Shown piece after piece: positions 1-64,000 of a DNA stretch of 64,000 nucleotides. Both the position numbers and the translations under genes were made by a program. The stretch covers positions 1,603,001-1,667,000 of the forward strand of contig NZ_BLAW01000001.1 in assembly GCF_009617895.1 (NCBI RefSeq), written 5' to 3'. Position 1 is the stretch's first letter, and every line of letters begins with the position of its first letter. The notes under the pieces are model-generated. The model saw nothing but the letters and a program-made list of their open reading frames with translations. It made no database searches and was not told the DNA's origin. This stretch comes from Prolixibacter sp. SD074 (GTDB taxonomy: Bacteria > Bacteroidota > Bacteroidia > Bacteroidales > Prolixibacteraceae).

Positions 1-102
1 TTTAACAACATCATTCGCCCATTCCAACTGAGTAGAAAAAAAATATTGTCATCTCAACAGATGAGCTTTGCATAACGTAAATGGATAATTCAACCAGCTC
101 AA

Positions 103-543
103 ATGAGACTAAAAAAATTGCATCTATCAAACACAGAAGAATTTCTTTCCAAAATTCAGGAGATTGCAGATTTTTCTATTAATCAGGGAGACTTTCAGCT
201 AAATAAATCTGTCACTAATTCCGACTACTTAGGAGAAATAAAATCTGGAAATTTTATAATCTACGACGCAGAAAAATCATTTTTAGGCAAGAGAATGATA
301 TTGAAATTCGTTGGGAAAATAGATAAGGACAACGACCTAAATCTACAATTTTATGTGATCAATCTATGGGTGAAAGTATTCAACACTTCAATATTGCTTG
401 TGCTGGGAATACTCATGATCGTATACGCATATTACCTTGGCGGGCTGTTCATCATCTTCGCACTTATCCAGGCAACGATAGAGTGTAACCAAATAATAAA
501 ACACAGGTTGAGATTTTTGAAAAAAATTCAAAGCATCATTTAA
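103..543 (+). CDS. hypothetical two-helix membrane protein
   Basis: I do not recognise this 146-residue protein. Residues 1-88 are polar and mixed alpha/beta in character. Two hydrophobic stretches follow, at about 90-112 and 113-133, ending in a basic tail (KHRLRFLKK), which suggests a hairpin in the inner membrane with the N-terminal domain in the cytoplasm. The ATG at 103 is the first reasonable start; an ATG at 81 lies in another frame. The region is AT-rich compared with the heme cluster. No neighbour gives a functional hint, and the gene upstream lies outside the window. Confidence 0.55.
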   Translation: MRLKKLHLSNTEEFLSKIQEIADFSINQGDFQLNKSVTNSDYLGEIKSGNFIIYDAEKSFLGKRMILKFVGKIDKDNDLNLQFYVINLWVKVFNTSILLVLGILMIVYAYYLGGLFIIFALIQATIECNQIIKHRLRFLKKIQSII

Positions 544-1032
544 ATCATCCGCAACGCCAAACCGGAAGAGTTCTGAGAAATAAGTATTACAAAATAACGG
601 GTTATAATTTAAAATCACGAGAAAACTGCTCTATTAGTCAGGTCGAATTTTTCCTGAATCCCCGACGAAGAATGCCGCTGAACGTTAAGCCTCTGAAATT
701 TTCTATTTGGTGTGATTTGTATAACGGGAAAAAGGGTTACTCCTATGCGCAACTGAAATAAACAGCAATATAATTGAGATAATCATTTTTCGCGTCATCA
801 TGTAGAAAGAATAACAAACGCAAGACTCGCATTACCCACCGAAAACCGACATCTAAAAATTCACTTATGGTTGTCTTCTCAGTTTCTTCATTTGAAAATT
901 GTACTGACAATAGTCAACCATCTTTCTAAAATTCTTGTTAATTAGGGGTGTTTCGTCGTTTACTTTTCACTTGCGTTCAGGTTGAATGAAAATAGCGAAG
1001 CATCTGTCAAAACAAACTGAAAACTGGAATTG
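544..1032. other. gene-poor gap with a possible coding remnant
   Basis: There is no complete gene here. One plus-strand frame stays open from about 540 to the TAA at 759-761, with no ATG near its beginning and plausible protein-like composition in its second half. It lies in a different frame from the preceding gene, so it could be a frameshifted tail of that gene or chance. From 762 to 1032 the sequence is AT-rich and I see nothing supportable in it. Confidence 0.3.
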
Positions 1033-2286
1033 ATGAGTAAACAGCTGTTGTTTTTTATCCTTTTCGTAATTGTCGTTGAGTATTACACATTCGTGGCCGT
1101 GAGAACAGCTCTTCGAAATACAAACAGCAGCTTGCATTTGTGGCTGTTTTTCTTTTACGTAATCTTATCTCTGGCGACCTTATGGAGCTTGTACGCTTTC
1201 CCTCATTGGGGAAGAACAGCCTGGCCTTCGCCCACCCTGAAATACATTGTAAATATTCTTATTACAGTCTTTCTTGGCCAGGTACTTATTGCGGCCATTA
1301 TGTTGTTGACCGATGTTGTCATGATTGTTCCTAACGTCGTTCGCTTTTTTCTTTCGTTCAGAAACCATCCTGCTGGGGGCCCGACTGATAGCTCTCGTTT
1401 AATCGGGCGTTTTACGTTTATTTCCCAAACAGCGTTGTTGATTGGAGGAGCGCTCACTTCGGGACTGGTGTATGGCATGTCCAACAGGTACAATTACAAA
1501 TTGAGAAGAGTCCGCATACCGATAAACGGTTTGCCGGATGAATTCAAAGGGCTTCGTATTGTTCAGATTTCGGATATTCATTCCGGAAGTTTTGATGACC
1601 CAGAGGCAGTATCACAAGGTGTTGCCGCCGTTATGGAGGAAAAGCCGGATCTGATTTTGTTTACCGGTGACCTGGTGAACGGCCGGGCTACCGAAATTGT
1701 ACCCTACATGGAAGTATTCAAAGCTTTGAAAGCGCCAATGGGCGTATACTCTGTTTTGGGAAATCACGATTATGGCGATTACGTTTCCTGGCCTTCAGAA
1801 GAAGCCAAAATGAAAAATCTGGAGCAGTTGAAACAACATCAGGCTGATATGGGTTGGCGATTGCTGACAAATGAACACGTGCTTCTCGAACGAAACAGCC
1901 AGCAAATTGCGTTGATTGGGATTGAGAATTGGGGAGCCAGAGGTTTTACCCAATATGGTGATATGAAAAAAGCCGTGTCCGGTTTGGAAAAATTGGACAT
2001 TTCCGTGAAAATACTCATGAGCCATGATCCTTCGCAGTGGGATGCACAGGTCCGGAAGGATTATCAGGATATTAACCTGACCCTGAGTGGGCACACGCAC
2101 GGAATGCAATTTGGAATAGACATTCCCGGTTTCAAATGGAGCCCGGTTGAGTATTTCTATAAAGAATGGGCCGGTTTGTACCAAAAGGAACACCAGTATT
2201 TGTATGTCAACCGCGGTTACGGTTTTATTGGGTACCAGGGACGATTGGGCGTGTTGCCTGAAATTACTTCGATTGAGTTGGTATGA
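1033..2286 (+). CDS. membrane-anchored metallophosphoesterase (calcineurin-like)
   Basis: This is a 417-residue protein with about four hydrophobic segments in the first 150 residues, followed by a calcineurin-like phosphoesterase domain. The metal-binding motifs appear in order: SDIH (D181, H183), GDLVNGR (D213), GNHDYGD (N244, H245) and SGHTHG (H354, H356). The fold uses a two-metal centre to hydrolyse phosphate esters; the substrate cannot be read from sequence. The layout resembles YkuE/YaeI-type enzymes, some members of which act on lipid-linked phosphates (family knowledge). I chose ATG 1033 because the codon before it is only a TTG. The next gene, 170 bp downstream, is a patatin-like lipase, so a shared role in envelope lipid turnover is possible but unproven. 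Confidence 0.85.
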   Translation: MSKQLLFFILFVIVVEYYTFVAVRTALRNTNSSLHLWLFFFYVILSLATLWSLYAFPHWGRTAWPSPTLKYIVNILITVFLGQVLIAAIMLLTDVVMIVPNVVRFFLSFRNHPAGGPTDSSRLIGRFTFISQTALLIGGALTSGLVYGMSNRYNYKLRRVRIPINGLPDEFKGLRIVQISDIHSGSFDDPEAVSQGVAAVMEEKPDLILFTGDLVNGRATEIVPYMEVFKALKAPMGVYSVLGNHDYGDYVSWPSEEAKMKNLEQLKQHQADMGWRLLTNEHVLLERNSQQIALIGIENWGARGFTQYGDMKKAVSGLEKLDISVKILMSHDPSQWDAQVRKDYQDINLTLSGHTHGMQFGIDIPGFKWSPVEYFYKEWAGLYQKEHQYLYVNRGYGFIGYQGRLGVLPEITSIELV

Positions 2287-2456
2287 TTTTCACGTCACGT
2301 TTATCATCAACCGACCTGCTTAATAGAGATACTGGCAATGACATTATTAAAAACGGCTGGGGCATCATACTAAAACTGAAAACTATGGGCGGAAGACGAA
2401 TTCAGGAATACCAACCCCATAAAAAATCATTACCTTAACCCACTTAGGAAGAATTG

Positions 2457-3341
2457 ATGAAACAAAAAGTATCCCTGGTTTTATCGGGAGGTGGAGCCCG
2501 CGGAATAGCACACATTGGTGTGATTGAAGAATTGGAAAAACAAGGCTTCGAAATCCATTCGATTGTTGGCACATCAATGGGGGCCCTGGTTGGTGGCGTT
2601 TATGCCCTTGGAAAGATAGAAGAGTACAAGGAATGGCTCTACTCGCTCGATCGCATGAAAGTGTTTGCACTGGTTGATTTCACGCTCAGTTCGCAAGGGC
2701 TGGTGAAAGGCGACAAGGTGCTCAATAAGATGAAAGAGTTTATCCCGGATGCCAATATTGAAGATTTGAATATACACTATGCCGCTGTAGCCGCTGATAT
2801 TATCAATAAAAAAGAAGTGGTGTTCCAAACAGGAAGTGTCTTCGAAGCCATTCGGGCTTCCATGGCCATTCCGACGGTTTTTACTCCCGTGAAAACGAAA
2901 AATGGATTACTGGTCGATGGCGGTATCATCAATAACATTCCATTAAATCATGCCAAACGGGAACCGGGTGATTTGCTGGTTGCCGTAAATGTCAATGCAG
3001 ATATTCCATTGGAGAAACCGGTCGTTTCGAAAAAAAAAGATAAAGCGGACCAATCCGCTTATCAGCAAAAAATCAAAGAGTTTTATCAACACCTGCAGGA
3101 AATTTTGCCATCGAACAAAGAAGAAAAACTGGGTTATTTCGACGTCATCAACAAAACCATCGGAATGATGGCCTACCATATCGGGCAAACCAACCTAAAA
3201 AATCATCCGCCGGATATCCTCATAGAAATATCACGCGACGCCTGCACCACCTACAACTTCTACAAGGCTAAAGAGATGGTGGAGATAGGAAGGCATGCGG
3301 CCGATAAAAGTATTATGAAGGCCAATCACCTCACACAATAA
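2457..3341 (+). CDS. patatin-like phospholipase
   Basis: This 294-residue protein is a Ser-Asp dyad acyl hydrolase of the patatin family. The oxyanion loop GGGARG is at residues 11-16, the nucleophile elbow GTSMG has Ser40, and the DGG motif has Asp154. There is no signal peptide, so it is probably cytoplasmic or peripheral at the inner membrane, like RssA-type bacterial patatins. The middle holds a lysine-rich linker (about 178-200) before a C-terminal helical part. ATG 2457 is preferred over the preceding in-frame TTG. The catalytic set is complete, so it should be an active lipase or phospholipase; the acyl substrate is unknown. Confidence 0.88.
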   Translation: MKQKVSLVLSGGGARGIAHIGVIEELEKQGFEIHSIVGTSMGALVGGVYALGKIEEYKEWLYSLDRMKVFALVDFTLSSQGLVKGDKVLNKMKEFIPDANIEDLNIHYAAVAADIINKKEVVFQTGSVFEAIRASMAIPTVFTPVKTKNGLLVDGGIINNIPLNHAKREPGDLLVAVNVNADIPLEKPVVSKKKDKADQSAYQQKIKEFYQHLQEILPSNKEEKLGYFDVINKTIGMMAYHIGQTNLKNHPPDILIEISRDACTTYNFYKAKEMVEIGRHAADKSIMKANHLTQ

Positions 3342-3453
3342 TACGACATTACCACAAAATCAATTACCCCTCCCATTATTTCAGTGGGAATAAATAAACA
3401 ATATTAATTATTGGATCATCCACGCACAAATAAACACACATTCACCCACTTAA

Positions 3454-3630
3454 GATATTTTAATACTGGGGAAAAAATGTTCGCAGGGAAAAACAGGCGT
3501 ATTTAAATCATTTGAATTCTTAGTGCCCAATGAATTCGAAGTTTTTGAAGTAGAAGATATAAATGTGGAAGCAGTCTTTATCAATAAAAAGATATTGAGG
3601 ATGACAGGATGGAATATATGGGAATACTGA
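3454..3630 (+). pseudogene. upstream remnant of a CBS-domain protein
   Basis: A stop-free frame of 58 codons with no ATG near its start runs from 3454 to the TGA at 3628-3630. It overlaps the beginning of the next ORF in another frame. Its last part (VEAVFINKKILRMTG) followed by the next ORF's beginning (MEYMGILTPSDLI) reads like one continuous CBS-domain strand-loop. A single frame shift near 3601-3615 would join them. I infer a broken CBS-domain gene; alignment to homologues is needed to be certain. Confidence 0.35.
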
Positions 3631-4091
3631 CTCCTTCCGATCTGATTAAACGCCCGCATAAACTTGTCATCGATTGTTTAACAGAAAAGGGGAATCTCCA
3701 GGCAAACGAAACCATTACAGAGGCACTGGAGAAATTCGAGAAATACAAATGCTCTATTCTCCCGGCATTTAAAGAGGACCGGTTTATTGGAATTCAGGTA
3801 AAATTTAAACGCGAAGAAATTCCAACCACCGCTTACTCCGATGGCAACAAAATAAAACATATATTATACCCCTTAATGTACTTAACCATGAAAAATGACC
3901 AAAATAAACTTCGGTGGCAAATTGTTCTCATTATTGTCATGGCTCTTTTTGCCATCTGGAACCTCTACACCATTTTCATGAAACCAAACGTGTTACGGCA
4001 CTATGGCTGGCTGGGAATTTCCATCGCGATTATTGCGGCCACTTTCGTGATAAGGAAAGAAATCAAACAACGCATGGACCAGGAAAAATAA
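3609..4091 (+). CDS. CBS-domain-like membrane protein, probably N-terminally truncated
   Basis: This is a 160-residue ORF. Residues 5-60 read like the end of one CBS repeat (GILTPSDLI) and the beginning of a second (an ANETITEALEKFEKYKCSILP segment). After residue 95 there are two membrane helices (about 103-120 and 132-148) and a charged tail. CBS domains normally come in pairs, and here the first is incomplete; the missing part seems to lie upstream in another frame (3454-3630). The product may therefore be a pseudogene fragment or start from a weak site. Its function, perhaps sensing adenine nucleotides at the membrane, is family-level inference only. Confidence 0.45.
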   Translation: MEYMGILTPSDLIKRPHKLVIDCLTEKGNLQANETITEALEKFEKYKCSILPAFKEDRFIGIQVKFKREEIPTTAYSDGNKIKHILYPLMYLTMKNDQNKLRWQIVLIIVMALFAIWNLYTIFMKPNVLRHYGWLGISIAIIAATFVIRKEIKQRMDQEK

Positions 4092-4381
4092 ACCGGAAGC
4101 CAGAAAATTCTTTACCAGGCTCCGCCACCAAAAAACCGAAATAAAGCAGGTCTCATGAATTGGCAATTTTCTTCATCGCCCGGCCTTCCGGCAGTAATGA
4201 AATCCAGGTACTGACGACGGTTCGCCCCGAAATATCCATCCCTTTTTGTGAGATATATCACCGCAATTTTAAGCATTCTTAAAGAAAGAGTCTCAGCCAG
4301 ATTTAGTAAGTTTGCAGAACTCCTTTAACTTAAGTAGCTAAGGAAGTGAGTACAATCCATTGATAATTAAATAATCTGCCC

Positions 4382-4738
4382 GTGTTTTTCTTCGGAGTAT
4401 TATCGAACACATTGCCTTACCTGTTCCTCTTCGTTCTCTACGTCGTAGGCTTGGGATCGTGGTTGTTGGGTAAACCCAACGTGGAAGAAAACACGGTTGA
4501 TGCAACCACCATAAATACCATTAACATTGCAAAAGAAAGCAATGTTGCCTCCGGGGACACCGTTCATTTTTTCAGCCACATTGCAGGCACACATTTCGAT
4601 CAATCAGAACAACAAGTATCTGAAGAAAAATCGTATGCTGCCGGAATTGTCCATAATATCATTGATGTCTCCACTCAATTTTCGGAGCAACATCTCGCTT
4701 TCCGGTTATTCTCCCGGCCTCCGCCAACCCTTAGCTGA
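4382..4738 (+). CDS. small membrane protein upstream of hemA
   Basis: This 118-residue ORF uses a GTG start. A single strong hydrophobic helix covers residues 5-29, followed by a soluble, serine/threonine- and histidine-containing region. No known domain is recognised. It sits just upstream of hemA in the same direction, with a gap of about 130 bp, which hints at co-expression with the heme genes. A TAAGTTTG element at 4307-4314 fits the Bacteroidota -7 consensus and could drive it. It could also be a chance ORF, because it lacks an ATG and ends in an unusual proline-rich tail. Confidence 0.45.
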   Translation: MFFFGVLSNTLPYLFLFVLYVVGLGSWLLGKPNVEENTVDATTINTINIAKESNVASGDTVHFFSHIAGTHFDQSEQQVSEEKSYAAGIVHNIIDVSTQFSEQHLAFRLFSRPPPTLS

Positions 4739-4830
4739 AACTTCCCAAAAATTTCTTCCATTGTGAAGAGAGTAATCGCTTGAAATGTAATTGACCGACA
4801 GGACAATTCGCCATATTCCTGATAATCTGT

Positions 4831-4838
4831 TATTTTTG
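4831..4838 (+). promoter_or_regulatory. putative -7 element for hemA
   Basis: TATTTTTG at these positions matches the Bacteroidota TAnnTTTG element and lies 30 bp before the preferred hemA ATG at 4868. I found no good TTTG -33 box at the usual distance. An almost identical context (TGTTATTTTTGT) precedes hemL. The assignment rests on the consensus only. Confidence 0.4.
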
Positions 4839-4867
4839 TATGGTAATTGTCCACAAATCAGCAGCAA

Positions 4868-6124
4868 ATGATTGGCCTTTTAGGTATCAGCCACAAGACG
4901 GCATCCCTTAACATTAGGGGACAATATACATTCCTGACAGAGGAAATTCAACCTTTTTACGAAGAAGTGCAGCAGGCAACCGACATCACCGACATGGTGG
5001 TATTGTCGACCTGTAACCGCACGGAAATTTACTTTTCTCAGGGCAAATACCCTCCGAAGAAAGCCTTTGAGCTCATTCTGGCGCAAGTCAACCAGTTTAA
5101 AAAGCTGGAAAATTCGCACGCCGAATATTTCTACCGGAAAATAGATAAGGACGTCGCCCGGCACCTTTTCGAAGTGATTGCCGGTTTCGATTCCATGGTG
5201 ATTGGTGAAGATCAGATTATCGGACAGGTGAAGGATGCTTACCTGCATTGCACCAAAGCAAATATGACCGACGCCGTGTTGATGCGGCTCTTCCAGAAAT
5301 CATTCGAAGCAGGCAAGCGCGTTCGTGCCGAAACTGCCATTAAGGTGGGAGCTACCTCGGTGAGTGCAGCAGCAGTGGAAATTTGCCAAAACATGGTTGA
5401 CAACCTGACCGGGAAAAAAGTATTGATTATCGGTGCCGGCGACACCGCCGGAATTACACTGCAAAGTCTTGTCAAAAAAGGCGCCTGCCATTTTGCGGTA
5501 AGCAACCGGACACCCGGCAACGCCGAACGGTTGGCTAAACGCTACAATGGAAAGGTTATTCCCTTTGAATATTACCCCGACCACCTCTCGCTGTTCGACA
5601 TTGTTATCGTAGTTACCTCTTCCCCTACATACCTGATCGATAAAAAAATGATGGAGGCTTCCGCAGAGAAACGCAACGGGAAACCACAATTACTCATCGA
5701 CCTTTCCGTTCCACGGAATATTGAGGAACAGGCAGGCACTCTTCCGGATATCCACTTGTTTGGCGTCGACGACCTGAAGCAGAACATTGCCGGGAATACG
5801 GAAAAGCGGTTGTTAGCAGTTGACAGTGCCCGTCCCATCATCGATGAAGTAGTGACTGAATTCTGTAATTGGTACACGGGCCGGTCACTTCGGCCAGCCA
5901 TCAAAGCCATCAAAACTAATTTGCAGCGGGTCAACCAGGAAGAGCTGGGCGGATACAAGAAAATTAATTCAGAAGATGTGCAGCGCCAGGTGAATGAATA
6001 CACCAACCACTTGACGCAACGGTACGCCCGTATCCTGATCAAGAATCTGAAAAAAATTACCGACAATGGCCGCGATGCCGAATCGTTGCGCATCATCAAC
6101 GAATTGTTCAAAGTAAACGAATAA
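4868..6124 (+). CDS. hemA: glutamyl-tRNA reductase
   Basis: HemA catalyses the first committed step of C5-pathway tetrapyrrole synthesis, NADPH-dependent reduction of glutamyl-tRNA(Glu) to glutamate-1-semialdehyde. The N-terminal catalytic domain shows LLGISHKTA and STCNRTE, where Cys49 is the thioester nucleophile. The NADPH-binding domain has VLIIGAGDTAG, and a C-terminal helical dimerisation region follows. At 418 residues it has the usual family length. I chose ATG 4868 because the family typically begins just before this GLLGISHKT segment; an in-frame TTG at 4847 would add seven residues. hemC follows after 48 bp. The semialdehyde goes to HemL, encoded 7.4 kb downstream beyond the repeat island. 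Confidence 0.95.
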   Translation: MIGLLGISHKTASLNIRGQYTFLTEEIQPFYEEVQQATDITDMVVLSTCNRTEIYFSQGKYPPKKAFELILAQVNQFKKLENSHAEYFYRKIDKDVARHLFEVIAGFDSMVIGEDQIIGQVKDAYLHCTKANMTDAVLMRLFQKSFEAGKRVRAETAIKVGATSVSAAAVEICQNMVDNLTGKKVLIIGAGDTAGITLQSLVKKGACHFAVSNRTPGNAERLAKRYNGKVIPFEYYPDHLSLFDIVIVVTSSPTYLIDKKMMEASAEKRNGKPQLLIDLSVPRNIEEQAGTLPDIHLFGVDDLKQNIAGNTEKRLLAVDSARPIIDEVVTEFCNWYTGRSLRPAIKAIKTNLQRVNQEELGGYKKINSEDVQRQVNEYTNHLTQRYARILIKNLKKITDNGRDAESLRIINELFKVNE

Positions 6125-6172
6125 CCCTTTTCCGGTTCAACCGGAATTAGCCCGCAGAAACCATTTACTTTT

Positions 6173-7105
6173 ATGGAATACAAAACTGTCAGGATAGGGA
6201 CACGCGGAAGCCAGCTTGCGTTGTATCAGGCGCATGCCGTGAAAGAAGCGCTCGAATCGACATACCCGGATCTGCCTGTTGAAATCAAAATCATCCACAC
6301 CAAAGGGGACAAAATACTCGATGTTGCCCTTTCCAAAATTGGCGACAAGGGATTATTCACCAAAGAAATTGAATTGAACATGGTAGCCGGCGAAATCGAT
6401 TTGGCCGTTCACAGCCTGAAGGACCTCCCTACTGCCCTTCCCGAAGGGTTAAGACTGGCTGCCGTACTCGAACGTGCTGAGTACCGCGACGCACTGGTCA
6501 GCCGCGAAGGAAAGAAACTGGAAGACCTCACCTCCGAAGATGTTCTCGCCACATCCAGTCTGCGCCGCCGTGCTTCGTTGTTAAAGTACAATCCCGATTT
6601 TCAAATCATCGACATTCGTGGTAACGTCAACACCCGCCTCCGCAAAATGGAGGAAGGTTACTGCGACGTGATGATCATGGCCGCTGCCGGTTTGCAGCGC
6701 ATTGGCCTCGACGATTACATCACCGAAATCCTGGAACCCGAACAGCTAATGCCGCCGCCATCGCAAGGCATCATCGCCATCGAAACCAAAGAAGACGATG
6801 CGTACATCAACGAACTGATGGCCGGTATCAACCATGAAGAAACATGGCTGGCCGGGCAAGCCGAACGCGCTTTCCTGCGCACGCTCGAAGGCGGATGCCA
6901 GGTGCCCATTGGTTGCTATACCCGCCGCGAAAACGGCAAAATGACCATCACCGGCTTTGTTTCGTCAGTCGACGGAACGGAATACCTCAGCGACTCCTTA
7001 ACGGGAAATGAAGCGGACGGTGAGCAAATGGGCATCCGGTTAGCCACTATACTGATTGGAAAAGGCGGAAAAACCATTTTGCAAAATATTCGTCCGGTAG
7101 AATAA
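6173..7105 (+). CDS. hemC: hydroxymethylbilane synthase (porphobilinogen deaminase)
   Basis: HemC polymerises four porphobilinogens into hydroxymethylbilane using a covalently bound dipyrromethane cofactor. The start RIGTRGSQLAL, the HSLKDLPT catalytic loop, TSSLRR and the cofactor-attachment segment EGGCQVPIG with Cys242 are all present. Its 310 residues match the family. The ATG at 6173 is the only sensible start. It lies between hemA and hemD, with only 14 bp to hemD, so the genes are very likely co-transcribed. It is a cytoplasmic enzyme. Confidence 0.96.
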   Translation: MEYKTVRIGTRGSQLALYQAHAVKEALESTYPDLPVEIKIIHTKGDKILDVALSKIGDKGLFTKEIELNMVAGEIDLAVHSLKDLPTALPEGLRLAAVLERAEYRDALVSREGKKLEDLTSEDVLATSSLRRRASLLKYNPDFQIIDIRGNVNTRLRKMEEGYCDVMIMAAAGLQRIGLDDYITEILEPEQLMPPPSQGIIAIETKEDDAYINELMAGINHEETWLAGQAERAFLRTLEGGCQVPIGCYTRRENGKMTITGFVSSVDGTEYLSDSLTGNEADGEQMGIRLATILIGKGGKTILQNIRPVE

Positions 7106-7119
7106 CGGAAAAAAGAAAC

Positions 7120-7902
7120 ATGAGCCAAAGTCAATTGCAACATAAGGTATTTATCTCCACCCGGCCCAAAGGAACGTCGGAAGACATGAAGCGATGGTTT
7201 GCCGCTGAAGGCGCCACCCTGCTGGAACTTCCAATGATTGAAATACAGGCGGTTCCGCTTAGCGCGAAGATGGAGAAAATCCTGAACGATTTGAGCCGCT
7301 TCGATTGGTTGGTTTTTACCAGTCCCAACGGCATTCACTGCTTTTTCGAACAGCTGAAAACTGTTCAGGACAACTACCTCCTTCCGGAGAAAATAAAAAT
7401 AGCGGCCGTTGGGAAGAAAACGGCTGCCAAACTGGCACCATACGGTCATTCGGCCCGGTTCATCAATCACGGTCAAACCGGCGATGAATTTGCCGAAGAA
7501 CTGTATGAAGAAATTGCAGAAAGTGAAAAAGTATTGCTGCCGGTTGGTAACTTAGCCCGTCACCGCATCGAAGAGAAACTGTCCGGAAAAACAAAGGTTG
7601 AGCGGCTGGAAGTGTACCAAACCCTGATGCCGGAAGTAATTAACAGCGACATTCTGCGACGTATTGAAGCAGACAATTACGAACTGATCATCTTCACCAG
7701 TCCGTCGGGAATTGATAACTTTATCCGGCTAACCGAAAAACAACTCACTCCTTCCGCTTTGCGACTTGCCTGCATCGGGCATACAACAGCCAAAGCGGCA
7801 GAAAAACACGGAACCGGACCCGTTGTGGTCGCTTCCACGAGTAATTCAAAAGGATTAATGGCCGCCATTGCCGGCCATTACAACATAGCATTTAACGAAT
7901 AA
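7120..7902 (+). CDS. hemD: uroporphyrinogen-III synthase
   Basis: HemD closes and inverts ring D of hydroxymethylbilane to give uroporphyrinogen III. The 260-residue protein has the expected two-lobed alternating pattern: a first-lobe segment FDWLVFTSPNGI, a matching second-lobe segment YELIIFTSPSGI, and a later CIGHTTAKAAEKHG typical of the family. HemD sequences diverge strongly, so the operon position between hemC and hemB is important support. hemB starts 17 bp downstream. Confidence 0.9.
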   Translation: MSQSQLQHKVFISTRPKGTSEDMKRWFAAEGATLLELPMIEIQAVPLSAKMEKILNDLSRFDWLVFTSPNGIHCFFEQLKTVQDNYLLPEKIKIAAVGKKTAAKLAPYGHSARFINHGQTGDEFAEELYEEIAESEKVLLPVGNLARHRIEEKLSGKTKVERLEVYQTLMPEVINSDILRRIEADNYELIIFTSPSGIDNFIRLTEKQLTPSALRLACIGHTTAKAAEKHGTGPVVVASTSNSKGLMAAIAGHYNIAFNE

Positions 7903-7919
7903 CATAAAAATCAATTAGT

Positions 7920-8888
7920 ATGGCATTTCCAACCACCCGTCTGCGCCGTCTGCGCAAAACACAGGTTCTGAGGAACCTGGTTCGTGAAACCGTTTTAACC
8001 CGCGACGACCTCATCATGCCGCTGTTCGTTTGTCCGGGTACCAATGTCCGCAACCCCATCAAATCGATGCCTGGAAACTACCAGCTGTCGGTCGATTTGC
8101 TGGTAGAAGAGTGTAAACGTCTTTACGGCATCGGAATCCAGGCGGTTCTCCTTTTCGGGATACCCGAACACAAGGATGAAACCGGATTGGTAGCCTGCGA
8201 GCACAACGGAATTGTGCAGCAAGCCACCCGCGCCCTGAAAAAAGCCGTACCCGATTTGTACATCATTGCCGACATCTGCAACTGCGAGTACACCACGCAT
8301 GGTCATTGCGGAACCATCGTTGATGGCGATGTGGCGAACGACCTGACATTGGTTACGCTGGCTAAACAGTGCGTTTCGCTGGCCAACGAAGGCATCGATA
8401 TGGTGGCCCCCAGCGATATGATGGACGGTCGCGTGGGCGCCATTCGCCGGGAGCTCGATAAAAACGGCTTCAACTATCTACCCATCATGGCGTATTCGGC
8501 CAAATATGCATCCGCTTTCTACGGCCCGTTCCGCGATGCCGCCGAAAGTGCCCCGCAATTTGGCGACCGGCAAACCTACCAGATGGATCCTGCCAATGCC
8601 AATGAAGCATTACGCGAAGTAGCGCTGGATATTGAAGAAGGCGCCGACATTGTGATGGTGAAGCCGGCGTTGAGTTACCTCGACGTGATTCAGCGCGTGA
8701 AGACCAATTTCAACATGCCCATCGCCGCCTACAACGTGAGTGGCGAATTTTCGATGGTAAAAGCCGCAGCCGCCAACGGCTGGATTGATGAAAAACGTAT
8801 CGTACGCGAAATTCTTACTTCCATCAAACGCGCTGGTTCCGACATCATCATCACCTATCACTCGCAGGATATTGTAAAAGATTTATAA
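7920..8888 (+). CDS. hemB: porphobilinogen synthase (delta-aminolevulinate dehydratase)
   Basis: HemB condenses two 5-aminolevulinate molecules into porphobilinogen. The two active-site lysines are visible: K195 in [13 protein letters not shown] and K248 in [10 protein letters not shown]. The cysteine cluster [12 protein letters not shown] (C120, C122, C130) indicates a zinc-dependent active site rather than the aspartate-rich magnesium type. Its 322 residues are typical. It is the last gene of the first heme sub-operon and is followed within 30 bp by a good terminator. The pathway then resumes at 13501 with hemL. Confidence 0.97.
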
Positions 8889-8910
8889 GATTAGCCAAAA
8901 ATTAGATAGA

Positions 8911-8949
8911 AAAGCTCCCGGGTTGTAAAACGCTCGGGGGTTTTTATTT
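8911..8949 (+). terminator. rho-independent terminator after hemB
   Basis: A stem CTCCCG (8915-8920) pairs with CGGGGG (8935-8940, one G-U), extended by A-T pairs, with a 14-nt loop. It is followed by TTTTTATTT. This ends the hemA-hemB transcription unit before the repeat island. Confidence 0.75.
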
Positions 8950-8953
8950 AAAC

Positions 8954-8982
8954 CTTTTCCAAAGTTTCGAACTTTGGAAAAG
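8954..8982. repeat. 29-bp palindromic repeat, copy 1
   Basis: Arms CTTTTCCAAAGTT and AACTTTGGAAAAG (13 bp each, perfect) flank a 3-nt centre TCG. The same palindrome occurs at 9686-9714 and 11101-11129 with different centres. It is AT-rich and lies directly after the hemB terminator. Confidence 0.85.
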
Positions 8983-9685
8983 ATATTCTTCACGGGCAAA
9001 CGTCGATTAAAAACAGCTTCTATTTTCTACCTCAACTCTCTTCCGGTCGAAACAACCACCTGTTCCAATCCAAACTACCGCGCGACCGCGTCTGCATCGA
9101 GGAGGCCTTATATTCCCAAGGCGTTGCCATTAGGCTGAAATAAACCGGCCCTTCAGGCCAAAGAGAAATATCACGAAGGGGATAAACCATTCATCACCGC
9201 CTGTGCAACCGGTGGAACAACTCTCTACTGAAACTACAACGCCGAAGGTGTTGGATGATCAAAATCATCGACGATCAATCTTTCGAATTCCAACAGATAA
9301 ATCCTCCCCCTTTAATTCCCCCCAAAGGGGGACCGTTCGCCAACCTACTGCAGGATTAAGTGGTTTAGTGCAGAATGGTGCTCCCGCATTCTTACCGAAA
9401 AATACCAATGCAGTCGTTCAAATGTGCTGCACTTCGCAACGTGTCCTCCTCTGGAGGAGGTGGCCGACAGGCCGGAGGAGGATTTTCCACGATGAATAAA
9501 ACACAAATTATGAAAATTGTTTTGTTCTCATCCCGGATGGGATGACATCTTGTTAAAATCAATCATATCCTACCGGGAATATACGACTCCCGCCGGAGCC
9601 GAATGGCTTTTTATGCTACCCCCTGCTAACAACATATGACACCTCCGGAACCTTTTCTGAAATATTGGCTATCGCCTGATTGACA
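8983..9685. other. repeat-derived intergenic sequence
   Basis: No intact gene is visible. A stop-free frame runs from the palindrome to a TAA near 9143 without a start codon and may be a decayed coding fragment. Around 9303-9340 there is a C-rich and G-rich inverted pair (CTCCCCCTTT and AAAGGGGGAC type), also echoed around 9446-9480. A short CATCCCGGATGGGATG palindrome lies near 9538-9553. These look like remnants of short dispersed repeats. Confidence 0.5.
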
Positions 9686-9714
9686 CTTTTCCAAAGTTTT
9701 AAACTTTGGAAAAG
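9686..9714. repeat. 29-bp palindromic repeat, copy 2
   Basis: Arms CTTTTCCAAAGTTT and AAACTTTGGAAAAG (14 bp each, perfect) flank a single T. It has the same sequence family and length as the copy at 8954 and lies about 125 bp beyond the 3' end of the DUF6261 gene. Confidence 0.85.
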
Positions 9715-9838
9715 ATTGCCGGCACACCAAAAAAAATCCGTCCCACCATTTCGGTGAAGCGGATTCAATCTGTTGAGCAAAATTACCAGATCGGACTATC
9801 TATACTTATTTAGCCTGATACGACCAGCTACCAATGCA

Positions 9839-10555
9839 TCAACCAGCAACCGGTTCGGCATCGGCAAGGCGCTTTTTCACCACCTCATTGTTATCGGCAA
9901 TAATTTGCGTCAATGTGCCGGCTAAACCACCATATTTGGCGTCGTCATTCTCCGAAACAACCCGGAGATACGGCACCAGTTTTTTGTTGATGGTCCGGAC
10001 GATCTGCTTTTTAAGCGTGGTAGCATTAACGGTTTTACTATCCAGGTCCTTTTCTTTTTCATAAGCCGTACGGATATTCTCGAAATCGTCCTGGGCAGCC
10101 TGCAAGGCGGCAATCAGTTCGGCGCATCCCGAAACCGCAGCAATAGACGTTTCCAGGCTGGTGTCGGACAGTTCTTCCAATAACGAGCCGAGCAGCGATG
10201 ACTCGGTTACATAATTTTCGTTTATAATTGCCATACTATATTTATCAAGTATGGCAAACAACTTTTGAGCTGCGCCCCGGACCAATGGATCGGGATGACC
10301 GAGCCCTCCTTGTACCAAATTATACAGTAAACGGAATTGATTATCGCGGACTTCGTCTTTTTCTTCGAGTTGCGATTCCGCTTTGGAGCGATTAATCGCC
10401 GTGAGAAGCTTCTTTTCACCTGCATCCACGAGGTTAAAAATGGTGGCCAGGTGGGCATCATCAACTATACCTGCGCTGTTCCAGGCATTGAGCATTCGTT
10501 TTACAGTGCCGTCTACCTCGGCATTCCTGCTTTGATAGTTAATTTTTGGAATCAT
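9839..10555 (-). CDS. DUF6261 family protein
   Basis: This 238-residue, almost entirely helical protein has no signal peptide or membrane helix. The central part (HPDPLVRGAAQKLFAILDKY, then a YVTESSLLGSLLEEL segment) matches what I remember of the Bacteroidota-specific DUF6261 family. Its function is unknown. It is the only minus-strand gene within the heme region and lies inside a repeat-rich island, so it was probably brought in with the island. ATG 10555 is the natural start. No gene is coupled to it. Confidence 0.7.
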   Translation of the reverse strand: MIPKINYQSRNAEVDGTVKRMLNAWNSAGIVDDAHLATIFNLVDAGEKKLLTAINRSKAESQLEEKDEVRDNQFRLLYNLVQGGLGHPDPLVRGAAQKLFAILDKYSMAIINENYVTESSLLGSLLEELSDTSLETSIAAVSGCAELIAALQAAQDDFENIRTAYEKEKDLDSKTVNATTLKKQIVRTINKKLVPYLRVVSENDDAKYGGLAGTLTQIIADNNEVVKKRLADAEPVAG

Positions 10556-10582
10556 AAATTTGAATTAAAAGTTAAATTAATT

Positions 10583-10648
10583 ATTAGTTTGTCGATCCGT
10601 CTGGCAAAACACCCTGTAATTGACTTATTACTTAACAGACAAACTAAT
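10583..10648. promoter_or_regulatory. 11-bp inverted repeat upstream of the DUF6261 gene
   Basis: ATTAGTTTGTC at 10583-10593 and its exact reverse complement GACAAACTAAT at 10638-10648 are separated by 44 bp. They lie directly upstream of the minus-strand DUF6261 gene. The pair could be an operator, or the ends of a small element. Nothing else supports either reading. Confidence 0.3.
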
Positions 10649-10770
10649 TTATGGTAAATATCTGAAAAAACATAGCTATTATCCATTCTATTGTTTTTTT
10701 GCAAGTAATTTCGCGGTATTCATCGCTATCCGCCCATTGCTTTTATCCGCTATGCCATAAACAGACTATG

Positions 10771-11094
10771 CACAAATATGCATGTCTCGTCCAACTTTCA
10801 GGTCAGCGTGCACAAATGTGCGTGCCTCGTCCAATCCACAGGGAAGCCATACACAAATGTGCGTGCCTCGTCCAACTCTCAGGGAAGGCGTGCATAAATG
10901 TGCGTGCCCCGTCCAATCCGCAGGGAAGCCTTTCACAAACGTGCGTGGCTCGTCCAATCCATTAGGGAAGCCTTTCACAAATCTGCGTGGCTCATCCAAT
11001 CCACAGGGAAGCCTTTCACGAATGTGCATGAGCCGTCCAACTCCCAGGGAAGGCGTGCATAAATGTGCGTGGCCCGTCCAAATTACAGGGAAGC
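10771..11094. repeat. tandem array of eight ~41-bp repeats
   Basis: Units begin at 10771, 10811, 10852, 10893, 10934, 10976, 11017 and 11058, giving spacings of 40, 41, 41, 41, 42, 41 and 41 bp. The unit core is CACAAATGTGCGTG, then a TCGTCCAAT-type segment, then CAGGGAAG. Copies differ by scattered substitutions. There are no unique spacers, so this is not CRISPR. The unit length is not a multiple of three, so the long open frames across it are artefacts. The array lies between the DUF6261 gene and the transposase. Confidence 0.9.
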
Positions 11095-11100
11095 TGAAAT

Positions 11101-11129
11101 CTTTTCCAAAGTTCAAAACTTTGGAAAAG
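11101..11129. repeat. 29-bp palindromic repeat, copy 3
   Basis: Arms CTTTTCCAAAGTT and AACTTTGGAAAAG (13 bp each, perfect) flank the centre CAA. It follows the 41-bp array immediately, so the island contains this palindrome near both ends of its left half. Confidence 0.85.
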
Positions 11130-11144
11130 CTACGCCGGGACCAG

Positions 11145-11191
11145 GGCCGCTGAACGCTGACAGGCCTCCCGGCACTGTCAGGTTAGCGGCC
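11145..11191. repeat. imperfect long hairpin upstream of the transposase
   Basis: GGCCGCT...TGACAG (11145-11162) pairs with CTGTCA...AGCGGCC (11175-11191) around a GC-rich loop, leaving a few unpaired bases. It lies about 100 bp before the RAYT start codon and is a different palindrome from the REP-like ones inside and after that gene. Confidence 0.6.
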
Positions 11192-11292
11192 ACCCAAGGC
11201 CTGTCTGCCAATGAGGACAGTTGCAGATTACACCAATCATTCCTAACTTGTTCTGTGAAAAGCAATCTAACGATAGAACCAAACCATTGAAA

Positions 11293-12078
11293 ATGTATAA
11301 TCCAAGCATTCATCACCGAAGAAGCATCCGTTTAAAGAATTACGACTACGCAGGGAAAGGGCTATATTTTATTACGCTTTGCACGGCAAACAGAAAAAAT
11401 ATATTTGGCAAAATTATCAACGGAGAGCTATTTCTAAATCCATTTGGAGAAATAGCGAAAGAAGAATGGGCCAAAACTCCCGAAATCAGGAATAACACTT
11501 CACTGGGCGAATTCATCATCATGCCCAACCACATGCACGGCATCATCAGCATCGATTATCAAATCAGGAAAACAGGAAAGGACGAAATCGGAAAATTTCA
11601 TTCCCCCTCCCACACCATCGGCGCCATCATCCGGGGCTATAAAGGAGCCACCACCAAGCGGATTCATCAGCTTATCCGGGAAATAAAAGAAGGCGGACGT
11701 ACGGGCGAATTGCTATTCGCCCCAATCAATCCAAAGAAAAATCCAGATCTAAATAAAGGCGAATCGCTATTCGCCCGAAAAGAAAATTCAGCTCTTAAAA
11801 AGGAAAAATCGAAATCCGATCGGAATTCGGGAGAATTGGGCGAATGGCTTTTCGCCCCAACGGATCTAATCTCCCCAAAGAAAGATCCTTCCCAGGATAC
11901 GGGCGAATCGCTATTCGATCGGGATACGGGCGCCAGGACGGGCGAATCGCTATTCGCCCCAACGATCTGGCAACGGAATTATTACGAGCATATTATCAAA
12001 TCAGAAAAGGCCTACCGGAATATCTCCAATTATATCATCAATAATCCCTCCAACTGGGAAAAGGATAAGCTGAAATAA
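11293..12078 (+). CDS. REP-associated tyrosine transposase (RAYT) with REP palindromes in its reading frame
   Basis: This is a 261-residue Y1/HUH single-strand transposase of the IS200-like RAYT type. The N-terminal beginning (RRSIRLKNYDYAGKGLYFITLC) is typical of the family. The HUH motif is MPNHMHG (H80, H82), and the catalytic tyrosine is Y230 or Y231 in WQRNYYEH. The C-terminus NPSNWEKDK is intact. Between the HUH core and the tyrosine helix lies an inserted segment of about 88 residues (135-222) with peptide repeats such as GELLFAP, GESLFA, GEWLFAP and GESLFAP. These are the translations of REP-like palindromes such as GGGCGAATCGCTATTCGCCC. Compact relatives are, from memory, only about 170-190 residues. 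ATG 11293 is chosen because the family usually starts a few residues before HHRRSIRL. Confidence 0.85.
   Translation: MYNPSIHHRRSIRLKNYDYAGKGLYFITLCTANRKNIFGKIINGELFLNPFGEIAKEEWAKTPEIRNNTSLGEFIIMPNHMHGIISIDYQIRKTGKDEIGKFHSPSHTIGAIIRGYKGATTKRIHQLIREIKEGGRTGELLFAPINPKKNPDLNKGESLFARKENSALKKEKSKSDRNSGELGEWLFAPTDLISPKKDPSQDTGESLFDRDTGARTGESLFAPTIWQRNYYEHIIKSEKAYRNISNYIINNPSNWEKDKLK
11703..11959. repeat. REP-like palindromes inside the RAYT coding sequence
   Basis: Full or nearly full palindromes occur at 11703-11722, 11758-11775, 11838-11857 and 11940-11959, with a half-degenerate one starting at 11901. The basic form is GGGCGAAT, a 3-6 nt loop, then ATTCGCCC. All are read in the same frame and keep the gene open. 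The related non-coding copies downstream (for example 12094-12112) show the same arms. Confidence 0.85.
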
Positions 12079-12161
12079 TCGGGCTGCCCGTACGGGCGAA
12101 TCGCATTCGCCCGAAAAGAGGACCCCGCTTCATAAAAGGGCGAATGGCTTTTCGCCCCAAC

Positions 12162-12438
12162 GGAAAAATCGAAATCCGATCGGAATTCGGGAGAATTGGG
12201 CGAATATCTTTTCGCCCCAACGGATCTAATCTCCCCAAAGAAAGATCCTTCCCAGGATACGGGCGAATCGCTATTCGATCGGGATACGGGCGCCAGGACG
12301 GGCGAATCGCTATTCGCCCCAACGATCTGGCAACGGAATTATTACGAGCATATTATCAAATCAGAAAAGGCCTACCGGAATATCTCCAATTATATCATCA
12401 ATAATCCCTCCAACTGGGAAAAGGATAAGCTGAAATAA
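12162..12438 (+). pseudogene. duplicated RAYT C-terminal cassette, copy 2
   Basis: This repeats the REP-containing linker and tyrosine helix of the transposase (through NYYEH to the stop) without the HUH core. It differs from the parent at a few positions, for example GEYLFAP where the gene has GEWLFAP. It has no credible start of its own. Confidence 0.75.
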
Positions 12439-12599
12439 TCGGGCTGCCCGTACGGGCGAATCGCATTCGCCCGAAAAGAGGACCCCGCTTCATAAAAGGG
12501 CGAATGGCTTTTCGCCCCAACGGATCTAATCTCCCCAAAGAAAGATCCTTCCCAGGATACGGGCGAATATCTATTCGATCGGGATACGGGCGCCAGAAC

Positions 12600-12790
12600 G
12601 AGGGTGTCCGAAAAGTTGAATTGGAAAAGTGTTTACTTTCAAATTGAAAGCAATCTTGGATTTACCCCTCCAAACCTCCCCTAAAGGTGAGGCTTAAAGT
12701 CCCCTTCAGGGGATTTAGGGGTAAATAACTAAAGCTGTACTTACAATTTGATAGTTCTGAAAATGCTCTTTGGACTTTTCGGACACCCTC
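12600..12790. mobile_element. miniature inverted-repeat element with 17-bp terminal repeats
   Basis: The ends GAGGGTGTCCGAAAAGT (12600-12616) and ACTTTTCGGACACCCTC (12774-12790) are perfect inverted repeats. The 157-bp interior codes for nothing evident and contains a C-rich/G-rich pair (CCCCTTCAGGGG and flanks). It sits within the third transposase cassette. Compared with intact cassettes, the palindrome normally present between CCAGAACG and CCAACGATC is missing, so the element replaces it. No clear target duplication is seen. No transposase of its own is present in the window. Confidence 0.8.
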
Positions 12791-12791
12791 C

Positions 12792-12909
12792 AACGATCTG
12801 GCAACGGAATTATTACGAGCATATTATCAAATCAGAAAAGGCCTACCGGAATATCTCCAATTATATCATCAATAATCCCTCCAACTGGGAAAAGGATAAG
12901 CTGAAATAA
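12792..12909 (+). pseudogene. duplicated RAYT tyrosine-helix cassette, copy 3 (cut by the miniature element)
   Basis: Only the segment from WQRNYYEH to the stop remains to the right of the miniature element. The linker half lies at its left (about 12499-12600). The cassette has also lost the first ~60-bp REP-containing section present in the other copies. Confidence 0.7.
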
Positions 12910-12992
12910 TCGGGCTGCCCGTACGGGCGAATCGCATTCGCCCGAAAAGAGGACCCCGCTTCATAAAAGGGCGAATGGCTTTTCGCCCCAAC

Positions 12993-13269
12993 GGAAAAAT
13001 CGAAATCCGATCGGAATTCGGGAGAATTGGGCGAATGGCTTTTCGCCCCAACGGATCTAATCTCCCCGAAGAAAGATCCTTCCGAGGATACGGGCGAATA
13101 TCTATTCGATCGGGATACGGGCGCCAGAACGGGCGAATCGCTATTCGCCCCAACGATCTGGCAACGGAATTATTACGAGCATATTATCAAATCAGAAAAG
13201 GCCTACCGGAATATCTCCAATTATATCATCAATAATCCCTCCAACTGGGAAAAGGATAAGCTGAAATAA
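12993..13269 (+). pseudogene. duplicated RAYT C-terminal cassette, copy 4
   Basis: This repeats the linker and tyrosine helix again, with small differences from the gene (PSEDTGEYLFDRD against PSQDTGESLFDRD). It is followed by another partial unit that ends at about 13412, after which unique sequence leads into hemL. Confidence 0.75.
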
Positions 13270-13457
13270 TCGGGCTGCCCGTACGGGCGAATCGCATTCG
13301 CCCGAAAAGAGGACCCCGCTTCATAAGAGGGCGAATGGCTTTTCGCCCCAACGGATCTAATCTCCCCGAAGAAAGATCCTTCCGAGGATACGGGCGAATA
13401 TCTATTCGTCCCGACTAAAACAACAAAAATATTACAACCCCGAGCCGGCATATTTGT

Positions 13458-13465
13458 TATTTTTG
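13458..13465 (+). promoter_or_regulatory. putative -7 element for the hemL operon
   Basis: TATTTTTG matches the Bacteroidota TAnnTTTG element and lies 36 bp before the hemL ATG. The surrounding TGTTATTTTTGT is shared with the sequence before hemA. It would give the second heme sub-operon its own promoter, needed because the first is terminated at 8911-8949. Confidence 0.45.
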
Positions 13466-13500
13466 TGGATTAAACGAGCGAAAATGAAAATATCAGATAC

Positions 13501-14802
13501 ATGGAATTTACCAAAAGCATACAGGCCTTTCAGGAAGCGCTGGATTGCATCCCCGGCGGAGTGAACTCACCGGTGCGTTCGTTCAGGAGCGTGGAAAGCG
13601 ATCCGGTCTTCATCGAAAGCGCCAAAGGCTCCAAAGTCCGTGACATCGACGGCAATGAGTACATCGATTATGTAGGTTCGTGGGGCCCGATGATCCTCGG
13701 CCATGCCCACCCCGACGTATTAAAAACGCTGGCCGAAACCATGCAGAAAGGCACCAGTTTTGGCGCTCCCACCCTGCTGGAAACCGAAATGGCCCGGCAG
13801 GTACGAAAGATGATGCCGTCTATCGAAAGTGTGCGGATGGTCAACTCCGGCACCGAAGCCACCATGAGCGCCCTGCGCCTGGCCCGTGGCTACACCGGCC
13901 GCGACTTGGTCATCAAATTCGAAGGCTGCTACCACGGTCACAACGACAGTTTCCTGATTGCTGCCGGCTCCGGCGCTTTGACGTTCGGTACCCCGAATAC
14001 GCCCGGTGTCACCAAAGGAACGGCACACGACACGCTCACCGCCCAATTCAACGATTTGGATTCGGTCGCCGCCCTTTTCGAAAAGAACGGCGACAACATT
14101 GCCGCCCTCATCATCGAGCCCGTCACCGGAAACATGGGCGTGGTGGTTCCAACGGAAGAGTTCATGCAGGGCGTCCGCGAACTGTGTACAAAGCACGGCG
14201 CTTTGCTCATTTTCGATGAGGTAATGACCGGTTTCCGCGTAGCCAAGGGCGGCGCACAAAGTTTGCTGGGCATCGGGCCCGATTTGACGACCTTAGGGAA
14301 AATCATCGGTGGCGGATTGCCTGTCGGTGCTTATGGCGGCAAGAAACCCATCATGGATCACCTGGCGCCGCAGGGCCCCGTTTACCAGGCCGGGACCCTT
14401 TCGGGAAATCCGCTGGCGATGGCCGCCGGATTGACGCAACTGCACTTGCTGGATAATGACTCGATGATATATGACGACCTGGAAAGGAAAGCCGGAATGC
14501 TGGAAGAAGGCCTGAAGAACAACCTCCGGAAACTGGATTTCCCGGCCGTGGTAAACCGCGTCGGCTCCATGTTTACCCTGTTCTTCACCGAAGAAGATAA
14601 GGTGGCCTCCTTTGCCGATGTGATGAAATGCGACACAAAGGTTTTCTCCGATTATTTCAAATACTCGCTGGAGAGCGGCATCTACATGGCACCGTCGCAA
14701 TTTGAAGCCGGTTTTGTTTCGGCAGCACACAGCGACGAAGACATTCAGCGCACCATCGAAGCCAGTTACAACGCATTGAAAAAAATCAAACAGAAAAGTT
14801 AA
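13501..14802 (+). CDS. hemL: glutamate-1-semialdehyde 2,1-aminomutase
   Basis: HemL is a PLP enzyme that converts glutamate-1-semialdehyde to 5-aminolevulinate. The motifs are [12 protein letters not shown] near the N-terminus, [25 protein letters not shown], and the PLP lysine K267 in [18 protein letters not shown]. Its 433 residues are typical of class-III aminotransferase-fold HemL. It is the first gene after the repeat island, and hemE starts 8 bp after its stop. Codon use is GC-richer than in the genes beyond 21 kb. Confidence 0.97.
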
Positions 14803-14809
14803 TTCCCCG

Positions 14810-15856
14810 ATGCAGACAAACCCGACCGAATCCATTTTATTACGTACCCTGAAAGGCGCACCAACGGAGCGGCCGCCTGTGTGGTTCATGCGCCAGGCCG
14901 GACGTGTGTTGCCCTCGTACCTGAAAATCAAGGAGCAATACACCTTCTGGCAGATGATGCAGAACCCGGAAGTGGCGGCGAAAGTGACGCTCCTCCCGGT
15001 AGAAGATTTGGGCGTCGACGCGGCCATCCTGTTTTCCGACATCCTGGTCGTTCCCTATGCCATGGGCATGGGCCTCGAGTTCACCGATGCCGGTCCGACT
15101 TTTGACGAACCGCTCGCCTTCCGGGAAAACCCGATAAACGGACTGTTTGATGATCCGGCCAAACTGGATTATATCTATGCGGTGATTGACGAAATTAACC
15201 GCACCAAACCAGCCAACATTCCGCTCATTGGATTCTGCGGGGCTCCGCTTACGGTGCTGTTGTTCATGTTGCAGGGCCTGGACCGCAAAGGCAATTTTCC
15301 CGATGCAATTCGGTTTATTTACGAAAAAAAAGAAACAACCAGGCAGCTGATTGATGCCCTCACGGATATGTCTATCGAGTACATCAAAGGGCAAATCAAA
15401 CACGGCATCGACGTCTTTCAGCTGTTTGACACACACGCCGGTCTGCTGCCGTTCGATGTGTACAACGAATTGTTCCTTCCGCCGGTGCGGAAAATAGCAC
15501 AAGTGGTCCGCGATGCCGGGCTGCCCTTCATCTTCTTCCCGAAAGGGATTGGAACCGGATTAGCCAACATCACACCGGAAGAAGCCGACTTCCTTAGCGT
15601 CGACTGGCAATCGTCATTAACAACGACCCGCAACCTGGTCCATCCGGAAATCGGGCTGCAGGGAAATGTCGATCCGCGGTTGCTGTTTGCACCACAGGAA
15701 GAAATCGAAAAGGAACTGGAAAAATATATCCGCTTTGGCGCGGAAAATCAAAACTGGATTTTCAACCTGGGCCACGGCTTCATGCCCGGCATTCCGTTTG
15801 AAAACGCCCGTTTCCTGGCCGACTGGGCAAAAAATACCGACTGGAAACGGTCATAA
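14810..15856 (+). CDS. hemE: uroporphyrinogen decarboxylase
   Basis: HemE removes four acetate carboxyls from uroporphyrinogen III to give coproporphyrinogen III. The substrate-binding MRQAGRVLPSY loop near the N-terminus, the GFCGAPLT segment and the C-terminal NLGHG motif are all present. Its 348 residues match the family. It lies 8 bp after hemL and 11 bp before hemN, as expected for a tight operon. It is a soluble cytoplasmic enzyme. Confidence 0.96.
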   Translation: MQTNPTESILLRTLKGAPTERPPVWFMRQAGRVLPSYLKIKEQYTFWQMMQNPEVAAKVTLLPVEDLGVDAAILFSDILVVPYAMGMGLEFTDAGPTFDEPLAFRENPINGLFDDPAKLDYIYAVIDEINRTKPANIPLIGFCGAPLTVLLFMLQGLDRKGNFPDAIRFIYEKKETTRQLIDALTDMSIEYIKGQIKHGIDVFQLFDTHAGLLPFDVYNELFLPPVRKIAQVVRDAGLPFIFFPKGIGTGLANITPEEADFLSVDWQSSLTTTRNLVHPEIGLQGNVDPRLLFAPQEEIEKELEKYIRFGAENQNWIFNLGHGFMPGIPFENARFLADWAKNTDWKRS

Positions 15857-15866
15857 ATGCATCAAA

Positions 15867-17243
15867 ATGAACAACGAATTATTACAAAAATACAATCGTC
15901 CGGTGCCACGCTACACCAGTTATCCGCCGGCCAACTTCTTTACCGAAAACTTTACGGAAACCGGCTACCGTGAAGCGCTGACAGAGTCGAACGACTGGGA
16001 ACCGCAAAACATATCGCTCTATTTTCACATTCCGTTTTGCCGGAAAATGTGCTTTTTCTGCGGCTGCAACTCCTTCCCCATGAAGAACGACGAAACCGTG
16101 AAACGGTACATGGAGGCAGTGAAGAAGGAGGTGGAGATGGTGAAACAACACCTCGCCCCCGGACGCAAAGTTTCCCAGGTTCACTATGGCGGCGGTACCC
16201 CCAACGCTATTCCGGTTCACTACCTCGAAGAGTTGAACCAACTGCTGTTCGATAATTTTTCGTTTATCGAAAAGCCCGAAATTGCCATTGAGTGCAATCC
16301 GGCCCATTTGGATGAGGAAACGGTGAAACGATTAAAAGGGGCCGGATTCCGCCGCTTCAGCATCGGTGTCCAGGATTTCGATATCAACGTACTGAAAGCG
16401 GTCAACCGGGACCCATCCCAACTTCCGGTAGACGAACTGATCCGGCTGCTGAAAGAAGGCGACGAACCGGTTGATGTGAACCTCGATTTCATTTACGGCC
16501 TGCCCAACCAAACCGTCGACAGCTTTATTTCGGCCATCGAAAAAGCGATTGCCATAAAGCCCGACCGCCTGGTGACTTTTTCGTATGCGCATGTTCCGTG
16601 GGTGAAGAAGAGCCAGAAACGCCTCGAAGTGATTGGCCTTCCGGGCAACGAGGATAAGATTGCCATGTTCGACCGGGCCAGCGAACGGCTGATTGAAAGC
16701 GGCTATCATGCCATTGGCCTCGACCATTTCGCGCTAGCCAACGACGAGTTGACCATTGCCCACAAGGAACGCAGTCTGCACCGGAATTTCCAGGGCTACT
16801 GCACCCGCCGCACCACCGGGCAAGTGTACGCTTTCGGTGTTTCGGGAATCAGTCAGTTAGAGCAGGTTTACGCACAAAACAGCAAGTCCATCAACGATTA
16901 CATGCAACAGGTGGAAGACGGTCATTTGCCCATTGCCAAAGGTTACCGGCTGAACAATACGGAACGGATCATCCGGGAAGTGGTGACCGAAGTGATGTGC
17001 AACCGGCAAGTCCGCTGGGACGACATGGCTGGGCGCTGCCGGGTTTCGGAAGATGCGGTCCGGTCGGCTGTAGCCTATGAAAAAACAAAGCTCACCGAAC
17101 TGCAAACCGACGGTCTCATTCATTTCGATAACGAGAAAGTGAATGTGACAGAAGCAGGAAACATGTTCATTCGCAACGTAGCCGCCACCTTTGACCCGTT
17201 GATGGGCGGCGACAACGAATCCAAATTCTCCAAACCAGTTTAA
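15867..17243 (+). CDS. hemN: oxygen-independent coproporphyrinogen III oxidase
   Basis: HemN is a radical-SAM enzyme that decarboxylates coproporphyrinogen III to protoporphyrinogen IX without oxygen. The cluster motif CRKMCFFCGC (C58, C62, C65) is followed by VHYGGGTPN and a C-terminal HemN domain ending near residue 458. The begin PVPRYTSYPPA is a HemN hallmark. ATG 15867 is chosen because it gives this standard N-terminus; the frame is open further upstream but overlaps hemE. The same operon also encodes the oxygen-dependent counterpart HemF, suggesting the organism makes heme with or without oxygen. Confidence 0.95.
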   Translation: MNNELLQKYNRPVPRYTSYPPANFFTENFTETGYREALTESNDWEPQNISLYFHIPFCRKMCFFCGCNSFPMKNDETVKRYMEAVKKEVEMVKQHLAPGRKVSQVHYGGGTPNAIPVHYLEELNQLLFDNFSFIEKPEIAIECNPAHLDEETVKRLKGAGFRRFSIGVQDFDINVLKAVNRDPSQLPVDELIRLLKEGDEPVDVNLDFIYGLPNQTVDSFISAIEKAIAIKPDRLVTFSYAHVPWVKKSQKRLEVIGLPGNEDKIAMFDRASERLIESGYHAIGLDHFALANDELTIAHKERSLHRNFQGYCTRRTTGQVYAFGVSGISQLEQVYAQNSKSINDYMQQVEDGHLPIAKGYRLNNTERIIREVVTEVMCNRQVRWDDMAGRCRVSEDAVRSAVAYEKTKLTELQTDGLIHFDNEKVNVTEAGNMFIRNVAATFDPLMGGDNESKFSKPV

Positions 17244-17245
17244 CC

Positions 17246-18619
17246 ATGAGTATCATACAAAATACCGACGTCATCGTTATCGGCGCAGGCCTGACCGGTC
17301 TGACCGCCGCGCATTATCTGAAAAAACAGGGAAAAAACGTTCGTGTCATTGAAAAGAATGACCGCACCGGCGGCGTCATTCAAACCGTCCATGAGGAGGG
17401 CTTCACCTTTGAAACCGGTCCGAATACCGGCGTACTGGGGAACCCCGAAGTAGCCGAGCTGTTCGAAGAGTTACGGAATGATGTGACCCTGGAAACCGCC
17501 AATCCGGCTGCCAAACGGCGACTTATATGGAAAGGGGACGACTGGCATGCGTTGCCATCCGGACCGATTTCCGCTATCGGCACCCCCCTCTTTTCGTGGT
17601 ACGATAAATTCCGCATTCTCGGGGAACCGTTTCGCAAGAAAGGCACCAAGCCCAATGAACCAGTGGCCGAACTGGTACGTCGCCGCATGGGAAAAAGCTA
17701 CCTCGATTACGCGGTCAATCCTTTCATATCGGGCGTTTATGCCGGTGACCCGGAATACCTCGTCACCCAATATGCGCTGCCCAAGTTGTACAATTTGGAG
17801 CAAAACTACGGCAGCTTCGTCAGGGGTTCGATGAAAAAATGGAAAGAGCCCAAAGGGCCGCGTGACAAGAAAGCCACACATGAAGTCTTTTCGGCCAAAG
17901 GAGGACTGGCCTCGCTCATCAAAGCGCTGGAAAAATCGGTCGGACTGGAAAGCATTACGCTGGGCGCGGAAAACACACAGGTTCAGCCCGATCGGGACGG
18001 GTTCACCGTCACAACCACCGCGGATGGAGAAACCCAGACCATCCGGGCCCCTAAGGTAATTTCAACTGTGGGTGGACATGCATTTCCCGGTCTTTATCCA
18101 TTTCTCAAAGATGAGGAACTGGCACCTTTCCCGGCATTAAAATACGCGACCGTGACGCAGGTTATTCTGGGCTTCAAAAATTGGCAAGGAATGCCGCTCA
18201 ACGCCTTTGGCGGACTGATTCCTGCGAAGGAAAACAAAAATATGCTGGGCGTATTGTTTACCTCGTCGTTTTTTCAAAACCGTACACCGACGGGAGGAGC
18301 AGTACTATCGGTCTTTATAGGGGGAATTCGCCATCCGGAAATGATTGATTTCAGCGACAGCGAAATTAACCGGGTGTTGGAAAAAGAACTGGTCCCGATG
18401 ATGAAACTGACGAAACTGAAACCGGACATTCAGCACATTTACCGTTATCGGCACGCCATTCCGCAATACGGCGCCAATTCGAAGGAGCGCTTTGAAATGA
18501 TTGACCGGCTGGAAGGGAAATATCCCGGACTGATTCTGGCCGGGAACATCCGCAATGGCATTGGGATGGCCGACCGCATCAAACAGGCACGAATGATAAC
18601 CGAAAAAGAAATTGGATGA
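17246..18619 (+). CDS. hemG: protoporphyrinogen oxidase (FAD-dependent, HemG/HemY type)
   Basis: This 457-residue enzyme oxidises protoporphyrinogen IX to protoporphyrin IX. It has the FAD-binding motif VIGAGLTGLTAAHYL at residues 11-25, an NDRTGGVIQT segment, and a C-terminal AGNIRNGIGMADRI flavin-contacting region. It is the FAD/oxygen-type enzyme (called HemY or HemG depending on nomenclature), not the flavodoxin-like type. Its start lies 2 bp after the hemN stop, and its stop overlaps hemF by 4 bp (ATGA), so translation is coupled. Confidence 0.93.
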   Translation: MSIIQNTDVIVIGAGLTGLTAAHYLKKQGKNVRVIEKNDRTGGVIQTVHEEGFTFETGPNTGVLGNPEVAELFEELRNDVTLETANPAAKRRLIWKGDDWHALPSGPISAIGTPLFSWYDKFRILGEPFRKKGTKPNEPVAELVRRRMGKSYLDYAVNPFISGVYAGDPEYLVTQYALPKLYNLEQNYGSFVRGSMKKWKEPKGPRDKKATHEVFSAKGGLASLIKALEKSVGLESITLGAENTQVQPDRDGFTVTTTADGETQTIRAPKVISTVGGHAFPGLYPFLKDEELAPFPALKYATVTQVILGFKNWQGMPLNAFGGLIPAKENKNMLGVLFTSSFFQNRTPTGGAVLSVFIGGIRHPEMIDFSDSEINRVLEKELVPMMKLTKLKPDIQHIYRYRHAIPQYGANSKERFEMIDRLEGKYPGLILAGNIRNGIGMADRIKQARMITEKEIG

Positions 18620-19521
18620 AAGAGACAGCCCGGATAGCGGAGGTTTACAGTGAATTGCAGGAAAAAATGTGCGCCCGCCTCGAGCAGTCCGACGGCAAAG
18701 CAAAGTTTAGTCGCGATGCCTGGAAGAAAAATATTGGCGGTGGAATGACGCGTGTGATTGCCGATGGAAATAAGATTGCCAAGGGAGCCATCAACTTTTC
18801 GCATGTGGAAGGTACCTACAGCACACAAATGGAGAAGCTGCTTGGCGAAAAAGCTTCGGCGTATGCAGCCACCGGCATCTCCTCCATTCTGCACCCGGTG
18901 AACCCGCACGCACCGATTATTCACATGAACGTGCGCCATTTCAGTCTCGACAACGGTGTGCAATGGTTTGGCGGCGGCATCGACCTAACGCCCCACTATA
19001 TCGACAAAGCCGGGGCGCAGCAATTTCACCGGAAGGTAAAAGAAATCTGCGACCGCTACTCACCTTCGTTTTATTCCGATTACAAAAAATGGGCTGACGA
19101 CTACTTCTTCATTCCCCATCGCGATGAAACCCGCGGCGTGGGCGGTATTTTCTTCGACCGGTTAAAACCGACCGAAGAAGTATCCTTTGAAAGGCTGCTG
19201 CAATTCACTATTGATCTAGCCAGTGCGTACCCGGAAATGTATGCCGAACAACTGGCGCAATATGCCGATATGCCTTTCACCGAACGGGAAGAACAATGGC
19301 AGCAAATGCGGCGTAGCCGGTACGTGGAGTTCAACCTGGTGTACGACCGCGGGACCAAATTCGGGCTGGTCTCGGGAGGAAACACCGAAAGCATTCTAGT
19401 GAGCATGCCGCCCGAAGCGGTTTGGGAATACAACCACACGCCCGAGCCCGGTTCACCGGAAGCCGAAACCCTTTCGTTACTGAAAAAAGATATTGATTGG
19501 ATAAACTGTTTAACAGATTGA
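18616..19521 (+). CDS. hemF: oxygen-dependent coproporphyrinogen III oxidase
   Basis: This 301-residue HemF family protein uses O2 to convert coproporphyrinogen III to protoporphyrinogen IX. Conserved segments include NVRHF, WFGGGIDLTPHY, HRDETRGVGGIFFD and the C-terminal YDRGTKFGL. It overlaps the previous gene by four bases. HemF duplicates the HemN step by a different chemistry, and the pair is usually read as adaptation to changing oxygen. hemH follows after 57 bp. Confidence 0.96.
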   Translation: MKETARIAEVYSELQEKMCARLEQSDGKAKFSRDAWKKNIGGGMTRVIADGNKIAKGAINFSHVEGTYSTQMEKLLGEKASAYAATGISSILHPVNPHAPIIHMNVRHFSLDNGVQWFGGGIDLTPHYIDKAGAQQFHRKVKEICDRYSPSFYSDYKKWADDYFFIPHRDETRGVGGIFFDRLKPTEEVSFERLLQFTIDLASAYPEMYAEQLAQYADMPFTEREEQWQQMRRSRYVEFNLVYDRGTKFGLVSGGNTESILVSMPPEAVWEYNHTPEPGSPEAETLSLLKKDIDWINCLTD

Positions 19522-19578
19522 CTTGTTTCCTGAACAAACCGATTCAACATTTATCATCAAAAATCTAACATTTCTTCG

Positions 19579-20598
19579 ATGGCCGAAAAGAAAACAGCCG
19601 TTCTCCTGATGAATGTCGGAACCCCCGACGAGCCCAGAGTCGGTAGTGTCCGTCGTTACCTGTTTCAATTTCTCAACGACCAGCGGGTGATTGACATTCC
19701 GTGGTTACTACAGAAGATACTGGTAAACCTGATTATCGTTCCGTTCCGGGCGCCCAAATCGACGAAATTGTACCAGCAACTCTGGACCGAAGAAGGCTCA
19801 CCGTTGGTGTTTTTTGCCAACAGCGTTCAGGAAAAGCTGGAAGCCCGCCTGCCGGATGGCGACAGGGTTTTTGTGGCCATGCGATACGGCAATCCGTCGT
19901 TAAAAGCTGCCTTGAAAGAAATTCAGGAAGGCGGGTTCGAACGAATCATCCTGTTACCATTGTTTCCGCAATATGCCTCCTCTTCTACCGGAACCGCTAT
20001 TGAAGCATTTTGGGCAGCTGTCCGGAAATGGAACATCATTCCCGATGTTCAGGTTATCAGCCAGTTTTATGATCGCCCCGATTTCATTCAAGCTTTCGCC
20101 GAGCGCATCCGCGAACAAAAGCCGAAGGAGTACGACCACATCATCTTTTCGTATCACGGCCTACCGCTGCGCCATCTCGATAAATCGCATCCCGGCATCA
20201 GCAACACCTCCTGCACCTGTCACGAAGCCATGCCGGCACACGGGACCTTCTGCTACAAAGCTGCCTGTTACGCGACCTCGCGCAAACTGGCCGAAGAACT
20301 GGGCCTGAAACCCAGCGATTATACGGTGTCATTTCAATCACGCTTATCGGATAAATGGGTCAAACCCTTCACCGATAAACTGCTGGAAGAACAAGCCAGG
20401 CAAGGAGTAAAAAAACTGTTGGTAGCATCGCCTTCATTTGTGGCCGATTGCCTGGAAACCCGTGTGGAAATCGGCATCGATTACAAACGCTTCTTCACCG
20501 GTAACGGTGGCGAAACCCTGACGATGGTGGAAAGCCTCAACGACCATCCGTTATGGATTGATGCTCTGGAAACGATGATTAAGGAGAAAATGAACTGA
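19579..20598 (+). CDS. hemH: ferrochelatase
   Basis: HemH inserts Fe(II) into protoporphyrin IX, completing protoheme synthesis. The beginning VLLMNVGTPDEP, the catalytic SYHGLP motif with His193, a cysteine-containing segment (CTCHEAMPAHGTFCYKAACY) and the late DCLETRVEI with the conserved acidic residue are visible. Its 339 residues fit bacterial ferrochelatase. The 3' end overlaps the convergent beta-barrel gene by 20 bp, so the two operons end inside each other and no separate terminator is visible. Confidence 0.96.
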   Translation: MAEKKTAVLLMNVGTPDEPRVGSVRRYLFQFLNDQRVIDIPWLLQKILVNLIIVPFRAPKSTKLYQQLWTEEGSPLVFFANSVQEKLEARLPDGDRVFVAMRYGNPSLKAALKEIQEGGFERIILLPLFPQYASSSTGTAIEAFWAAVRKWNIIPDVQVISQFYDRPDFIQAFAERIREQKPKEYDHIIFSYHGLPLRHLDKSHPGISNTSCTCHEAMPAHGTFCYKAACYATSRKLAEELGLKPSDYTVSFQSRLSDKWVKPFTDKLLEEQARQGVKKLLVASPSFVADCLETRVEIGIDYKRFFTGNGGETLTMVESLNDHPLWIDALETMIKEKMN

Positions 20599-21472
20599 CC
20601 GAAAACCGGTAACTGATCGCAAGTCTCATGATAAAACCGCTTTCGGAATATTGGTATTCCGGAGCAAGGGAATTATTGGTTAATAATGTGCCGAAATACC
20701 AGCTGGCATGCTCCGGTTCCCGGTAGGCATTTACTTCGCGGTTAATACGATATCCCAAATTCACCGCCATCCACCAGTTGCGAAACACTTTGCGATTGGC
20801 AAAGAGCCCCAAACTTCGTTCGTGTACCCAAATGTAATCATAGTCCGGGTTTCCGGTTATACCGGAAGAAAAACCACGACGCAAGTAATATACCCCGGTT
20901 TCCGTATCCGGGTCCAGCCAATAAGAAAACCGGGTGAAGAACGGTAAATTTCCGGAAATAACAATTTTATCAGTCAATTGACGCCGGGCCCCAAACGTTG
21001 GAATAATCAAATTGCTATTGTACCGGTTGGCATAAATGAAGCCAAGATAAAAGGTTCGTCTTTCATTCTTGTGGTACACCATCCGAATGCCTGAAGACCA
21101 CATCAAATCAGAAAATGAGACCTGCTTGAAATCGGATGATAAAGTGGGCTCGAAAAAGAAAACACTACTCCATTTACCGTTGTTGAACCGGTGCATCCAT
21201 GAAAATCGAAAATCGAGCTTATGGAATTGAGAAACCTCGAATGGAAAAGCATCGGACAGTTGCAGATACCGGTATTGAGGCGTCATCATCAAACGATTTT
21301 CGGAAGAAGAATATAACGGAAGGGCCATTCGAAACGACATGTTTTGTTTGATTTCCGAGCCCGGATGAGCCAATTCAACTTCAGCGGCACCCGGAATCAG
21401 GGGTTGCGCCCATCCGCCGGATACCATGAATAGAAGCAAAAATAAACCAACCAATCGGTACACGATTCTCAT
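20579..21472 (-). CDS. outer-membrane beta-barrel protein (DUF6268-like)
   Basis: This 297-residue protein has an N-terminal signal peptide (residues 1-22, ending at GWAQ) and many amphipathic strands rich in aromatic residues. It ends in a strand MRLAISYRF, as outer-membrane barrels do. It resembles the DUF6268 barrel family from memory; its function is unknown. It starts 34 bp after the ABC ATPase gene in the same direction, so it may be the last gene of the efflux operon. Its 3' end overlaps hemH by 20 bp. Confidence 0.65.
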   Translation of the reverse strand: MRIVYRLVGLFLLLFMVSGGWAQPLIPGAAEVELAHPGSEIKQNMSFRMALPLYSSSENRLMMTPQYRYLQLSDAFPFEVSQFHKLDFRFSWMHRFNNGKWSSVFFFEPTLSSDFKQVSFSDLMWSSGIRMVYHKNERRTFYLGFIYANRYNSNLIIPTFGARRQLTDKIVISGNLPFFTRFSYWLDPDTETGVYYLRRGFSSGITGNPDYDYIWVHERSLGLFANRKVFRNWWMAVNLGYRINREVNAYREPEHASWYFGTLLTNNSLAPEYQYSESGFIMRLAISYRFSVSSFSP

Positions 21473-21506
21473 AAGCTGTAGGTTTGCGGTATATCGCTAT
21501 TTTTTG

Positions 21507-22184
21507 TTATTGCAAAATCAAACCATCCGTCATTTCGATGGTCCGATCGGTATTCCGGGCAAAATCGTTATCATGCGTGACGCAAATAATCGTTTGGCCA
21601 AACTCCTGCGCCAGATTTCGAAAAATGTCCTGTACAGCCTTTGAATTCTTGCTATCCAGATTACCGGTGGGCTCATCACCCATGATGATGGACGGATTGT
21701 TTATCAGTGCCCTGGCGATAGCAACCCGCTGTTGCTGTCCTCCCGAAAGTTTGTTCGCCCGTTTAAGCGCTTGATCTTTCAAATCGAGTAATGCCAGGCT
21801 TTCGTATGCTTTTTCTTCAATCTCCGCCGGTGAGAGTTTTCCCAGTTTTAATGCCGGTAACATCACATTCTGCAGGGCAGTAAACTCGGGTAACAGGTAG
21901 TGAAACTGAAACACAAACCCGATGTGCTCATTCCGAAACTGAGCAAGCTGATTCTGCGTTCTTCCGGTCAATAAGTCTCCGTTGAATTCAAGACTGCCTT
22001 CGTAATCGGTGTCCATGGTTGAGAGGACATACAATAGTGTCGATTTTCCGGAACCGGACTTTCCAATTATGGAAAGAAATTCTGCTTTATCAACGTCAAA
22101 TGACACGCCCTTGATGACCTGAAAAGTCTGTGGGTCGTAAAAATATTTAATCAGGTTTTTAACCTTTAGCGCTTTTTTCCCCAT
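21507..22184 (-). CDS. ABC transporter ATP-binding protein (LolD/MacB-type)
   Basis: This 225-residue ATPase has Walker A GKSGSGKST, a Q-loop region FVFQFHYLLPEF, signature LSGGQQQR and Walker B IIMGDEPTGNLD. The LLPEFTALQNVMLP and GDEPTGNLDS wording places it in the MacB/LolD/FtsE group. It is encoded just after the FtsX-like permease (gap 2 bp) and should power it. Together with the adaptor and TolC it would form a MacAB-TolC-like tripartite exporter. The substrate is unknown. Confidence 0.92.
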   Translation of the reverse strand: MGKKALKVKNLIKYFYDPQTFQVIKGVSFDVDKAEFLSIIGKSGSGKSTLLYVLSTMDTDYEGSLEFNGDLLTGRTQNQLAQFRNEHIGFVFQFHYLLPEFTALQNVMLPALKLGKLSPAEIEEKAYESLALLDLKDQALKRANKLSGGQQQRVAIARALINNPSIIMGDEPTGNLDSKNSKAVQDIFRNLAQEFGQTIICVTHDNDFARNTDRTIEMTDGLILQ

Positions 22185-22186
22185 GA

Positions 22187-23452
22187 TTATCCTCTGATTA
22201 TAATAACCGGATCAATTTTCGATGCTTTCCGCGACGGAAGATAACCCGCAAAAATGGTTGTCGCGGTTCCAAATACTGTTGCCATGATGAAGTCTACAGG
22301 TTGATAAAAAATGGGGAGAGTGGTTAAACCGGCTATTCTGAACGGCACTTCGTTAACCAGTGATGAAATGCCATAGCCGAACAGAATGCCGGTTATACTA
22401 CCAACCACCCCAATAATTACTGCCTGTGTGAGAAAAATATTTTTCACATCCTTTCCCGAGAACCCCATCGCTTTCAGAATGGCTATCTCCTTTATTTTCT
22501 CGTTGATGGTCATATTCATAATATTGTAAATCCCAAAACCAGCTACCAGCAAAATTGTTAGTGAGACAGCTATCGCAGTAATGTTCCGAAGTTGGGATGC
22601 AGCCACGAGTTGCTGGTTAGCGGTCTGCCACGATTCGATTTGATACGGAATGAGCGGTTTGAGCTGATTGATCAGTTCTCCGGTTTTATCCCGATCGGCA
22701 ATGTTAATCTGGATATCGCTGGAAAAGTCGAAGTTCTTTCCCAATATCTGCCGGGCTGTGACGATATTGACATACGCCTGCGACCTATCAATTCCTTTCA
22801 CTGAAGTTTCAACAATTCCTTCAACCGGAAGATTCTTCGATATTCCATCGGAAGTCAGGATATTGACGTTGTCATTCAACTTAACCCCCAGGTTTTTGGC
22901 CAGATCCTTTCCGAGAATGATCCCGGATTTTCGGTAAGTCAAGTCCTTCCATCTGCCTGAAATTACTTTGTCACCAATGGCGAATAGACGATTTTCGTTA
23001 ACAACATCGACCCCGGAAATATTTCCGTTGATTTTTTTAGCTCCATTCCGAAAGAATACACTGAAATTAAGTTGCGGAGCAATTCCGGTTACCCCGGGTT
23101 GTTTTTCCACCAGCGAAATTACTTGTGACGTGTTTTTGATTCCGTCGGTGTACTGTATACTCTTCTTGTTCCTAATGTTTATCAATGTGCCGGGCTTCAC
23201 AAACTCAACTACCGGATCATAGGTACTGGTATTTTCGTCATTGTAAATCCGGACATGTGCCAGTGTGCTAAATGTCAGGCTATCCTGGGTATTATTCACA
23301 CCATTCATGAAACTGTTCATGAAAATGTACATGGAAACGCCAAAAGTCACACCGAGGACGGCCACCAGCGTTTGCCAGATTTTTGAGGTCAGATGAACAA
23401 ATGATATCTGCCTGTTCACTGTCGTTTTTGTTTGATTTCCTTGTTGTTTCAT
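22187..23452 (-). CDS. ABC transporter permease (MacB/FtsX family)
   Basis: This 421-residue permease has one membrane helix near the N-terminus (about 28-50), a large periplasmic MacB-PCD domain, and three C-terminal helices of the FtsX fold. The last include the characteristic EIAILKAMGFSGKDV segment. It overlaps the adaptor gene upstream by 4 bp and is followed by its ATPase after 2 bp. Unlike canonical MacB, the ATPase is a separate protein. Confidence 0.9.
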   Translation of the reverse strand: MKQQGNQTKTTVNRQISFVHLTSKIWQTLVAVLGVTFGVSMYIFMNSFMNGVNNTQDSLTFSTLAHVRIYNDENTSTYDPVVEFVKPGTLINIRNKKSIQYTDGIKNTSQVISLVEKQPGVTGIAPQLNFSVFFRNGAKKINGNISGVDVVNENRLFAIGDKVISGRWKDLTYRKSGIILGKDLAKNLGVKLNDNVNILTSDGISKNLPVEGIVETSVKGIDRSQAYVNIVTARQILGKNFDFSSDIQINIADRDKTGELINQLKPLIPYQIESWQTANQQLVAASQLRNITAIAVSLTILLVAGFGIYNIMNMTINEKIKEIAILKAMGFSGKDVKNIFLTQAVIIGVVGSITGILFGYGISSLVNEVPFRIAGLTTLPIFYQPVDFIMATVFGTATTIFAGYLPSRKASKIDPVIIIRG

Positions 23453-24546
23453 TGTTCGTCGGGTAAAGTCAGTACATCCTTTTCATTCAGCCCCTGCAGT
23501 ACTTCCACCCATTCAGCAGTTTTAATGCCGGTATCGATCTTCACTTTTTTATCTCTACCTTCGATTTCGACATAATCATGCGGAAGCAGATAGGAAGACG
23601 GGATGACCAGTGCATTGTGCTTTTCATCTACCACAATATTGGCCTGAAGCTGCGTCCCTGAGCGCAAACCCGGGACCGGTTGCGTAAAATGTGCCTCGGC
23701 TATAAAGGATTGTTCCTCCGTGCTGAATGCAGGATAGATTTTGGTAATCCGGGCCGGAACCGATGAGTTCTTTTCGCTGTTGAGCTCCACATATACTTTC
23801 TGCCCCAGTTTGACCCGATTGATATCCTCTTCTGCGATGTAAAGCCTGGCAACAAAATCACCTGAACCAATTTGTGCAATGGCTTCACCTTTTCGGACCA
23901 GCTCACCATTCTCTTTCATCTTCTGCAAAACGATACCGTTTACATTGCTGCGGATCATAAACCAGGAGCTGTTGTTTTGCTGTGCTACCAGATTGGTTTT
24001 GGCATTAACCAGTTCGACTTGTAGGTTCTTTTTGGTATCCGCCAGGCTGTTTTCCAGAACATGCAGATTGATACGCGAATTTTCCAGTGCAAGCTTTGCT
24101 TTATCGTATTCAGCTTTCGATACCGCATTCGATTGAATCAGGTTCCGATACCGAACAAAGTTGATTGAATCGTTTGTCAATTGATTTCTTGCCTGTACAA
24201 TTTGTTCGTTAAGCTTTTTCAGCACCGGAGAATCCGGGCGATTATTCGATAAAGCATGCTGGTAAGTCGTTTCAGCGTCCTCCAGTTGTGCCTGCTGTGT
24301 TTCGTCCTGAATATGGAATAGCTCCTGCCCTTTGGTTACACTGTCGCCTTCGTCCACAAACGACTGGGTGAGATATCCTTCCGACATGGAAGTCACCAAA
24401 TACGGATCACTCATCACCACCTCCCCACTGGCAAATACAGCGTCGACAATATCCTTACGCTGCGGCGAGGTATGATTTTCGCTATTGCACCCTGAAATCA
24501 ACGGAAGTAGGGCAATGAGGGCGATATAGACAGATTTGAACTTCAT
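23449..24546 (-). CDS. periplasmic adaptor (HlyD/MacA family) lipoprotein
   Basis: This 365-residue membrane-fusion protein has a lipoprotein signal ending in LLPLISGC, a barrel-sandwich/lipoyl portion around a long coiled coil (about 85-190), and a beta-barrel domain. Segments such as ENGELVRKGEAIAQIG and VYVELNSEKNSS are typical. It would bridge the inner-membrane permease and TolC. It lies between the TolC gene (gap 6 bp) and the permease (4-bp overlap). Confidence 0.88.
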   Translation of the reverse strand: MKFKSVYIALIALLPLISGCNSENHTSPQRKDIVDAVFASGEVVMSDPYLVTSMSEGYLTQSFVDEGDSVTKGQELFHIQDETQQAQLEDAETTYQHALSNNRPDSPVLKKLNEQIVQARNQLTNDSINFVRYRNLIQSNAVSKAEYDKAKLALENSRINLHVLENSLADTKKNLQVELVNAKTNLVAQQNNSSWFMIRSNVNGIVLQKMKENGELVRKGEAIAQIGSGDFVARLYIAEEDINRVKLGQKVYVELNSEKNSSVPARITKIYPAFSTEEQSFIAEAHFTQPVPGLRSGTQLQANIVVDEKHNALVIPSSYLLPHDYVEIEGRDKKVKIDTGIKTAEWVEVLQGLNEKDVLTLPDEQ

Positions 24547-24552
24547 TTTGGA

Positions 24553-25857
24553 TTATTTACGTGATTCGATTACTGCTTTTTGTGTTAAAAATTCTGAGAG
24601 GTTATTCAGGTATTGATTTTCGGCTGACAGGTAGTCATCGAATACATTCAGATAGCCATCAAGGCTGAGTAAACCCTGTTCGTATTTTTTCCTTGCCAGT
24701 TTGAGATTATCATGAGAAAGACGATACGTATCGCTTCCGGCCAGGGCAATACTCATCGAGGAATTGTATTTCGAGTATAACGTACTATCGTTAATTGCCG
24801 ATTTCCGGATCTCTTCCTGATAGGTCGTCATGGCCACTTGCTTATCGATTTTAGCCGCAGCATAACGTGACCTGCTGGAGAACCCGGTAAAAACCGGAAT
24901 AGAGATGCTAACCCCGATATAATTATTGGGTTGCCAATTGGCAGAAGAAAAAGAGAAAGACAGATTATCCTGAAACTGGTATTTCCCAAAGTATCCGTTT
25001 ATCCCGATTTTGGGTACGAACGCCGCTTTTGCCTTTTTGGCTTCATAGGCAGACATTTCGCTTTGGAGCCTGAAGTTTTCCAGAAAACGTTGATTCGGAA
25101 GCATCTCAGGTTCCGGACCAGTCTGTGAAATTCCCGGTAGGTTACCGCTCAATTCTAATGGTTGAGAAGCATTCAACCCAAGCAATATCTTCAGGTTATT
25201 AAAATACTCATCGCGATATTGTTTCGACGATTCCAACTTTTGCTGCACCGTGTTCCGGTTGATCTGAGCTTTATTCACAGCCAATGCATCAACAGTACCC
25301 TGTTTGAAGCGATCTTGCGTAAGCCAGAGCAATGTGTCAGCAGTTGCCAAATCGGACCCGCCAATTTCCACAGCCCGTTTAGCGGTTAGCGCTGCAAAGT
25401 AAAACTGGGCTATTTGCTTCTTCAGGTTCTGTTCGAAATATGATTTTCCGGCCGTCTTCAGCTCAAGGTTCACCTTCGCAATTTTCGACTGGTAAATAGC
25501 CTGCCAGTCGAGAGGTGAATAATTCACGCTTATACCGGCCGAGTAGTTATATTTCTTGCCGAATTTCAGGAAAACGGTTTTGCCGGGCTGTCCCACGATC
25601 TCACCGGGAACCGGAGTCTCAGCGATATCGATATTATCCTGCCCGTTTATGCCGGCCGTAATTTTCGGATAAAGAAAACTGTTGGCCTCCCGTTTATTCT
25701 TGCCGGCCTGGTCGATCTGCATCTGCTGAATCAGGTTATCGGCATTGTGCGATAATGCGTAGTTCCACACATCATACAATGAACCAAAAGTTTCCTGTGC
25801 ACTCAGGTGGCCACTCAAACATCCCAGGGCCAGTGCTATGATGATAGACTTTTTCAT
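24553..25857 (-). CDS. TolC family outer-membrane protein
   Basis: This 434-residue TolC-like channel has a signal peptide (first ~20 residues, ending HLSAQ). Two halves of long helices are interleaved with strands, for example QNLKKQIAQFYFAALTAKRA and SQKARKKYEQGLLSLDGYLN-type regions. I chose ATG 25857 over an in-frame TTG six codons earlier. The start overlaps the DUF2147 stop by 4 bp. It provides the outer-membrane exit for the adaptor and permease encoded next. Confidence 0.88.
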   Translation of the reverse strand: MKKSIIIALALGCLSGHLSAQETFGSLYDVWNYALSHNADNLIQQMQIDQAGKNKREANSFLYPKITAGINGQDNIDIAETPVPGEIVGQPGKTVFLKFGKKYNYSAGISVNYSPLDWQAIYQSKIAKVNLELKTAGKSYFEQNLKKQIAQFYFAALTAKRAVEIGGSDLATADTLLWLTQDRFKQGTVDALAVNKAQINRNTVQQKLESSKQYRDEYFNNLKILLGLNASQPLELSGNLPGISQTGPEPEMLPNQRFLENFRLQSEMSAYEAKKAKAAFVPKIGINGYFGKYQFQDNLSFSFSSANWQPNNYIGVSISIPVFTGFSSRSRYAAAKIDKQVAMTTYQEEIRKSAINDSTLYSKYNSSMSIALAGSDTYRLSHDNLKLARKKYEQGLLSLDGYLNVFDDYLSAENQYLNNLSEFLTQKAVIESRK

Positions 25858-26285
25858 GGCCCTACCCGGGTCCAAATTTTAGTATCCGTAAAAAGTCCCC
25901 TTTTGACGGTCAATTTCAACTCGTTATCGGAAATCACCTTAACCGAGCAATCAGCATATACACCTCGCTTAGGAGCGTATATCGTACCTCCGTTCCATTC
26001 GTCACCCGCCCCGGTAAGGCCGGTAATCAGGTTCAGGCCCAGAATAGGCCGGCCCCTTTTCTCCGGATCAGGATTATTCCGATCCCGTTTCGGATGTCCC
26101 TGCGGATCATCAGGAGCTGATAGCCAGACGATTTTAGCCGAATAACTGTTGCTGGTTTGATAGAATTCGATTCTGATATTTTGTAAATAATTGGTCCATA
26201 TACCAGCCAGTTGGTCCCGGGGTTCGTTTGCCTGAGTAGTAAAGGCAAATCCAAGTACGAAAACAGATAGAATAAATTGCTTCAT
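25854..26285 (-). CDS. DUF2147 family secreted protein
   Basis: This 143-residue protein has a signal peptide (MKQFILSVFVLGFAFTTQA). It then has the DUF2147 pattern: GIW near the N-terminus, a WNGGTIY...GVYADC block and a final KIWTRV. The family is a small periplasmic or outer-membrane-associated beta domain of unknown role. ATG 26285 is taken because the longer frame lacks a signal peptide. It is first in the efflux operon (4-bp overlap with tolC), 165 bp after the response regulator gene, so it may be controlled by that regulator. Confidence 0.8.
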   Translation of the reverse strand: MKQFILSVFVLGFAFTTQANEPRDQLAGIWTNYLQNIRIEFYQTSNSYSAKIVWLSAPDDPQGHPKRDRNNPDPEKRGRPILGLNLITGLTGAGDEWNGGTIYAPKRGVYADCSVKVISDNELKLTVKRGLFTDTKIWTRVGP

Positions 26286-26385
26286 AACCTTTGTACTAAT
26301 ATTAAAATAGTCCGCTCCGGGGGACCAATGACTCCAGTGGGTTACCCGGAGCGGACATGAAAACGATAGCACAAAGATGCAGTCA

Positions 26386-26411
26386 GATTTTCCCGTTTAA
26401 AACGGAAAATC
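26386..26411. promoter_or_regulatory. palindrome between the response regulator and efflux operon
   Basis: GATTTTCCCGTTT, a central A and AAACGGAAAATC form a 12-bp stem with one bulged C. It lies 100 bp upstream of the DUF2147 start codon and 39 bp beyond the regulator stop. It could be an operator for the adjacent LytTR regulator or a weak terminator; there is no T-run on the minus-strand exit side. Confidence 0.35.
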
Positions 26412-26449
26412 AGGTGAACTGAACAAACAGAAGGGTGAATTGAACCGGC

Positions 26450-27214
26450 TCAGGCTTGCTCCATCCAACGCATGAAAGGAGATACTTTGAGCCGGCTTAC
26501 AATTAGCTTTTCGCCAAAAGGGAAAGGCGGCCGAATAACCATCTTACGGTTGAAGTAGGGTTGAATTTTCTGAACGGCCCGGCGACTGATTAACACTTGC
26601 CGGTTGATACGGTAAAACTGTTCGGGATCGAGGCTGCTTTCGAGTTCTTCTAAGGTTTTGAAGATTGCATGTTTTTGCTGATCGAAACGGTAGGCATAAA
26701 CCACCTCGTTTTCGAGGATGAATAATGCAATATCTTCTATAGCAACCGGAATATAACTTTCGCGGTAGCGGATAAGAATCGAAGTTTTGTAGCTTTTCTT
26801 TTCCGTGAAAACGTTTTTGAGTGTGTTGAGCATCTCAGTACCATTGCCGAAAGCATTTTTGAGTTTCTCTACTTTAGCAAAAGCAGCCCGGATATCTTCC
26901 TCTTTCACCGGTTTCAGAATGTATTCGATGCCATTCGACTTGAATGCCTGAAGCGTGTATTGGTCGAAGGCTGTACAAAAGATGACAGGACAGGCCACTT
27001 CAACACGCGAAAAAATTTCGAAGCTTATCCCATCGGCCAACTGGATATCCATGAAGATTAATTCCGGTTGGTTTTCCGGTAAGGATAACCATGCTATGGC
27101 CTGCTCAATACTCTGAAGCACGCCCATCACCTGTGCTGCCGGATACACATCACCAATTATTTCACTCAACACATCAGCAGCCTGTGGCTCATCTTCAATA
27201 ATCAACACCTTCAT
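26450..27214 (-). CDS. LytTR-family response regulator
   Basis: This 254-residue regulator has an N-terminal receiver domain (IIEDEP start, phospho-acceptor in IFMDIQLADG, a KPVKEEDI lysine) and a C-terminal LytTR DNA-binding domain (RYRESYIPVAIEDIALF, then FYRINRQVLISRRAV). Its start overlaps the sensor gene stop by 4 bp. Its position directly upstream of the MacAB-TolC-like operon on the same strand suggests that operon as a target. Confidence 0.93.
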   Translation of the reverse strand: MKVLIIEDEPQAADVLSEIIGDVYPAAQVMGVLQSIEQAIAWLSLPENQPELIFMDIQLADGISFEIFSRVEVACPVIFCTAFDQYTLQAFKSNGIEYILKPVKEEDIRAAFAKVEKLKNAFGNGTEMLNTLKNVFTEKKSYKTSILIRYRESYIPVAIEDIALFILENEVVYAYRFDQQKHAIFKTLEELESSLDPEQFYRINRQVLISRRAVQKIQPYFNRKMVIRPPFPFGEKLIVSRLKVSPFMRWMEQA

Positions 27215-28245
27215 GTATTCAGTAATTTAAGTTTCACACGGAATATTTCATCGTCGGTATAAATAAAAACTCCATCGGGATAGCCCAGTAATCTATACCG
27301 CTGCACCAGGTTCTCCAATCCGTAGCCGGAATGCTCTTCACTGGTTATCTTCGGCTGCAGTTTGTTTTCTACCGTAATGGTTTCGGGAAGCGTACTGAAT
27401 AATTTTATTTCAAGTGGTTTATCCGGCGATATCATATTATGTTTGATCCCGTTCTCGATAAGGAGCTGCAGACTGAATGTCGGTATCTTCAAACTCATCA
27501 ATTGCCCTGGCAGATCGATGGAAATGGCCAGCCTCTCACCAAAACGGGCTGAAAGCATGAAAACATAGTCGTTTACAAACTCAAGCTCTTCTTCCAGGGT
27601 AACCAAATCCTTTTGCCGTTTATCCAGCAACTGACGGTAAATCTCCGAGAGCGTCATAACAAACTGCTCCGACTTTGGGTCGCCCGAGCGAACCATGGAA
27701 CGAAGCGTAGATAGTGAGTTGAAAAGGAAATGTGGATTCACCTGTTGGCGCAGAATTTCAAACTGCGAGCGCAGATTCTCCATTTTCAGCATTTGATTTT
27801 GCATGGAGATCTCCTGTGCGCGGGCGCTGGAATTCAATGCATATTGGATAATGTAAATCAAACCAATGCTTACTGCTCCCTTCAGCGTTATCAGCCACAG
27901 GGCAAAATGATTCTTCAAAGGAACATTACCGGTCTCTTTTAGGATATATATTCCGGAGAGAAGAAAAAGCGAAAGAAGCAGAAGATTACTGCCAATGATA
28001 ATCAATATTTCCCGAATCCGGGAATGAACGGTTTTTGCTTCGGTAAAGTAAAAAGTCAAAAAAGCATTCACATACCATGCAACCAGCAGAAACAGGAAGG
28101 TAACCGGCAAAGTCAGTAAAAGCCGGTTAAAATTCAGGTCATTTTGCTGTTGGCTGTTGATAATAATATTAAACGTAGGAAGAAATGCTGCAAACAGTAT
28201 GGCAATTCGAAGGTTAGCTATTTTAATGGTACGGTTGATTTTCAT
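27211..28245 (-). CDS. LytS-type sensor histidine kinase
   Basis: This 344-residue kinase has four predicted membrane helices in the first ~145 residues, a short coiled-coil, the His_kinase phospho-acceptor motif QQVNPHFLFNSLSTLRSM, and a C-terminal ATPase segment with LLIENGIKHN and GYGLENLVQRY. It lacks a periplasmic sensor domain, so it likely senses through the membrane part. It is co-transcribed with the LytTR regulator. Confidence 0.93.
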   Translation of the reverse strand: MKINRTIKIANLRIAILFAAFLPTFNIIINSQQQNDLNFNRLLLTLPVTFLFLLVAWYVNAFLTFYFTEAKTVHSRIREILIIIGSNLLLLSLFLLSGIYILKETGNVPLKNHFALWLITLKGAVSIGLIYIIQYALNSSARAQEISMQNQMLKMENLRSQFEILRQQVNPHFLFNSLSTLRSMVRSGDPKSEQFVMTLSEIYRQLLDKRQKDLVTLEEELEFVNDYVFMLSARFGERLAISIDLPGQLMSLKIPTFSLQLLIENGIKHNMISPDKPLEIKLFSTLPETITVENKLQPKITSEEHSGYGLENLVQRYRLLGYPDGVFIYTDDEIFRVKLKLLNT

Positions 28246-28376
28246 GTTCCCGGTTCAATGTTCTGAGATAAACGTAATAATCTTTACTGAAAGCAACCCG
28301 TCATTTCTGCATACAATGATATATCTATGATATAAAAAACCGGCGATATATAATACCGCCGGCTACCCTTCATCTC

Positions 28377-29237
28377 TCAGAATTGATTGAGATACACTGC
28401 CCTCCGCACGATTCTTCTGGCACGGGAAACATAAACTTTCCGGTCACAATAACCATCCCCATAATCAATGGTGACCGGTTCGTCTTTCCCAGTCCATGTG
28501 ATTTCCATCACTCCCTCCAGAATATTTTCACAGGAGCGCGCCACTTTCAACGGCTCCGTAATCGTGTAGGAATAGGAACGTCCAACAGAAGAAGAAACCT
28601 CACCGGAACCGGTAAGCAGGAAAACATCATCAACGAGAGCAGGCGTATCGATTCCCTCAATCTGCTGACGAGTACCTGTTTTGGTCTTGCTAATGACTAC
28701 CCCATTGGCTGTTGTTAAGTCAAAATTGGTTGTTTCGGTATATTCCGGTGCATCTTTTGTTCCGGTATTCTCAACCGATTTACTTCCCGAGATAGAAAAT
28801 CCTTCCACCGTATAGTTGTTAAAAGCTACGGTATACGACGCCCCGGGGTTCCTGAGCGTATCAGTAATCGTAATCACGATGGAACCCGAACGGGTCAAAC
28901 CAGTCATACTGACACAGCTGTCACCATAATCAACAGTTATCGTACGAGGAAACGTTCCGTCGTTCGGACTAACTGTTAACGTAAAACAATCGGTACTATC
29001 AGTCGACGCAGATTTTAGGCTACTCCCCTGCTGTTCGGATGAGGCAATCGCCTCGTTCACGTCGGCATCAACCGCCTCGTCAATCATATCAGTCGAAGCA
29101 CTTTCGTTAACCAAATCGACAGTTTCGGCACTTAGCTCTTCATCTGCCGGAGCATTGTCATTGTTGTTGCAAGCGCTCAATGCGACGATACTCAACAACA
29201 TCGTAAAAGCCATTACATAATTTTTCATTGTTTTCAT
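28377..29237 (-). CDS. secreted lipoprotein of unknown function
   Basis: This is a 286-residue lipoprotein with signal MKNYVMAFTMLLSIVALSAC and an acidic low-complexity stretch after the lipid-anchor cysteine (about residues 24-75). Beta-rich sequence follows with two internally similar blocks: TITVDYGDSC...GLTRSGSIVI and VTIDYGDGYCD...EGVMEITW. This suggests a duplicated beta domain exported to the envelope. Two starts, 29237 and 29228, are equally possible. It lies downstream of two Spy-like genes on the same strand, so an envelope-stress role is conceivable. Confidence 0.75.
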   Translation of the reverse strand: MKTMKNYVMAFTMLLSIVALSACNNNDNAPADEELSAETVDLVNESASTDMIDEAVDADVNEAIASSEQQGSSLKSASTDSTDCFTLTVSPNDGTFPRTITVDYGDSCVSMTGLTRSGSIVITITDTLRNPGASYTVAFNNYTVEGFSISGSKSVENTGTKDAPEYTETTNFDLTTANGVVISKTKTGTRQQIEGIDTPALVDDVFLLTGSGEVSSSVGRSYSYTITEPLKVARSCENILEGVMEITWTGKDEPVTIDYGDGYCDRKVYVSRARRIVRRAVYLNQF

Positions 29238-29248
29238 TATATATGAAT

Positions 29249-29677
29249 TTATTGGTGAGAAAATTGATCTTCTTTCATTTGTTTCAGGATAATCTCCAGT
29301 CGCGAAATCCATTGTTGCCGTAGGGTATCGGCTTCTTTTAGCTGGTACTCTGTCAAAATAGATTTCAACTCATCTTTTCGTTTCTGATTCAGCGTTACCA
29401 ACTCCTTGTTCAACACGGGAACCTCTTCGCCTTTTTCCAAATAAGGCTGAATCATTTGTGCATATTTCAGGTTAACCCGGTAAGCGTTCTCGCTTTGTTT
29501 ATCATCCAGATTCAACCGGTTCTGCATCACCATCGTGAGCATGTTTGCCCGTGTTTCGGGACTGCGTTGAAAGAATTTTGGAAAACTCACTTTTGTTCCG
29601 GGACTAAATCCACTGAAAGCCAGGACCATCATCACGGCAACCAGACTCCATACTACCAAAATACTTTTTGCTTTCAT
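29249..29677 (-). CDS. Spy/CpxP-like periplasmic protein
   Basis: This 142-residue protein has an N-terminal hydrophobic segment (about 5-24) and is otherwise helical. Two spaced motifs resemble the LTxxQ repeat: NLDDKQ followed by a NLKYAQ segment, and LTEYQLKEADTL. It is similar in layout to the next gene upstream, so the two look like divergent paralogues. Family members act as periplasmic chaperones or stress sensors; the assignment here is by motif only. Confidence 0.6.
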   Translation of the reverse strand: MKAKSILVVWSLVAVMMVLAFSGFSPGTKVSFPKFFQRSPETRANMLTMVMQNRLNLDDKQSENAYRVNLKYAQMIQPYLEKGEEVPVLNKELVTLNQKRKDELKSILTEYQLKEADTLRQQWISRLEIILKQMKEDQFSHQ

Positions 29678-29720
29678 CGATTGTCTTTTTATCGTTTATT
29701 TACTCCTTCCGGAGATAGTT

Positions 29721-30104
29721 TTACTGATTGTTTTGTTCGAACTCTTTAGCTCGCTCCCGAGCCATCTTCCTGAGTTCGCTTTTCTTTTCCTGGTACAAAT
29801 CGAATTGTTCTTTTGTTAATACCTGTTTCAGTCGCTTATCTTTATCATCAGCTATATCCCTGGCTTTCTTTAACTTGTCAAGTTTTCCCTGAATTGTTTT
29901 CACTTCTTCCATTTTCTGAGCATATTCAAGATTCAGTTCCGATACCTTCTCCAACTGCTCGTTAGTTAGCCGAAGATTATCCTTCATCCAGTCGTTTTGT
30001 ATTTGAGCCCGTTGCCCCGGGGTATAAGTCGTACCGCTGAACTGGGCAAAAGCGCCAATTGAACTGGTCAAAAAAAGCATACTCATTAGAATTATTCTTT
30101 TCAT
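29721..30104 (-). CDS. Spy/CpxP-like periplasmic protein
   Basis: This is a 127-residue helical secreted protein with signal peptide MKRIILMSMLFLTSSIGAFAQ. It carries two LTxxQ motifs, LTNEQ (in RLTNEQLEKVSEL) and LTKEQ (in VLTKEQFDLYQEK), the signature of Spy/CpxP-type chaperones. I chose the internal ATG at 30104, three codons after the first possible start, because the signal peptide begins there. It is first of three envelope genes on this strand. Confidence 0.7.
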   Translation of the reverse strand: MKRIILMSMLFLTSSIGAFAQFSGTTYTPGQRAQIQNDWMKDNLRLTNEQLEKVSELNLEYAQKMEEVKTIQGKLDKLKKARDIADDKDKRLKQVLTKEQFDLYQEKKSELRKMARERAKEFEQNNQ

Positions 30105-30265
30105 TACTGTCATTGATTTTTAAATTCATGGCCAATATATACCTGTCTGTTCAGTCGTTAAAATCTTTTCATCCAACAACCAGCTGCATTCAACCAACGT
30201 CATTTTCAATCAACCAAAATCCAGACAGGCTATTATAAAATCCGTGGACGATGAGGATAAAGCGC

Positions 30266-30595
30266 TTATTTGAAATATCGGGTAAACGAAATGGATATCT
30301 GATCATTCCGGGCGCCTTTTAGATACATGTAGGCGTCTGTATTTTTCAGTACATCTTTAAAGCCATACGAGTATTTAATGCTGAGTTTGCTAAAGGGAAA
30401 ATTAAAGGCAACACCACCAACAAGGCCCAGATCGTATTTTTCAAAATCTCCGTAGCTTAATTCCCCGTATCCGTATGCATTTGGGGTTGTTACATTGAAA
30501 GTAGCGTCGAGTAATGTGCTGCCGTAGCCCCCAAAAAGAAAATGGCTAAAACTATTTTTTTCATTGGTTAGAACTGGTACCTTATTGTTATTTCA
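30266..30595 (-). pseudogene. C-terminal fragment of an outer-membrane beta-barrel gene
   Basis: A stop-free frame of about 109 codons ends at the stop 30266-30268 but has no start codon near its beginning and no signal peptide. Its translation is strongly barrel-like: FLFGGYGSTLLDA, then an AYGYGELSYG segment, a GLVGGVAFNF segment, and a final strand ISISFTRYFK. Upstream is a stop codon and unrelated sequence. I read it as the surviving 3' part of a porin-like gene whose front half was deleted. Confidence 0.6.
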
Positions 30596-30734
30596 TCGAA
30601 CAACCATTTGAGTTTTACCAACTACCTCCCGGCTCAATTTTCTACCAATTGACGAATTTTGTCATTGGTTGAAGAATTTAAGTGGTTCGTTTAAGCGGTT
30701 CATGCATAAACCTTTATTTTCGTATCATTGTGAA

Positions 30735-31823
30735 ATGAAGAAGTCGCTTGTACATAGCATTATTTGGCTGGTGATAACCTATTTCCTGTTTATGTCATTC
30801 TCGCTTTTCCTACCGTTGGGATTGGCATTAGGGCGTACCATCAAAGCGGTGGTTTTGATGGTCGGGTTATTCTACATTGCCGGTTGGGGATTAACAACTC
30901 AATTATTAATTCAGCGTAAACACCCTGTTTGGTTCGTCATTTCAGCATTCCTACTCATTTTCTTTTTCTCTGTTTTGCGCTCCCGGATACTCGACTCTTT
31001 CCCTGGTCCGTTTATCAATGCTTTTCGCCTGGCACCTGAAACGTATATCATAAGGCCGCGCTTACTACAAGGGACAATTATTCGCAATGGGCATGCTCCA
31101 TTTATTGCAAGCTTTCTTCTCAATAGTGCGATTCTCATCTTCGCTACACTGCTAAGGCTCTACGAACACAAAGACCAAAAGGAACAGGAAAGTAGGGAGG
31201 AACTGCAACACAGCCAGGAAGCCCAGATTCTTTATTTGAAATCCCAGGTCAACCCTCACTTTCTGTTCAATACCCTGAACAACCTCTACGGGCTCACTTA
31301 TTCCAAATCGGATTTAGCGCCGCAGATGGTTTTGGGACTATCGGATACCATGCGATATATGATTTATGAAACCGAACAGAAACTGGTACCCGTGGAAAAA
31401 GAACTCGATTTCATTCACAACTACCTCGACCTGGAAAAAATGCGCCTTTCGCACCCCGAAAATATCCGCACATCCATCCACATCAGTCATCCGCGTTCTT
31501 TTATTCCACCGTTAATGCTGCTGCCGTTCATTGAGAACTGCTTTAAGCATGGAGCAATTGGCAAGGAAGACGATGGATGGATTGAGTTGGATATATGGGA
31601 CGAAGACGAACAGTTTTATTTTGTGTGCAAGAATAATTTTCAAACGGAAAAACCGGGGCAACCAATCCCTCAGGGCAAAACCTCCGGGCTTGGATTGAGT
31701 AACGTCAAAAAGAGGTTAGCTCTTATTTTTGGAGACCAATATGAACTTCGAATCATAAAACAGACAGACGAATTCCTGGTTTCCCTGCAATTTCCGGTAT
31801 TCTCAAAGAAAGACGAATTATGA
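30735..31823 (+). CDS. LytS-type sensor histidine kinase (second system)
   Basis: This 362-residue kinase has four N-terminal membrane helices (within about 1-150), a coiled-coil linker rich in E and Q, the phospho-acceptor motif QVNPHFLFNTLNNLYGL, and ATP-binding segments LLPFIENCFKHG and GLGLSNVKKRL. ATG 30735 is chosen because it opens directly into the first helix; ATG 30702 or TTG 30669 would add up to 22 residues. The stop overlaps the regulator start. Confidence 0.9.
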   Translation: MKKSLVHSIIWLVITYFLFMSFSLFLPLGLALGRTIKAVVLMVGLFYIAGWGLTTQLLIQRKHPVWFVISAFLLIFFFSVLRSRILDSFPGPFINAFRLAPETYIIRPRLLQGTIIRNGHAPFIASFLLNSAILIFATLLRLYEHKDQKEQESREELQHSQEAQILYLKSQVNPHFLFNTLNNLYGLTYSKSDLAPQMVLGLSDTMRYMIYETEQKLVPVEKELDFIHNYLDLEKMRLSHPENIRTSIHISHPRSFIPPLMLLPFIENCFKHGAIGKEDDGWIELDIWDEDEQFYFVCKNNFQTEKPGQPIPQGKTSGLGLSNVKKRLALIFGDQYELRIIKQTDEFLVSLQFPVFSKKDEL

Positions 31824-32557
31824 TGTCCCGAATTAAATGCATCGTCATAGATGACGAACCTATCGCCCGTCAATACCTGAGCGATTATGTGGCCAAAATG
31901 CCGCAGCTGGAATTAGTTGCAACATTCAGTAAAGCAATGGATGCATATGAATTAATAGAGAATGAAGAAGCCGGCATCGTATTTATTGACATTCAGATGC
32001 CGGGTATCACGGGAATTGAGTTCATCCGCACCCTGCAAAAAAAGCCAGCCACCATTTTTACCACGGCCTATTCGGAATATGCCCTGGAAGGATATGACCT
32101 CGATGTCGTCGACTATTTGTTGAAACCTATCTCCTTCGAGCGATTTGTAAGAGCTGTGAATAAGGCCATCGACAGAATTGTTACTCCGGAAAATAAAAAG
32201 ATTTCTGCTGATACAGAAGAAAATACCAGCGCCACAATACCTCGTGATTTCATCTTCGTCAAATCCGGATATAAATCCGAAAAAGTGAACATCAGCGATA
32301 TTATGTATGTGGAAGGCATGAAGGAATACGTGGTGATACACACTCGAGATAAAAAATACACAAAGTTGGACCGCATGAAAAATATTGAAAACTTACTGAA
32401 TGGACAAGGCTTCATTCGTATCCACAAATCATATATTGTGTCCATTAAAAATATCAATGCGGTTTTCGGAAATACCATTGAAGTACAAGGCATCAAACTT
32501 CCCTTAGGACGAAGCTTCAAAGAAAACGTTGAAACCACACTGGGAATGAACGAATAA
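31820..32557 (+). CDS. LytTR-family response regulator (second system)
   Basis: This 245-residue regulator has a receiver domain (VIDDEP, phospho-acceptor in VFIDIQMPGITG, KPISFERF) and a LytTR domain (FVKSGYKSEKVNISDIMYVE, then FIRIHKSYIVSIKNI, PLGRSFKENV). The ATGATG start overlaps the kinase stop. It forms a pair with the preceding sensor. It is the second such pair within 6 kb, on the opposite strand from the first. Confidence 0.93.
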   Translation: MMSRIKCIVIDDEPIARQYLSDYVAKMPQLELVATFSKAMDAYELIENEEAGIVFIDIQMPGITGIEFIRTLQKKPATIFTTAYSEYALEGYDLDVVDYLLKPISFERFVRAVNKAIDRIVTPENKKISADTEENTSATIPRDFIFVKSGYKSEKVNISDIMYVEGMKEYVVIHTRDKKYTKLDRMKNIENLLNGQGFIRIHKSYIVSIKNINAVFGNTIEVQGIKLPLGRSFKENVETTLGMNE

Positions 32558-32750
32558 GTTTCCTGACAAAGAAATTGACACGGTTGTCAAAGTTTTTGAT
32601 AAACCCCGCCATTCCACAACACATTCTATCTAATTATTAATTACAACCCGTTGGCAAAGCTGGAAAGCGGCCACACGAAACCCGGTAGAAAGTTTGAGGT
32701 ATGAATAAACCAGAGAGCTCATTTTACTCCCTTTTTTTAGCTCAGTGGGT

Positions 32751-32790
32751 TTAATCCCCAGCTACTTGCAGCGGGGAGATTCATTATATT
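32751..32790. terminator. possible hairpin between convergent genes
   Basis: CCCC and GCT (from about 32757) pair with AGC and GGGG (ending about 32777) around a short loop with a bulged base, followed by an AT-rich stretch TTCATTATATTTTT. It lies between the regulator and the minus-strand phosphatase, where a terminator is expected. The stem is weak and its T-run distant. Confidence 0.3.
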
Positions 32791-32793
32791 TTT

Positions 32794-33417
32794 CTATAAC
32801 TGCCAGTCGTTGTTGTTTTTGGCTTTGTTTTTCACCGGTACCGTTCCCAGATGCCCGGCGAAGTTGCGAACCAATTCTTTCACCGAACCGTCTTCCTTCA
32901 ACCCGAAGCGGCTGATACTGGTGTTTTTCGGTGTATCCCATTGGTAGTAAGAATCAGGGTCGAGGTTGTGCAGCACCGTCCAGAAAGCACGGATTAAACC
33001 TCCGTGGCTCATGGCAAAAACCTTTTGTCCTTCATTCTTTTCCTTTATCAGCTTAATGAAGGCTTCTGCACGCACAATCAAATCTTCCGAGGTTTCGGCT
33101 CCTTCCGGTAAATCCATCCCATCCCAGTTATTCGGAAACGGCTTTCCCTGCCATCCCGCAAGGTAACGTTCGCGTAAAAGCGGTTCAGGAATAATCTCTT
33201 CCCCGGGGTGAAACCGGAGTACTTCTTCCGTCGTCTTCATTGTCCGTCGCAGGTCGCTGGAATAGATCACATCGAATTCTTCATTCTTTAAATATCCAGC
33301 TAAAGCTTTAGCCTGCATCATTCCGTCTTCGCTAAGTGTCCCGGGGGTTTGTCCCTGGCAAATGCCCTGCACATTCTCAACCGTCTCTCCATGTCTAATC
33401 AGCCAAAAATCAATCAT
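32794..33417 (-). CDS. histidine phosphatase family protein
   Basis: This 207-residue phosphoglycerate-mutase-like phosphatase has the N-terminal LIRHGET motif (catalytic His near residue 7), IYSSDLRRTMKTTE and the later MSHGGLIRAFW with the second histidine. The substrate is not predictable. ATG 33417 is set by a Shine-Dalgarno sequence GGAG at 33423-33426, five bases upstream, unusual for this genome. It follows the M24 peptidase gene by 13 bp and is probably co-transcribed. Confidence 0.88.
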   Translation of the reverse strand: MIDFWLIRHGETVENVQGICQGQTPGTLSEDGMMQAKALAGYLKNEEFDVIYSSDLRRTMKTTEEVLRFHPGEEIIPEPLLRERYLAGWQGKPFPNNWDGMDLPEGAETSEDLIVRAEAFIKLIKEKNEGQKVFAMSHGGLIRAFWTVLHNLDPDSYYQWDTPKNTSISRFGLKEDGSVKELVRNFAGHLGTVPVKNKAKNNNDWQL

Positions 33418-33430
33418 CCCTTCTCCTTTT

Positions 33431-34624
33431 TTAGCCAACAAAAATCAGTCCGCGGTTACTTCCGGTAATACTGCGGCCGCCTTGGGGCGTTACCACGAAA
33501 GTATTCTCCGTTCCCACCATACCAACTCCTTCGATACCTTTCTTCGGTTCAACGGCAAAAACCATATTCTCCACCAACGGGGCCTTAAAACCTTTTGCCA
33601 GCACGGGATATTCGTCTACCGTTAAGCCGACTCCGTGCCCCAGAAACTTCACCTGCCGGGTTCCGAAGCCCATAAAGTTCCGTTTAAATTCCGGAGTTAA
33701 ATTATTCATGATGGTTTCATAAATATTCTCGGGAATGGCGCCCGGCTTTAACATTTCGGCCACCCGATCGTGTATGTCGGCACACTGCTGATGAATAGCT
33801 ATCACTTCTTTGGGTAACCGTTCTCCGAACATGTACGTCATGGTTTTGTCGGAATGGTATCCGTTTATTCCGAATCCCATATCAATAAATACCAGGTCGC
33901 CTTTCTTCAGTTTCCGGTCACGGTTTCCGAAGCTGGTCACAGCAGCATTCAGTCCGCGGTTTCCTCCCGGTCCGTCGAAGTTGGTCGGGTACAAGGAATT
34001 TTCGCCAAACGACAATTGGGCAACCGCCACATCGGTATCGTGCATGGCGAAACGGGCGATTCCCTGGTGCCCTTCCTTCACCATTACCTCGTAGAGCTCA
34101 GCAGCCAGGTCGGTCTCGGCCATTCCTTCGCGCAGTATTTCCGGTACGATATCTTCCAGTACCTTCCGGTGATATGTTCCGGCCTGTTCGATAAAATGCA
34201 GTTCCCACTGACTCTTTACCGATCGGGCCTGCGCAATCTGAAAATCAATCGATTGGTACGAACTGCACCGAAAATGCTTTTGAAAACGCTGATACATGGC
34301 CAAAGGCACAAACTCGGTTTCGAGGTGCACTTCGCCGGGCAACTGCGAATACGCCTGCGCGGCATCGCGATAGCTGTTCATGGGTTCAATAACCGGAAAT
34401 TCCGATTCACCGAGGGTCCGTTCATATCCCTTTCGCGCCCATAACGTAGCATCCTTGCCACGCTCGATGACCAACATACCTTCCGGCATGGAACCGGTGA
34501 AATACAAGAGGTTTATTTTACTAAAGACGACAGCCATTCCCCAACCAGGATGTTGTTGATCCATGATTTGACGAAACGTCTTCATCCGTGCATTCAGTTC
34601 CGAAATGGGTGTTTTTTCGTTCAT
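33431..34624 (-). CDS. M24 family metallopeptidase (Xaa-Pro aminopeptidase-like)
   Basis: This 397-residue enzyme has a creatinase/prolidase N-terminal domain followed by the pita-bread catalytic fold. The five metal ligands are visible: two aspartates in FIDMGFGINGYHSDKT, a histidine in GHGVGLTVDE, and two glutamates in VEPKKG and GTENT. It probably removes N-terminal residues before proline or hydrolyses X-Pro dipeptides in the cytoplasm. ATG 34624 is chosen; the longer frame starts at a weaker site. Confidence 0.88.
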   Translation of the reverse strand: MNEKTPISELNARMKTFRQIMDQQHPGWGMAVVFSKINLLYFTGSMPEGMLVIERGKDATLWARKGYERTLGESEFPVIEPMNSYRDAAQAYSQLPGEVHLETEFVPLAMYQRFQKHFRCSSYQSIDFQIAQARSVKSQWELHFIEQAGTYHRKVLEDIVPEILREGMAETDLAAELYEVMVKEGHQGIARFAMHDTDVAVAQLSFGENSLYPTNFDGPGGNRGLNAAVTSFGNRDRKLKKGDLVFIDMGFGINGYHSDKTMTYMFGERLPKEVIAIHQQCADIHDRVAEMLKPGAIPENIYETIMNNLTPEFKRNFMGFGTRQVKFLGHGVGLTVDEYPVLAKGFKAPLVENMVFAVEPKKGIEGVGMVGTENTFVVTPQGGRSITGSNRGLIFVG

Positions 34625-34775
34625 AAAAAATTGCTTTAAACAACAAAAATAAGGGATTGACGCCAAAAGAAAGGATGAAAGCCCGACCAATTGCCCAACG
34701 TTAATTTTGTGTGAACTTCCTTTTCCCGGGCCAGGGCGCCCAATAACGGTTACTGTCAGCCGTTGCGCCGGAAAA

Positions 34776-36008
34776 TCATTGCTGCGCTTTCAGCTGTTCG
34801 AGCACCTCACGGTAGTGTTGCATATCTTTGTTATCCGGTTCTGCCAGACGGTAAATCATAAGTATTTTCTCCAGGTGAGGAATATCTTCCTGCCCGGCCA
34901 GCTGTTTGGCGTATGAATAACAAACAATTCCCAGGAAACCGCCCAGCCGCTTGTAAGCCATGCGCCGCATCGTATTGGGTTCCGTAGCCATTTTCCCATG
35001 CAAAGCCGAAATCTCCTTCTTCCACCAGTTTTCATCCTTCGAAAACAGGGACTGAAGATATACCTGTCGCCGGTTAAACTCGAACTGCAAACTGGCAGTT
35101 AACTGCGATAGTTGTTCCTGGTAAGCAGGTTTGTTGGTCAGTTCATTCGTCAAGACACTAAAAGAACCAACTTTCTCAAATGCTCCCACCGAAGCCATGT
35201 TGCGACTTGTGCAAGCAGCCTGCAGCAACTCTCCCGCCCCGGCCAACGAATCGATTCGTGTCTGTTGCCCTTTCACAAATGTGGCAATCTCCTGCTTCGA
35301 AGCCTCCTTGTTCGACGAAGCTGACAATCGGAACCAGCCAAACACACTGGTTAACCTGCGTTTTGCCGGCCAGGCATGCGAAGCCTCGGTGAGTACGATA
35401 TGAACATGGGAAGGCGTGTTCTCCGGTTTCAGAATGTACTGAACCATTTCCGGAAAATTAAAATCGTCCATCCCAATGAGGCCCGTAACCGGGCAATGGA
35501 TGGCAGCCAATTGATCGGGACTGGCAAAAGCACCACAGGCCATTACCCCGTCAACCGGATGATTCGCCGCATACCCCAACATCATTCGCGCCCCTCCGGA
35601 GAAACCAGCCAGGTAAATTTGCTTTCCTACCGGGAAACGCTTTTGAACATCAGCAATGATTTCATTCAGCTCGGACAAGTAGTTTGGGCCATCATTTGTA
35701 ATGAGATTAGAGGCGACCAGCACCGCCGGATATACTGAAGCCGCTTCTTTCAAATGCTCCATCGCCGTTTGCCCCGAGCCATGTGGATCGATGGCTACCA
35801 GCAACGGCAGCCGGGTGTCCGCTGACCGGTGGGCAGGGACATACACCTCGTAGGTATGTTTAGGGTTCGACCGGCACGAATCGGTTCCCTCAACTGCCGC
35901 TACCGGTTTGCTGCTTTTATGGGTTGACTGGCAGGCAAAAGTAAACCCAGAAAGGGTAAATGCTAAAAATAACTGGACAACAGAAACTGGACGCATAATT
36001 CTCATCAT
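34776..36008 (-). CDS. lipoprotein with alpha/beta-hydrolase domain
   Basis: This is a 410-residue lipoprotein with a signal ending in LSGFTFAC, so it is anchored in the envelope. Residues ~55-240 form an alpha/beta hydrolase: strand LLVAIDPHGSG (oxyanion part), nucleophile elbow GFSGGA, a later acid region GMDDFNF and a histidine in EASHAWP. The remaining ~170 residues are helical and TPR-like in character but without a clear repeat. It could be an esterase or peptidase; homologues are not recognised beyond the fold. Confidence 0.75.
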   Translation of the reverse strand: MMRIMRPVSVVQLFLAFTLSGFTFACQSTHKSSKPVAAVEGTDSCRSNPKHTYEVYVPAHRSADTRLPLLVAIDPHGSGQTAMEHLKEAASVYPAVLVASNLITNDGPNYLSELNEIIADVQKRFPVGKQIYLAGFSGGARMMLGYAANHPVDGVMACGAFASPDQLAAIHCPVTGLIGMDDFNFPEMVQYILKPENTPSHVHIVLTEASHAWPAKRRLTSVFGWFRLSASSNKEASKQEIATFVKGQQTRIDSLAGAGELLQAACTSRNMASVGAFEKVGSFSVLTNELTNKPAYQEQLSQLTASLQFEFNRRQVYLQSLFSKDENWWKKEISALHGKMATEPNTMRRMAYKRLGGFLGIVCYSYAKQLAGQEDIPHLEKILMIYRLAEPDNKDMQHYREVLEQLKAQQ

Positions 36009-36234
36009 GAATTTTTCGATGGATAAAGGTAATCATATAGGCAGGAATCCAAATTATCAGCAATCCTTGCAGGAAGTAGTCAAAGACATTTTCATAAAAA
36101 CCTACCGGAAAATTACATACTTCATCCCTACACTTTATCAAACAGGCACTTAGGTTTTGGAATTTTAATCCTGATTATTTTATAAATTAGCAATTATAAT
36201 CAAAGTATAATAACTAAACCTTTCTATCAAAACC

Positions 36235-36624
36235 ATGGCACTTCAATACAAAGTCATCTCTACCATTAAGCGTGGACAAGCTGAGGCTAACGAAAGAATC
36301 TGGTCCCCAAAGCTAACCGGTTCCCGTAAAATCAACCTTCGACAAGTCGCCGAGATATTGACACAACGCTCGACTGCATCGGAAGCCGACGTTCATCTGG
36401 TATTAATGGGACTGGTGGATCTACTGCCCGAGTTATTGCTCGACGGCAATACAGTAAAAATCGATGAATTCGGTTCCTTTCGGTTGCATGCAAAAGTAAC
36501 CACTGAAGGCACTCCCGACAAAGTCACATCGCGCAACATACGCGATTTACGAATCAGCTTTCTTCCTGATAAGCGAATAAAAACGGCTCTAAAACGCGCG
36601 GTTTTCAAGAAGAAAAGAGAATAA
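36235..36624 (+). CDS. HU family DNA-binding protein (HU-HIG type)
   Basis: This 129-residue protein has the Bacteroidota HU-HIG pattern. It begins with an ALQYKVISTIKRG strand, an LRQVAEILTQRST helix, VLMGLVDLLPELLLDGNTVKIDEFGSFRL (the DNA-binding arm region begins here) and a basic C-terminus (LKRAVFKKKRE). Such proteins bind DNA as dimers and shape the chromosome. The upstream 80 bp are AT-rich, without a sure promoter. Its 3' end meets the convergent gene at 36626 with a single base between them. Confidence 0.88.
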   Translation: MALQYKVISTIKRGQAEANERIWSPKLTGSRKINLRQVAEILTQRSTASEADVHLVLMGLVDLLPELLLDGNTVKIDEFGSFRLHAKVTTEGTPDKVTSRNIRDLRISFLPDKRIKTALKRAVFKKKRE

Positions 36625-36625
36625 G

Positions 36626-37192
36626 TCACCGTTTCCGGCTACGGGAGAAAATTCGTACGCCCATTAAAATGAAAACGATGCCGGCCAGCCACAACACGAC
36701 CACATTATCAGTGATGGACTGTCCTCCGGAAAAGAAAATGTAAAACCCGAGTACAGCCAGCAGGCCGCCAATGGTAAAATTGACTATGGCATAATTCTTC
36801 GAACTCCGCGGAACATAAATCCAGTGGGGGTACGTTCCGCCGGTAAAATAGCCGTCCACATACATCTTGCTAATCCATTCGAGGTGCTGGTCGATGTAAC
36901 TTCCTGTTTCAGTTTGCTTGTCCATTTTACTGATTTGCCACGGTTCGGCAGGCATATTCCGGAAAGCTGCATAGTTGGGTGATAACTTTTGCAATGCTCC
37001 CAGGCTTTCGTCGGAAGCAATCAAATCCTCCCACTTTACATTCCGCACAAAGTCGCTTTCGCTGCGGATAGCATCGCGGCCCAGCAGGAACAGTTCACCC
37101 CGGGGCGTACGATAGGCAAAGGTGACCGGTTTCTTCTCTTGCGCCACATGATACGTGGTAATAAAGGGCGATATGGAACGCATGATTTTCAT
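36626..37192 (-). CDS. hypothetical membrane protein
   Basis: This 188-residue protein is not recognised. Residues 1-125 are soluble, with a YRTPRGELFLLGRDAIRSES segment and several tryptophans. The C-terminal part has two membrane helices (about 132-150 and 158-180) and a final basic RSRKR. I prefer ATG 37192; a GTG at 37219 is possible. It lies downstream of the truncated lipoprotein, and the two may once have been one unit. Confidence 0.6.
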   Translation of the reverse strand: MKIMRSISPFITTYHVAQEKKPVTFAYRTPRGELFLLGRDAIRSESDFVRNVKWEDLIASDESLGALQKLSPNYAAFRNMPAEPWQISKMDKQTETGSYIDQHLEWISKMYVDGYFTGGTYPHWIYVPRSSKNYAIVNFTIGGLLAVLGFYIFFSGGQSITDNVVVLWLAGIVFILMGVRIFSRSRKR

Positions 37193-37268
37193 CGCAGCTT
37201 TTTTGGGTTCTCTCACCAACTGCTACGAGTCGGGACGACTGAAAGGTTTCAGGTTATACCTTAAAAAA

Positions 37269-37403
37269 CTACGAAAGAGAACTTTTCCAAAGAGTTTCAA
37301 ACTCAAGAACCGGCTGGGTTTGGTCGCCCACTGCCGGTATTTGTTTCGGCCCACACGACGATAACAGCAACAGGGCCAGCAGATAAAAGAGGTTTCTCTT
37401 CAT
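37269..37403 (-). CDS. truncated small lipoprotein
   Basis: This 44-residue ORF begins with a clear lipoprotein signal (MKRNLFYLLALLLLSSC, lipobox LSSC). It ends after only 27 more residues. The last 13 residues (VLEFETLWKSSLS) are encoded by a palindromic repeat related to the 29-bp repeats near hemB. It looks like the front of a lipoprotein gene cut short by repeat insertion; a genuine small lipoprotein cannot be excluded. Confidence 0.4.
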   Translation of the reverse strand: MKRNLFYLLALLLLSSCGPKQIPAVGDQTQPVLEFETLWKSSLS

Positions 37404-37437
37404 ATGAATCAACAGTTGTTTGGTTTTATGATAATAT

Positions 37438-37593
37438 TGAGTCTGCTCCGAAAAGTCTGAGTTCATTGATTTTCAACTTCTTTACCCCTGATCCCTAAAG
37501 GGGAACTCGCTGAAAATCAATGAATTCTTCAAGGTCCCCTTCAGGGGTCCGATACTTCGGAATAGGGGTTTTTGACTTTTCGGAGTGGACTCA
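37438..37593. mobile_element. miniature inverted-repeat element next to sfsA
   Basis: Terminal repeats of 20 bp with two mismatches (left TGAGTCTGCTCCGAAAAGTC from 37438, right its inverted partner ending at 37593) enclose a 116-bp interior. The interior has a CCCCTTCAGGGG-type pair resembling the element at 12600-12790. The right end lies immediately beside the sfsA stop codon. It encodes nothing. Confidence 0.7.
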
Positions 37594-38286
37594 TTACAAT
37601 TCAAAATCGAGTTTCCGTACCAGTTCGATGCCTTCCGGAGTGACTTCGGCCTGCATGGGAATAATCTCTACGCCTTGGCGGTATGCTTCACGAAGTGCTT
37701 TGCCATATTCCGGGTCGATATCATCGGCCGGGCCAAACCTATCGACATCCACGCGCTGAATGATGTAGAGCATTACGGCGCGCATTCCCTGTTTCTTCAC
37801 CTCCATCAGTGTGTTCAAATGCTTGCGCCCGCGGGTGGTCACAGCATCCGGGAAAAGGGCATCGCTTCCTTCCTTCATGGTCACATTCTTCACTTCGATG
37901 AAACAGGTTTCCCCCTCTTTCTGCGCCATCACATCGAAACGGCTGTCGCCAAATTTTACCTCCCGTTTCACGGTATCGTACCCGCTCAATTCCGGAATCC
38001 GGTTATCACGGACCGCTTCAAAGGCAATTTTGTTGGGATTATTGGTATTAATACCCACCCAGCCACCGTTAATCTTTATCATTTCCCAGGTAAATTTCGT
38101 CCTCCTTTTCGGATCGTTCACCGGAGTCAGGTACACCTCGGCCCCATCTTCCAGGCAACTTTTCATCGTCCCTGAATTGGTACAATGCACCGTCACTTCA
38201 GTACCATCATCTAGTTCTACATCAGCCAGAAATCGTTTATACCGTTTGATTAAACGACCGTGAACCAGTTCTTCTTCAATTCTCAT
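37594..38286 (-). CDS. sfsA: SfsA family DNA/RNA nuclease-like protein
   Basis: This 230-residue protein has the SfsA pattern. It begins with an OB-like N-terminal part (LVHGRLIKRYKRFLADVEL, CTNSGTM) and continues with a restriction-endonuclease-like core (FIEVKNVTM, FPDAVTTRGRKHL). The E-x-K in CFIEVKN is the metal-binding dyad. The family was named sugar fermentation stimulation protein; its molecular role is uncertain. A miniature element abuts its stop codon. Confidence 0.9.
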   Translation of the reverse strand: MRIEEELVHGRLIKRYKRFLADVELDDGTEVTVHCTNSGTMKSCLEDGAEVYLTPVNDPKRRTKFTWEMIKINGGWVGINTNNPNKIAFEAVRDNRIPELSGYDTVKREVKFGDSRFDVMAQKEGETCFIEVKNVTMKEGSDALFPDAVTTRGRKHLNTLMEVKKQGMRAVMLYIIQRVDVDRFGPADDIDPEYGKALREAYRQGVEIIPMQAEVTPEGIELVRKLDFEL

Positions 38287-38515
38287 AGGCTATTGTTTTA
38301 TTTCATCGATCATCATTTACCCCGACTTCTTTTCGTAATGATATGTTCAAAACTAAACAATACCTTGCCCTACACGGAAAACTTTATAAAGTTTGTACCC
38401 TCGCGCAAACACAGGTTGATGAAAAATTCACCTCATTTGCGAAGATTTTATTAATCAAAATGTTATTTTGTTGTAGGAAGACTGTTTTAAATCAGTAGAA
38501 TGCCGTAACTTGAAG

Positions 38516-40048
38516 ATGTGTCATAAATTAAATCCAACCTTTTTTGATAGCATGCTTTACCCCCAGATAACAGAAAAACGAATGAGGCTTCATCCGGTTA
38601 CATTGCTGTTTACAGGTCAGAAAGAGACAGAATCCAAATTTAGGAAACAGTATTTCAGCGAGTCCATACCGCAATTCAGGTTTACGTTTCTCCTATTGAC
38701 GATTCTGTATGCCGGGTTCAGCATTGTAGACTACCTGTATATTCCCAATCGCTTAACAACGTTCCTTTTCATCAGGTTTGGCATTGTCCTACCCCTGATG
38801 GCCGGCACGTTGTTTCTTTCCTATTCTCAATATTTCGAAAGAATATGGCAGGTTTTATTGGCCCTTTGTTACATTGTTGCCGGAGCCGGGATTAGTTATA
38901 TGCTTATTCTCGAGCCGGAAAACTTCACTTATTACGGAGGTTTGATGCTGGTATTTTCGGCTGGATATTTTTTCATACGGCTCCGATTTTTGTATGCGTC
39001 GATTGCCGGCTGGATTACCTTGATTTTATTCGTCACAGGTAAAGTAATAGCCCAGCAAACCTTCTCCGAATTGTTGGTCATATCCTTCTTCTTCTTCACG
39101 GCCATGAACCTGATTGGAATGTTCGGCTCCTATTATCTTGAATATTATGCCAGACGTAATTTTTACCAGCATTTACAACGTCAGCAACAACAAAATCTGC
39201 TCAACGAAACTTTCCGGAACCGTGAAAACGAAATCGAGCAACGGACACTGGAACTCAAACAAAAAAATAACCGGTTGATGCATGAGCTGGCACGCGGCAG
39301 AATTATCGAACATGAGTTAATCCGTGTAAAGGAAAAGGCAGAAGAGTCGGATCGATTAAAAACAGCCTTCCTGACCAATCTAAGCCACGAGCTCCGGACA
39401 CCGCTTAACTCCATTATCGGCTTTGCTTACCTGTTATCGAACGATGATATAGAACCAGAAGAGAGAACCGAATATCAACGCATTATCCACCAGCAGAGCG
39501 ATTACATGCTCAGTCAGATTAATGATATCGTTGAGATTTCGAAGATTGAGAGTGGAAACTACGAGCTTGACTTCATTAAATGCAGCATACCAGATATCTG
39601 CGGTGATGTACTCGATGTAATGAAGAAACAGTTGTTACCTGAAGTTAATCTTGTTATTGATGAAAAATCTGGGAAACAGTATATTCCACCAATAAAAACC
39701 GATTGTGAGCGACTTACTCAAATACTGAAGCAGCTGGTATCGAACGCAATAAAATACACCCAGCAAGGAGAAATCAGGATTGGTTACGGCCTGAATTCGC
39801 GGGAACGCTTGTTGGAATTTTATGTCAGCGACACAGGTATTGGGATTTCAGAAGAGAACCGGCAGAAGATATTCAAACGTTTCACCAAACTCGATCCGTT
39901 TGCCCAGGGAACCGGACTGGGACTCTCGATATGCAAAGCGCTTGTTGAACAAATGGGTGGCAACATCGATCTGGAATCCAGTCCCGGAAATGGAACGACT
40001 TTCCGGTTTAATATTCCTTATGCGCCGGTTGAAACTACTGTAAGTTAG
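38516..40048 (+). CDS. membrane sensor histidine kinase (hybrid-free, HATPase)
   Basis: This 510-residue kinase has six predicted N-terminal membrane helices (about 55-210) without a large periplasmic loop. A coiled-coil (about 220-275) follows, then HisKA with SHELRTPLNSIIGF and HATPase motifs QLVSNAIKYTQ, VSDTGIGI and GTGLGLSICKAL. No response regulator is adjacent, so it is an orphan here. ATG 38516 is chosen over TTG 38510. Its stop overlaps the stop of the convergent ATP-grasp-like gene. Confidence 0.85.
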   Translation: MCHKLNPTFFDSMLYPQITEKRMRLHPVTLLFTGQKETESKFRKQYFSESIPQFRFTFLLLTILYAGFSIVDYLYIPNRLTTFLFIRFGIVLPLMAGTLFLSYSQYFERIWQVLLALCYIVAGAGISYMLILEPENFTYYGGLMLVFSAGYFFIRLRFLYASIAGWITLILFVTGKVIAQQTFSELLVISFFFFTAMNLIGMFGSYYLEYYARRNFYQHLQRQQQQNLLNETFRNRENEIEQRTLELKQKNNRLMHELARGRIIEHELIRVKEKAEESDRLKTAFLTNLSHELRTPLNSIIGFAYLLSNDDIEPEERTEYQRIIHQQSDYMLSQINDIVEISKIESGNYELDFIKCSIPDICGDVLDVMKKQLLPEVNLVIDEKSGKQYIPPIKTDCERLTQILKQLVSNAIKYTQQGEIRIGYGLNSRERLLEFYVSDTGIGISEENRQKIFKRFTKLDPFAQGTGLGLSICKALVEQMGGNIDLESSPGNGTTFRFNIPYAPVETTVS

Positions 40049-41280
40049 CTACGCTCCACATTTAACCAGACGCCAAATTGTGCATCTTCCGAAGGAGGAA
40101 CCATCGGCAGAATGCCTTCAGCTATTTTCCCGTCGGTCACTTTGACAGGAAACCGGGACATTTGTGCCTCGATATCCTGACTAAACCGACCAAGTTTATC
40201 AAAGGTTATCTCCCATCGTCCGTCACTTTCAGGAGAAATCATCTCACGCAACTCCAGTGTTAAAGCTCCCATGTTGTAACGAGAATTGATTTCCAGACAG
40301 GGATGTAATCGAAGCTTATTACCTGCATCGCGGTAAAGCAACAAATCGACTCCCAGCCAACCGTGATACATATGTGAAAAGATACTTTCGGAAAGCACGC
40401 TTTGTAATAACTGCCTGACAACCGGCACGTAATCCGTTAAAAAGCTTTTTTCATCGGCAGAAAGGCCCGGTGATAATTCACGGATATAATTTCCCTGGTA
40501 GCGTCCGGCAGCATCAGTTAAAAACGAGGATAGTCCCCGATAAACGACTTCCCCCTTAGCCTCCGAATAAAATTGCAGGGACAAATTGGCTACGTTATTC
40601 AGCCAGGGTTCCACCATTACATAGCCTTGTCGCTTCAAAAATCCGGAAATAACCTGTCGGCTTGATTGATTAAACTCATTTGCTCCCAGCATTTGAATTC
40701 CCCGTCCGGAAGCGCTCCAGGGGGACTTCACCACCAACCTTCCCCACTTACTCTGCAAGCGTGTTATTTCCTCTAATTGTGAGCATAAAACAGGGCTTTC
40801 ATCCAGTGGCAACAACCAATCGTTCTCTCCTGCTGTTCTCAATACTTCCGTTAAAACTCCTGCGGCAGTTTTCCGGCTGTAAACCTCTCGGAGAGATTCT
40901 GTCCATTGAGCTATCGGTGAGCTTTTGAATTCATCGGAACAAGATTCTTTAAGAGGGTTCAACCTTCGGTGGATAGACGGGCCCCACCCCCATGGACACA
41001 AAAATCCCTTTGGTTGCTGACAAAACGCGAGATCACTAAGTGCTTCATCTTCCTTCATAAACGCTGGGAGCTTCTTTCCTGCTTTTTGCCAAAGAGTTAG
41101 AAACGATTCCGAAGGAACTTTGTGAACCAACACAATATCAGTCTCCTTCGCAAAAAACATCGGCATGGTGCCCAAATCTTTTTCAAATTGAAGCAGTCTT
41201 TTCGGCGGCATATAGTTGGGATCGCCATTGGCAATGGCCAGTTCATTGGTCGGATTAAAAAGGTATACATCGGAAAACAT
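40045..41280 (-). CDS. ATP-grasp-like hypothetical protein
   Basis: This is a 411-residue soluble protein. The segments WGRLVVKSPWSASGRGIQ (nucleotide-binding lysine and glycine-rich loop) and HPCLEINSRYNMG (acidic metal-binding end) suggest an ATP-grasp fold. The N-terminal part (VYLFNPTNELAIANG) is not recognised. ATP-grasp enzymes ligate a carboxylate to an amine or thiol with ATP; the substrate is unknown. ATG 41280 gives the natural N-terminus, and the frame is open upstream only through a spurious extension. Confidence 0.6.
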   Translation of the reverse strand: MFSDVYLFNPTNELAIANGDPNYMPPKRLLQFEKDLGTMPMFFAKETDIVLVHKVPSESFLTLWQKAGKKLPAFMKEDEALSDLAFCQQPKGFLCPWGWGPSIHRRLNPLKESCSDEFKSSPIAQWTESLREVYSRKTAAGVLTEVLRTAGENDWLLPLDESPVLCSQLEEITRLQSKWGRLVVKSPWSASGRGIQMLGANEFNQSSRQVISGFLKRQGYVMVEPWLNNVANLSLQFYSEAKGEVVYRGLSSFLTDAAGRYQGNYIRELSPGLSADEKSFLTDYVPVVRQLLQSVLSESIFSHMYHGWLGVDLLLYRDAGNKLRLHPCLEINSRYNMGALTLELREMISPESDGRWEITFDKLGRFSQDIEAQMSRFPVKVTDGKIAEGILPMVPPSEDAQFGVWLNVERS

Positions 41281-41448
41281 GGAACAAAAGTACCGCAAAG
41301 AAACAAACGAATAGCGCCAAAGGGACAAAAATCCCTAACTTGGCAGCGTAAATGAACATCAATTCAGCAAAATGTCACAATGATACTCCGCTGTCCATCT
41401 TGCTGACATATTTCAACGAATATTGGAAGTTCTAAAAAATATAATGAG

Positions 41449-41970
41449 ATGAAAACACTTCGCTTTTTGATCTGTCACCATCCCTTCGCTTCCGGTGATG
41501 AACCGGCAGAATTTGTACTGCACAACGCCCATCCCCGTTTTCTGGCCAAAGCGGAAGCGCTTGATTTTGAAGAGTTGGAAACCCGACCGGATAAACCTTT
41601 CGGCGATGTTCTCTATATCAATGGTGAAGGGGACATGGAAATTTACCGGCTGACAGTGACCGAATTTTATGACCGGGCGGACGATGACGACATTCTCCAG
41701 GTGTTGCTACAGGGCGGACACGATTTTTACGTTAGTTACCTCGACCAGGTGGCAGAAGATGAAGGTGAAAAGCCGGGATATCCGGTTAAAGACTTCAATA
41801 AAGACCTGCCAGGACTGAAGATTCTTCAGGCTTCTGACACATTCACCCTGGTTTACAATGGTCTTGTAGCTGATTTTAAAAGCGAAGAAGAGCTGGATGA
41901 GTTTCTTGAGCAGGATTTAGAAATCACACAATCGATGCTCGACCAGGGAATCATCAACAAATTTGAATAA
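41449..41970 (+). CDS. acidic hypothetical protein
   Basis: This is a 173-residue acidic protein of unknown family, cytoplasmic by absence of a signal. It begins with KTLRFLICHHPFASGDE and carries acidic stretches at 76-82 and 101-108. It ends with DFKSEEELDEFLEQDLE. A strong terminator follows its stop within 20 bp, and no gene precedes it on the same strand closely. No function is assigned. Confidence 0.6.
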   Translation: MKTLRFLICHHPFASGDEPAEFVLHNAHPRFLAKAEALDFEELETRPDKPFGDVLYINGEGDMEIYRLTVTEFYDRADDDDILQVLLQGGHDFYVSYLDQVAEDEGEKPGYPVKDFNKDLPGLKILQASDTFTLVYNGLVADFKSEEELDEFLEQDLEITQSMLDQGIINKFE

Positions 41971-41989
41971 AATCAGAAATTTTTTTGGC

Positions 41990-42022
41990 CCCGGCATTTC
42001 AACCGAATGCCGGGTTTATTTT
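41990..42022 (+). terminator. strong rho-independent terminator
   Basis: The stem CCCGGCATT (41990-41998) and AATGCCGGG (42006-42014), perfect over 9 bp with a 7-nt loop, is followed by TTTATTTT. It ends the acidic hypothetical gene. Confidence 0.88.
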
Positions 42023-42169
42023 GCCTTGATAATCATTCTTCCCCCCCTTCTCATTCGTATTTTTGCTATAAAAAATTAAAACTTACTCGCTTAAGTCCTC
42101 ATTTTTCAACTGTCGGAAATCTTACATTAATATTAAATATCCTATTATTTCATTACATTTTGTCATGTG

Positions 42170-42202
42170 TTTGGCGGTATTATAAAGAAATATGTATATT
42201 TA
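42170..42202 (+). promoter_or_regulatory. putative asnB promoter
   Basis: TTTG at 42170-42173 and TATATTTA at 42195-42202 are 21 bp apart, close to the Bacteroidota -33/-7 consensus (TTTG and TAnnTTTG; the last base differs). This is 56 bp before the asnB ATG in an AT-rich region. It is a prediction from consensus only. Confidence 0.5.
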
Positions 42203-42257
42203 CAGCAACAAAAGCTTTCAAAAAGAGTTATCATAGATATCAGATAAACGAATTATT

Positions 42258-43925
42258 ATGTGTGGAATTGTCGGTGTATTTGACCTGAAAGTAGAATCGC
42301 AGCAGCTGCGGCCCCAGGTTTTGGAAATGTCCAAAAAGATTCGCCATCGCGGTCCGGATTGGTCCGGCATTTTTTGCGAGGACAAAGCCATTTTGGCTCA
42401 CGAAAGATTATCCATTGTCGATCCTTCATCCGGAGGACAACCGTTGTACAGTAAAGATGGTAATTTGGTACTGGCTGTCAATGGCGAGATATATAACCAC
42501 CAGGGAATTCGTGACCGATACGAAGACTCTTATGATTTCCTCACCAAATCGGATTGTGAAGTAATTCTTCCGCTCTATCGCGAAAAGGGAAAAGATTTTC
42601 TGGAAGAATTAAACGGAATTTTTGCTTTTGCACTTTATGATAAAGAAAAAGATGAATACCTGATTGCCCGCGACCACATCGGTATTATCCCGTTGTATAT
42701 GGGCTGGGATTCATATGGTAACTTTTACGTTGCGTCCGAATTGAAATCACTGGAAGGTGCCTGCAACAAGATTGAAGAATTTCTGCCCGGCCATTACTGG
42801 TCAAGTACCGAAGGTGAAATGAAGCGTTGGTATAAACGTGAGTGGATGGAATACGATAATGTGAAGGACAATCCGGCATCCATCGACGAGTTACGCGATG
42901 CTTTGGAAGCAGCTGTTCACCGTCAACTGATGTCCGATGTACCTTACGGCGTGCTGCTATCCGGGGGCCTCGATTCATCGGTTATTTCCGCTATCGCGAA
43001 GAAATATGCCGCCCACCGGGTTGAAACAGAAGATAAAAAGGATGCCTGGTGGCCTCAACTGCACTCATTTGCCATCGGTCTGGAAGGTTCACCCGACTTG
43101 GCCGCGGCGCAAAAAGTGGCTGACCACATTGGTACCGTTCACCATGAAGTTCACTTCACCATACAGGAAGGACTAGATGCGGTAAAAGATGTGATTTACC
43201 ATCTCGAAACATACGATGTAACCACAGTTCGCGCATCCACACCGATGTACCTGTTGTCACGGGTCATCAAATCGATGGGCGTGAAAATGGTACTTTCAGG
43301 CGAAGGTGCCGATGAAATTTTCGGTGGTTACCTCTACTTCCATAAAGCACCCGATGCTAAATCTTTCCACGAAGAAACCATCAGGAAGTTAAGCAAACTG
43401 CACTTGTACGACTGCCTAAGGGCAAACAAATCGTTAGCAGCCTGGGGTGTTGAAGGGCGCGTTCCTTTCCTCGACAAAGAGTTTTTGGATGTAGCTATGC
43501 GCATGAATCCGGAAGCCAAAATGGCCAAAGATGGAAAAATGGAAAAATGGGTAGTACGTAAAGCATTTGAAGATTATTTGCCCGACAGTGTTGTTTGGCG
43601 CCAAAAAGAGCAATTCTCTGATGGTGTAGGATATAGCTGGATTGATACGTTAAAATCTATGGCAGCAGAACAAGTCTCAGACGAGCAGTTGGACAACGCC
43701 AAATTTCGTTTTCCGGTAAATCCGCCCATGTCGAAAGAAGAATATTTTTACCGGGCCATTTTCAGTGAGCATTTCCCTTCTGACCAGGCAGCTGCCTGCG
43801 TTCCATCGGTACCGTCAATCGCCTGCAGTACGGCTGAAGCATTGGCTTGGGATGAGTCATTCCGCAACAGTGCCGATCCAAGTGGACGAGCAGTAAAAAA
43901 TGTTCATCAGCAGGCCTATAAATGA
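42258..43925 (+). CDS. asnB: asparagine synthase (glutamine-hydrolysing)
   Basis: AsnB makes asparagine from aspartate, glutamine and ATP. The 555-residue protein begins MCGIVG, so Cys2 is the glutaminase nucleophile after Met removal. The RHRGPDWSG and NGEIYNHQ motifs belong to the class-II amidotransferase domain. The synthetase domain has the PP-loop LLSGGLDSSVISA, SGEGADEIFGGYLYF and a C-terminal tail. The length is typical. It stands alone between two terminators, with a promoter candidate upstream. Confidence 0.96.
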   Translation: MCGIVGVFDLKVESQQLRPQVLEMSKKIRHRGPDWSGIFCEDKAILAHERLSIVDPSSGGQPLYSKDGNLVLAVNGEIYNHQGIRDRYEDSYDFLTKSDCEVILPLYREKGKDFLEELNGIFAFALYDKEKDEYLIARDHIGIIPLYMGWDSYGNFYVASELKSLEGACNKIEEFLPGHYWSSTEGEMKRWYKREWMEYDNVKDNPASIDELRDALEAAVHRQLMSDVPYGVLLSGGLDSSVISAIAKKYAAHRVETEDKKDAWWPQLHSFAIGLEGSPDLAAAQKVADHIGTVHHEVHFTIQEGLDAVKDVIYHLETYDVTTVRASTPMYLLSRVIKSMGVKMVLSGEGADEIFGGYLYFHKAPDAKSFHEETIRKLSKLHLYDCLRANKSLAAWGVEGRVPFLDKEFLDVAMRMNPEAKMAKDGKMEKWVVRKAFEDYLPDSVVWRQKEQFSDGVGYSWIDTLKSMAAEQVSDEQLDNAKFRFPVNPPMSKEEYFYRAIFSEHFPSDQAAACVPSVPSIACSTAEALAWDESFRNSADPSGRAVKNVHQQAYK

Positions 43926-43955
43926 TGAAAAGCTAACCCCAAAATTAGTTCACAA

Positions 43956-43994
43956 ACAGCTGCCCGTTCCTGCTTCGGGTGGCTGTTTTACTTT
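43956..43994 (+). terminator. terminator between asnB and the GNAT gene
   Basis: ACAGC and CCCG (43956-43966 region) pair with CGGG and GCTGT (up to 43986) with a mismatched two-base step and a 9-nt loop, followed by TTTACTTTT. It ends asnB and may serve the convergent GNAT gene as well. Confidence 0.65.
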
Positions 43995-44455
43995 TGAGGT
44001 AAATCCTTCTCCATTAAAACACTTAGTGTCCCGTCGATAATGGCTGTTCCGGTTTCCCGGAAACCAACCTTTTGGTAGAATTTCCGGGCCGCTATTTGCG
44101 GCTCTGATGTCTCGAGGTGGAATTTCTCATAGCCCCGCGATACCGCTTCATTTTCCAATTGCACGTATAACTCCCGTGCCAGTCCCGTTCCCTGGTAATC
44201 CGGATCCACACGCATACGCTTAATCTCAGCCAGATGCCCGGTTGTTTTCCGAAAAGCTCCCATCGCTACAACCCGACCTTCATCCTCGCCTACGAGGAAA
44301 TAGCCGTTATCACCACCATATATCGTATCCAAATAAGGCAAATCATCGTCCCAGGGACCTTCTCCCCGGTACATTCCAATGGCTTCGAGCGCTTTCCGAT
44401 GCAACCCCACTATCTTATCAAAATCCTCTTTACGGTACACCCTGATTTTTACCAT
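43988..44455 (-). CDS. GNAT family N-acetyltransferase
   Basis: This 155-residue GNAT fold protein has acetyl-CoA binding motif A in MRVDPDYQGTGLARELYVQLE (R/Q-x-x-G-x-G/A form) and the usual ARKFYQKVGF strand-helix near the C-terminus. The substrate, a small molecule or a protein N-terminus or lysine, is unknown. It is convergent with asnB and has no obvious partner. Confidence 0.88.
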   Translation of the reverse strand: MVKIRVYRKEDFDKIVGLHRKALEAIGMYRGEGPWDDDLPYLDTIYGGDNGYFLVGEDEGRVVAMGAFRKTTGHLAEIKRMRVDPDYQGTGLARELYVQLENEAVSRGYEKFHLETSEPQIAARKFYQKVGFRETGTAIIDGTLSVLMEKDLPQK

Positions 44456-44756
44456 CGTGTTTACTGCAATTAAATGAATTCACCCATAATAAGGCATAAT
44501 GCATCCATATTGTTTAGTCTTACATATCTAAAATTATTATAAAACGACAACGAAGGTGAACCAACGCTGCCGCTGATAACACCCTTTTCCGCAAACACTT
44601 GTAAAAATGAAAGCGGAATCCCAAACAGGGACCCCGCTCATAAAAACCTAAAAACTTTGCGAAAAAAAAGATTGGCTACTTACTATTAAACGTGCACCAA
44701 CTTGATTTATTGGCATGGATCAAAAAAAAAAGATCAAGTTGATATACATGGTAGCG
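44456..44756. other. intergenic region containing the susCD terminator
   Basis: There is no gene. Apart from the hairpin at 44613-44637, the sequence is AT-rich with an ATCAAGTTGATATAC-type short inverted motif around 44732-44746. No promoter is assigned. Confidence 0.4.
44603..44637 (-). terminator. terminator of the susCD operon
   Basis: GCGG and TCCC pair with GGGA and CCGC (44613-44637, small internal loop, 5-nt end loop). Read on the minus strand it is followed by TTTCATTTTT at 44603-44612, as expected for a terminator of the susD gene 120 bp away. Confidence 0.6.
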
Positions 44757-46253
44757 CTATTTTAATAACCACATTTTTCCATTGATATTGTCATCGCCAT
44801 TAAATTGTCTCGCAACAGCATCCTGCACATTGGCTGCATTTGTATTATATTCATCTTCGGGATACATCCAACGCACCGGAACCTGACCATTGTTTCCAAC
44901 CGCACCACCAGTCAGAAATTTCGGATATCCTGTTCGGCGATGGTTATAAAACTGTTCCCAGCCAGTCTGGAAATAAAACTGGATATATTTCTGGGTTATG
45001 ATATATCGAATACGCTCGTCGAAAGTGGTAGCATTATCAAAGTTAACCATTGGTTGATTCAGATATTCAGCAATGGCATCATCCCCTAAATATGAGGCGT
45101 AATTCGCTGCATACTTCCGGTAGAAAAGAAATGATGCTTTGATCCCTTCGTTATAAAAAGCCTTTACTTTTGCCAAATCGCCACCTTCAATCCAGCCACG
45201 GACCGTCGCTTCCGCCAGAATAAACTGCAGCTCTTCATACCCCATCAATTTGTGAGGCTCGTTCACCGGTCCGTCAAAATAACGGGGGTTCACCATCGAT
45301 ACATATCCTTTGTTTCTTTCGTCAGAAATGGCGCCAAACGTCAAGGTTGGATCAGCCCCACCATATGCATCAAAGTCATTTACCGGAAGGCCTGTCGATA
45401 CTGCATTGGGATTCGGTTGACAGAAAACAAACAACCGGGGATCCTGGCGGTCCTTCAGCAATTGAACAAAAGTGGAATCCATTCCAACCGATCCGAATTT
45501 GCCCAAAAACTCAAAATAGCGGCTTCCCTTTTGGTCCAGATATACCAGCTGCCCCGCATCGTCGATGCTCCCGATCAACGGCTCATTTTGATAGATATTT
45601 TGGAAACGCGCCGAAATATCTAACGTAGCATCATTCGCTCTATTCGATAGGTTCATAAGAATACGTAGCCGGAAAGAGTTGATTAGCCTACGCCACTTCA
45701 TCGGATCGCCGCCATAAATGATATCTCCGTCAATATAGGTTACACTTTTCAAACCTTCATTCGCAGCTTTCAGTTCATCCAGTAAGGCCGGAATAATCTT
45801 CGATTGCTCATCGTATTTCGGTGCATATACCCCGTCTGTTTCCCCTTTTAAAGCATCGGAATAAGGTACATCCCCAAACCGGCGGGTCAACTCGTAAAAC
45901 TGATAAGCACGGAAGAAATGAGCCAGATAGGTGTATTCTGGGGTACCCTGCTTGTCGGCCTCTTCCATCATCTTTGTAATATTCCGAAGCTGATTGTAAC
46001 GGTCAAAATTATCGCGATCCCAGGTATAATATTGCTCGTTGCTGGCCCCATCGGAGCTAACCATTACCCTCGAAGCAAACATCGAACCGGTTCCCTGTCC
46101 GTTAAAGGCATTCCAGGCAATATCCTTCAGCAGCAACTTGGGATGTGTCTCCGGTGCGTTATTTGGGTTGACATTAATATCCTGCAACTTTTCACACGAA
46201 AACAGTGTGGCAGCCAACAGGAAGAATAATATGGATTTTTGTATGAATTTCAT
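44757..46253 (-). CDS. SusD/RagB-like outer-membrane lipoprotein (SusD-like_2 type)
   Basis: This 498-residue lipoprotein has a signal ending LLAATLFSC and a SusD-type helical repeat architecture. It begins DINVNPNNAPE, which with the later YEELQFILAEA segment resembles the SusD-like_2 (SusD/RagB lipoprotein) subgroup. It would sit on the outer surface and hand a ligand to the SusC channel. ATG 46253 is preferred over the codon nine bases earlier. It follows susC by 12 bp, and a terminator lies downstream. Confidence 0.9.
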   Translation of the reverse strand: MKFIQKSILFFLLAATLFSCEKLQDINVNPNNAPETHPKLLLKDIAWNAFNGQGTGSMFASRVMVSSDGASNEQYYTWDRDNFDRYNQLRNITKMMEEADKQGTPEYTYLAHFFRAYQFYELTRRFGDVPYSDALKGETDGVYAPKYDEQSKIIPALLDELKAANEGLKSVTYIDGDIIYGGDPMKWRRLINSFRLRILMNLSNRANDATLDISARFQNIYQNEPLIGSIDDAGQLVYLDQKGSRYFEFLGKFGSVGMDSTFVQLLKDRQDPRLFVFCQPNPNAVSTGLPVNDFDAYGGADPTLTFGAISDERNKGYVSMVNPRYFDGPVNEPHKLMGYEELQFILAEATVRGWIEGGDLAKVKAFYNEGIKASFLFYRKYAANYASYLGDDAIAEYLNQPMVNFDNATTFDERIRYIITQKYIQFYFQTGWEQFYNHRRTGYPKFLTGGAVGNNGQVPVRWMYPEDEYNTNAANVQDAVARQFNGDDNINGKMWLLK

Positions 46254-46265
46254 GATTTGCATTGA

Positions 46266-49200
46266 TTAGAATTTAACACCCAGTCCAAAACCAACATATC
46301 GTGCCGAAGGATCCTGTAAGTTGTCGTCGTTACCAAAATCCGGATCAATCAACTTCGCTTTTTTCCACATCGCTAAATTTCGTCCAATGAGCTGTACATA
46401 CGCTTCTTTAACAACCGTTCCGGCAAAAAGCGAAGAGCAATCGTACTTAATTGAAGCCTCACGGAGTTTGATGAACGAAGCATCGAAGGTATTCACATCC
46501 ATTTCTTCGGCACGGTAACCGTATGTCATCGCCCAGTCGGAGTACTTCAATCCTTTTCCGTTTTTCGCAAAAACACGGGTATCGGAAATAATATTTCCAT
46601 CGGTATCGTATTGAACATCGCCACTCACTACTGCTACCCCATCCGGAACGTAAAGCTTACCGGCATATTCCGCATCACGGTTAGCCACCGACTCGGGATG
46701 TTTTCCTCCCCACCAGAGTTTAGCAACCGTAAGCGAAGGCATAATTCCTCCCACACGACCATCAACCTGTGCGTTGAACTGCCAGTTTCCTACGGTGAAC
46801 GTATTGTTCCAGCCAAACTGCCAATTCGCATCGAGGTGACCCAATTTCCGTGCAAACGGGTCACGAATGGGCAATCCGCTCGCCTGGTCAATGATGGTTT
46901 GCCCGTCGGGCGATTTTTGCCAGACAGTTGCATAGTAGCTGTCGACCCGTTCATTCATATGCAGGTACCCGTATTTTGTGGCCCCTCCATAGATTTCGCT
47001 CAACACCTTTTTATTGGTCGACCAGTTAACCGCCATATTCCAGCGCATCTTGTCCGTCAGCACCGGAACAACATTTACCATCAATTCCACGCCGGTGGTA
47101 TTATATACATTGCCATTCACCTTACGGGAATCAAATCCGGAAGTGATAGACAGCGGAAGGTCAATGATCTGGTTCTCGTCTTTCACCTTATAGTAGGTAG
47201 CGTCAATACTCAAACGATTCTTGAACAATCCAAGATTTCCGCCCAGTTCCCATGAAGTCGATTTTGCCGGCTGAATTTCACTGTTCGCCAGGCTGGAAGG
47301 ATACGACATACCGGGAGTTGAACCATACATTGATGTATTTGAGTAGGTGTTATAAAGGCTATACACACCCAGGTCAGTAGAAACTTGCGCCCATGTTGAA
47401 CGCAGCTGCGCATGGCTCATCCATGAAGGCAGCTTCACGATATTATCAAACACAAAACTTCCGGAAACCGAAGGATAGAAATAAGAGTTATTATCGACCG
47501 GAAGTGTGGATGACCAGTCATTACGTCCGGAGATAGTCCCGTAGAATGCTTTGAACAGTTCAATATTGACACTTCCGTATGCACTTCGGGTAGCTTTTTT
47601 CTCGATGGTATTGCTTGCCTTAACCGGTCCCAGGCTGTTACCCAGGTTAAAAAGTCCACCGGTAATCAAACCATCGGTCGATGCATATTGATAGTCGTAA
47701 TCATAACGGAACGAAGAAGCTCCGGCAAACGCATCGAGGCTGAACTTATCAGAGAAACTCTTCGTATAAGTTGCCAAAACATCAAAATCGTAATAGTTCC
47801 ATTTGGTTTTCCAGTCCTCGAAATTTCCCAGCACACTGTTTCCGTAGTAGAGGTAACTCTTTGGGGTCTTCCGGTTTTCGTACTGAAAACGGTTTCGCAC
47901 TGCACCCCGTGCCTGGATGGACAAATTTGGCAAAAGCTGGTAGTTCAGCGAAACATTGCTGTTGACAACGTTCCGGTCGTACCTCTGGGTACATTCATAA
48001 GCCATGAAATACGGGTTATTGTACCACAGGTAATTCCAGTTGGCCTGTTTGTAGTTTTCACGGCCTTTCATCCAGTAGTCGCGCATGTCCCGAATATTCA
48101 CGTCATATCCCATCCAGACCGCAATGGTGTACATGTGGTTGAGCGGACCGTATCCGTGACGTGGATAATTATCGGTGTACACCTTGTTATACGAAAGCCT
48201 GGCATCCAACGTCAGTTTGTTCGTAATCTTATATTGCGAACTCATGTTGATACCTGTGCTGTTCAGTTGCGAATTCGGCACCATACCTTTTTGGTACATA
48301 TGACTACCGGACAACCGGATTGAGCCTTTATCATTCGAAGAACTGATGCTGAAATTGGAGTTGGATACAATTCCTGTTTCCAGGAAATTTTTCAGGTTAT
48401 CAGGATGCGAAACCCACGGAGTGGCGACACGCTGATAACGATTGGCGTCATCATATTGAGTCCCCTTAACCGGGCCTTTCCAGGGAATCATCTCGCCTGT
48501 TTGTAAATCTTTAATCGGGCTGTTCCACTGCACAATGTTCGTTCCCTGATCCAGTTTGGGCCCCCAAATCAGGTCATCGTCGTGAATACCGCCACCGGCT
48601 CCATCCACAAATTTATATTGTCCGCCTGAACCGTTTCCATATTCGCTTTGCACTTTAGGAAAGGCTACAAACCCGGCCGAGAACATTTCGCTGTTACTAA
48701 CCGAGATATTCAGTTTTCCTTTGGCAGCATTTTTCGTGGTAACCATGATAGCCCCATCTTTACCGCGCGAACCGTAAAGCGCCGAGGCCGCCGTACCTTT
48801 CAGTACGTTGATGCTGGCAATATCATCACTCGAAATATCATAAAAGTCAGTTGAGATAGGAATACCATCCAATACAATCAGCGGTTTTTTCCCGCGAAGG
48901 AGAAAATCAGGCGCCTGAAACAGTCCCGTTTTGGTATGAACGGTCAATCCGGAAACTTTTCCCGCCAGGGTGTTCATCACGTTCACGTCTTCCACCTGGG
49001 TGAGTTGCTTACCGGTAATCTCCTGCGTGGCATATCCGAGCCGTTTCTTCTCGGTTTTAATTCCCAAAGCAGTCACAACCACTTCATCAATCGCTTCGGT
49101 GTTTTTCTTCAGAACGACATTAATGGTCTTCTGTCCATTGACTGGAACTTCCTGAGGAGTGTAACCGATGAAAGAAAATACCAGCACACCTCCGCCCGGC

Positions 49201-49391
49201 GCATGAATGGTATAGTTCCCGTCAATATCGGTTACCGTTCCGTTGGTGGTACCTTTTATCACCACATTCACTCCCGGAACCGATTCCCCTTCCCGACTTT
49301 TAACAGACCCTTTTATTTCTGTTTGAGCAAAGGCCTGTTGTCCCATGAGGAATCCCAGAAAGGCCAGAAACAGAAAAAGCTTTTTTTTCAT
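46266..49391 (-). CDS. SusC/RagA-type TonB-dependent receptor
   Basis: This 1041-residue TonB-linked receptor has a signal peptide (residues 1-22) and a CarboxypepD-like domain (IKGSVKSREGESVPGVNVVIKG). A plug segment DEVVVTALGI follows, then LGYATQEITGKQL, a TonB-dependent plug and a 22-strand barrel. It ends in the usual aromatic residue (GLGVKF). It takes up a ligand, likely a glycan, peptide or other large molecule, in an energy-dependent way. No glycoside hydrolase or anti-sigma gene is nearby, so the substrate cannot be inferred. Confidence 0.95.
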   Translation of the reverse strand: MKKKLFLFLAFLGFLMGQQAFAQTEIKGSVKSREGESVPGVNVVIKGTTNGTVTDIDGNYTIHAPGGGVLVFSFIGYTPQEVPVNGQKTINVVLKKNTEAIDEVVVTALGIKTEKKRLGYATQEITGKQLTQVEDVNVMNTLAGKVSGLTVHTKTGLFQAPDFLLRGKKPLIVLDGIPISTDFYDISSDDIASINVLKGTAASALYGSRGKDGAIMVTTKNAAKGKLNISVSNSEMFSAGFVAFPKVQSEYGNGSGGQYKFVDGAGGGIHDDDLIWGPKLDQGTNIVQWNSPIKDLQTGEMIPWKGPVKGTQYDDANRYQRVATPWVSHPDNLKNFLETGIVSNSNFSISSSNDKGSIRLSGSHMYQKGMVPNSQLNSTGINMSSQYKITNKLTLDARLSYNKVYTDNYPRHGYGPLNHMYTIAVWMGYDVNIRDMRDYWMKGRENYKQANWNYLWYNNPYFMAYECTQRYDRNVVNSNVSLNYQLLPNLSIQARGAVRNRFQYENRKTPKSYLYYGNSVLGNFEDWKTKWNYYDFDVLATYTKSFSDKFSLDAFAGASSFRYDYDYQYASTDGLITGGLFNLGNSLGPVKASNTIEKKATRSAYGSVNIELFKAFYGTISGRNDWSSTLPVDNNSYFYPSVSGSFVFDNIVKLPSWMSHAQLRSTWAQVSTDLGVYSLYNTYSNTSMYGSTPGMSYPSSLANSEIQPAKSTSWELGGNLGLFKNRLSIDATYYKVKDENQIIDLPLSITSGFDSRKVNGNVYNTTGVELMVNVVPVLTDKMRWNMAVNWSTNKKVLSEIYGGATKYGYLHMNERVDSYYATVWQKSPDGQTIIDQASGLPIRDPFARKLGHLDANWQFGWNNTFTVGNWQFNAQVDGRVGGIMPSLTVAKLWWGGKHPESVANRDAEYAGKLYVPDGVAVVSGDVQYDTDGNIISDTRVFAKNGKGLKYSDWAMTYGYRAEEMDVNTFDASFIKLREASIKYDCSSLFAGTVVKEAYVQLIGRNLAMWKKAKLIDPDFGNDDNLQDPSARYVGFGLGVKF

Positions 49392-49440
49392 ATCTTTAAA
49401 ACAGTTAATAAATAGGTTATTTGAAATAGCTTATTTGCAT

Positions 49441-49468
49441 AAAAAAGGGGTTGTTACAGCAACCCCTT
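49441..49468 (-). terminator. terminator between secreted protein gene and susC
   Basis: AAGGGGTTG (49445-49453) and CAACCCCTT (49460-49468) form a perfect 9-bp stem. On the minus strand it is followed by a run of T (the A-run at 49441-49446). It ends the 49479 gene just before susC. Confidence 0.8.
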
Positions 49469-49478
49469 CGTTAATTTG

Positions 49479-50024
49479 TTACATATCCTTCAGTTTTACC
49501 TGGTTAAATTGAGCTAGCAATGCCTCCGGATTCCTCCTGTTTTGCTGAAGGGCGTCCTCGAAACTTTGGCTTTTTTCGCTTAACGCAGCTATCGCAATGG
49601 TCAACACTCGTTCAAAGCCTTTTCGGGCATTCACCGAATTCATCCCACCATGGGCCACCTGTTTTGAATAGTACTTATCAATCTTTCGAACGGCATTGTA
49701 AATAGCAGGCTTACGAATAATAATGCGTGTAGCCGGATTGCCCGGAGCAATCGGTTCCTGATCGGTATAACTTTCGTTGAACATATCCACCAAAGGCGAC
49801 AACGATGTATCGAAGCGTTCTCCGTCCACAACCGCCGCTTTCTGTTTGGTATAATTATCCAAATCAGGCGAATAGAATTCCCACTTGTAATCTCTCGCAA
49901 CAGCTTCCTTTTCTGCCGGATGTTTGGTTTTGAATTCCGTTTCGTTCACATTTGCCGCATAATCCTGTCCTAACAGGACCTGTAACGGCAAGATGAACAG
50001 TAAAATCAATAATACCCCTTTCAT
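49479..50024 (-). CDS. small secreted protein of unknown function
   Basis: This 181-residue protein has a signal peptide (residues 1-19, ending LLGQ) followed by a helix-rich, charged mature part. The motif IRKPAIYNAVRKIDKYYSKQV may be a helical core. It is separated from susC by a strong terminator, so it is probably not part of the SusCD operon despite adjacency. The family is not recognised. Confidence 0.6.
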   Translation of the reverse strand: MKGVLLILLFILPLQVLLGQDYAANVNETEFKTKHPAEKEAVARDYKWEFYSPDLDNYTKQKAAVVDGERFDTSLSPLVDMFNESYTDQEPIAPGNPATRIIIRKPAIYNAVRKIDKYYSKQVAHGGMNSVNARKGFERVLTIAIAALSEKSQSFEDALQQNRRNPEALLAQFNQVKLKDM

Positions 50025-50386
50025 TTCGCTCAGTTTTAGTCAATATTTATTAAATCAGGTGGTAAAAACAGCATCATCCATATCAGCCAACACTATCTTT
50101 ACCGATTCAAAACTACGGTGAGAAAAAATGGAACGTATTAAATGCATTTTATCAACGTGTAACCATACTCTTTGGAAATGATTGAAGATTCATTTCAGAA
50201 ATAATTCAATCCGGTTACTACCGGGTAAGATAAATTCAAAAACATCCGGAAGTACTCCCGGGAAAGAGTTCTTCCATCGGCTCAATCTTATTAAAACGTT
50301 ACCCGGCTTCCGCCGAATGGTTATTTTAGCCGACCATAATCATAAACCTGCGTCAGCGATTCTGCGGTGCTTCCTGCGAGAGGTTC
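50025..50386. other. gap with no recognised feature
   Basis: This 362-bp stretch between the secreted protein gene and the radical SAM gene, both on the minus strand, is AT-rich. I see no gene, hairpin or promoter I can support in it. Confidence 0.4.
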
Positions 50387-52282
50387 TTAATAATAAAACC
50401 AGATGGTCCGGTAATCGTGGATATTTTCGCCCCGGGAGGCCAGCTCTTCCAGGTAGTCGTAAATGGGCACATCCACGTAGTTGTATGGCGGAATGGGCTT
50501 GATATTCTTTTCCCACGGATGAAATTCGTACACCCGCGAGCCGTCCGGCAGAATCATTACCAGGCGCCTGTCCTGGCCGGCACGCAGATGGTTTTTCCCC
50601 AAACGGGGAACGTTAAACACCGGCTCATCCGTTCGATCGAGACCGGGAAGTAAGCGAGCCTCTTCTTTTCGCTCCTGCAGGATGCGGGCAATGGGCACCA
50701 TGTATTGCTTCGTCTCTTCCTTCCCTTTCATGTTAAAGGTATAATACGGGTCGACACCGATTGATTTCAAATCTTTGCGCAATTTGGCCGTTTCGAAGCG
50801 TCGCGAATTCTCTACCGTAAATACCTGCTGGTTATAAACGCTAATGCCGGCTTTCCGCAGTTTCTGAACGGCTTCCATTGCCTCGGGTGTAATTTCATAC
50901 GAATGCTCGAAATGTGTCACAAGGGAAAGCTGCAGACGGGGCGGCTGATGATATTTAGCCAGTATGGCCACCAACTCGTCGGTGAAGCGCATGGGCAGGA
51001 CCACCGGCGTTCGCGAGCCAATCCGGATACGGTAAATATGCTTCTTTTCCGAAAGGATAGCCAGGATATTTTCCAGTTGCGCATCCCGCATCACGAGCGG
51101 GTCGCCCCCGGTTATCAGCACATCTCCGATGCTCTTGTGCCGGTCGAACCACGACAACGCATTCTGCAGTTTCTCTTTCGATGCCATCGCCCTGGGTTCC
51201 AGTACCCGCTCGATTTCCCAGTTCCGCTGGCAATACACACAAATTTGTGCACAGGTATTATATGGCTTAATGATCGCAATCATGGGATAACGCCGGGTGA
51301 CCAAATCGACCGGCGAACAGTCGTGCTCGCCCATAAAATCGAAGGAGCGTTTTCGTCCGGGCCTGAGCTCACTCATTTTATCCACATACTCTTTCGGCGG
51401 AATGACCTGCGCCCGGATAGCATGATCGTATCCTACCGGGATTTGCGAATCCATCAAACTGAGATAGTAGGGCGTGATGCCGAAAGCAATGTTGTTTTGC
51501 ACCGCCCTGTCGATAGCCTCTTGTTGTTCGGCAGACAGTTCAATCAAATCGGCCAACGGTTTGGCGCTCCGAATCACATTCCGGATTTGCCAAATGTAAT
51601 TGTTCCAATCTTTTTCCGTTCCCTGGAAATGACGAAGGATGCGCGACCGGTTTTCGGTCCGCCAGCTGATTACTTCCTCCTCCAGTCCCGACGGGTATTT
51701 TTTGAAGTATTTCAGCATGCCCGAGCCCATCTCGTCCAGCATTTCCGTCTGTAAACGGGCTGCATCCCGGCCCTGCATCCGAAGAAAATCGGGGATTCCT
51801 TTCCTCACTTCCTTATCTTCGAGATAGATAAACGACTGGCCCGTTACTCCACGAAAAAGATTGATAAACTCCAGGATAAAACCAACCGATATCTTCTCCT
51901 TCAACTCCGTCCGTCTGTTTTGTGCTAATTTCCATAAGCTATCCAATGCCGAAAACTCAGTACGAAACTCATTGATAGGACCAATGATACTCCGCAATAC
52001 GCGAATACATTCGCGTACCATCGATTTTTCGAGAATATGCAGATTGTTATCCAAATCGAAAACGCGCCGCTCAGTTCGATCCAGATATGCATAAAACTTA
52101 TCACGGGCTTGTTCCAGATCTTCTGCCTCCATTAAAATCTGCCAGATATCTTTATTGGCATCCCAGAGTCGCTGGATATAATTCTCATAATCAATATTGG
52201 GATGCGATTTGAATAAACTAACATCATCCGATAAAATATCATCCTGTAACTTACTCCCCTCCCACTTTAACCTGGGTACCAT
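50387..52282 (-). CDS. KamA family radical SAM protein (lysine 2,3-aminomutase-like) with long N-terminal extension
   Basis: This is a 631-residue radical-SAM protein. The cluster motif CAQICVYC (C344, C348, C351) lies unusually far into the protein. Later come the KamA-like segments GDVLITGGDPLV, QVFTVENSRR and PVFNVPRLGKNH, whose lysine may be the PLP anchor. Residues 1-~220 are an all-helical extension not found in the 416-residue lysine 2,3-aminomutase. From memory, that enzyme binds lysine with aspartates in a QCDLS-type motif and before its PGGGGK loop; here those places read FNMKGK and NVPRLGK. The substrate therefore probably differs. ATG 52282 is preferred because GGAG at 52289-52292 precedes it by six bases; ATG 52339 is the alternative. 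Confidence 0.75.
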   Translation of the reverse strand: MVPRLKWEGSKLQDDILSDDVSLFKSHPNIDYENYIQRLWDANKDIWQILMEAEDLEQARDKFYAYLDRTERRVFDLDNNLHILEKSMVRECIRVLRSIIGPINEFRTEFSALDSLWKLAQNRRTELKEKISVGFILEFINLFRGVTGQSFIYLEDKEVRKGIPDFLRMQGRDAARLQTEMLDEMGSGMLKYFKKYPSGLEEEVISWRTENRSRILRHFQGTEKDWNNYIWQIRNVIRSAKPLADLIELSAEQQEAIDRAVQNNIAFGITPYYLSLMDSQIPVGYDHAIRAQVIPPKEYVDKMSELRPGRKRSFDFMGEHDCSPVDLVTRRYPMIAIIKPYNTCAQICVYCQRNWEIERVLEPRAMASKEKLQNALSWFDRHKSIGDVLITGGDPLVMRDAQLENILAILSEKKHIYRIRIGSRTPVVLPMRFTDELVAILAKYHQPPRLQLSLVTHFEHSYEITPEAMEAVQKLRKAGISVYNQQVFTVENSRRFETAKLRKDLKSIGVDPYYTFNMKGKEETKQYMVPIARILQERKEEARLLPGLDRTDEPVFNVPRLGKNHLRAGQDRRLVMILPDGSRVYEFHPWEKNIKPIPPYNYVDVPIYDYLEELASRGENIHDYRTIWFYY

Positions 52283-52473
52283 ACGGCTCTCCTTTCTTTT
52301 TTTTACAGAATTCTTCCTTTTATTAACTTCATGTACCATGAGGTAAGTTTTAAAATTTGACTAAAAATTTTCCCACCAAAAACACACGATATACAAGATA
52401 ATATAAATTTGGCTTGGAAGCAATCTAAAGAATGCCCCTAAACTGGGTCATATCAACACCTGCCAAACAAATC

Positions 52474-53382
52474 TCATGAAGAAATTTTTGCTTTTCGAAG
52501 AGCATTTCTACGTTTATAATGATGATAGATAGGATAGCCAAACACAGCGAAAAGGATAACCGCCGTCCCGGCATAAAAACCACTGGTCATTTGTTCCGAT
52601 TCTCCGAAGATAAAAAAGGCAAGCAGGATACCATAAATGGGTTCCAGGTTGATAGTCAGCGCCACAATGTACGCCGACAATTCCCGCATCACATCTACCT
52701 GCGCAGCAAAAGCAAATGCGGTACAAACAATTGCCAGTAAAAGCAGATAAAAGAGATCCATTCCGGTCATCTGAAGCGATGCCAGGTTAAGCTGACCTGT
52801 AAAAGCCAGGAAGATAGAAATTCCGGCAAAACCACCCAGCATTTCATAAAAACTAATAACGGACGCGCTATTGCGGGCAATAAGTTTTTTATTCAGAACA
52901 GTGAAAAGGCCGGCGAGAAAGGCAGAAGTCAGGGCAACTATGATCCCGGACGTATACCGTGTCTCGAAGCGGAAAACCAGATACAGACCGGCGATAATCA
53001 TTACCCCGATGAATATATCCAGCAAATTCAAACTGCGCCGGAAAAACAACGGTTCCAGGAAACTGGTAAAAAGCGTAGTGGAAGCCAGACAGCCAAGCGT
53101 GACTGAAACATTGGAAATTTTGATCGCGCCAAAGAAGGCAATCCAGTGCGCACCGACGATGAGGCCAACGCCCAGAATTTGTATTAAATCCTTACGGGAA
53201 ACACGAAAATTTTTCTTCCGGATACGGAAATACAGATAAAACGAAACAGCCGCTATTAACATGCGGAACCATACCAACTGTGCGGCCGGCAAAGTAATCA
53301 GCTTGCCCAATATAGCAGTGAATCCGTAAATCAGGACTACAAAATGCAGCTTAAAGTGGCTTTTCAGCGTATCGCTTTTCAT
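52474..53382 (-). CDS. EamA/DMT-type transporter permease
   Basis: This 302-residue protein has ten hydrophobic helices in two related halves, as in EamA (drug/metabolite transporter) proteins. The segments LIYGFTAILGK near the start, NVSVTLGCLASTTLFTSFLEP and NLEPIYGILLAFFIFGE are typical of the family. It probably exports an amino acid or other metabolite across the inner membrane; the substrate is unknown. ATG 53382 gives a good start before the first helix. Confidence 0.88.
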   Translation of the reverse strand: MKSDTLKSHFKLHFVVLIYGFTAILGKLITLPAAQLVWFRMLIAAVSFYLYFRIRKKNFRVSRKDLIQILGVGLIVGAHWIAFFGAIKISNVSVTLGCLASTTLFTSFLEPLFFRRSLNLLDIFIGVMIIAGLYLVFRFETRYTSGIIVALTSAFLAGLFTVLNKKLIARNSASVISFYEMLGGFAGISIFLAFTGQLNLASLQMTGMDLFYLLLLAIVCTAFAFAAQVDVMRELSAYIVALTINLEPIYGILLAFFIFGESEQMTSGFYAGTAVILFAVFGYPIYHHYKRRNALRKAKISS

Positions 53383-53466
53383 TGTCAGGTTATCTGGTTC
53401 TACAAAGGTAATGCGGAATCGCAACTGCCAAAATAAATCTGCATCCGGCAGAAAAATTCTTATTAC

Positions 53467-54201
53467 CTATTTCAGAAACTTCTCACGACGTTGCAGGTTC
53501 GTTAATCCGGCTAACAGAAAAATCACGCTGCCAACTCCCAGAAAGATGCGGTTTTTCTGTGTTATCTGCTGCCAAATCAACTCATTCATATCATCAGGAA
53601 TGGAGAATGGATTGAGAAAAACATTCCATTGCGTGCGGTTAAGCAAATCGCTCAGAATCAACAATGCAATTCCAATAATGACCATGATGACCGCCGTTCC
53701 GTTCCCGTTTTTCACTACAGTAGATATCATGAAAGACAAGCACCCAAGAAATACAACCGGAAACATCAACTGGAGTGACATCGAAACAATAGGAAACGGC
53801 ACCAGGGCATAGTAACCCAGCACACAAAACACCAGCAAGAACAGCCAAACCAGGATGAATACCATGACCAAACGAACCAACCATACTTTATACCGGTAAT
53901 CGGGTATCCCGAAAAGGATTTCCAGTATTCGGGCATCGGCATCGTTCTGGATACCAAAGGCTGTTGGATAAAAGATGAGCAGTACCGCCGGAAAATATAA
54001 TATCCCGTAAACTGATGACATGGTGTAACCCGGTTCATTAAAAACTAAATTGATGGCCAACAGAATGTAAAACACCAGTGAGGCCAGGAAAAACCACAGG
54101 AAACGGCCGGCAAAGATAATTTTCATGTTATACCTTGCCATTCGTACGATTAAATCGAACCAGCGGTTTTTCACCATTCTATCGATATATCTTGTATCCA
54201 T
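53467..54201 (-). CDS. ABC-2-type permease of the RND-ABC operon
   Basis: This 244-residue membrane protein has six predicted helices. Between helices 2 and 4 it contains DADARILEILFGIPDYRYKVWLVRLV, the coupling-type segment of ABC-2 permeases. It lies 28 bp downstream of the RND-ABC fusion gene on the same strand. I infer that it is the transmembrane partner of the ATPase domain fused to the RND protein. It could also pair with itself as a dimer. No ATPase gene other than the fused one is adjacent. Confidence 0.78.
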   Translation of the reverse strand: MDTRYIDRMVKNRWFDLIVRMARYNMKIIFAGRFLWFFLASLVFYILLAINLVFNEPGYTMSSVYGILYFPAVLLIFYPTAFGIQNDADARILEILFGIPDYRYKVWLVRLVMVFILVWLFLLVFCVLGYYALVPFPIVSMSLQLMFPVVFLGCLSFMISTVVKNGNGTAVIMVIIGIALLILSDLLNRTQWNVFLNPFSIPDDMNELIWQQITQKNRIFLGVGSVIFLLAGLTNLQRREKFLK

Positions 54202-54229
54202 TTTCAAATATTCATTTCGTCAACCAGAA

Positions 54230-57200
54230 TCAACTGTTCTCTTTATGGATTCCTTTCAGCAAACACAAATAAGCCTCTTCCAATACCGGTTTCACCGGAA
54301 CAGCACCCGGAGTAGGTTGAGATGCGGAAATAAACCGGACCTTAATCTGGCCGCCATCGCGCATGTGATGCACAACGCGGTCTTTTCCTTCCATGGCATC
54401 GAACTCTTTGGCCGGAATCAGGAACTGCCAAACCAGGCCATCGGCCAGTTTCAGCATGTTGTTGGGATGACCGGTATAACGTAGTTCACCACGGTTGATG
54501 ACGGCTACCTGGTTACAGGAGCTGGAAATGTCTTCAATAACGTGCGTCGAGAAGATAACCACCCGCTCGCGGCTTAGTTCCACCAACAGGTTACGAAAAC
54601 GAATTCGTTCCCGTGGGTCGAGGCCGGCTGTCGGCTCATCAACAACCAAGATACGCGGCAAATGCAGCAGGATTTGTGCAATACCAATGCGTTGCTTCAT
54701 TCCACCTGAGAACGAACCAATTTTGTCGTCTTTCTTGTCCCACAGGTGAACTGCTTCCAACACGTATTGAACACGGGCTTCACGCGCTTCTTTATCGGAC
54801 AATCCTTTCAGAATGGCTTGATAATCGAGAAATTCCCATGCCGACATATTTTCGTATGTACCGAATTCCTGCGGAAGATATCCGATCAATCCCTGCAATT
54901 CTTCACGCTTATGCTGTGTATCCACACCGTTAATCCAGACCTTGCCATAGCTCTGATCGTAAATTCCGCAAATCACGCGCATCATGGTCGATTTACCGGC
55001 ACCATTGGGCCCGAGCAGACCAATCATTCCCGTACCAATATCCAGTGAAACGCCTCGCAACGCTTTGAACGGATCGTGCTTGCGGCCAATAACCGGAATT
55101 TGTTCCACCAGTTTGAAAAACAATCGGCGCAAGCCGGCAAAACGGCCTTTCAACCGTTCGATATTGATCTTGTCGCGGTATAAGTTGTCGGCTGTCACTT
55201 TCACGGCAAGTACGAAATACCACAACACAGCAATCATTACCACCGGGCCGATGGATTCCCACTTCAGGTAAAACAGCGCCAACGCCACTGCCGGCAATCC
55301 CCAGTACAATAACCGATGCATGATAATTCCGATTTTAACCGGGCGGTCTTTTCCGCTTTGCGCGGAAGAATATGCTAGCAACAGCTGTACCCTTCTCCAA
55401 ATCGACAAAGCCATCAGGAACACAAAGTGCGACATAATAAACATCCACAAGCCGTTATCCAGATATGAAAAAGTGAAATAGGCCATGAAACCCATCAGCG
55501 GAATTTCCCAGATAAAATCGTCGAAGTCGCGCCATGAATGATAGGTTTTCAACTCACCTTTGCGTTCGCGAATGTTCCGGTTACCTTTCCATTCACGGAT
55601 AAACCGGTTGCCCCGGTCATAAATCTTCACCAGGTTCTGAATCCTGATTTGAATCGGTACATCTGAATCGATAACCGCTTCGGTAGCTTTTCGCAGGCTG
55701 TTTTTTACGAACCAGGCCGCTCCGGGAACCAATACGGTTAATCCAACCAAATCGACCATCTGCCACATAAAGGCATCCACTTTCGTGAAGATAAGAATAC
55801 AACCACCTATGTAAAGTAAAATCTGAAGGATTTGAATCCGGAGATCGAGCTTGCGTATCCAGTTAATCGCATTTTCGAGGCCAAAATAGAAGGTTGGAAT
55901 AAAGATAAGCGTTAGCAATGTACTTACGCTTAGTCCTCCAATTACTGTAATAGCGAATGGAGCACCAATGGCTCCGACATATTCATTATCGCCCATCGCC
56001 AGTGGCATCATGGCCACGATGGTGGTGATAGCGGTAATCAGGATGGGGCGGATACGCGACATTCCGGCCGTAATCAGGGCGCGTTCTTTCCGGTAACCCC
56101 GCTTCCGCAGAATACCGGTATAGTCGATGAGAATAATTCCGTTATTCACCACCACGCCCAAGAGGATCAAAAATCCCGTCAAGGTATTGGCATTAAACAG
56201 GCTGTTCCCGGTAAAAATAAGCGCCAGGAATGAGCCGATGGCTGCCAGCGGGATGGAGAACATCAGCACAAAGGGCGTAGACAACGACTCGAATACTGAC
56301 GCCAGAATCATCAGAATAAGGATAAAAGCCGCCAGGATCAGGAAATAGAATTCCTGCAGGCCATCTTCTTCGTGTATGACCTGGACGGCAACACCCGAAG
56401 GCAGATTGTAATTGGCTACGATCTGGTCTACTTCCATGCGGTAAGCATCGAGCAAAGTCTTCGAATCCTGCGCTTCATTGATAAAACGATAGCGGACTTC
56501 AACCTGTTTTTCCTGGTTCACCCGGTCAATATTTGCGTATCCGGAAGAGAAAACCACATCGGCTACTGACTGCAATTCGTGCGTACCACCATTCGCATCG
56601 GTGACGAGCAAATGCCGTAAGTCATCAGCTGAACGCTCTTTGTTCTCTTTTGCATCTTCATCACGAATGATAATGTCATACTGGTCGGTTCCTTGTTTGA
56701 ACGGAACGTTGGTATTGATTTCCGGATTGAAAGAGTTCAGTTCTGAAGCGATGTTAGCCAACGGAATATCGTAAGCCGTCAGCAGTAACGGATGAAACTC
56801 CAGGTGAACTTCCGGCCGGTTATCGGAGTAGCTAACCTGCACCCGGCGCATCGATTTCAGACTTTCCAGATAATACTGTAAATCGGAAGCTACATTCTTC
56901 ATGCTTTCGAAATCCTGTCCTTTGATAAGAATGCGTTCCCAGTTGGTCCCTACGCCCAAGAGGCGCATGAAACTGGTACCGCCACCACCAAAGGAGCCAC
57001 CGCCCCCACCACCACGGTTTCCGGCAGAAGCTGGTTCTTCATCGACACTGATTTCAGCGCCGGAAATATTTTCAACACGATTTTCTACATCGCTTTTGAT
57101 TTCGGCAATGCTTCGTTTACTGGTCTTCTTGTAACCGTCCTTCAGGGTAACCGTTACAACCGCGTTATCCTCTTCAATTTTACTGACGATATCCTGCTTT

Positions 57201-58957
57201 TCCTCAACCGGTTCTAACCGGCTTTCGATTTGTGAAACCACCTTATCGGTCGATGCCAGCGTCGAGCCGGAAGGCATGGTCACATAAACCTGAAAATCGT
57301 TGGTTTCGACTTCGCTAAGATTATTAACGCTGACCGCCAACAGAATAAAAATGGTCAGGAAGAAAAAGACCAAGGCACCAATAATGGTCCGGGCCGGGCT
57401 CCGCAGCGTATTTTTCAGCACCATCACATAGCCCTGAATAAGCGGATTCCGGGTCGATATCTGGTTGAAATTGATGGAACTGCTTTTCTTCCTGGTAAGG
57501 AAATAATGCGCCATCATGGGCACCAGCAGCAACGCCACAAACAAACTGATGGTGAGCGTTGAGATAATGGATACACCGACATTCTTCCCGATAAGGCTAA
57601 TCAGGTAATTATCAGAAAAAAGGAAAGGCAAGAAGACAGTAATGGTCGTTAATGTAGCTGCTACGATGGAGCGCCATACTTCCGTTGTTCCCTGAATAAC
57701 TGCCTTCGCCGGGGGAAGGCCCTGTGATCGTAATCGATAAATATTTTCGAGCACTACCACACTGTTGTCGAGCAACATCCCGACGGCCAGCGCCATCCCG
57801 ACAAGGGTCAGGCTGTTGATGGTGACACCGGCAGCATAGAAGAAGTTGAACGCCGCATATACCGATATGGGAATGGCCAGCGCAATAACAGAAACCAGCT
57901 GGAAATTTTTCAGGAAGATCCAGAGCACCAACACGGCCAGAAGTCCACCCACCAGCGCCAGTTCGATGATCTGGTTGATATTGTCCTCCATGGTTTGTGC
58001 GGTGTTGTTCCGGACTACAATCTCGATATCTTTCGAAGCCAGTTTTTCATTCAGCTTCTTAACCACATCGAGCGTTTTGTGCGAAACATCAATCAGGTTA
58101 GCCTGGGCGTCGTTCACCAACCGGACCGTCACCGCATCCTTTCCGTTCACACGGGAATAGGACGTCTCTTCCTTTACACCGAAATAAACATTCGCTACAT
58201 CTTTCAGCAGGATGGGACCGTCGGCGATCACGAGGTTTTCCAGCGATTTGATATCGGTGTATTCGGCATTTACATGCACAATGAATTGCCGGTTCGACTG
58301 GTACACGTTTCCGGCGAAAGCACGGGTTCGGTAACCCTGGGCAATTTTGCTGCGAATAGTTGCCGGCGTAATGCCATAAGCTTCGCACATCGCCTTTTTC
58401 AGGCGCACCTCGATGGATTTCTCCCGGCCACCATAGGCCGTTACACCGGCAACTCCGTCGATGTTTTCCAAATCAGGGACAACCTCCTGGTCTGTTTCGT
58501 TCCGGACTCTGTCGACACCTCCCGAGCCACGCACCTGGAGCTCCATGAACTGGTTGTTCATCTGGTCGAGGTCCACCTTCATCACGGTTACCCGGAATTC
58601 TTCAGGAAGCGACTGCTTTGCCTCGTCAATTTTTTCCTGCAGCTTCAGGTAGGTATACTTGAAATTGACGTTCTTCTTAAATTCGACGACAATGGTACCC
58701 CGCTGCGACTGCGCTGTCGACTGCAGATTTTCGATTCCCTGCATGGTTCCAATGGCTCCTTCTAACGGAATGATGGCCTGGTTCTCCATATATTTGGGGT
58801 CTACCTCCGTTTGGGTATTTACCTGAACGAAAAGCACGGGCAGCTCAGCATTGGGAAACAGCTCCATGGGGAGATTTTGCCAGGAGATGTATCCCAGCAA
58901 ACTCAGCCCGATGAATAACATGCTGATAAGGGTCTTTCTGTTTATAATAAAGTTCAT
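54230..58957 (-). CDS. RND efflux permease fused to an ABC ATPase
   Basis: This is a single uninterrupted reading frame of 1575 residues. Residues 1-~1030 are a complete RND permease: a first helix then NLPMELFPNAELP, Asp397 in GMLLDNSVVVLEN, two periplasmic porter parts and a closing GGLSVSTLLTLIFIPTFYF. Two further helices follow (about 1030-1080), then an ABC-type first strand (IQNLVKIYDRG, ~1107-1116). After a four-helix membrane insertion come Walker A GPNGAGKST (~1316), a Q-loop (Q1363), signature SGGMKQR (1417), Walker B VVDEPTAGLD (D1440, E1441) and H-loop STHVIED (H1472). All catalytic motifs of both parts are intact. A glycine-rich stretch lies at ~645-662. The protein probably works with the adaptor, TolC and the ABC-2 permease of its operon. 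Confidence 0.9.
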   Translation of the reverse strand: MNFIINRKTLISMLFIGLSLLGYISWQNLPMELFPNAELPVLFVQVNTQTEVDPKYMENQAIIPLEGAIGTMQGIENLQSTAQSQRGTIVVEFKKNVNFKYTYLKLQEKIDEAKQSLPEEFRVTVMKVDLDQMNNQFMELQVRGSGGVDRVRNETDQEVVPDLENIDGVAGVTAYGGREKSIEVRLKKAMCEAYGITPATIRSKIAQGYRTRAFAGNVYQSNRQFIVHVNAEYTDIKSLENLVIADGPILLKDVANVYFGVKEETSYSRVNGKDAVTVRLVNDAQANLIDVSHKTLDVVKKLNEKLASKDIEIVVRNNTAQTMEDNINQIIELALVGGLLAVLVLWIFLKNFQLVSVIALAIPISVYAAFNFFYAAGVTINSLTLVGMALAVGMLLDNSVVVLENIYRLRSQGLPPAKAVIQGTTEVWRSIVAATLTTITVFLPFLFSDNYLISLIGKNVGVSIISTLTISLFVALLLVPMMAHYFLTRKKSSSINFNQISTRNPLIQGYVMVLKNTLRSPARTIIGALVFFFLTIFILLAVSVNNLSEVETNDFQVYVTMPSGSTLASTDKVVSQIESRLEPVEEKQDIVSKIEEDNAVVTVTLKDGYKKTSKRSIAEIKSDVENRVENISGAEISVDEEPASAGNRGGGGGGSFGGGGTSFMRLLGVGTNWERILIKGQDFESMKNVASDLQYYLESLKSMRRVQVSYSDNRPEVHLEFHPLLLTAYDIPLANIASELNSFNPEINTNVPFKQGTDQYDIIIRDEDAKENKERSADDLRHLLVTDANGGTHELQSVADVVFSSGYANIDRVNQEKQVEVRYRFINEAQDSKTLLDAYRMEVDQIVANYNLPSGVAVQVIHEEDGLQEFYFLILAAFILILMILASVFESLSTPFVLMFSIPLAAIGSFLALIFTGNSLFNANTLTGFLILLGVVVNNGIILIDYTGILRKRGYRKERALITAGMSRIRPILITAITTIVAMMPLAMGDNEYVGAIGAPFAITVIGGLSVSTLLTLIFIPTFYFGLENAINWIRKLDLRIQILQILLYIGGCILIFTKVDAFMWQMVDLVGLTVLVPGAAWFVKNSLRKATEAVIDSDVPIQIRIQNLVKIYDRGNRFIREWKGNRNIRERKGELKTYHSWRDFDDFIWEIPLMGFMAYFTFSYLDNGLWMFIMSHFVFLMALSIWRRVQLLLAYSSAQSGKDRPVKIGIIMHRLLYWGLPAVALALFYLKWESIGPVVMIAVLWYFVLAVKVTADNLYRDKINIERLKGRFAGLRRLFFKLVEQIPVIGRKHDPFKALRGVSLDIGTGMIGLLGPNGAGKSTMMRVICGIYDQSYGKVWINGVDTQHKREELQGLIGYLPQEFGTYENMSAWEFLDYQAILKGLSDKEAREARVQYVLEAVHLWDKKDDKIGSFSGGMKQRIGIAQILLHLPRILVVDEPTAGLDPRERIRFRNLLVELSRERVVIFSTHVIEDISSSCNQVAVINRGELRYTGHPNNMLKLADGLVWQFLIPAKEFDAMEGKDRVVHHMRDGGQIKVRFISASQPTPGAVPVKPVLEEAYLCLLKGIHKENS

Positions 58958-59027
58958 TCGTTCGCAAGTTTAGCTCGTCCGTTAACCCTTTTGGTCCAAT
59001 TCCGGACAGTCCTTATCCCGGGATTCG

Positions 59028-62000
59028 TCACACTTCCTCGTCAGTCACAGTATCGAGACTGCGGATGGTCTTTCCGGTAAACAGATCGTACACAACCGGA
59101 ATCACCACCAACGTCAGAATGGTGCTGGTTATCAAACCACCGATAACCGCCAGCGCCATTGATGAACGCAATGCAGCGCTCTCACCGAATCCGAAGGTGA
59201 GTGGCAACAACGCCAAAACAGTCGTCAAACTGGTCATAATAATGGGACGAATACGCTGTTGTCCCGCTACCGCGATGGCTTCCCGTTTATTCATACCGCC
59301 ACGCCACAGCTGGTTGATGCGATCGACAAAAATGATGGAATCGTTGACCGCAATTCCCACCAGCATTATGACACCGATTAATGCCATGATATTGAACGGT
59401 TGCCCCATGATGAAGAACAACAGTACGGTTCCCACAATCGAGAACGGAATCGTGAGCAGGATAACGAATGGATGGATGAGCGACTCAAACTGGGAAGCCA
59501 TCACCATATACACCAGAATAATGGATAACAGTAGCGCAAACTCAAGGTTATTCATCGACTCTTCCCGCTTTTGCTCCTCACCGGCAATTTTGTATTTGTA
59601 GTCAGTTGGCAGTTGCAAACCGGCCAGTTTACCGCGCATTTGAGCAACCACTCTATCCAACGGCACATTCTTATCCAAATCGGCCATTACCTTTCCAATG
59701 CGGTTTTGATTGAGCCGGTAAATCTCTTTTGGTGAAACCGATTCCTTCAGTTTGGCTATCTCATCCAGCCGGATAACTTGTCCGTTGCTGTTGAGTTCGA
59801 TATTATGGAATTGCTTCAGGCTCATCTTGGGTGTGTGAATGGTGATGTCGCGCATCTCGCCTTCTTTCTCCATCTGACCGGCGTCCTGACCTTCCAGTTG
59901 AGCCGTAATCTGTCCCACCACCTGTTCAACACTGAGGTTGTGCATTCCCGCCATCAGGCGATCGATTTCCACATCTACTTCCGGATAGCCGTCTTCGATG
60001 TTGGTACGCATATTATACAATCCGGGAACATCCTGAATCCGCTGCATTACTTGTTTCGTGAGCGTGTCGATTACATTCAAATCTTCTCCCTGTATTTCCA
60101 GGACAACGGGGGCATCCTGTGTACCCAGAATACTTTGCAGCGCTGTTTCGTCCTGCACAAAACTCACCTCGAATTGCGGATTATCTTTATACCAATTCGA
60201 AACCGCCCCCACCACATTCCGGGAATTGTATTTCGCATCAGGTTTCAGTACTACTTTTACCTCCGCTGTATTCTCGCCTTCAAAGACACTTTCCGTCGTA
60301 GCTGATAAATCAGAACCCGGGCCGATGCGGGAATAAATAGATTGCACGTTGTCGCCCAACAATTTCTTAAGCAAAGCTTCCATCGAAGCAACACCTTCCG
60401 AAGTCCGCTCCAACGGTGTTCCTTCCGGCATTTTTACGTCGATGGTGAATTCCCGGCTATCAGCTTTGGGCATGAATTCACTTCCGATAAAAGGATAAAG
60501 CAATGCTGAAATGGCTAACAATACAACACTTCCACCAATCACCCACCAGCGACGTCCCAGAATCCGCGTCAGGAATGTTCCGTATCCTTTTACCTGAACG
60601 GAACGAAACTGCAGTGTCGCTTCCTTCTTCCGGTAAATGCGGTGATACATCATTGGAATCAGGAAAATGGCTACCACCAGTGAAGATAGCAGCGAGAATG
60701 CTACTGTCCACGCCTGGTCGCGGAACAACTCACCTGATGCGCCATGCAGATAGACAATAGGAAGGAAAACGACAATGGTCGTCAACGTGGAAGCCGTGAT
60801 GGCCCCTCCAACCTGCGCGGTACCAACTATCGCCGATTCGCGTACCGACAAACCACTTTCGTGATTCCGGAAGATATTCTCCATTACCACAATGGCATTA
60901 TCCACCAGCATTCCGGCTCCCAGGGCCAATCCCCCCAATGTCATAATATTCAGGGTTAACCCGTTAAAATACATCAGGTTGAAGGTGGCAATAATGGAAA
61001 TTGGAATCGCCAAACTCACAATGAGCGTTGTCCCAAATCGTCGCAGGAATAGAAACAATACAAACACAGCCAACACAATGCCGATGAGTAACGTATTCTT
61101 CACCTCGTTAATGGCACTCTTAATAAATGTTCCCTGGTTACTCACTACCGTGAATTCGTAACCCGGAAGCGCCCTGGTGATTTTGGCCAGCTCTTCGTTG
61201 ATGTCCCGGACCGCTTTTACGGTATTGAATCGCGTCTCTTTGTAGATTGCCAGTCCAATACAGCGTTTCCCATTTACACGGACTATGTTTTCGGGGTCTT
61301 TATTCTGGTAAGAAACATGGGCTACTTCGCCCAGAAAGATAGGCGCTTTCTGAACCGTTTCACTACCGGTAACCGGAGCTTTATAACCGACGGCCAGGTT
61401 ATTAAAGTCGTCGATATCGCGCAGCATGCTCACACCTTTCACGATGTATTGCATGCCGGTTTCGGTAATGGAACCGCCTGAGATACTCCGGTTAAACGCT
61501 TCGATCTTCTGACTCAAATCATCCATCGTCAGGTTAAAAGCTTCCAGCTTATAGGGATCGGTATCGATGCGGACTTCCCTTTCCTCCTGTCCGGACAGTT
61601 CCACTTCGGCAATACCTTCGAGGCGAATCAGTTCGTTACGAATATAGTTTTCAGCCACCTTCCGCAGTTCGTTCATGTCAGTAAGCGACTCGTTGGAAAG
61701 GCCAACAATCATCACCGGAGCAGTATTTGGATCGTGCTGCGTAATATTCAGCTCATCAATCTCGCTATTCTGTGTATAATTCGACAAAGCTTTCTGCAAA
61801 TCGAGGAAAGCTTCGTCCATATCTTTTCCCCAGGTATATTCGACAGAAATTTGTGCCGAACCGGTGCGAATGATAGAAGAAACCTGCGCCACGTTGCTTT
61901 GCCGGATGGCCAACGCTTCGATGTTTTTCACAAACAACGTCTCCATCTCTTCAGGCGGGCGCTCGCCCGATTTTATCTCCACATACAACCGGGGCGAATT

Positions 62001-62123
62001 CAAATCGGGAAACAGGTCAATTCCCAATCGTTGGTACGAGATGATGCCGAGCAAGAGGATTGCCATTACCGCCATCAATACCGTAACCGGATAATTCACC
62101 GCAAAATTTGTTAGTTTTCTCAT
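59028..62123 (-). CDS. RND efflux transporter permease (HAE-1 type)
   Basis: This 1031-residue RND permease has 12 helices in two halves. N-terminally it shows GIDLFPDLNSPRLYV, and in helix 4 the motif GAGMLVDNAIVVMEN. The C-terminal half carries AVNDSIIFVDRINQ and a final PVVYDLFTG. It uses the proton gradient to pump substrates through an adaptor and TolC. It lies 70 bp upstream of the RND-ABC fusion and 41 bp downstream of the adaptor. Two RND permeases in one operon resemble MdtBC-like paired pumps. Confidence 0.93.
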   Translation of the reverse strand: MRKLTNFAVNYPVTVLMAVMAILLLGIISYQRLGIDLFPDLNSPRLYVEIKSGERPPEEMETLFVKNIEALAIRQSNVAQVSSIIRTGSAQISVEYTWGKDMDEAFLDLQKALSNYTQNSEIDELNITQHDPNTAPVMIVGLSNESLTDMNELRKVAENYIRNELIRLEGIAEVELSGQEEREVRIDTDPYKLEAFNLTMDDLSQKIEAFNRSISGGSITETGMQYIVKGVSMLRDIDDFNNLAVGYKAPVTGSETVQKAPIFLGEVAHVSYQNKDPENIVRVNGKRCIGLAIYKETRFNTVKAVRDINEELAKITRALPGYEFTVVSNQGTFIKSAINEVKNTLLIGIVLAVFVLFLFLRRFGTTLIVSLAIPISIIATFNLMYFNGLTLNIMTLGGLALGAGMLVDNAIVVMENIFRNHESGLSVRESAIVGTAQVGGAITASTLTTIVVFLPIVYLHGASGELFRDQAWTVAFSLLSSLVVAIFLIPMMYHRIYRKKEATLQFRSVQVKGYGTFLTRILGRRWWVIGGSVVLLAISALLYPFIGSEFMPKADSREFTIDVKMPEGTPLERTSEGVASMEALLKKLLGDNVQSIYSRIGPGSDLSATTESVFEGENTAEVKVVLKPDAKYNSRNVVGAVSNWYKDNPQFEVSFVQDETALQSILGTQDAPVVLEIQGEDLNVIDTLTKQVMQRIQDVPGLYNMRTNIEDGYPEVDVEIDRLMAGMHNLSVEQVVGQITAQLEGQDAGQMEKEGEMRDITIHTPKMSLKQFHNIELNSNGQVIRLDEIAKLKESVSPKEIYRLNQNRIGKVMADLDKNVPLDRVVAQMRGKLAGLQLPTDYKYKIAGEEQKREESMNNLEFALLLSIILVYMVMASQFESLIHPFVILLTIPFSIVGTVLLFFIMGQPFNIMALIGVIMLVGIAVNDSIIFVDRINQLWRGGMNKREAIAVAGQQRIRPIIMTSLTTVLALLPLTFGFGESAALRSSMALAVIGGLITSTILTLVVIPVVYDLFTGKTIRSLDTVTDEEV

Positions 62124-62164
62124 AGAAATATGATTTTCCTGGTCAGCGGACGCTGCCGGAATAA

Positions 62165-63220
62165 CTACTTAACTACCTTTACTTTCGACCGGTTACGTAA
62201 TGTTTCGAAACCTTTGGTAACCACCCGGTCGTTTGCCTTAAGGCCTGAAACCACCTGTACCTGGTTATCATTTTCCAGGCCGGTTTCAATCACCCGTTGC
62301 TGTGCTGCGCCTTTTACAACGATATAAACTGTTTTTCCGCGGTTACCCGAAACGATAATATCTTTTGGGATGACAATGGCACTGTCCATCCGTGCTACCT
62401 GGATATCGGCCTTCACAAACATTCCGGGACGAAGTTTCAGCTCGGGATTATCGATACGGATTTTCCCGGTGAACGTTCGCGTCTCACTGCTTACAACTGG
62501 CGAAAGTTCGCTGATTCTTCCCGTTAGGGTATCTTCCGGAAGGGTATAATTGGTAATATTAACTTCCTGCCCGACTTTTACTGTGGAAAGATTCTTCTCG
62601 GGCAGGTTCACTTCCATATTCAGCGTATTATAATCCATGATGGTAGCCACTGCCGTTCCCGACGCAACGCGTGTCCCGTTGGTAAAATTGGGCAAAGTGA
62701 CCAAAATTCCGCTAACCGGAGCCTTTACATTCATCTTCGCCAGTTGCAATTGTGCATTTTCGTAATCCTGCTTTGCCTGGCTCAACGATACTTCCGAGTT
62801 TTTCACTTCACGAAGTGTCACACCGCCTTTTTCGTAAAGTGATTGCTGCTTTTCATATTCCAGCTTGGCAATCTCGTAGTTCAGCTTCTTTGTTTCGAGC
62901 GATACTCCGTTTTTGTACTCTTCATCTTCCAGTTTGACAATCACCTGCCCTTTTTGCACTTTATCACCTAACCGGAACGGATGCCCCGTTTTCGCATTGC
63001 GTTGCAGATAATAGTTACCGGCCATTTCGGTATTCAGTGTTGCCTCGCTGGCGGCATTGGCGGTTCCCGTTGTACTGACATATTGCCCAATACTACTCTT
63101 TTTTACATCCTGAACTGAAACCGGGATGGCCAGTTCGTTGCCCAGTTGGTTATTCTGATTGCCACAGGACGCGAATACAGGTAAAAGAGCGGCAAGCAGC
63201 CATTTATTCGATATTTTCAT
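62165..63220 (-). CDS. RND periplasmic adaptor lipoprotein
   Basis: This 351-residue membrane-fusion protein has a lipoprotein signal ending LLPVFASC. A coiled-coil hairpin lies between about 100 and 165, flanked by lipoyl halves (GDKVQKGQVIVKLED and NVKAPVSGILV), followed by beta-barrel and membrane-proximal domains. It links the RND permease(s) to TolC. It is between the TolC gene (25 bp) and the first RND gene. Confidence 0.9.
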   Translation of the reverse strand: MKISNKWLLAALLPVFASCGNQNNQLGNELAIPVSVQDVKKSSIGQYVSTTGTANAASEATLNTEMAGNYYLQRNAKTGHPFRLGDKVQKGQVIVKLEDEEYKNGVSLETKKLNYEIAKLEYEKQQSLYEKGGVTLREVKNSEVSLSQAKQDYENAQLQLAKMNVKAPVSGILVTLPNFTNGTRVASGTAVATIMDYNTLNMEVNLPEKNLSTVKVGQEVNITNYTLPEDTLTGRISELSPVVSSETRTFTGKIRIDNPELKLRPGMFVKADIQVARMDSAIVIPKDIIVSGNRGKTVYIVVKGAAQQRVIETGLENDNQVQVVSGLKANDRVVTKGFETLRNRSKVKVVK

Positions 63221-63244
63221 TTTTGCACGATTTTTCAGAAATGG

Positions 63245-64000
63245 TTATTTGGTTTGGCTATCGCGATATTCTTTCAAAAATTCTTCTGGTACAACCGATT
63301 TTTTTGCTTCGAAGTCGTAAAGCGTCTGTACTTTCAGGTTCAACAGCTCAATCCGGTAGTTGATGAGCGACTGTGCATATGCCATTTTTTTCTCCGAAAG
63401 CTGCGACTGATACAGGTTCAAATCCATGCTGGTCAGGTCACCATTCTGGTAACGTTCCAGGTTAATATCATACGTCAATTGTGCGTTCTTTTCGTTGATC
63501 TTCGCGATGTTAATCTGGTTTTTCATGTTTTGAAGGCTCCGCACCACCTGGCGAATATCCAGGACAATCTGGATTTTTTCATTATTCAGACTGAGTTGCT
63601 GCGTTTTTATGACCGCTTCCTGCGCCCGAATGTTCGCCTTCTTTTCGCCCCAATCCCACAGCGGAATATTAAATGCCACGTTCACACGCGGATTCCGGGT
63701 CGGGTTGTCATAAACATTTTTTAACTCCGGGTTGTCACCAAGCAAACCGTAGGTTATGTTCACATCACCGCGAAATTCATTGGCAGCTTTTACCTGAATC
63801 AAATCAAACTGCGAGTTCTCCACATTGATTTCCCTTTGCCTGATTTCCATGCGGGAGGACAAGCCGTGATCAATAGCCATTTTCTGGTCTACCGACACCG
63901 GTTTCACCTCTACATCGGCCATCACCGTAATCTCTTCATTGATATCCATTCCGATGTACTGCTTGAACTGATCTTTATAATTTTCCAGCGTTACTCGCTG
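63245..64000 (-). CDS. TolC family outer-membrane protein, cut by the window end
   Basis: This is the C-terminal ~252 residues of a TolC-like channel. The reading frame is open to the window edge at 64000, so its start lies outside; the internal ATG at 63949 is not the true start. Helical repeats with RMEIRQREINVENSQFDLIQ, QEAVIKTQQLSLNNEKIQI and a second-half NGDLTSMDLNLYQ are typical. It is the first gene of the five-gene efflux operon. Confidence 0.88.
   Translation of the reverse strand, partial: QRVTLENYKDQFKQYIGMDINEEITVMADVEVKPVSVDQKMAIDHGLSSRMEIRQREINVENSQFDLIQVKAANEFRGDVNITYGLLGDNPELKNVYDNPTRNPRVNVAFNIPLWDWGEKKANIRAQEAVIKTQQLSLNNEKIQIVLDIRQVVRSLQNMKNQINIAKINEKNAQLTYDINLERYQNGDLTSMDLNLYQSQLSEKKMAYAQSLINYRIELLNLKVQTLYDFEAKKSVVPEEFLKEYRDSQTK

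Follow-up and report, generated by a model that had tools for sequence, protein, structure and literature searches.

A conserved chain joining an RND permease to an ABC ATPase in Bacteroidota, with a putative role in a hybrid exporter

Described exporters and the RND-ABC chain

At the inner membrane, Gram-negative tripartite exporters are powered mainly by either RND or ABC pumps, which are classed apart. In the window analysed here, a stretch of 64,000 nucleotides from Prolixibacter sp. SD074, both occur in a single polypeptide (hereafter, the fusion), which belongs to a seven-gene operon. The locus resembles HAE-1/MdtBC-type RND pumps in its 12-TM AcrB-like permease, adaptor, TolC channel and pair of different RNDs in one operon, and the best match to its RND permease among PDB sequences is MdtB (9lyq). 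Unlike in those pumps, one of the RNDs is extended by six additional helices plus an ABC ATPase, and the operon also encodes a separate ABC ATPase along with two permeases of the ABC-2 type. The fusion also scores far under the curated NCBIfam cut-offs for HAE-1 subfamilies, reaching 461.7 bits for NF033617, 326.1 for NF000282 and 302 for TIGR00915, where the cut-offs are 1250, 1250 and 940 bits, respectively. The MdtB2C trimer offers a precedent for the mixing of two different RND chains (PMC4338810, PMC4462101); this locus has two adjacent RND genes, whose products may form a comparable trimer.

ABC-2 or type V transporters such as NosDFY, DrrAB and the GldA type are comparable in their separate permease, here NosY-like and 246 aa long, and in an ATPase of the DrrA/GldA kind, but the ATPase of the fusion is joined to an RND and appears to hold a membrane domain after its first strand. 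MacAB-TolC likewise combines an ATP-driven inner-membrane part, in which ATPase and permease may be one chain, with an adaptor and TolC. Its permease is MacB/FtsX-like, whereas the fused permease here is an RND and the ABC permease is separate, with a predicted ABC-2 fold. The potentiation of trans-envelope pumps by inner-membrane pumps, a form of sequential export, provides a precedent for the two-step logic proposed below (PMC4338810), with the difference that both pumps are here covalently joined and co-inherited. The iron-regulated B. thetaiotaomicron genes BT1212-14, annotated as TolC/RND/ABC (PMC10434189), are alike by name, but were set aside as no link to the operon was established.

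Neither an RND-ABC chain nor the seven-gene operon was found described in the open-access literature, of which coverage was partial, in agreement with the original remark that no described transporter was known to couple the two systems in one chain. The portions of a long review of tripartite systems reached by our search terms contained no RND-ABC chain either. The family may be hidden under plain RND names by automatic annotation. With the exception of the linker, its domains are all of known kinds; the RND-ABC combination and the split ATPase appear to be new, and there is a real chance that the energy coupling is as well. A conserved chain of this type, with hosts that include Bacteroidota of the gut and mouth, would allow the coupling of cytoplasm-to-periplasm and periplasm-to-outside steps to be probed directly, while the split ATPase would show that a membrane domain can be accommodated between strands 1 and 2 of an ABC fold.

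The fused chain and its relatives

The fusion is encoded by a single ATG-to-stop frame of 1575 aa (54230-58957, minus strand). Pfam places ACR_tran on residues 2-1025 (541.9 bits, cut-off 28) and ABC_tran on residues 1300-1444 (102 bits), bearing out the expectation of a full RND permease and an ABC ATPase in one unbroken frame. Its parts and partner genes are listed in Table 1.

Table 1. Coordinates of the parts of the fusion and of its partner genes; positions are those of the window, except for the two upstream genes beyond it.
Feature	Position	Strand	Basis
RND permease half of fusion, residues 1-1027	55877..58957	(-)	Pfam ACR_tran; invariant Asp397
Linker with two extra hydrophobic helices (TM13-TM14), residues 1028-1101	55655..55876	(-)	Hydropathy; model helices
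ATPase first strand and A-loop, residues 1102-1116, IRIQNLVKIYD, Tyr1113	55610..55654	(-)	HMM gain, model, structural alignment
Membrane insertion within ATPase, four predicted TM helices, residues ~1117-1296	55070..55609	(-)	Hydropathy; AF2
ATPase core, residues 1297-1575	54233..55069	(-)	ABC_tran; invariant motifs
Small ABC-2 (type V) permease, 246 aa	53467..54207	(-)	AF2 fold; directly downstream of fusion
Second, ordinary RND permease, 1031 aa	59028..62123	(-)	ACR_tran, 741 bits
Periplasmic adaptor (MFP), 351 aa	62165..63220	(-)	TIGR01730 RND_mfp, 205 bits, above cut-off
TolC-family outer membrane channel, cut at window end; 495 aa in genome	63245..64000	(-)	OEP, 152.7 bits
M1-like/ABC-2 permease, 1113 aa, upstream beyond window	L010:12744-16085	(-)	Weak Pfam similarity
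Separate ABC ATPase, 298 aa, upstream beyond window	L010:16136-17032	(-)	GldA model match

Among 395 genomes drawn from the phylum and searched for relatives, six, including the genome of origin, carried the chain in one open frame, and the relatives in this sample were 53-57% identical to the fusion across its full length. A profile of the linker run against approximately 85,000 species genomes yielded at least 130 relatives, the best 80 of which were taken further. Unbroken chains of 1500-1700 aa were found in 69 of these 80 and, together with those of the six genomes, form a set of 75 full-length sequences, which are partly non-independent because the MAG L086 and genome G116 carry the same sequence (at least one such pair). 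Contig ends cut eight of the other 11, and the last three (L044, L065 and L067) come from draft bins in which the frame breaks within the RND half, away from the joint. Cultured hosts include Prolixibacter, Draconibacterium, Mariniphaga, Mangrovibacterium, Sunxiuqinia, Marinifilum, Bacteroides faecis, Parabacteroides and Tannerella forsythia, with Saprospiraceae and Melioribacteraceae represented by MAGs. The architecture, whose presence in several genera had been proposed as a check, thus extends from Prolixibacter to Bacteroides, Tannerella and a Melioribacteraceae MAG. The nearest named relatives at the locus are Prolixibacter bellariivorans and P. denitrificans, with linker identities of 92% and 91%.

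A stop codon lost through sequencing or assembly error had been foreseen as a possible source of the fused frame. The genome assembles into one contig (3.96 Mb). Chains of ~1560-1630 aa occur in independent genomes, two other Prolixibacter species included, which rules out an assembly or frame error. The chain is unbroken in all 75 full-length sequences and its linker is conserved, and the chance that two genes were joined artificially by sequencing, assembly or annotation error is, in our estimation, negligible. Relatives bearing the two parts as separate ORFs, regarded beforehand as contrary evidence, were sought with profiles of the linker and of the downstream permease in samples of 296-395 genomes, and no unfused version was found; outside fused loci these profiles gave only short, weak matches (E-values of 4e-5 to 0.008). 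Neither the linker nor the membrane insertion matched Pfam, NCBIfam or PDB sequences, and the assignment of the linker to a known family was accordingly dropped.

The RND half contains, in its second periplasmic part, a glycine-rich stretch, GNRGGGGGGSFGGGG (window positions 56950-57030, minus strand; residues ~643-669), whose length varies among relatives.

ATPase fold and proton site

The fused ATPase contains Walker A (1316-1323), a Q-loop (Q1363), the signature SGGMKQR (1417-1423), Walker B with the catalytic Glu (D1440/E1441) and an H-loop (H1472). The adenine-binding A-loop residue Tyr1113, Walker A residues 1316-1322, Gln1363, SGGMKQR, Asp1440-Glu1441 and His1472 are invariant in 75/75 sequences. 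The catalytic motifs noted originally are thus all present, but the fold is interrupted, a feature that had been overlooked: ~180 residues with four helices separate strand 1 from strand 2. Against the GldA ATPase model, the fused core matches from position 14 and the separate ATPase of the operon from position 1, and the missing start is found ~180 residues upstream of the core as IRIQNLVKIYD. When residues 1103-1116 were joined to the core, the score against a separate-ATPase model, built from just two ATPases, rose by 5.9-11.6 bits in 75/75 sequences, against gains of at most 4.4 bits for 375 control joins with other linker pieces.

An AlphaFold2 model of residues 856-1575 (pLDDT 78, pTM 0.54) places a strand at 1104-1110 (model residues 249-255), followed by four long helices (model residues 287-310, 314-346, 350-378 and 381-406) and the next strand at 1303-1307. 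In a structural alignment with the ABC ATPase 1vpl, model residues 247-713 cover 235 of its 238 residues at 1.6 A; the first strand occupies its normal place and, apart from the insertion, the fold is complete. Sequence and predicted structure agree on an ATPase interrupted by a four-helix membrane insertion; the modelled packing of the ATPase part against the RND is unreliable owing to the pTM of 0.54. Averaged hydropathy peaks at 1045-1059 and 1062-1080 (TM13-TM14), with two extra hydrophobic helices before strand 1 of the ATPase and four after it, and most positive charge falls on loops of the inferred cytoplasmic side. The even numbers of extra helices and the positively charged loops predict a cytoplasmic ATPase, an orientation that had been put forward for verification by structure prediction. 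Within its own genome, the fused ATPase is closest to the separate ATPase of the operon (244 bits, with the next at 150), which suggests that a duplication of the ATPase preceded the fusion.

In the RND half, Asp397, which we take from its motif to be the equivalent of AcrB Asp407, is invariant in 75/75 full-length fusions. The full AcrB relay was not found, with Asp397 alone retained: the position of the second TM4 Asp (D408) is N398 in 73/75 fusions and that of the TM10 Lys (K940) is N938 in 75/75. The ordinary partner RND has the same Asp-Asn (TM4) and Asn (TM10) pattern and, as Asp397 is invariant, we read this pattern as a type of proton site rather than as a loss. Both engines appear to be under selection, given that the ATPase motifs and the proton-site Asp are invariant among the 75 full-length fusions.

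Partner genes and candidate roles

The seven genes lie on one strand in the order separate ABC ATPase, 1113-aa protein, TolC, adaptor, ordinary RND, fusion and 246-aa permease (Table 1); the original reading had covered the fusion but not its partner genes, some of which extend past the window end. The identical set occurs in the genome of origin and in five others (G347, G345, G116, G158 and G064), and the neighbourhoods covered around the named loci nearly always show the genes of this operon. The second RND, MFP and TolC precede the fusion in most to nearly all homologous loci, in conserved order, and the 246-aa permease follows it wherever the contig continues, being missing only at contig ends. 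Two loci (L066 and L089) carry the fusion and the small permease without the usual RND directly upstream. In L089, several unrelated genes separate an RND fragment from the fusion and permease, and these two may therefore be able to travel without the remaining genes. A sigma-70 promoter scan, which is ill-suited to Bacteroidota promoters, did not exceed the number of matches expected by chance. The long frame resembling a TonB-dependent receptor, with a SusC-like start, that lies a few genes further downstream (window positions 46266-49391, minus strand) is ordinary for Bacteroidota.

The 246-aa permease matched nothing above threshold in Pfam. Its AF2 model (pLDDT 91) is structurally closest to NosY (7o12_E; Z 16.1, rmsd 3.7 over 212 residues), and the matches listed are ABC transporter chains, nearly all of the NosY/ABCG/ABCA type, with no MacB/FtsX-type fold among those listed. 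The 1113-aa protein has weak similarity to ABC2_membrane_2 and Peptidase_M1, each just under the curated cut-off, and ends in a Golvesin_C domain. HExxH is absent from all members of its family that were read (including those of 1113, 1012, 1101 and 1091 aa), so the protein is probably not an active peptidase; its M1-like domain is possibly a periplasmic binding domain derived from one.

Two mechanisms had originally been proposed: ATP hydrolysis gating or driving the RND pump, and the tethering of an ABC-2 exporter to an RND/TolC duct. The latter fits better because, contig ends aside, an ABC-2-fold permease follows the fusion, and the second RND, MFP and TolC precede it. We give an even chance to a hybrid RND/ABC exporter that spans the envelope and has the fusion as its inner-membrane hub, operating from the fused ATPase through the ABC-2 permease to RND/TolC. 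The invariant residues of both engines, the conserved partner genes, the predicted cytoplasmic ATPase and the correlated evolutionary distances given below speak in its favour. In such an exporter, the RND half of the fusion would enter a mixed trimer with the separate RND, by analogy with MdtB and MdtC, and the fused ATPase would power the adjacent ABC-2 permease, either alone as a dimer or in partnership with the operon's other ATPase and the M1-like permease. A substrate present in the cytoplasm or inner leaflet would be moved or flipped by the ABC part to the periplasmic side and captured there by the RND, which would still run on protons via Asp397 and eject it through the adaptor and TolC. 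Covalent fusion would set the stoichiometry and put both transport steps side by side. The mismatch in symmetry between an RND trimer and an ABC dimer speaks against such a hub, unless the trimer is mixed, as does the fact that the two ABC permeases could have a separate task.

Were the fused ATPase instead to gate or power the RND cycle directly through the extra helices, the RND would be partly or wholly ATP-driven. The covalent link is consistent with this, as are the six extra helices between the RND and the ATPase core, including the four of the membrane insertion, and the Asn residues at the positions of AcrB D408 and K940; the invariance of Asp397, the identical pattern in the ordinary partner and the dedicated ABC-2 permease nevertheless make it a rather unlikely arrangement. 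Also doubtful is a new class of dually energised transporter, in which a single chain would draw on ATP and the proton gradient alike and hydrolysis would be mechanically coupled to the RND cycle via the membrane domain embedded in the ATPase. Alternatively, the fusion may serve purely as a tether between two independent exporters, whose common operon and chain would ensure that they are co-expressed and co-located but with no transfer of substrate from one to the other. Every part is complete enough to work alone, and the correlation of 0.85-0.94 in evolutionary distances among the fused parts, second RND and permease is likewise expected under plain co-inheritance. However, the joint itself is suggested to matter by the lack of unfused linker or permease relatives in the phylum samples and by a linker that holds a mean pairwise identity of 40% among relatives, and we consider a pure tether unlikely.

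Mechanical work with periplasmic partners has been proposed for NosDFY and MacB, and the ABC part could similarly spend ATP on the assembly, opening or release of the RND/adaptor/TolC complex rather than on substrate transport. The resemblance of the permease fold to NosY would suit such a role, and the large M1-like domain lacking HExxH could be the periplasmic binding part. Fold matches with Z within 1 nonetheless include true ABCG-type exporters, so that the fold leaves exporter and mechanical roles undecided, and we hold the latter to be quite improbable.

Elsewhere in the same genome, two other RND homologues (G000 C1:1531648-1534713 and C1:307874-310870) sit within open frames that, at 1465 and 1487 residues, exceed the size of an ordinary RND, and are perhaps further fusions.
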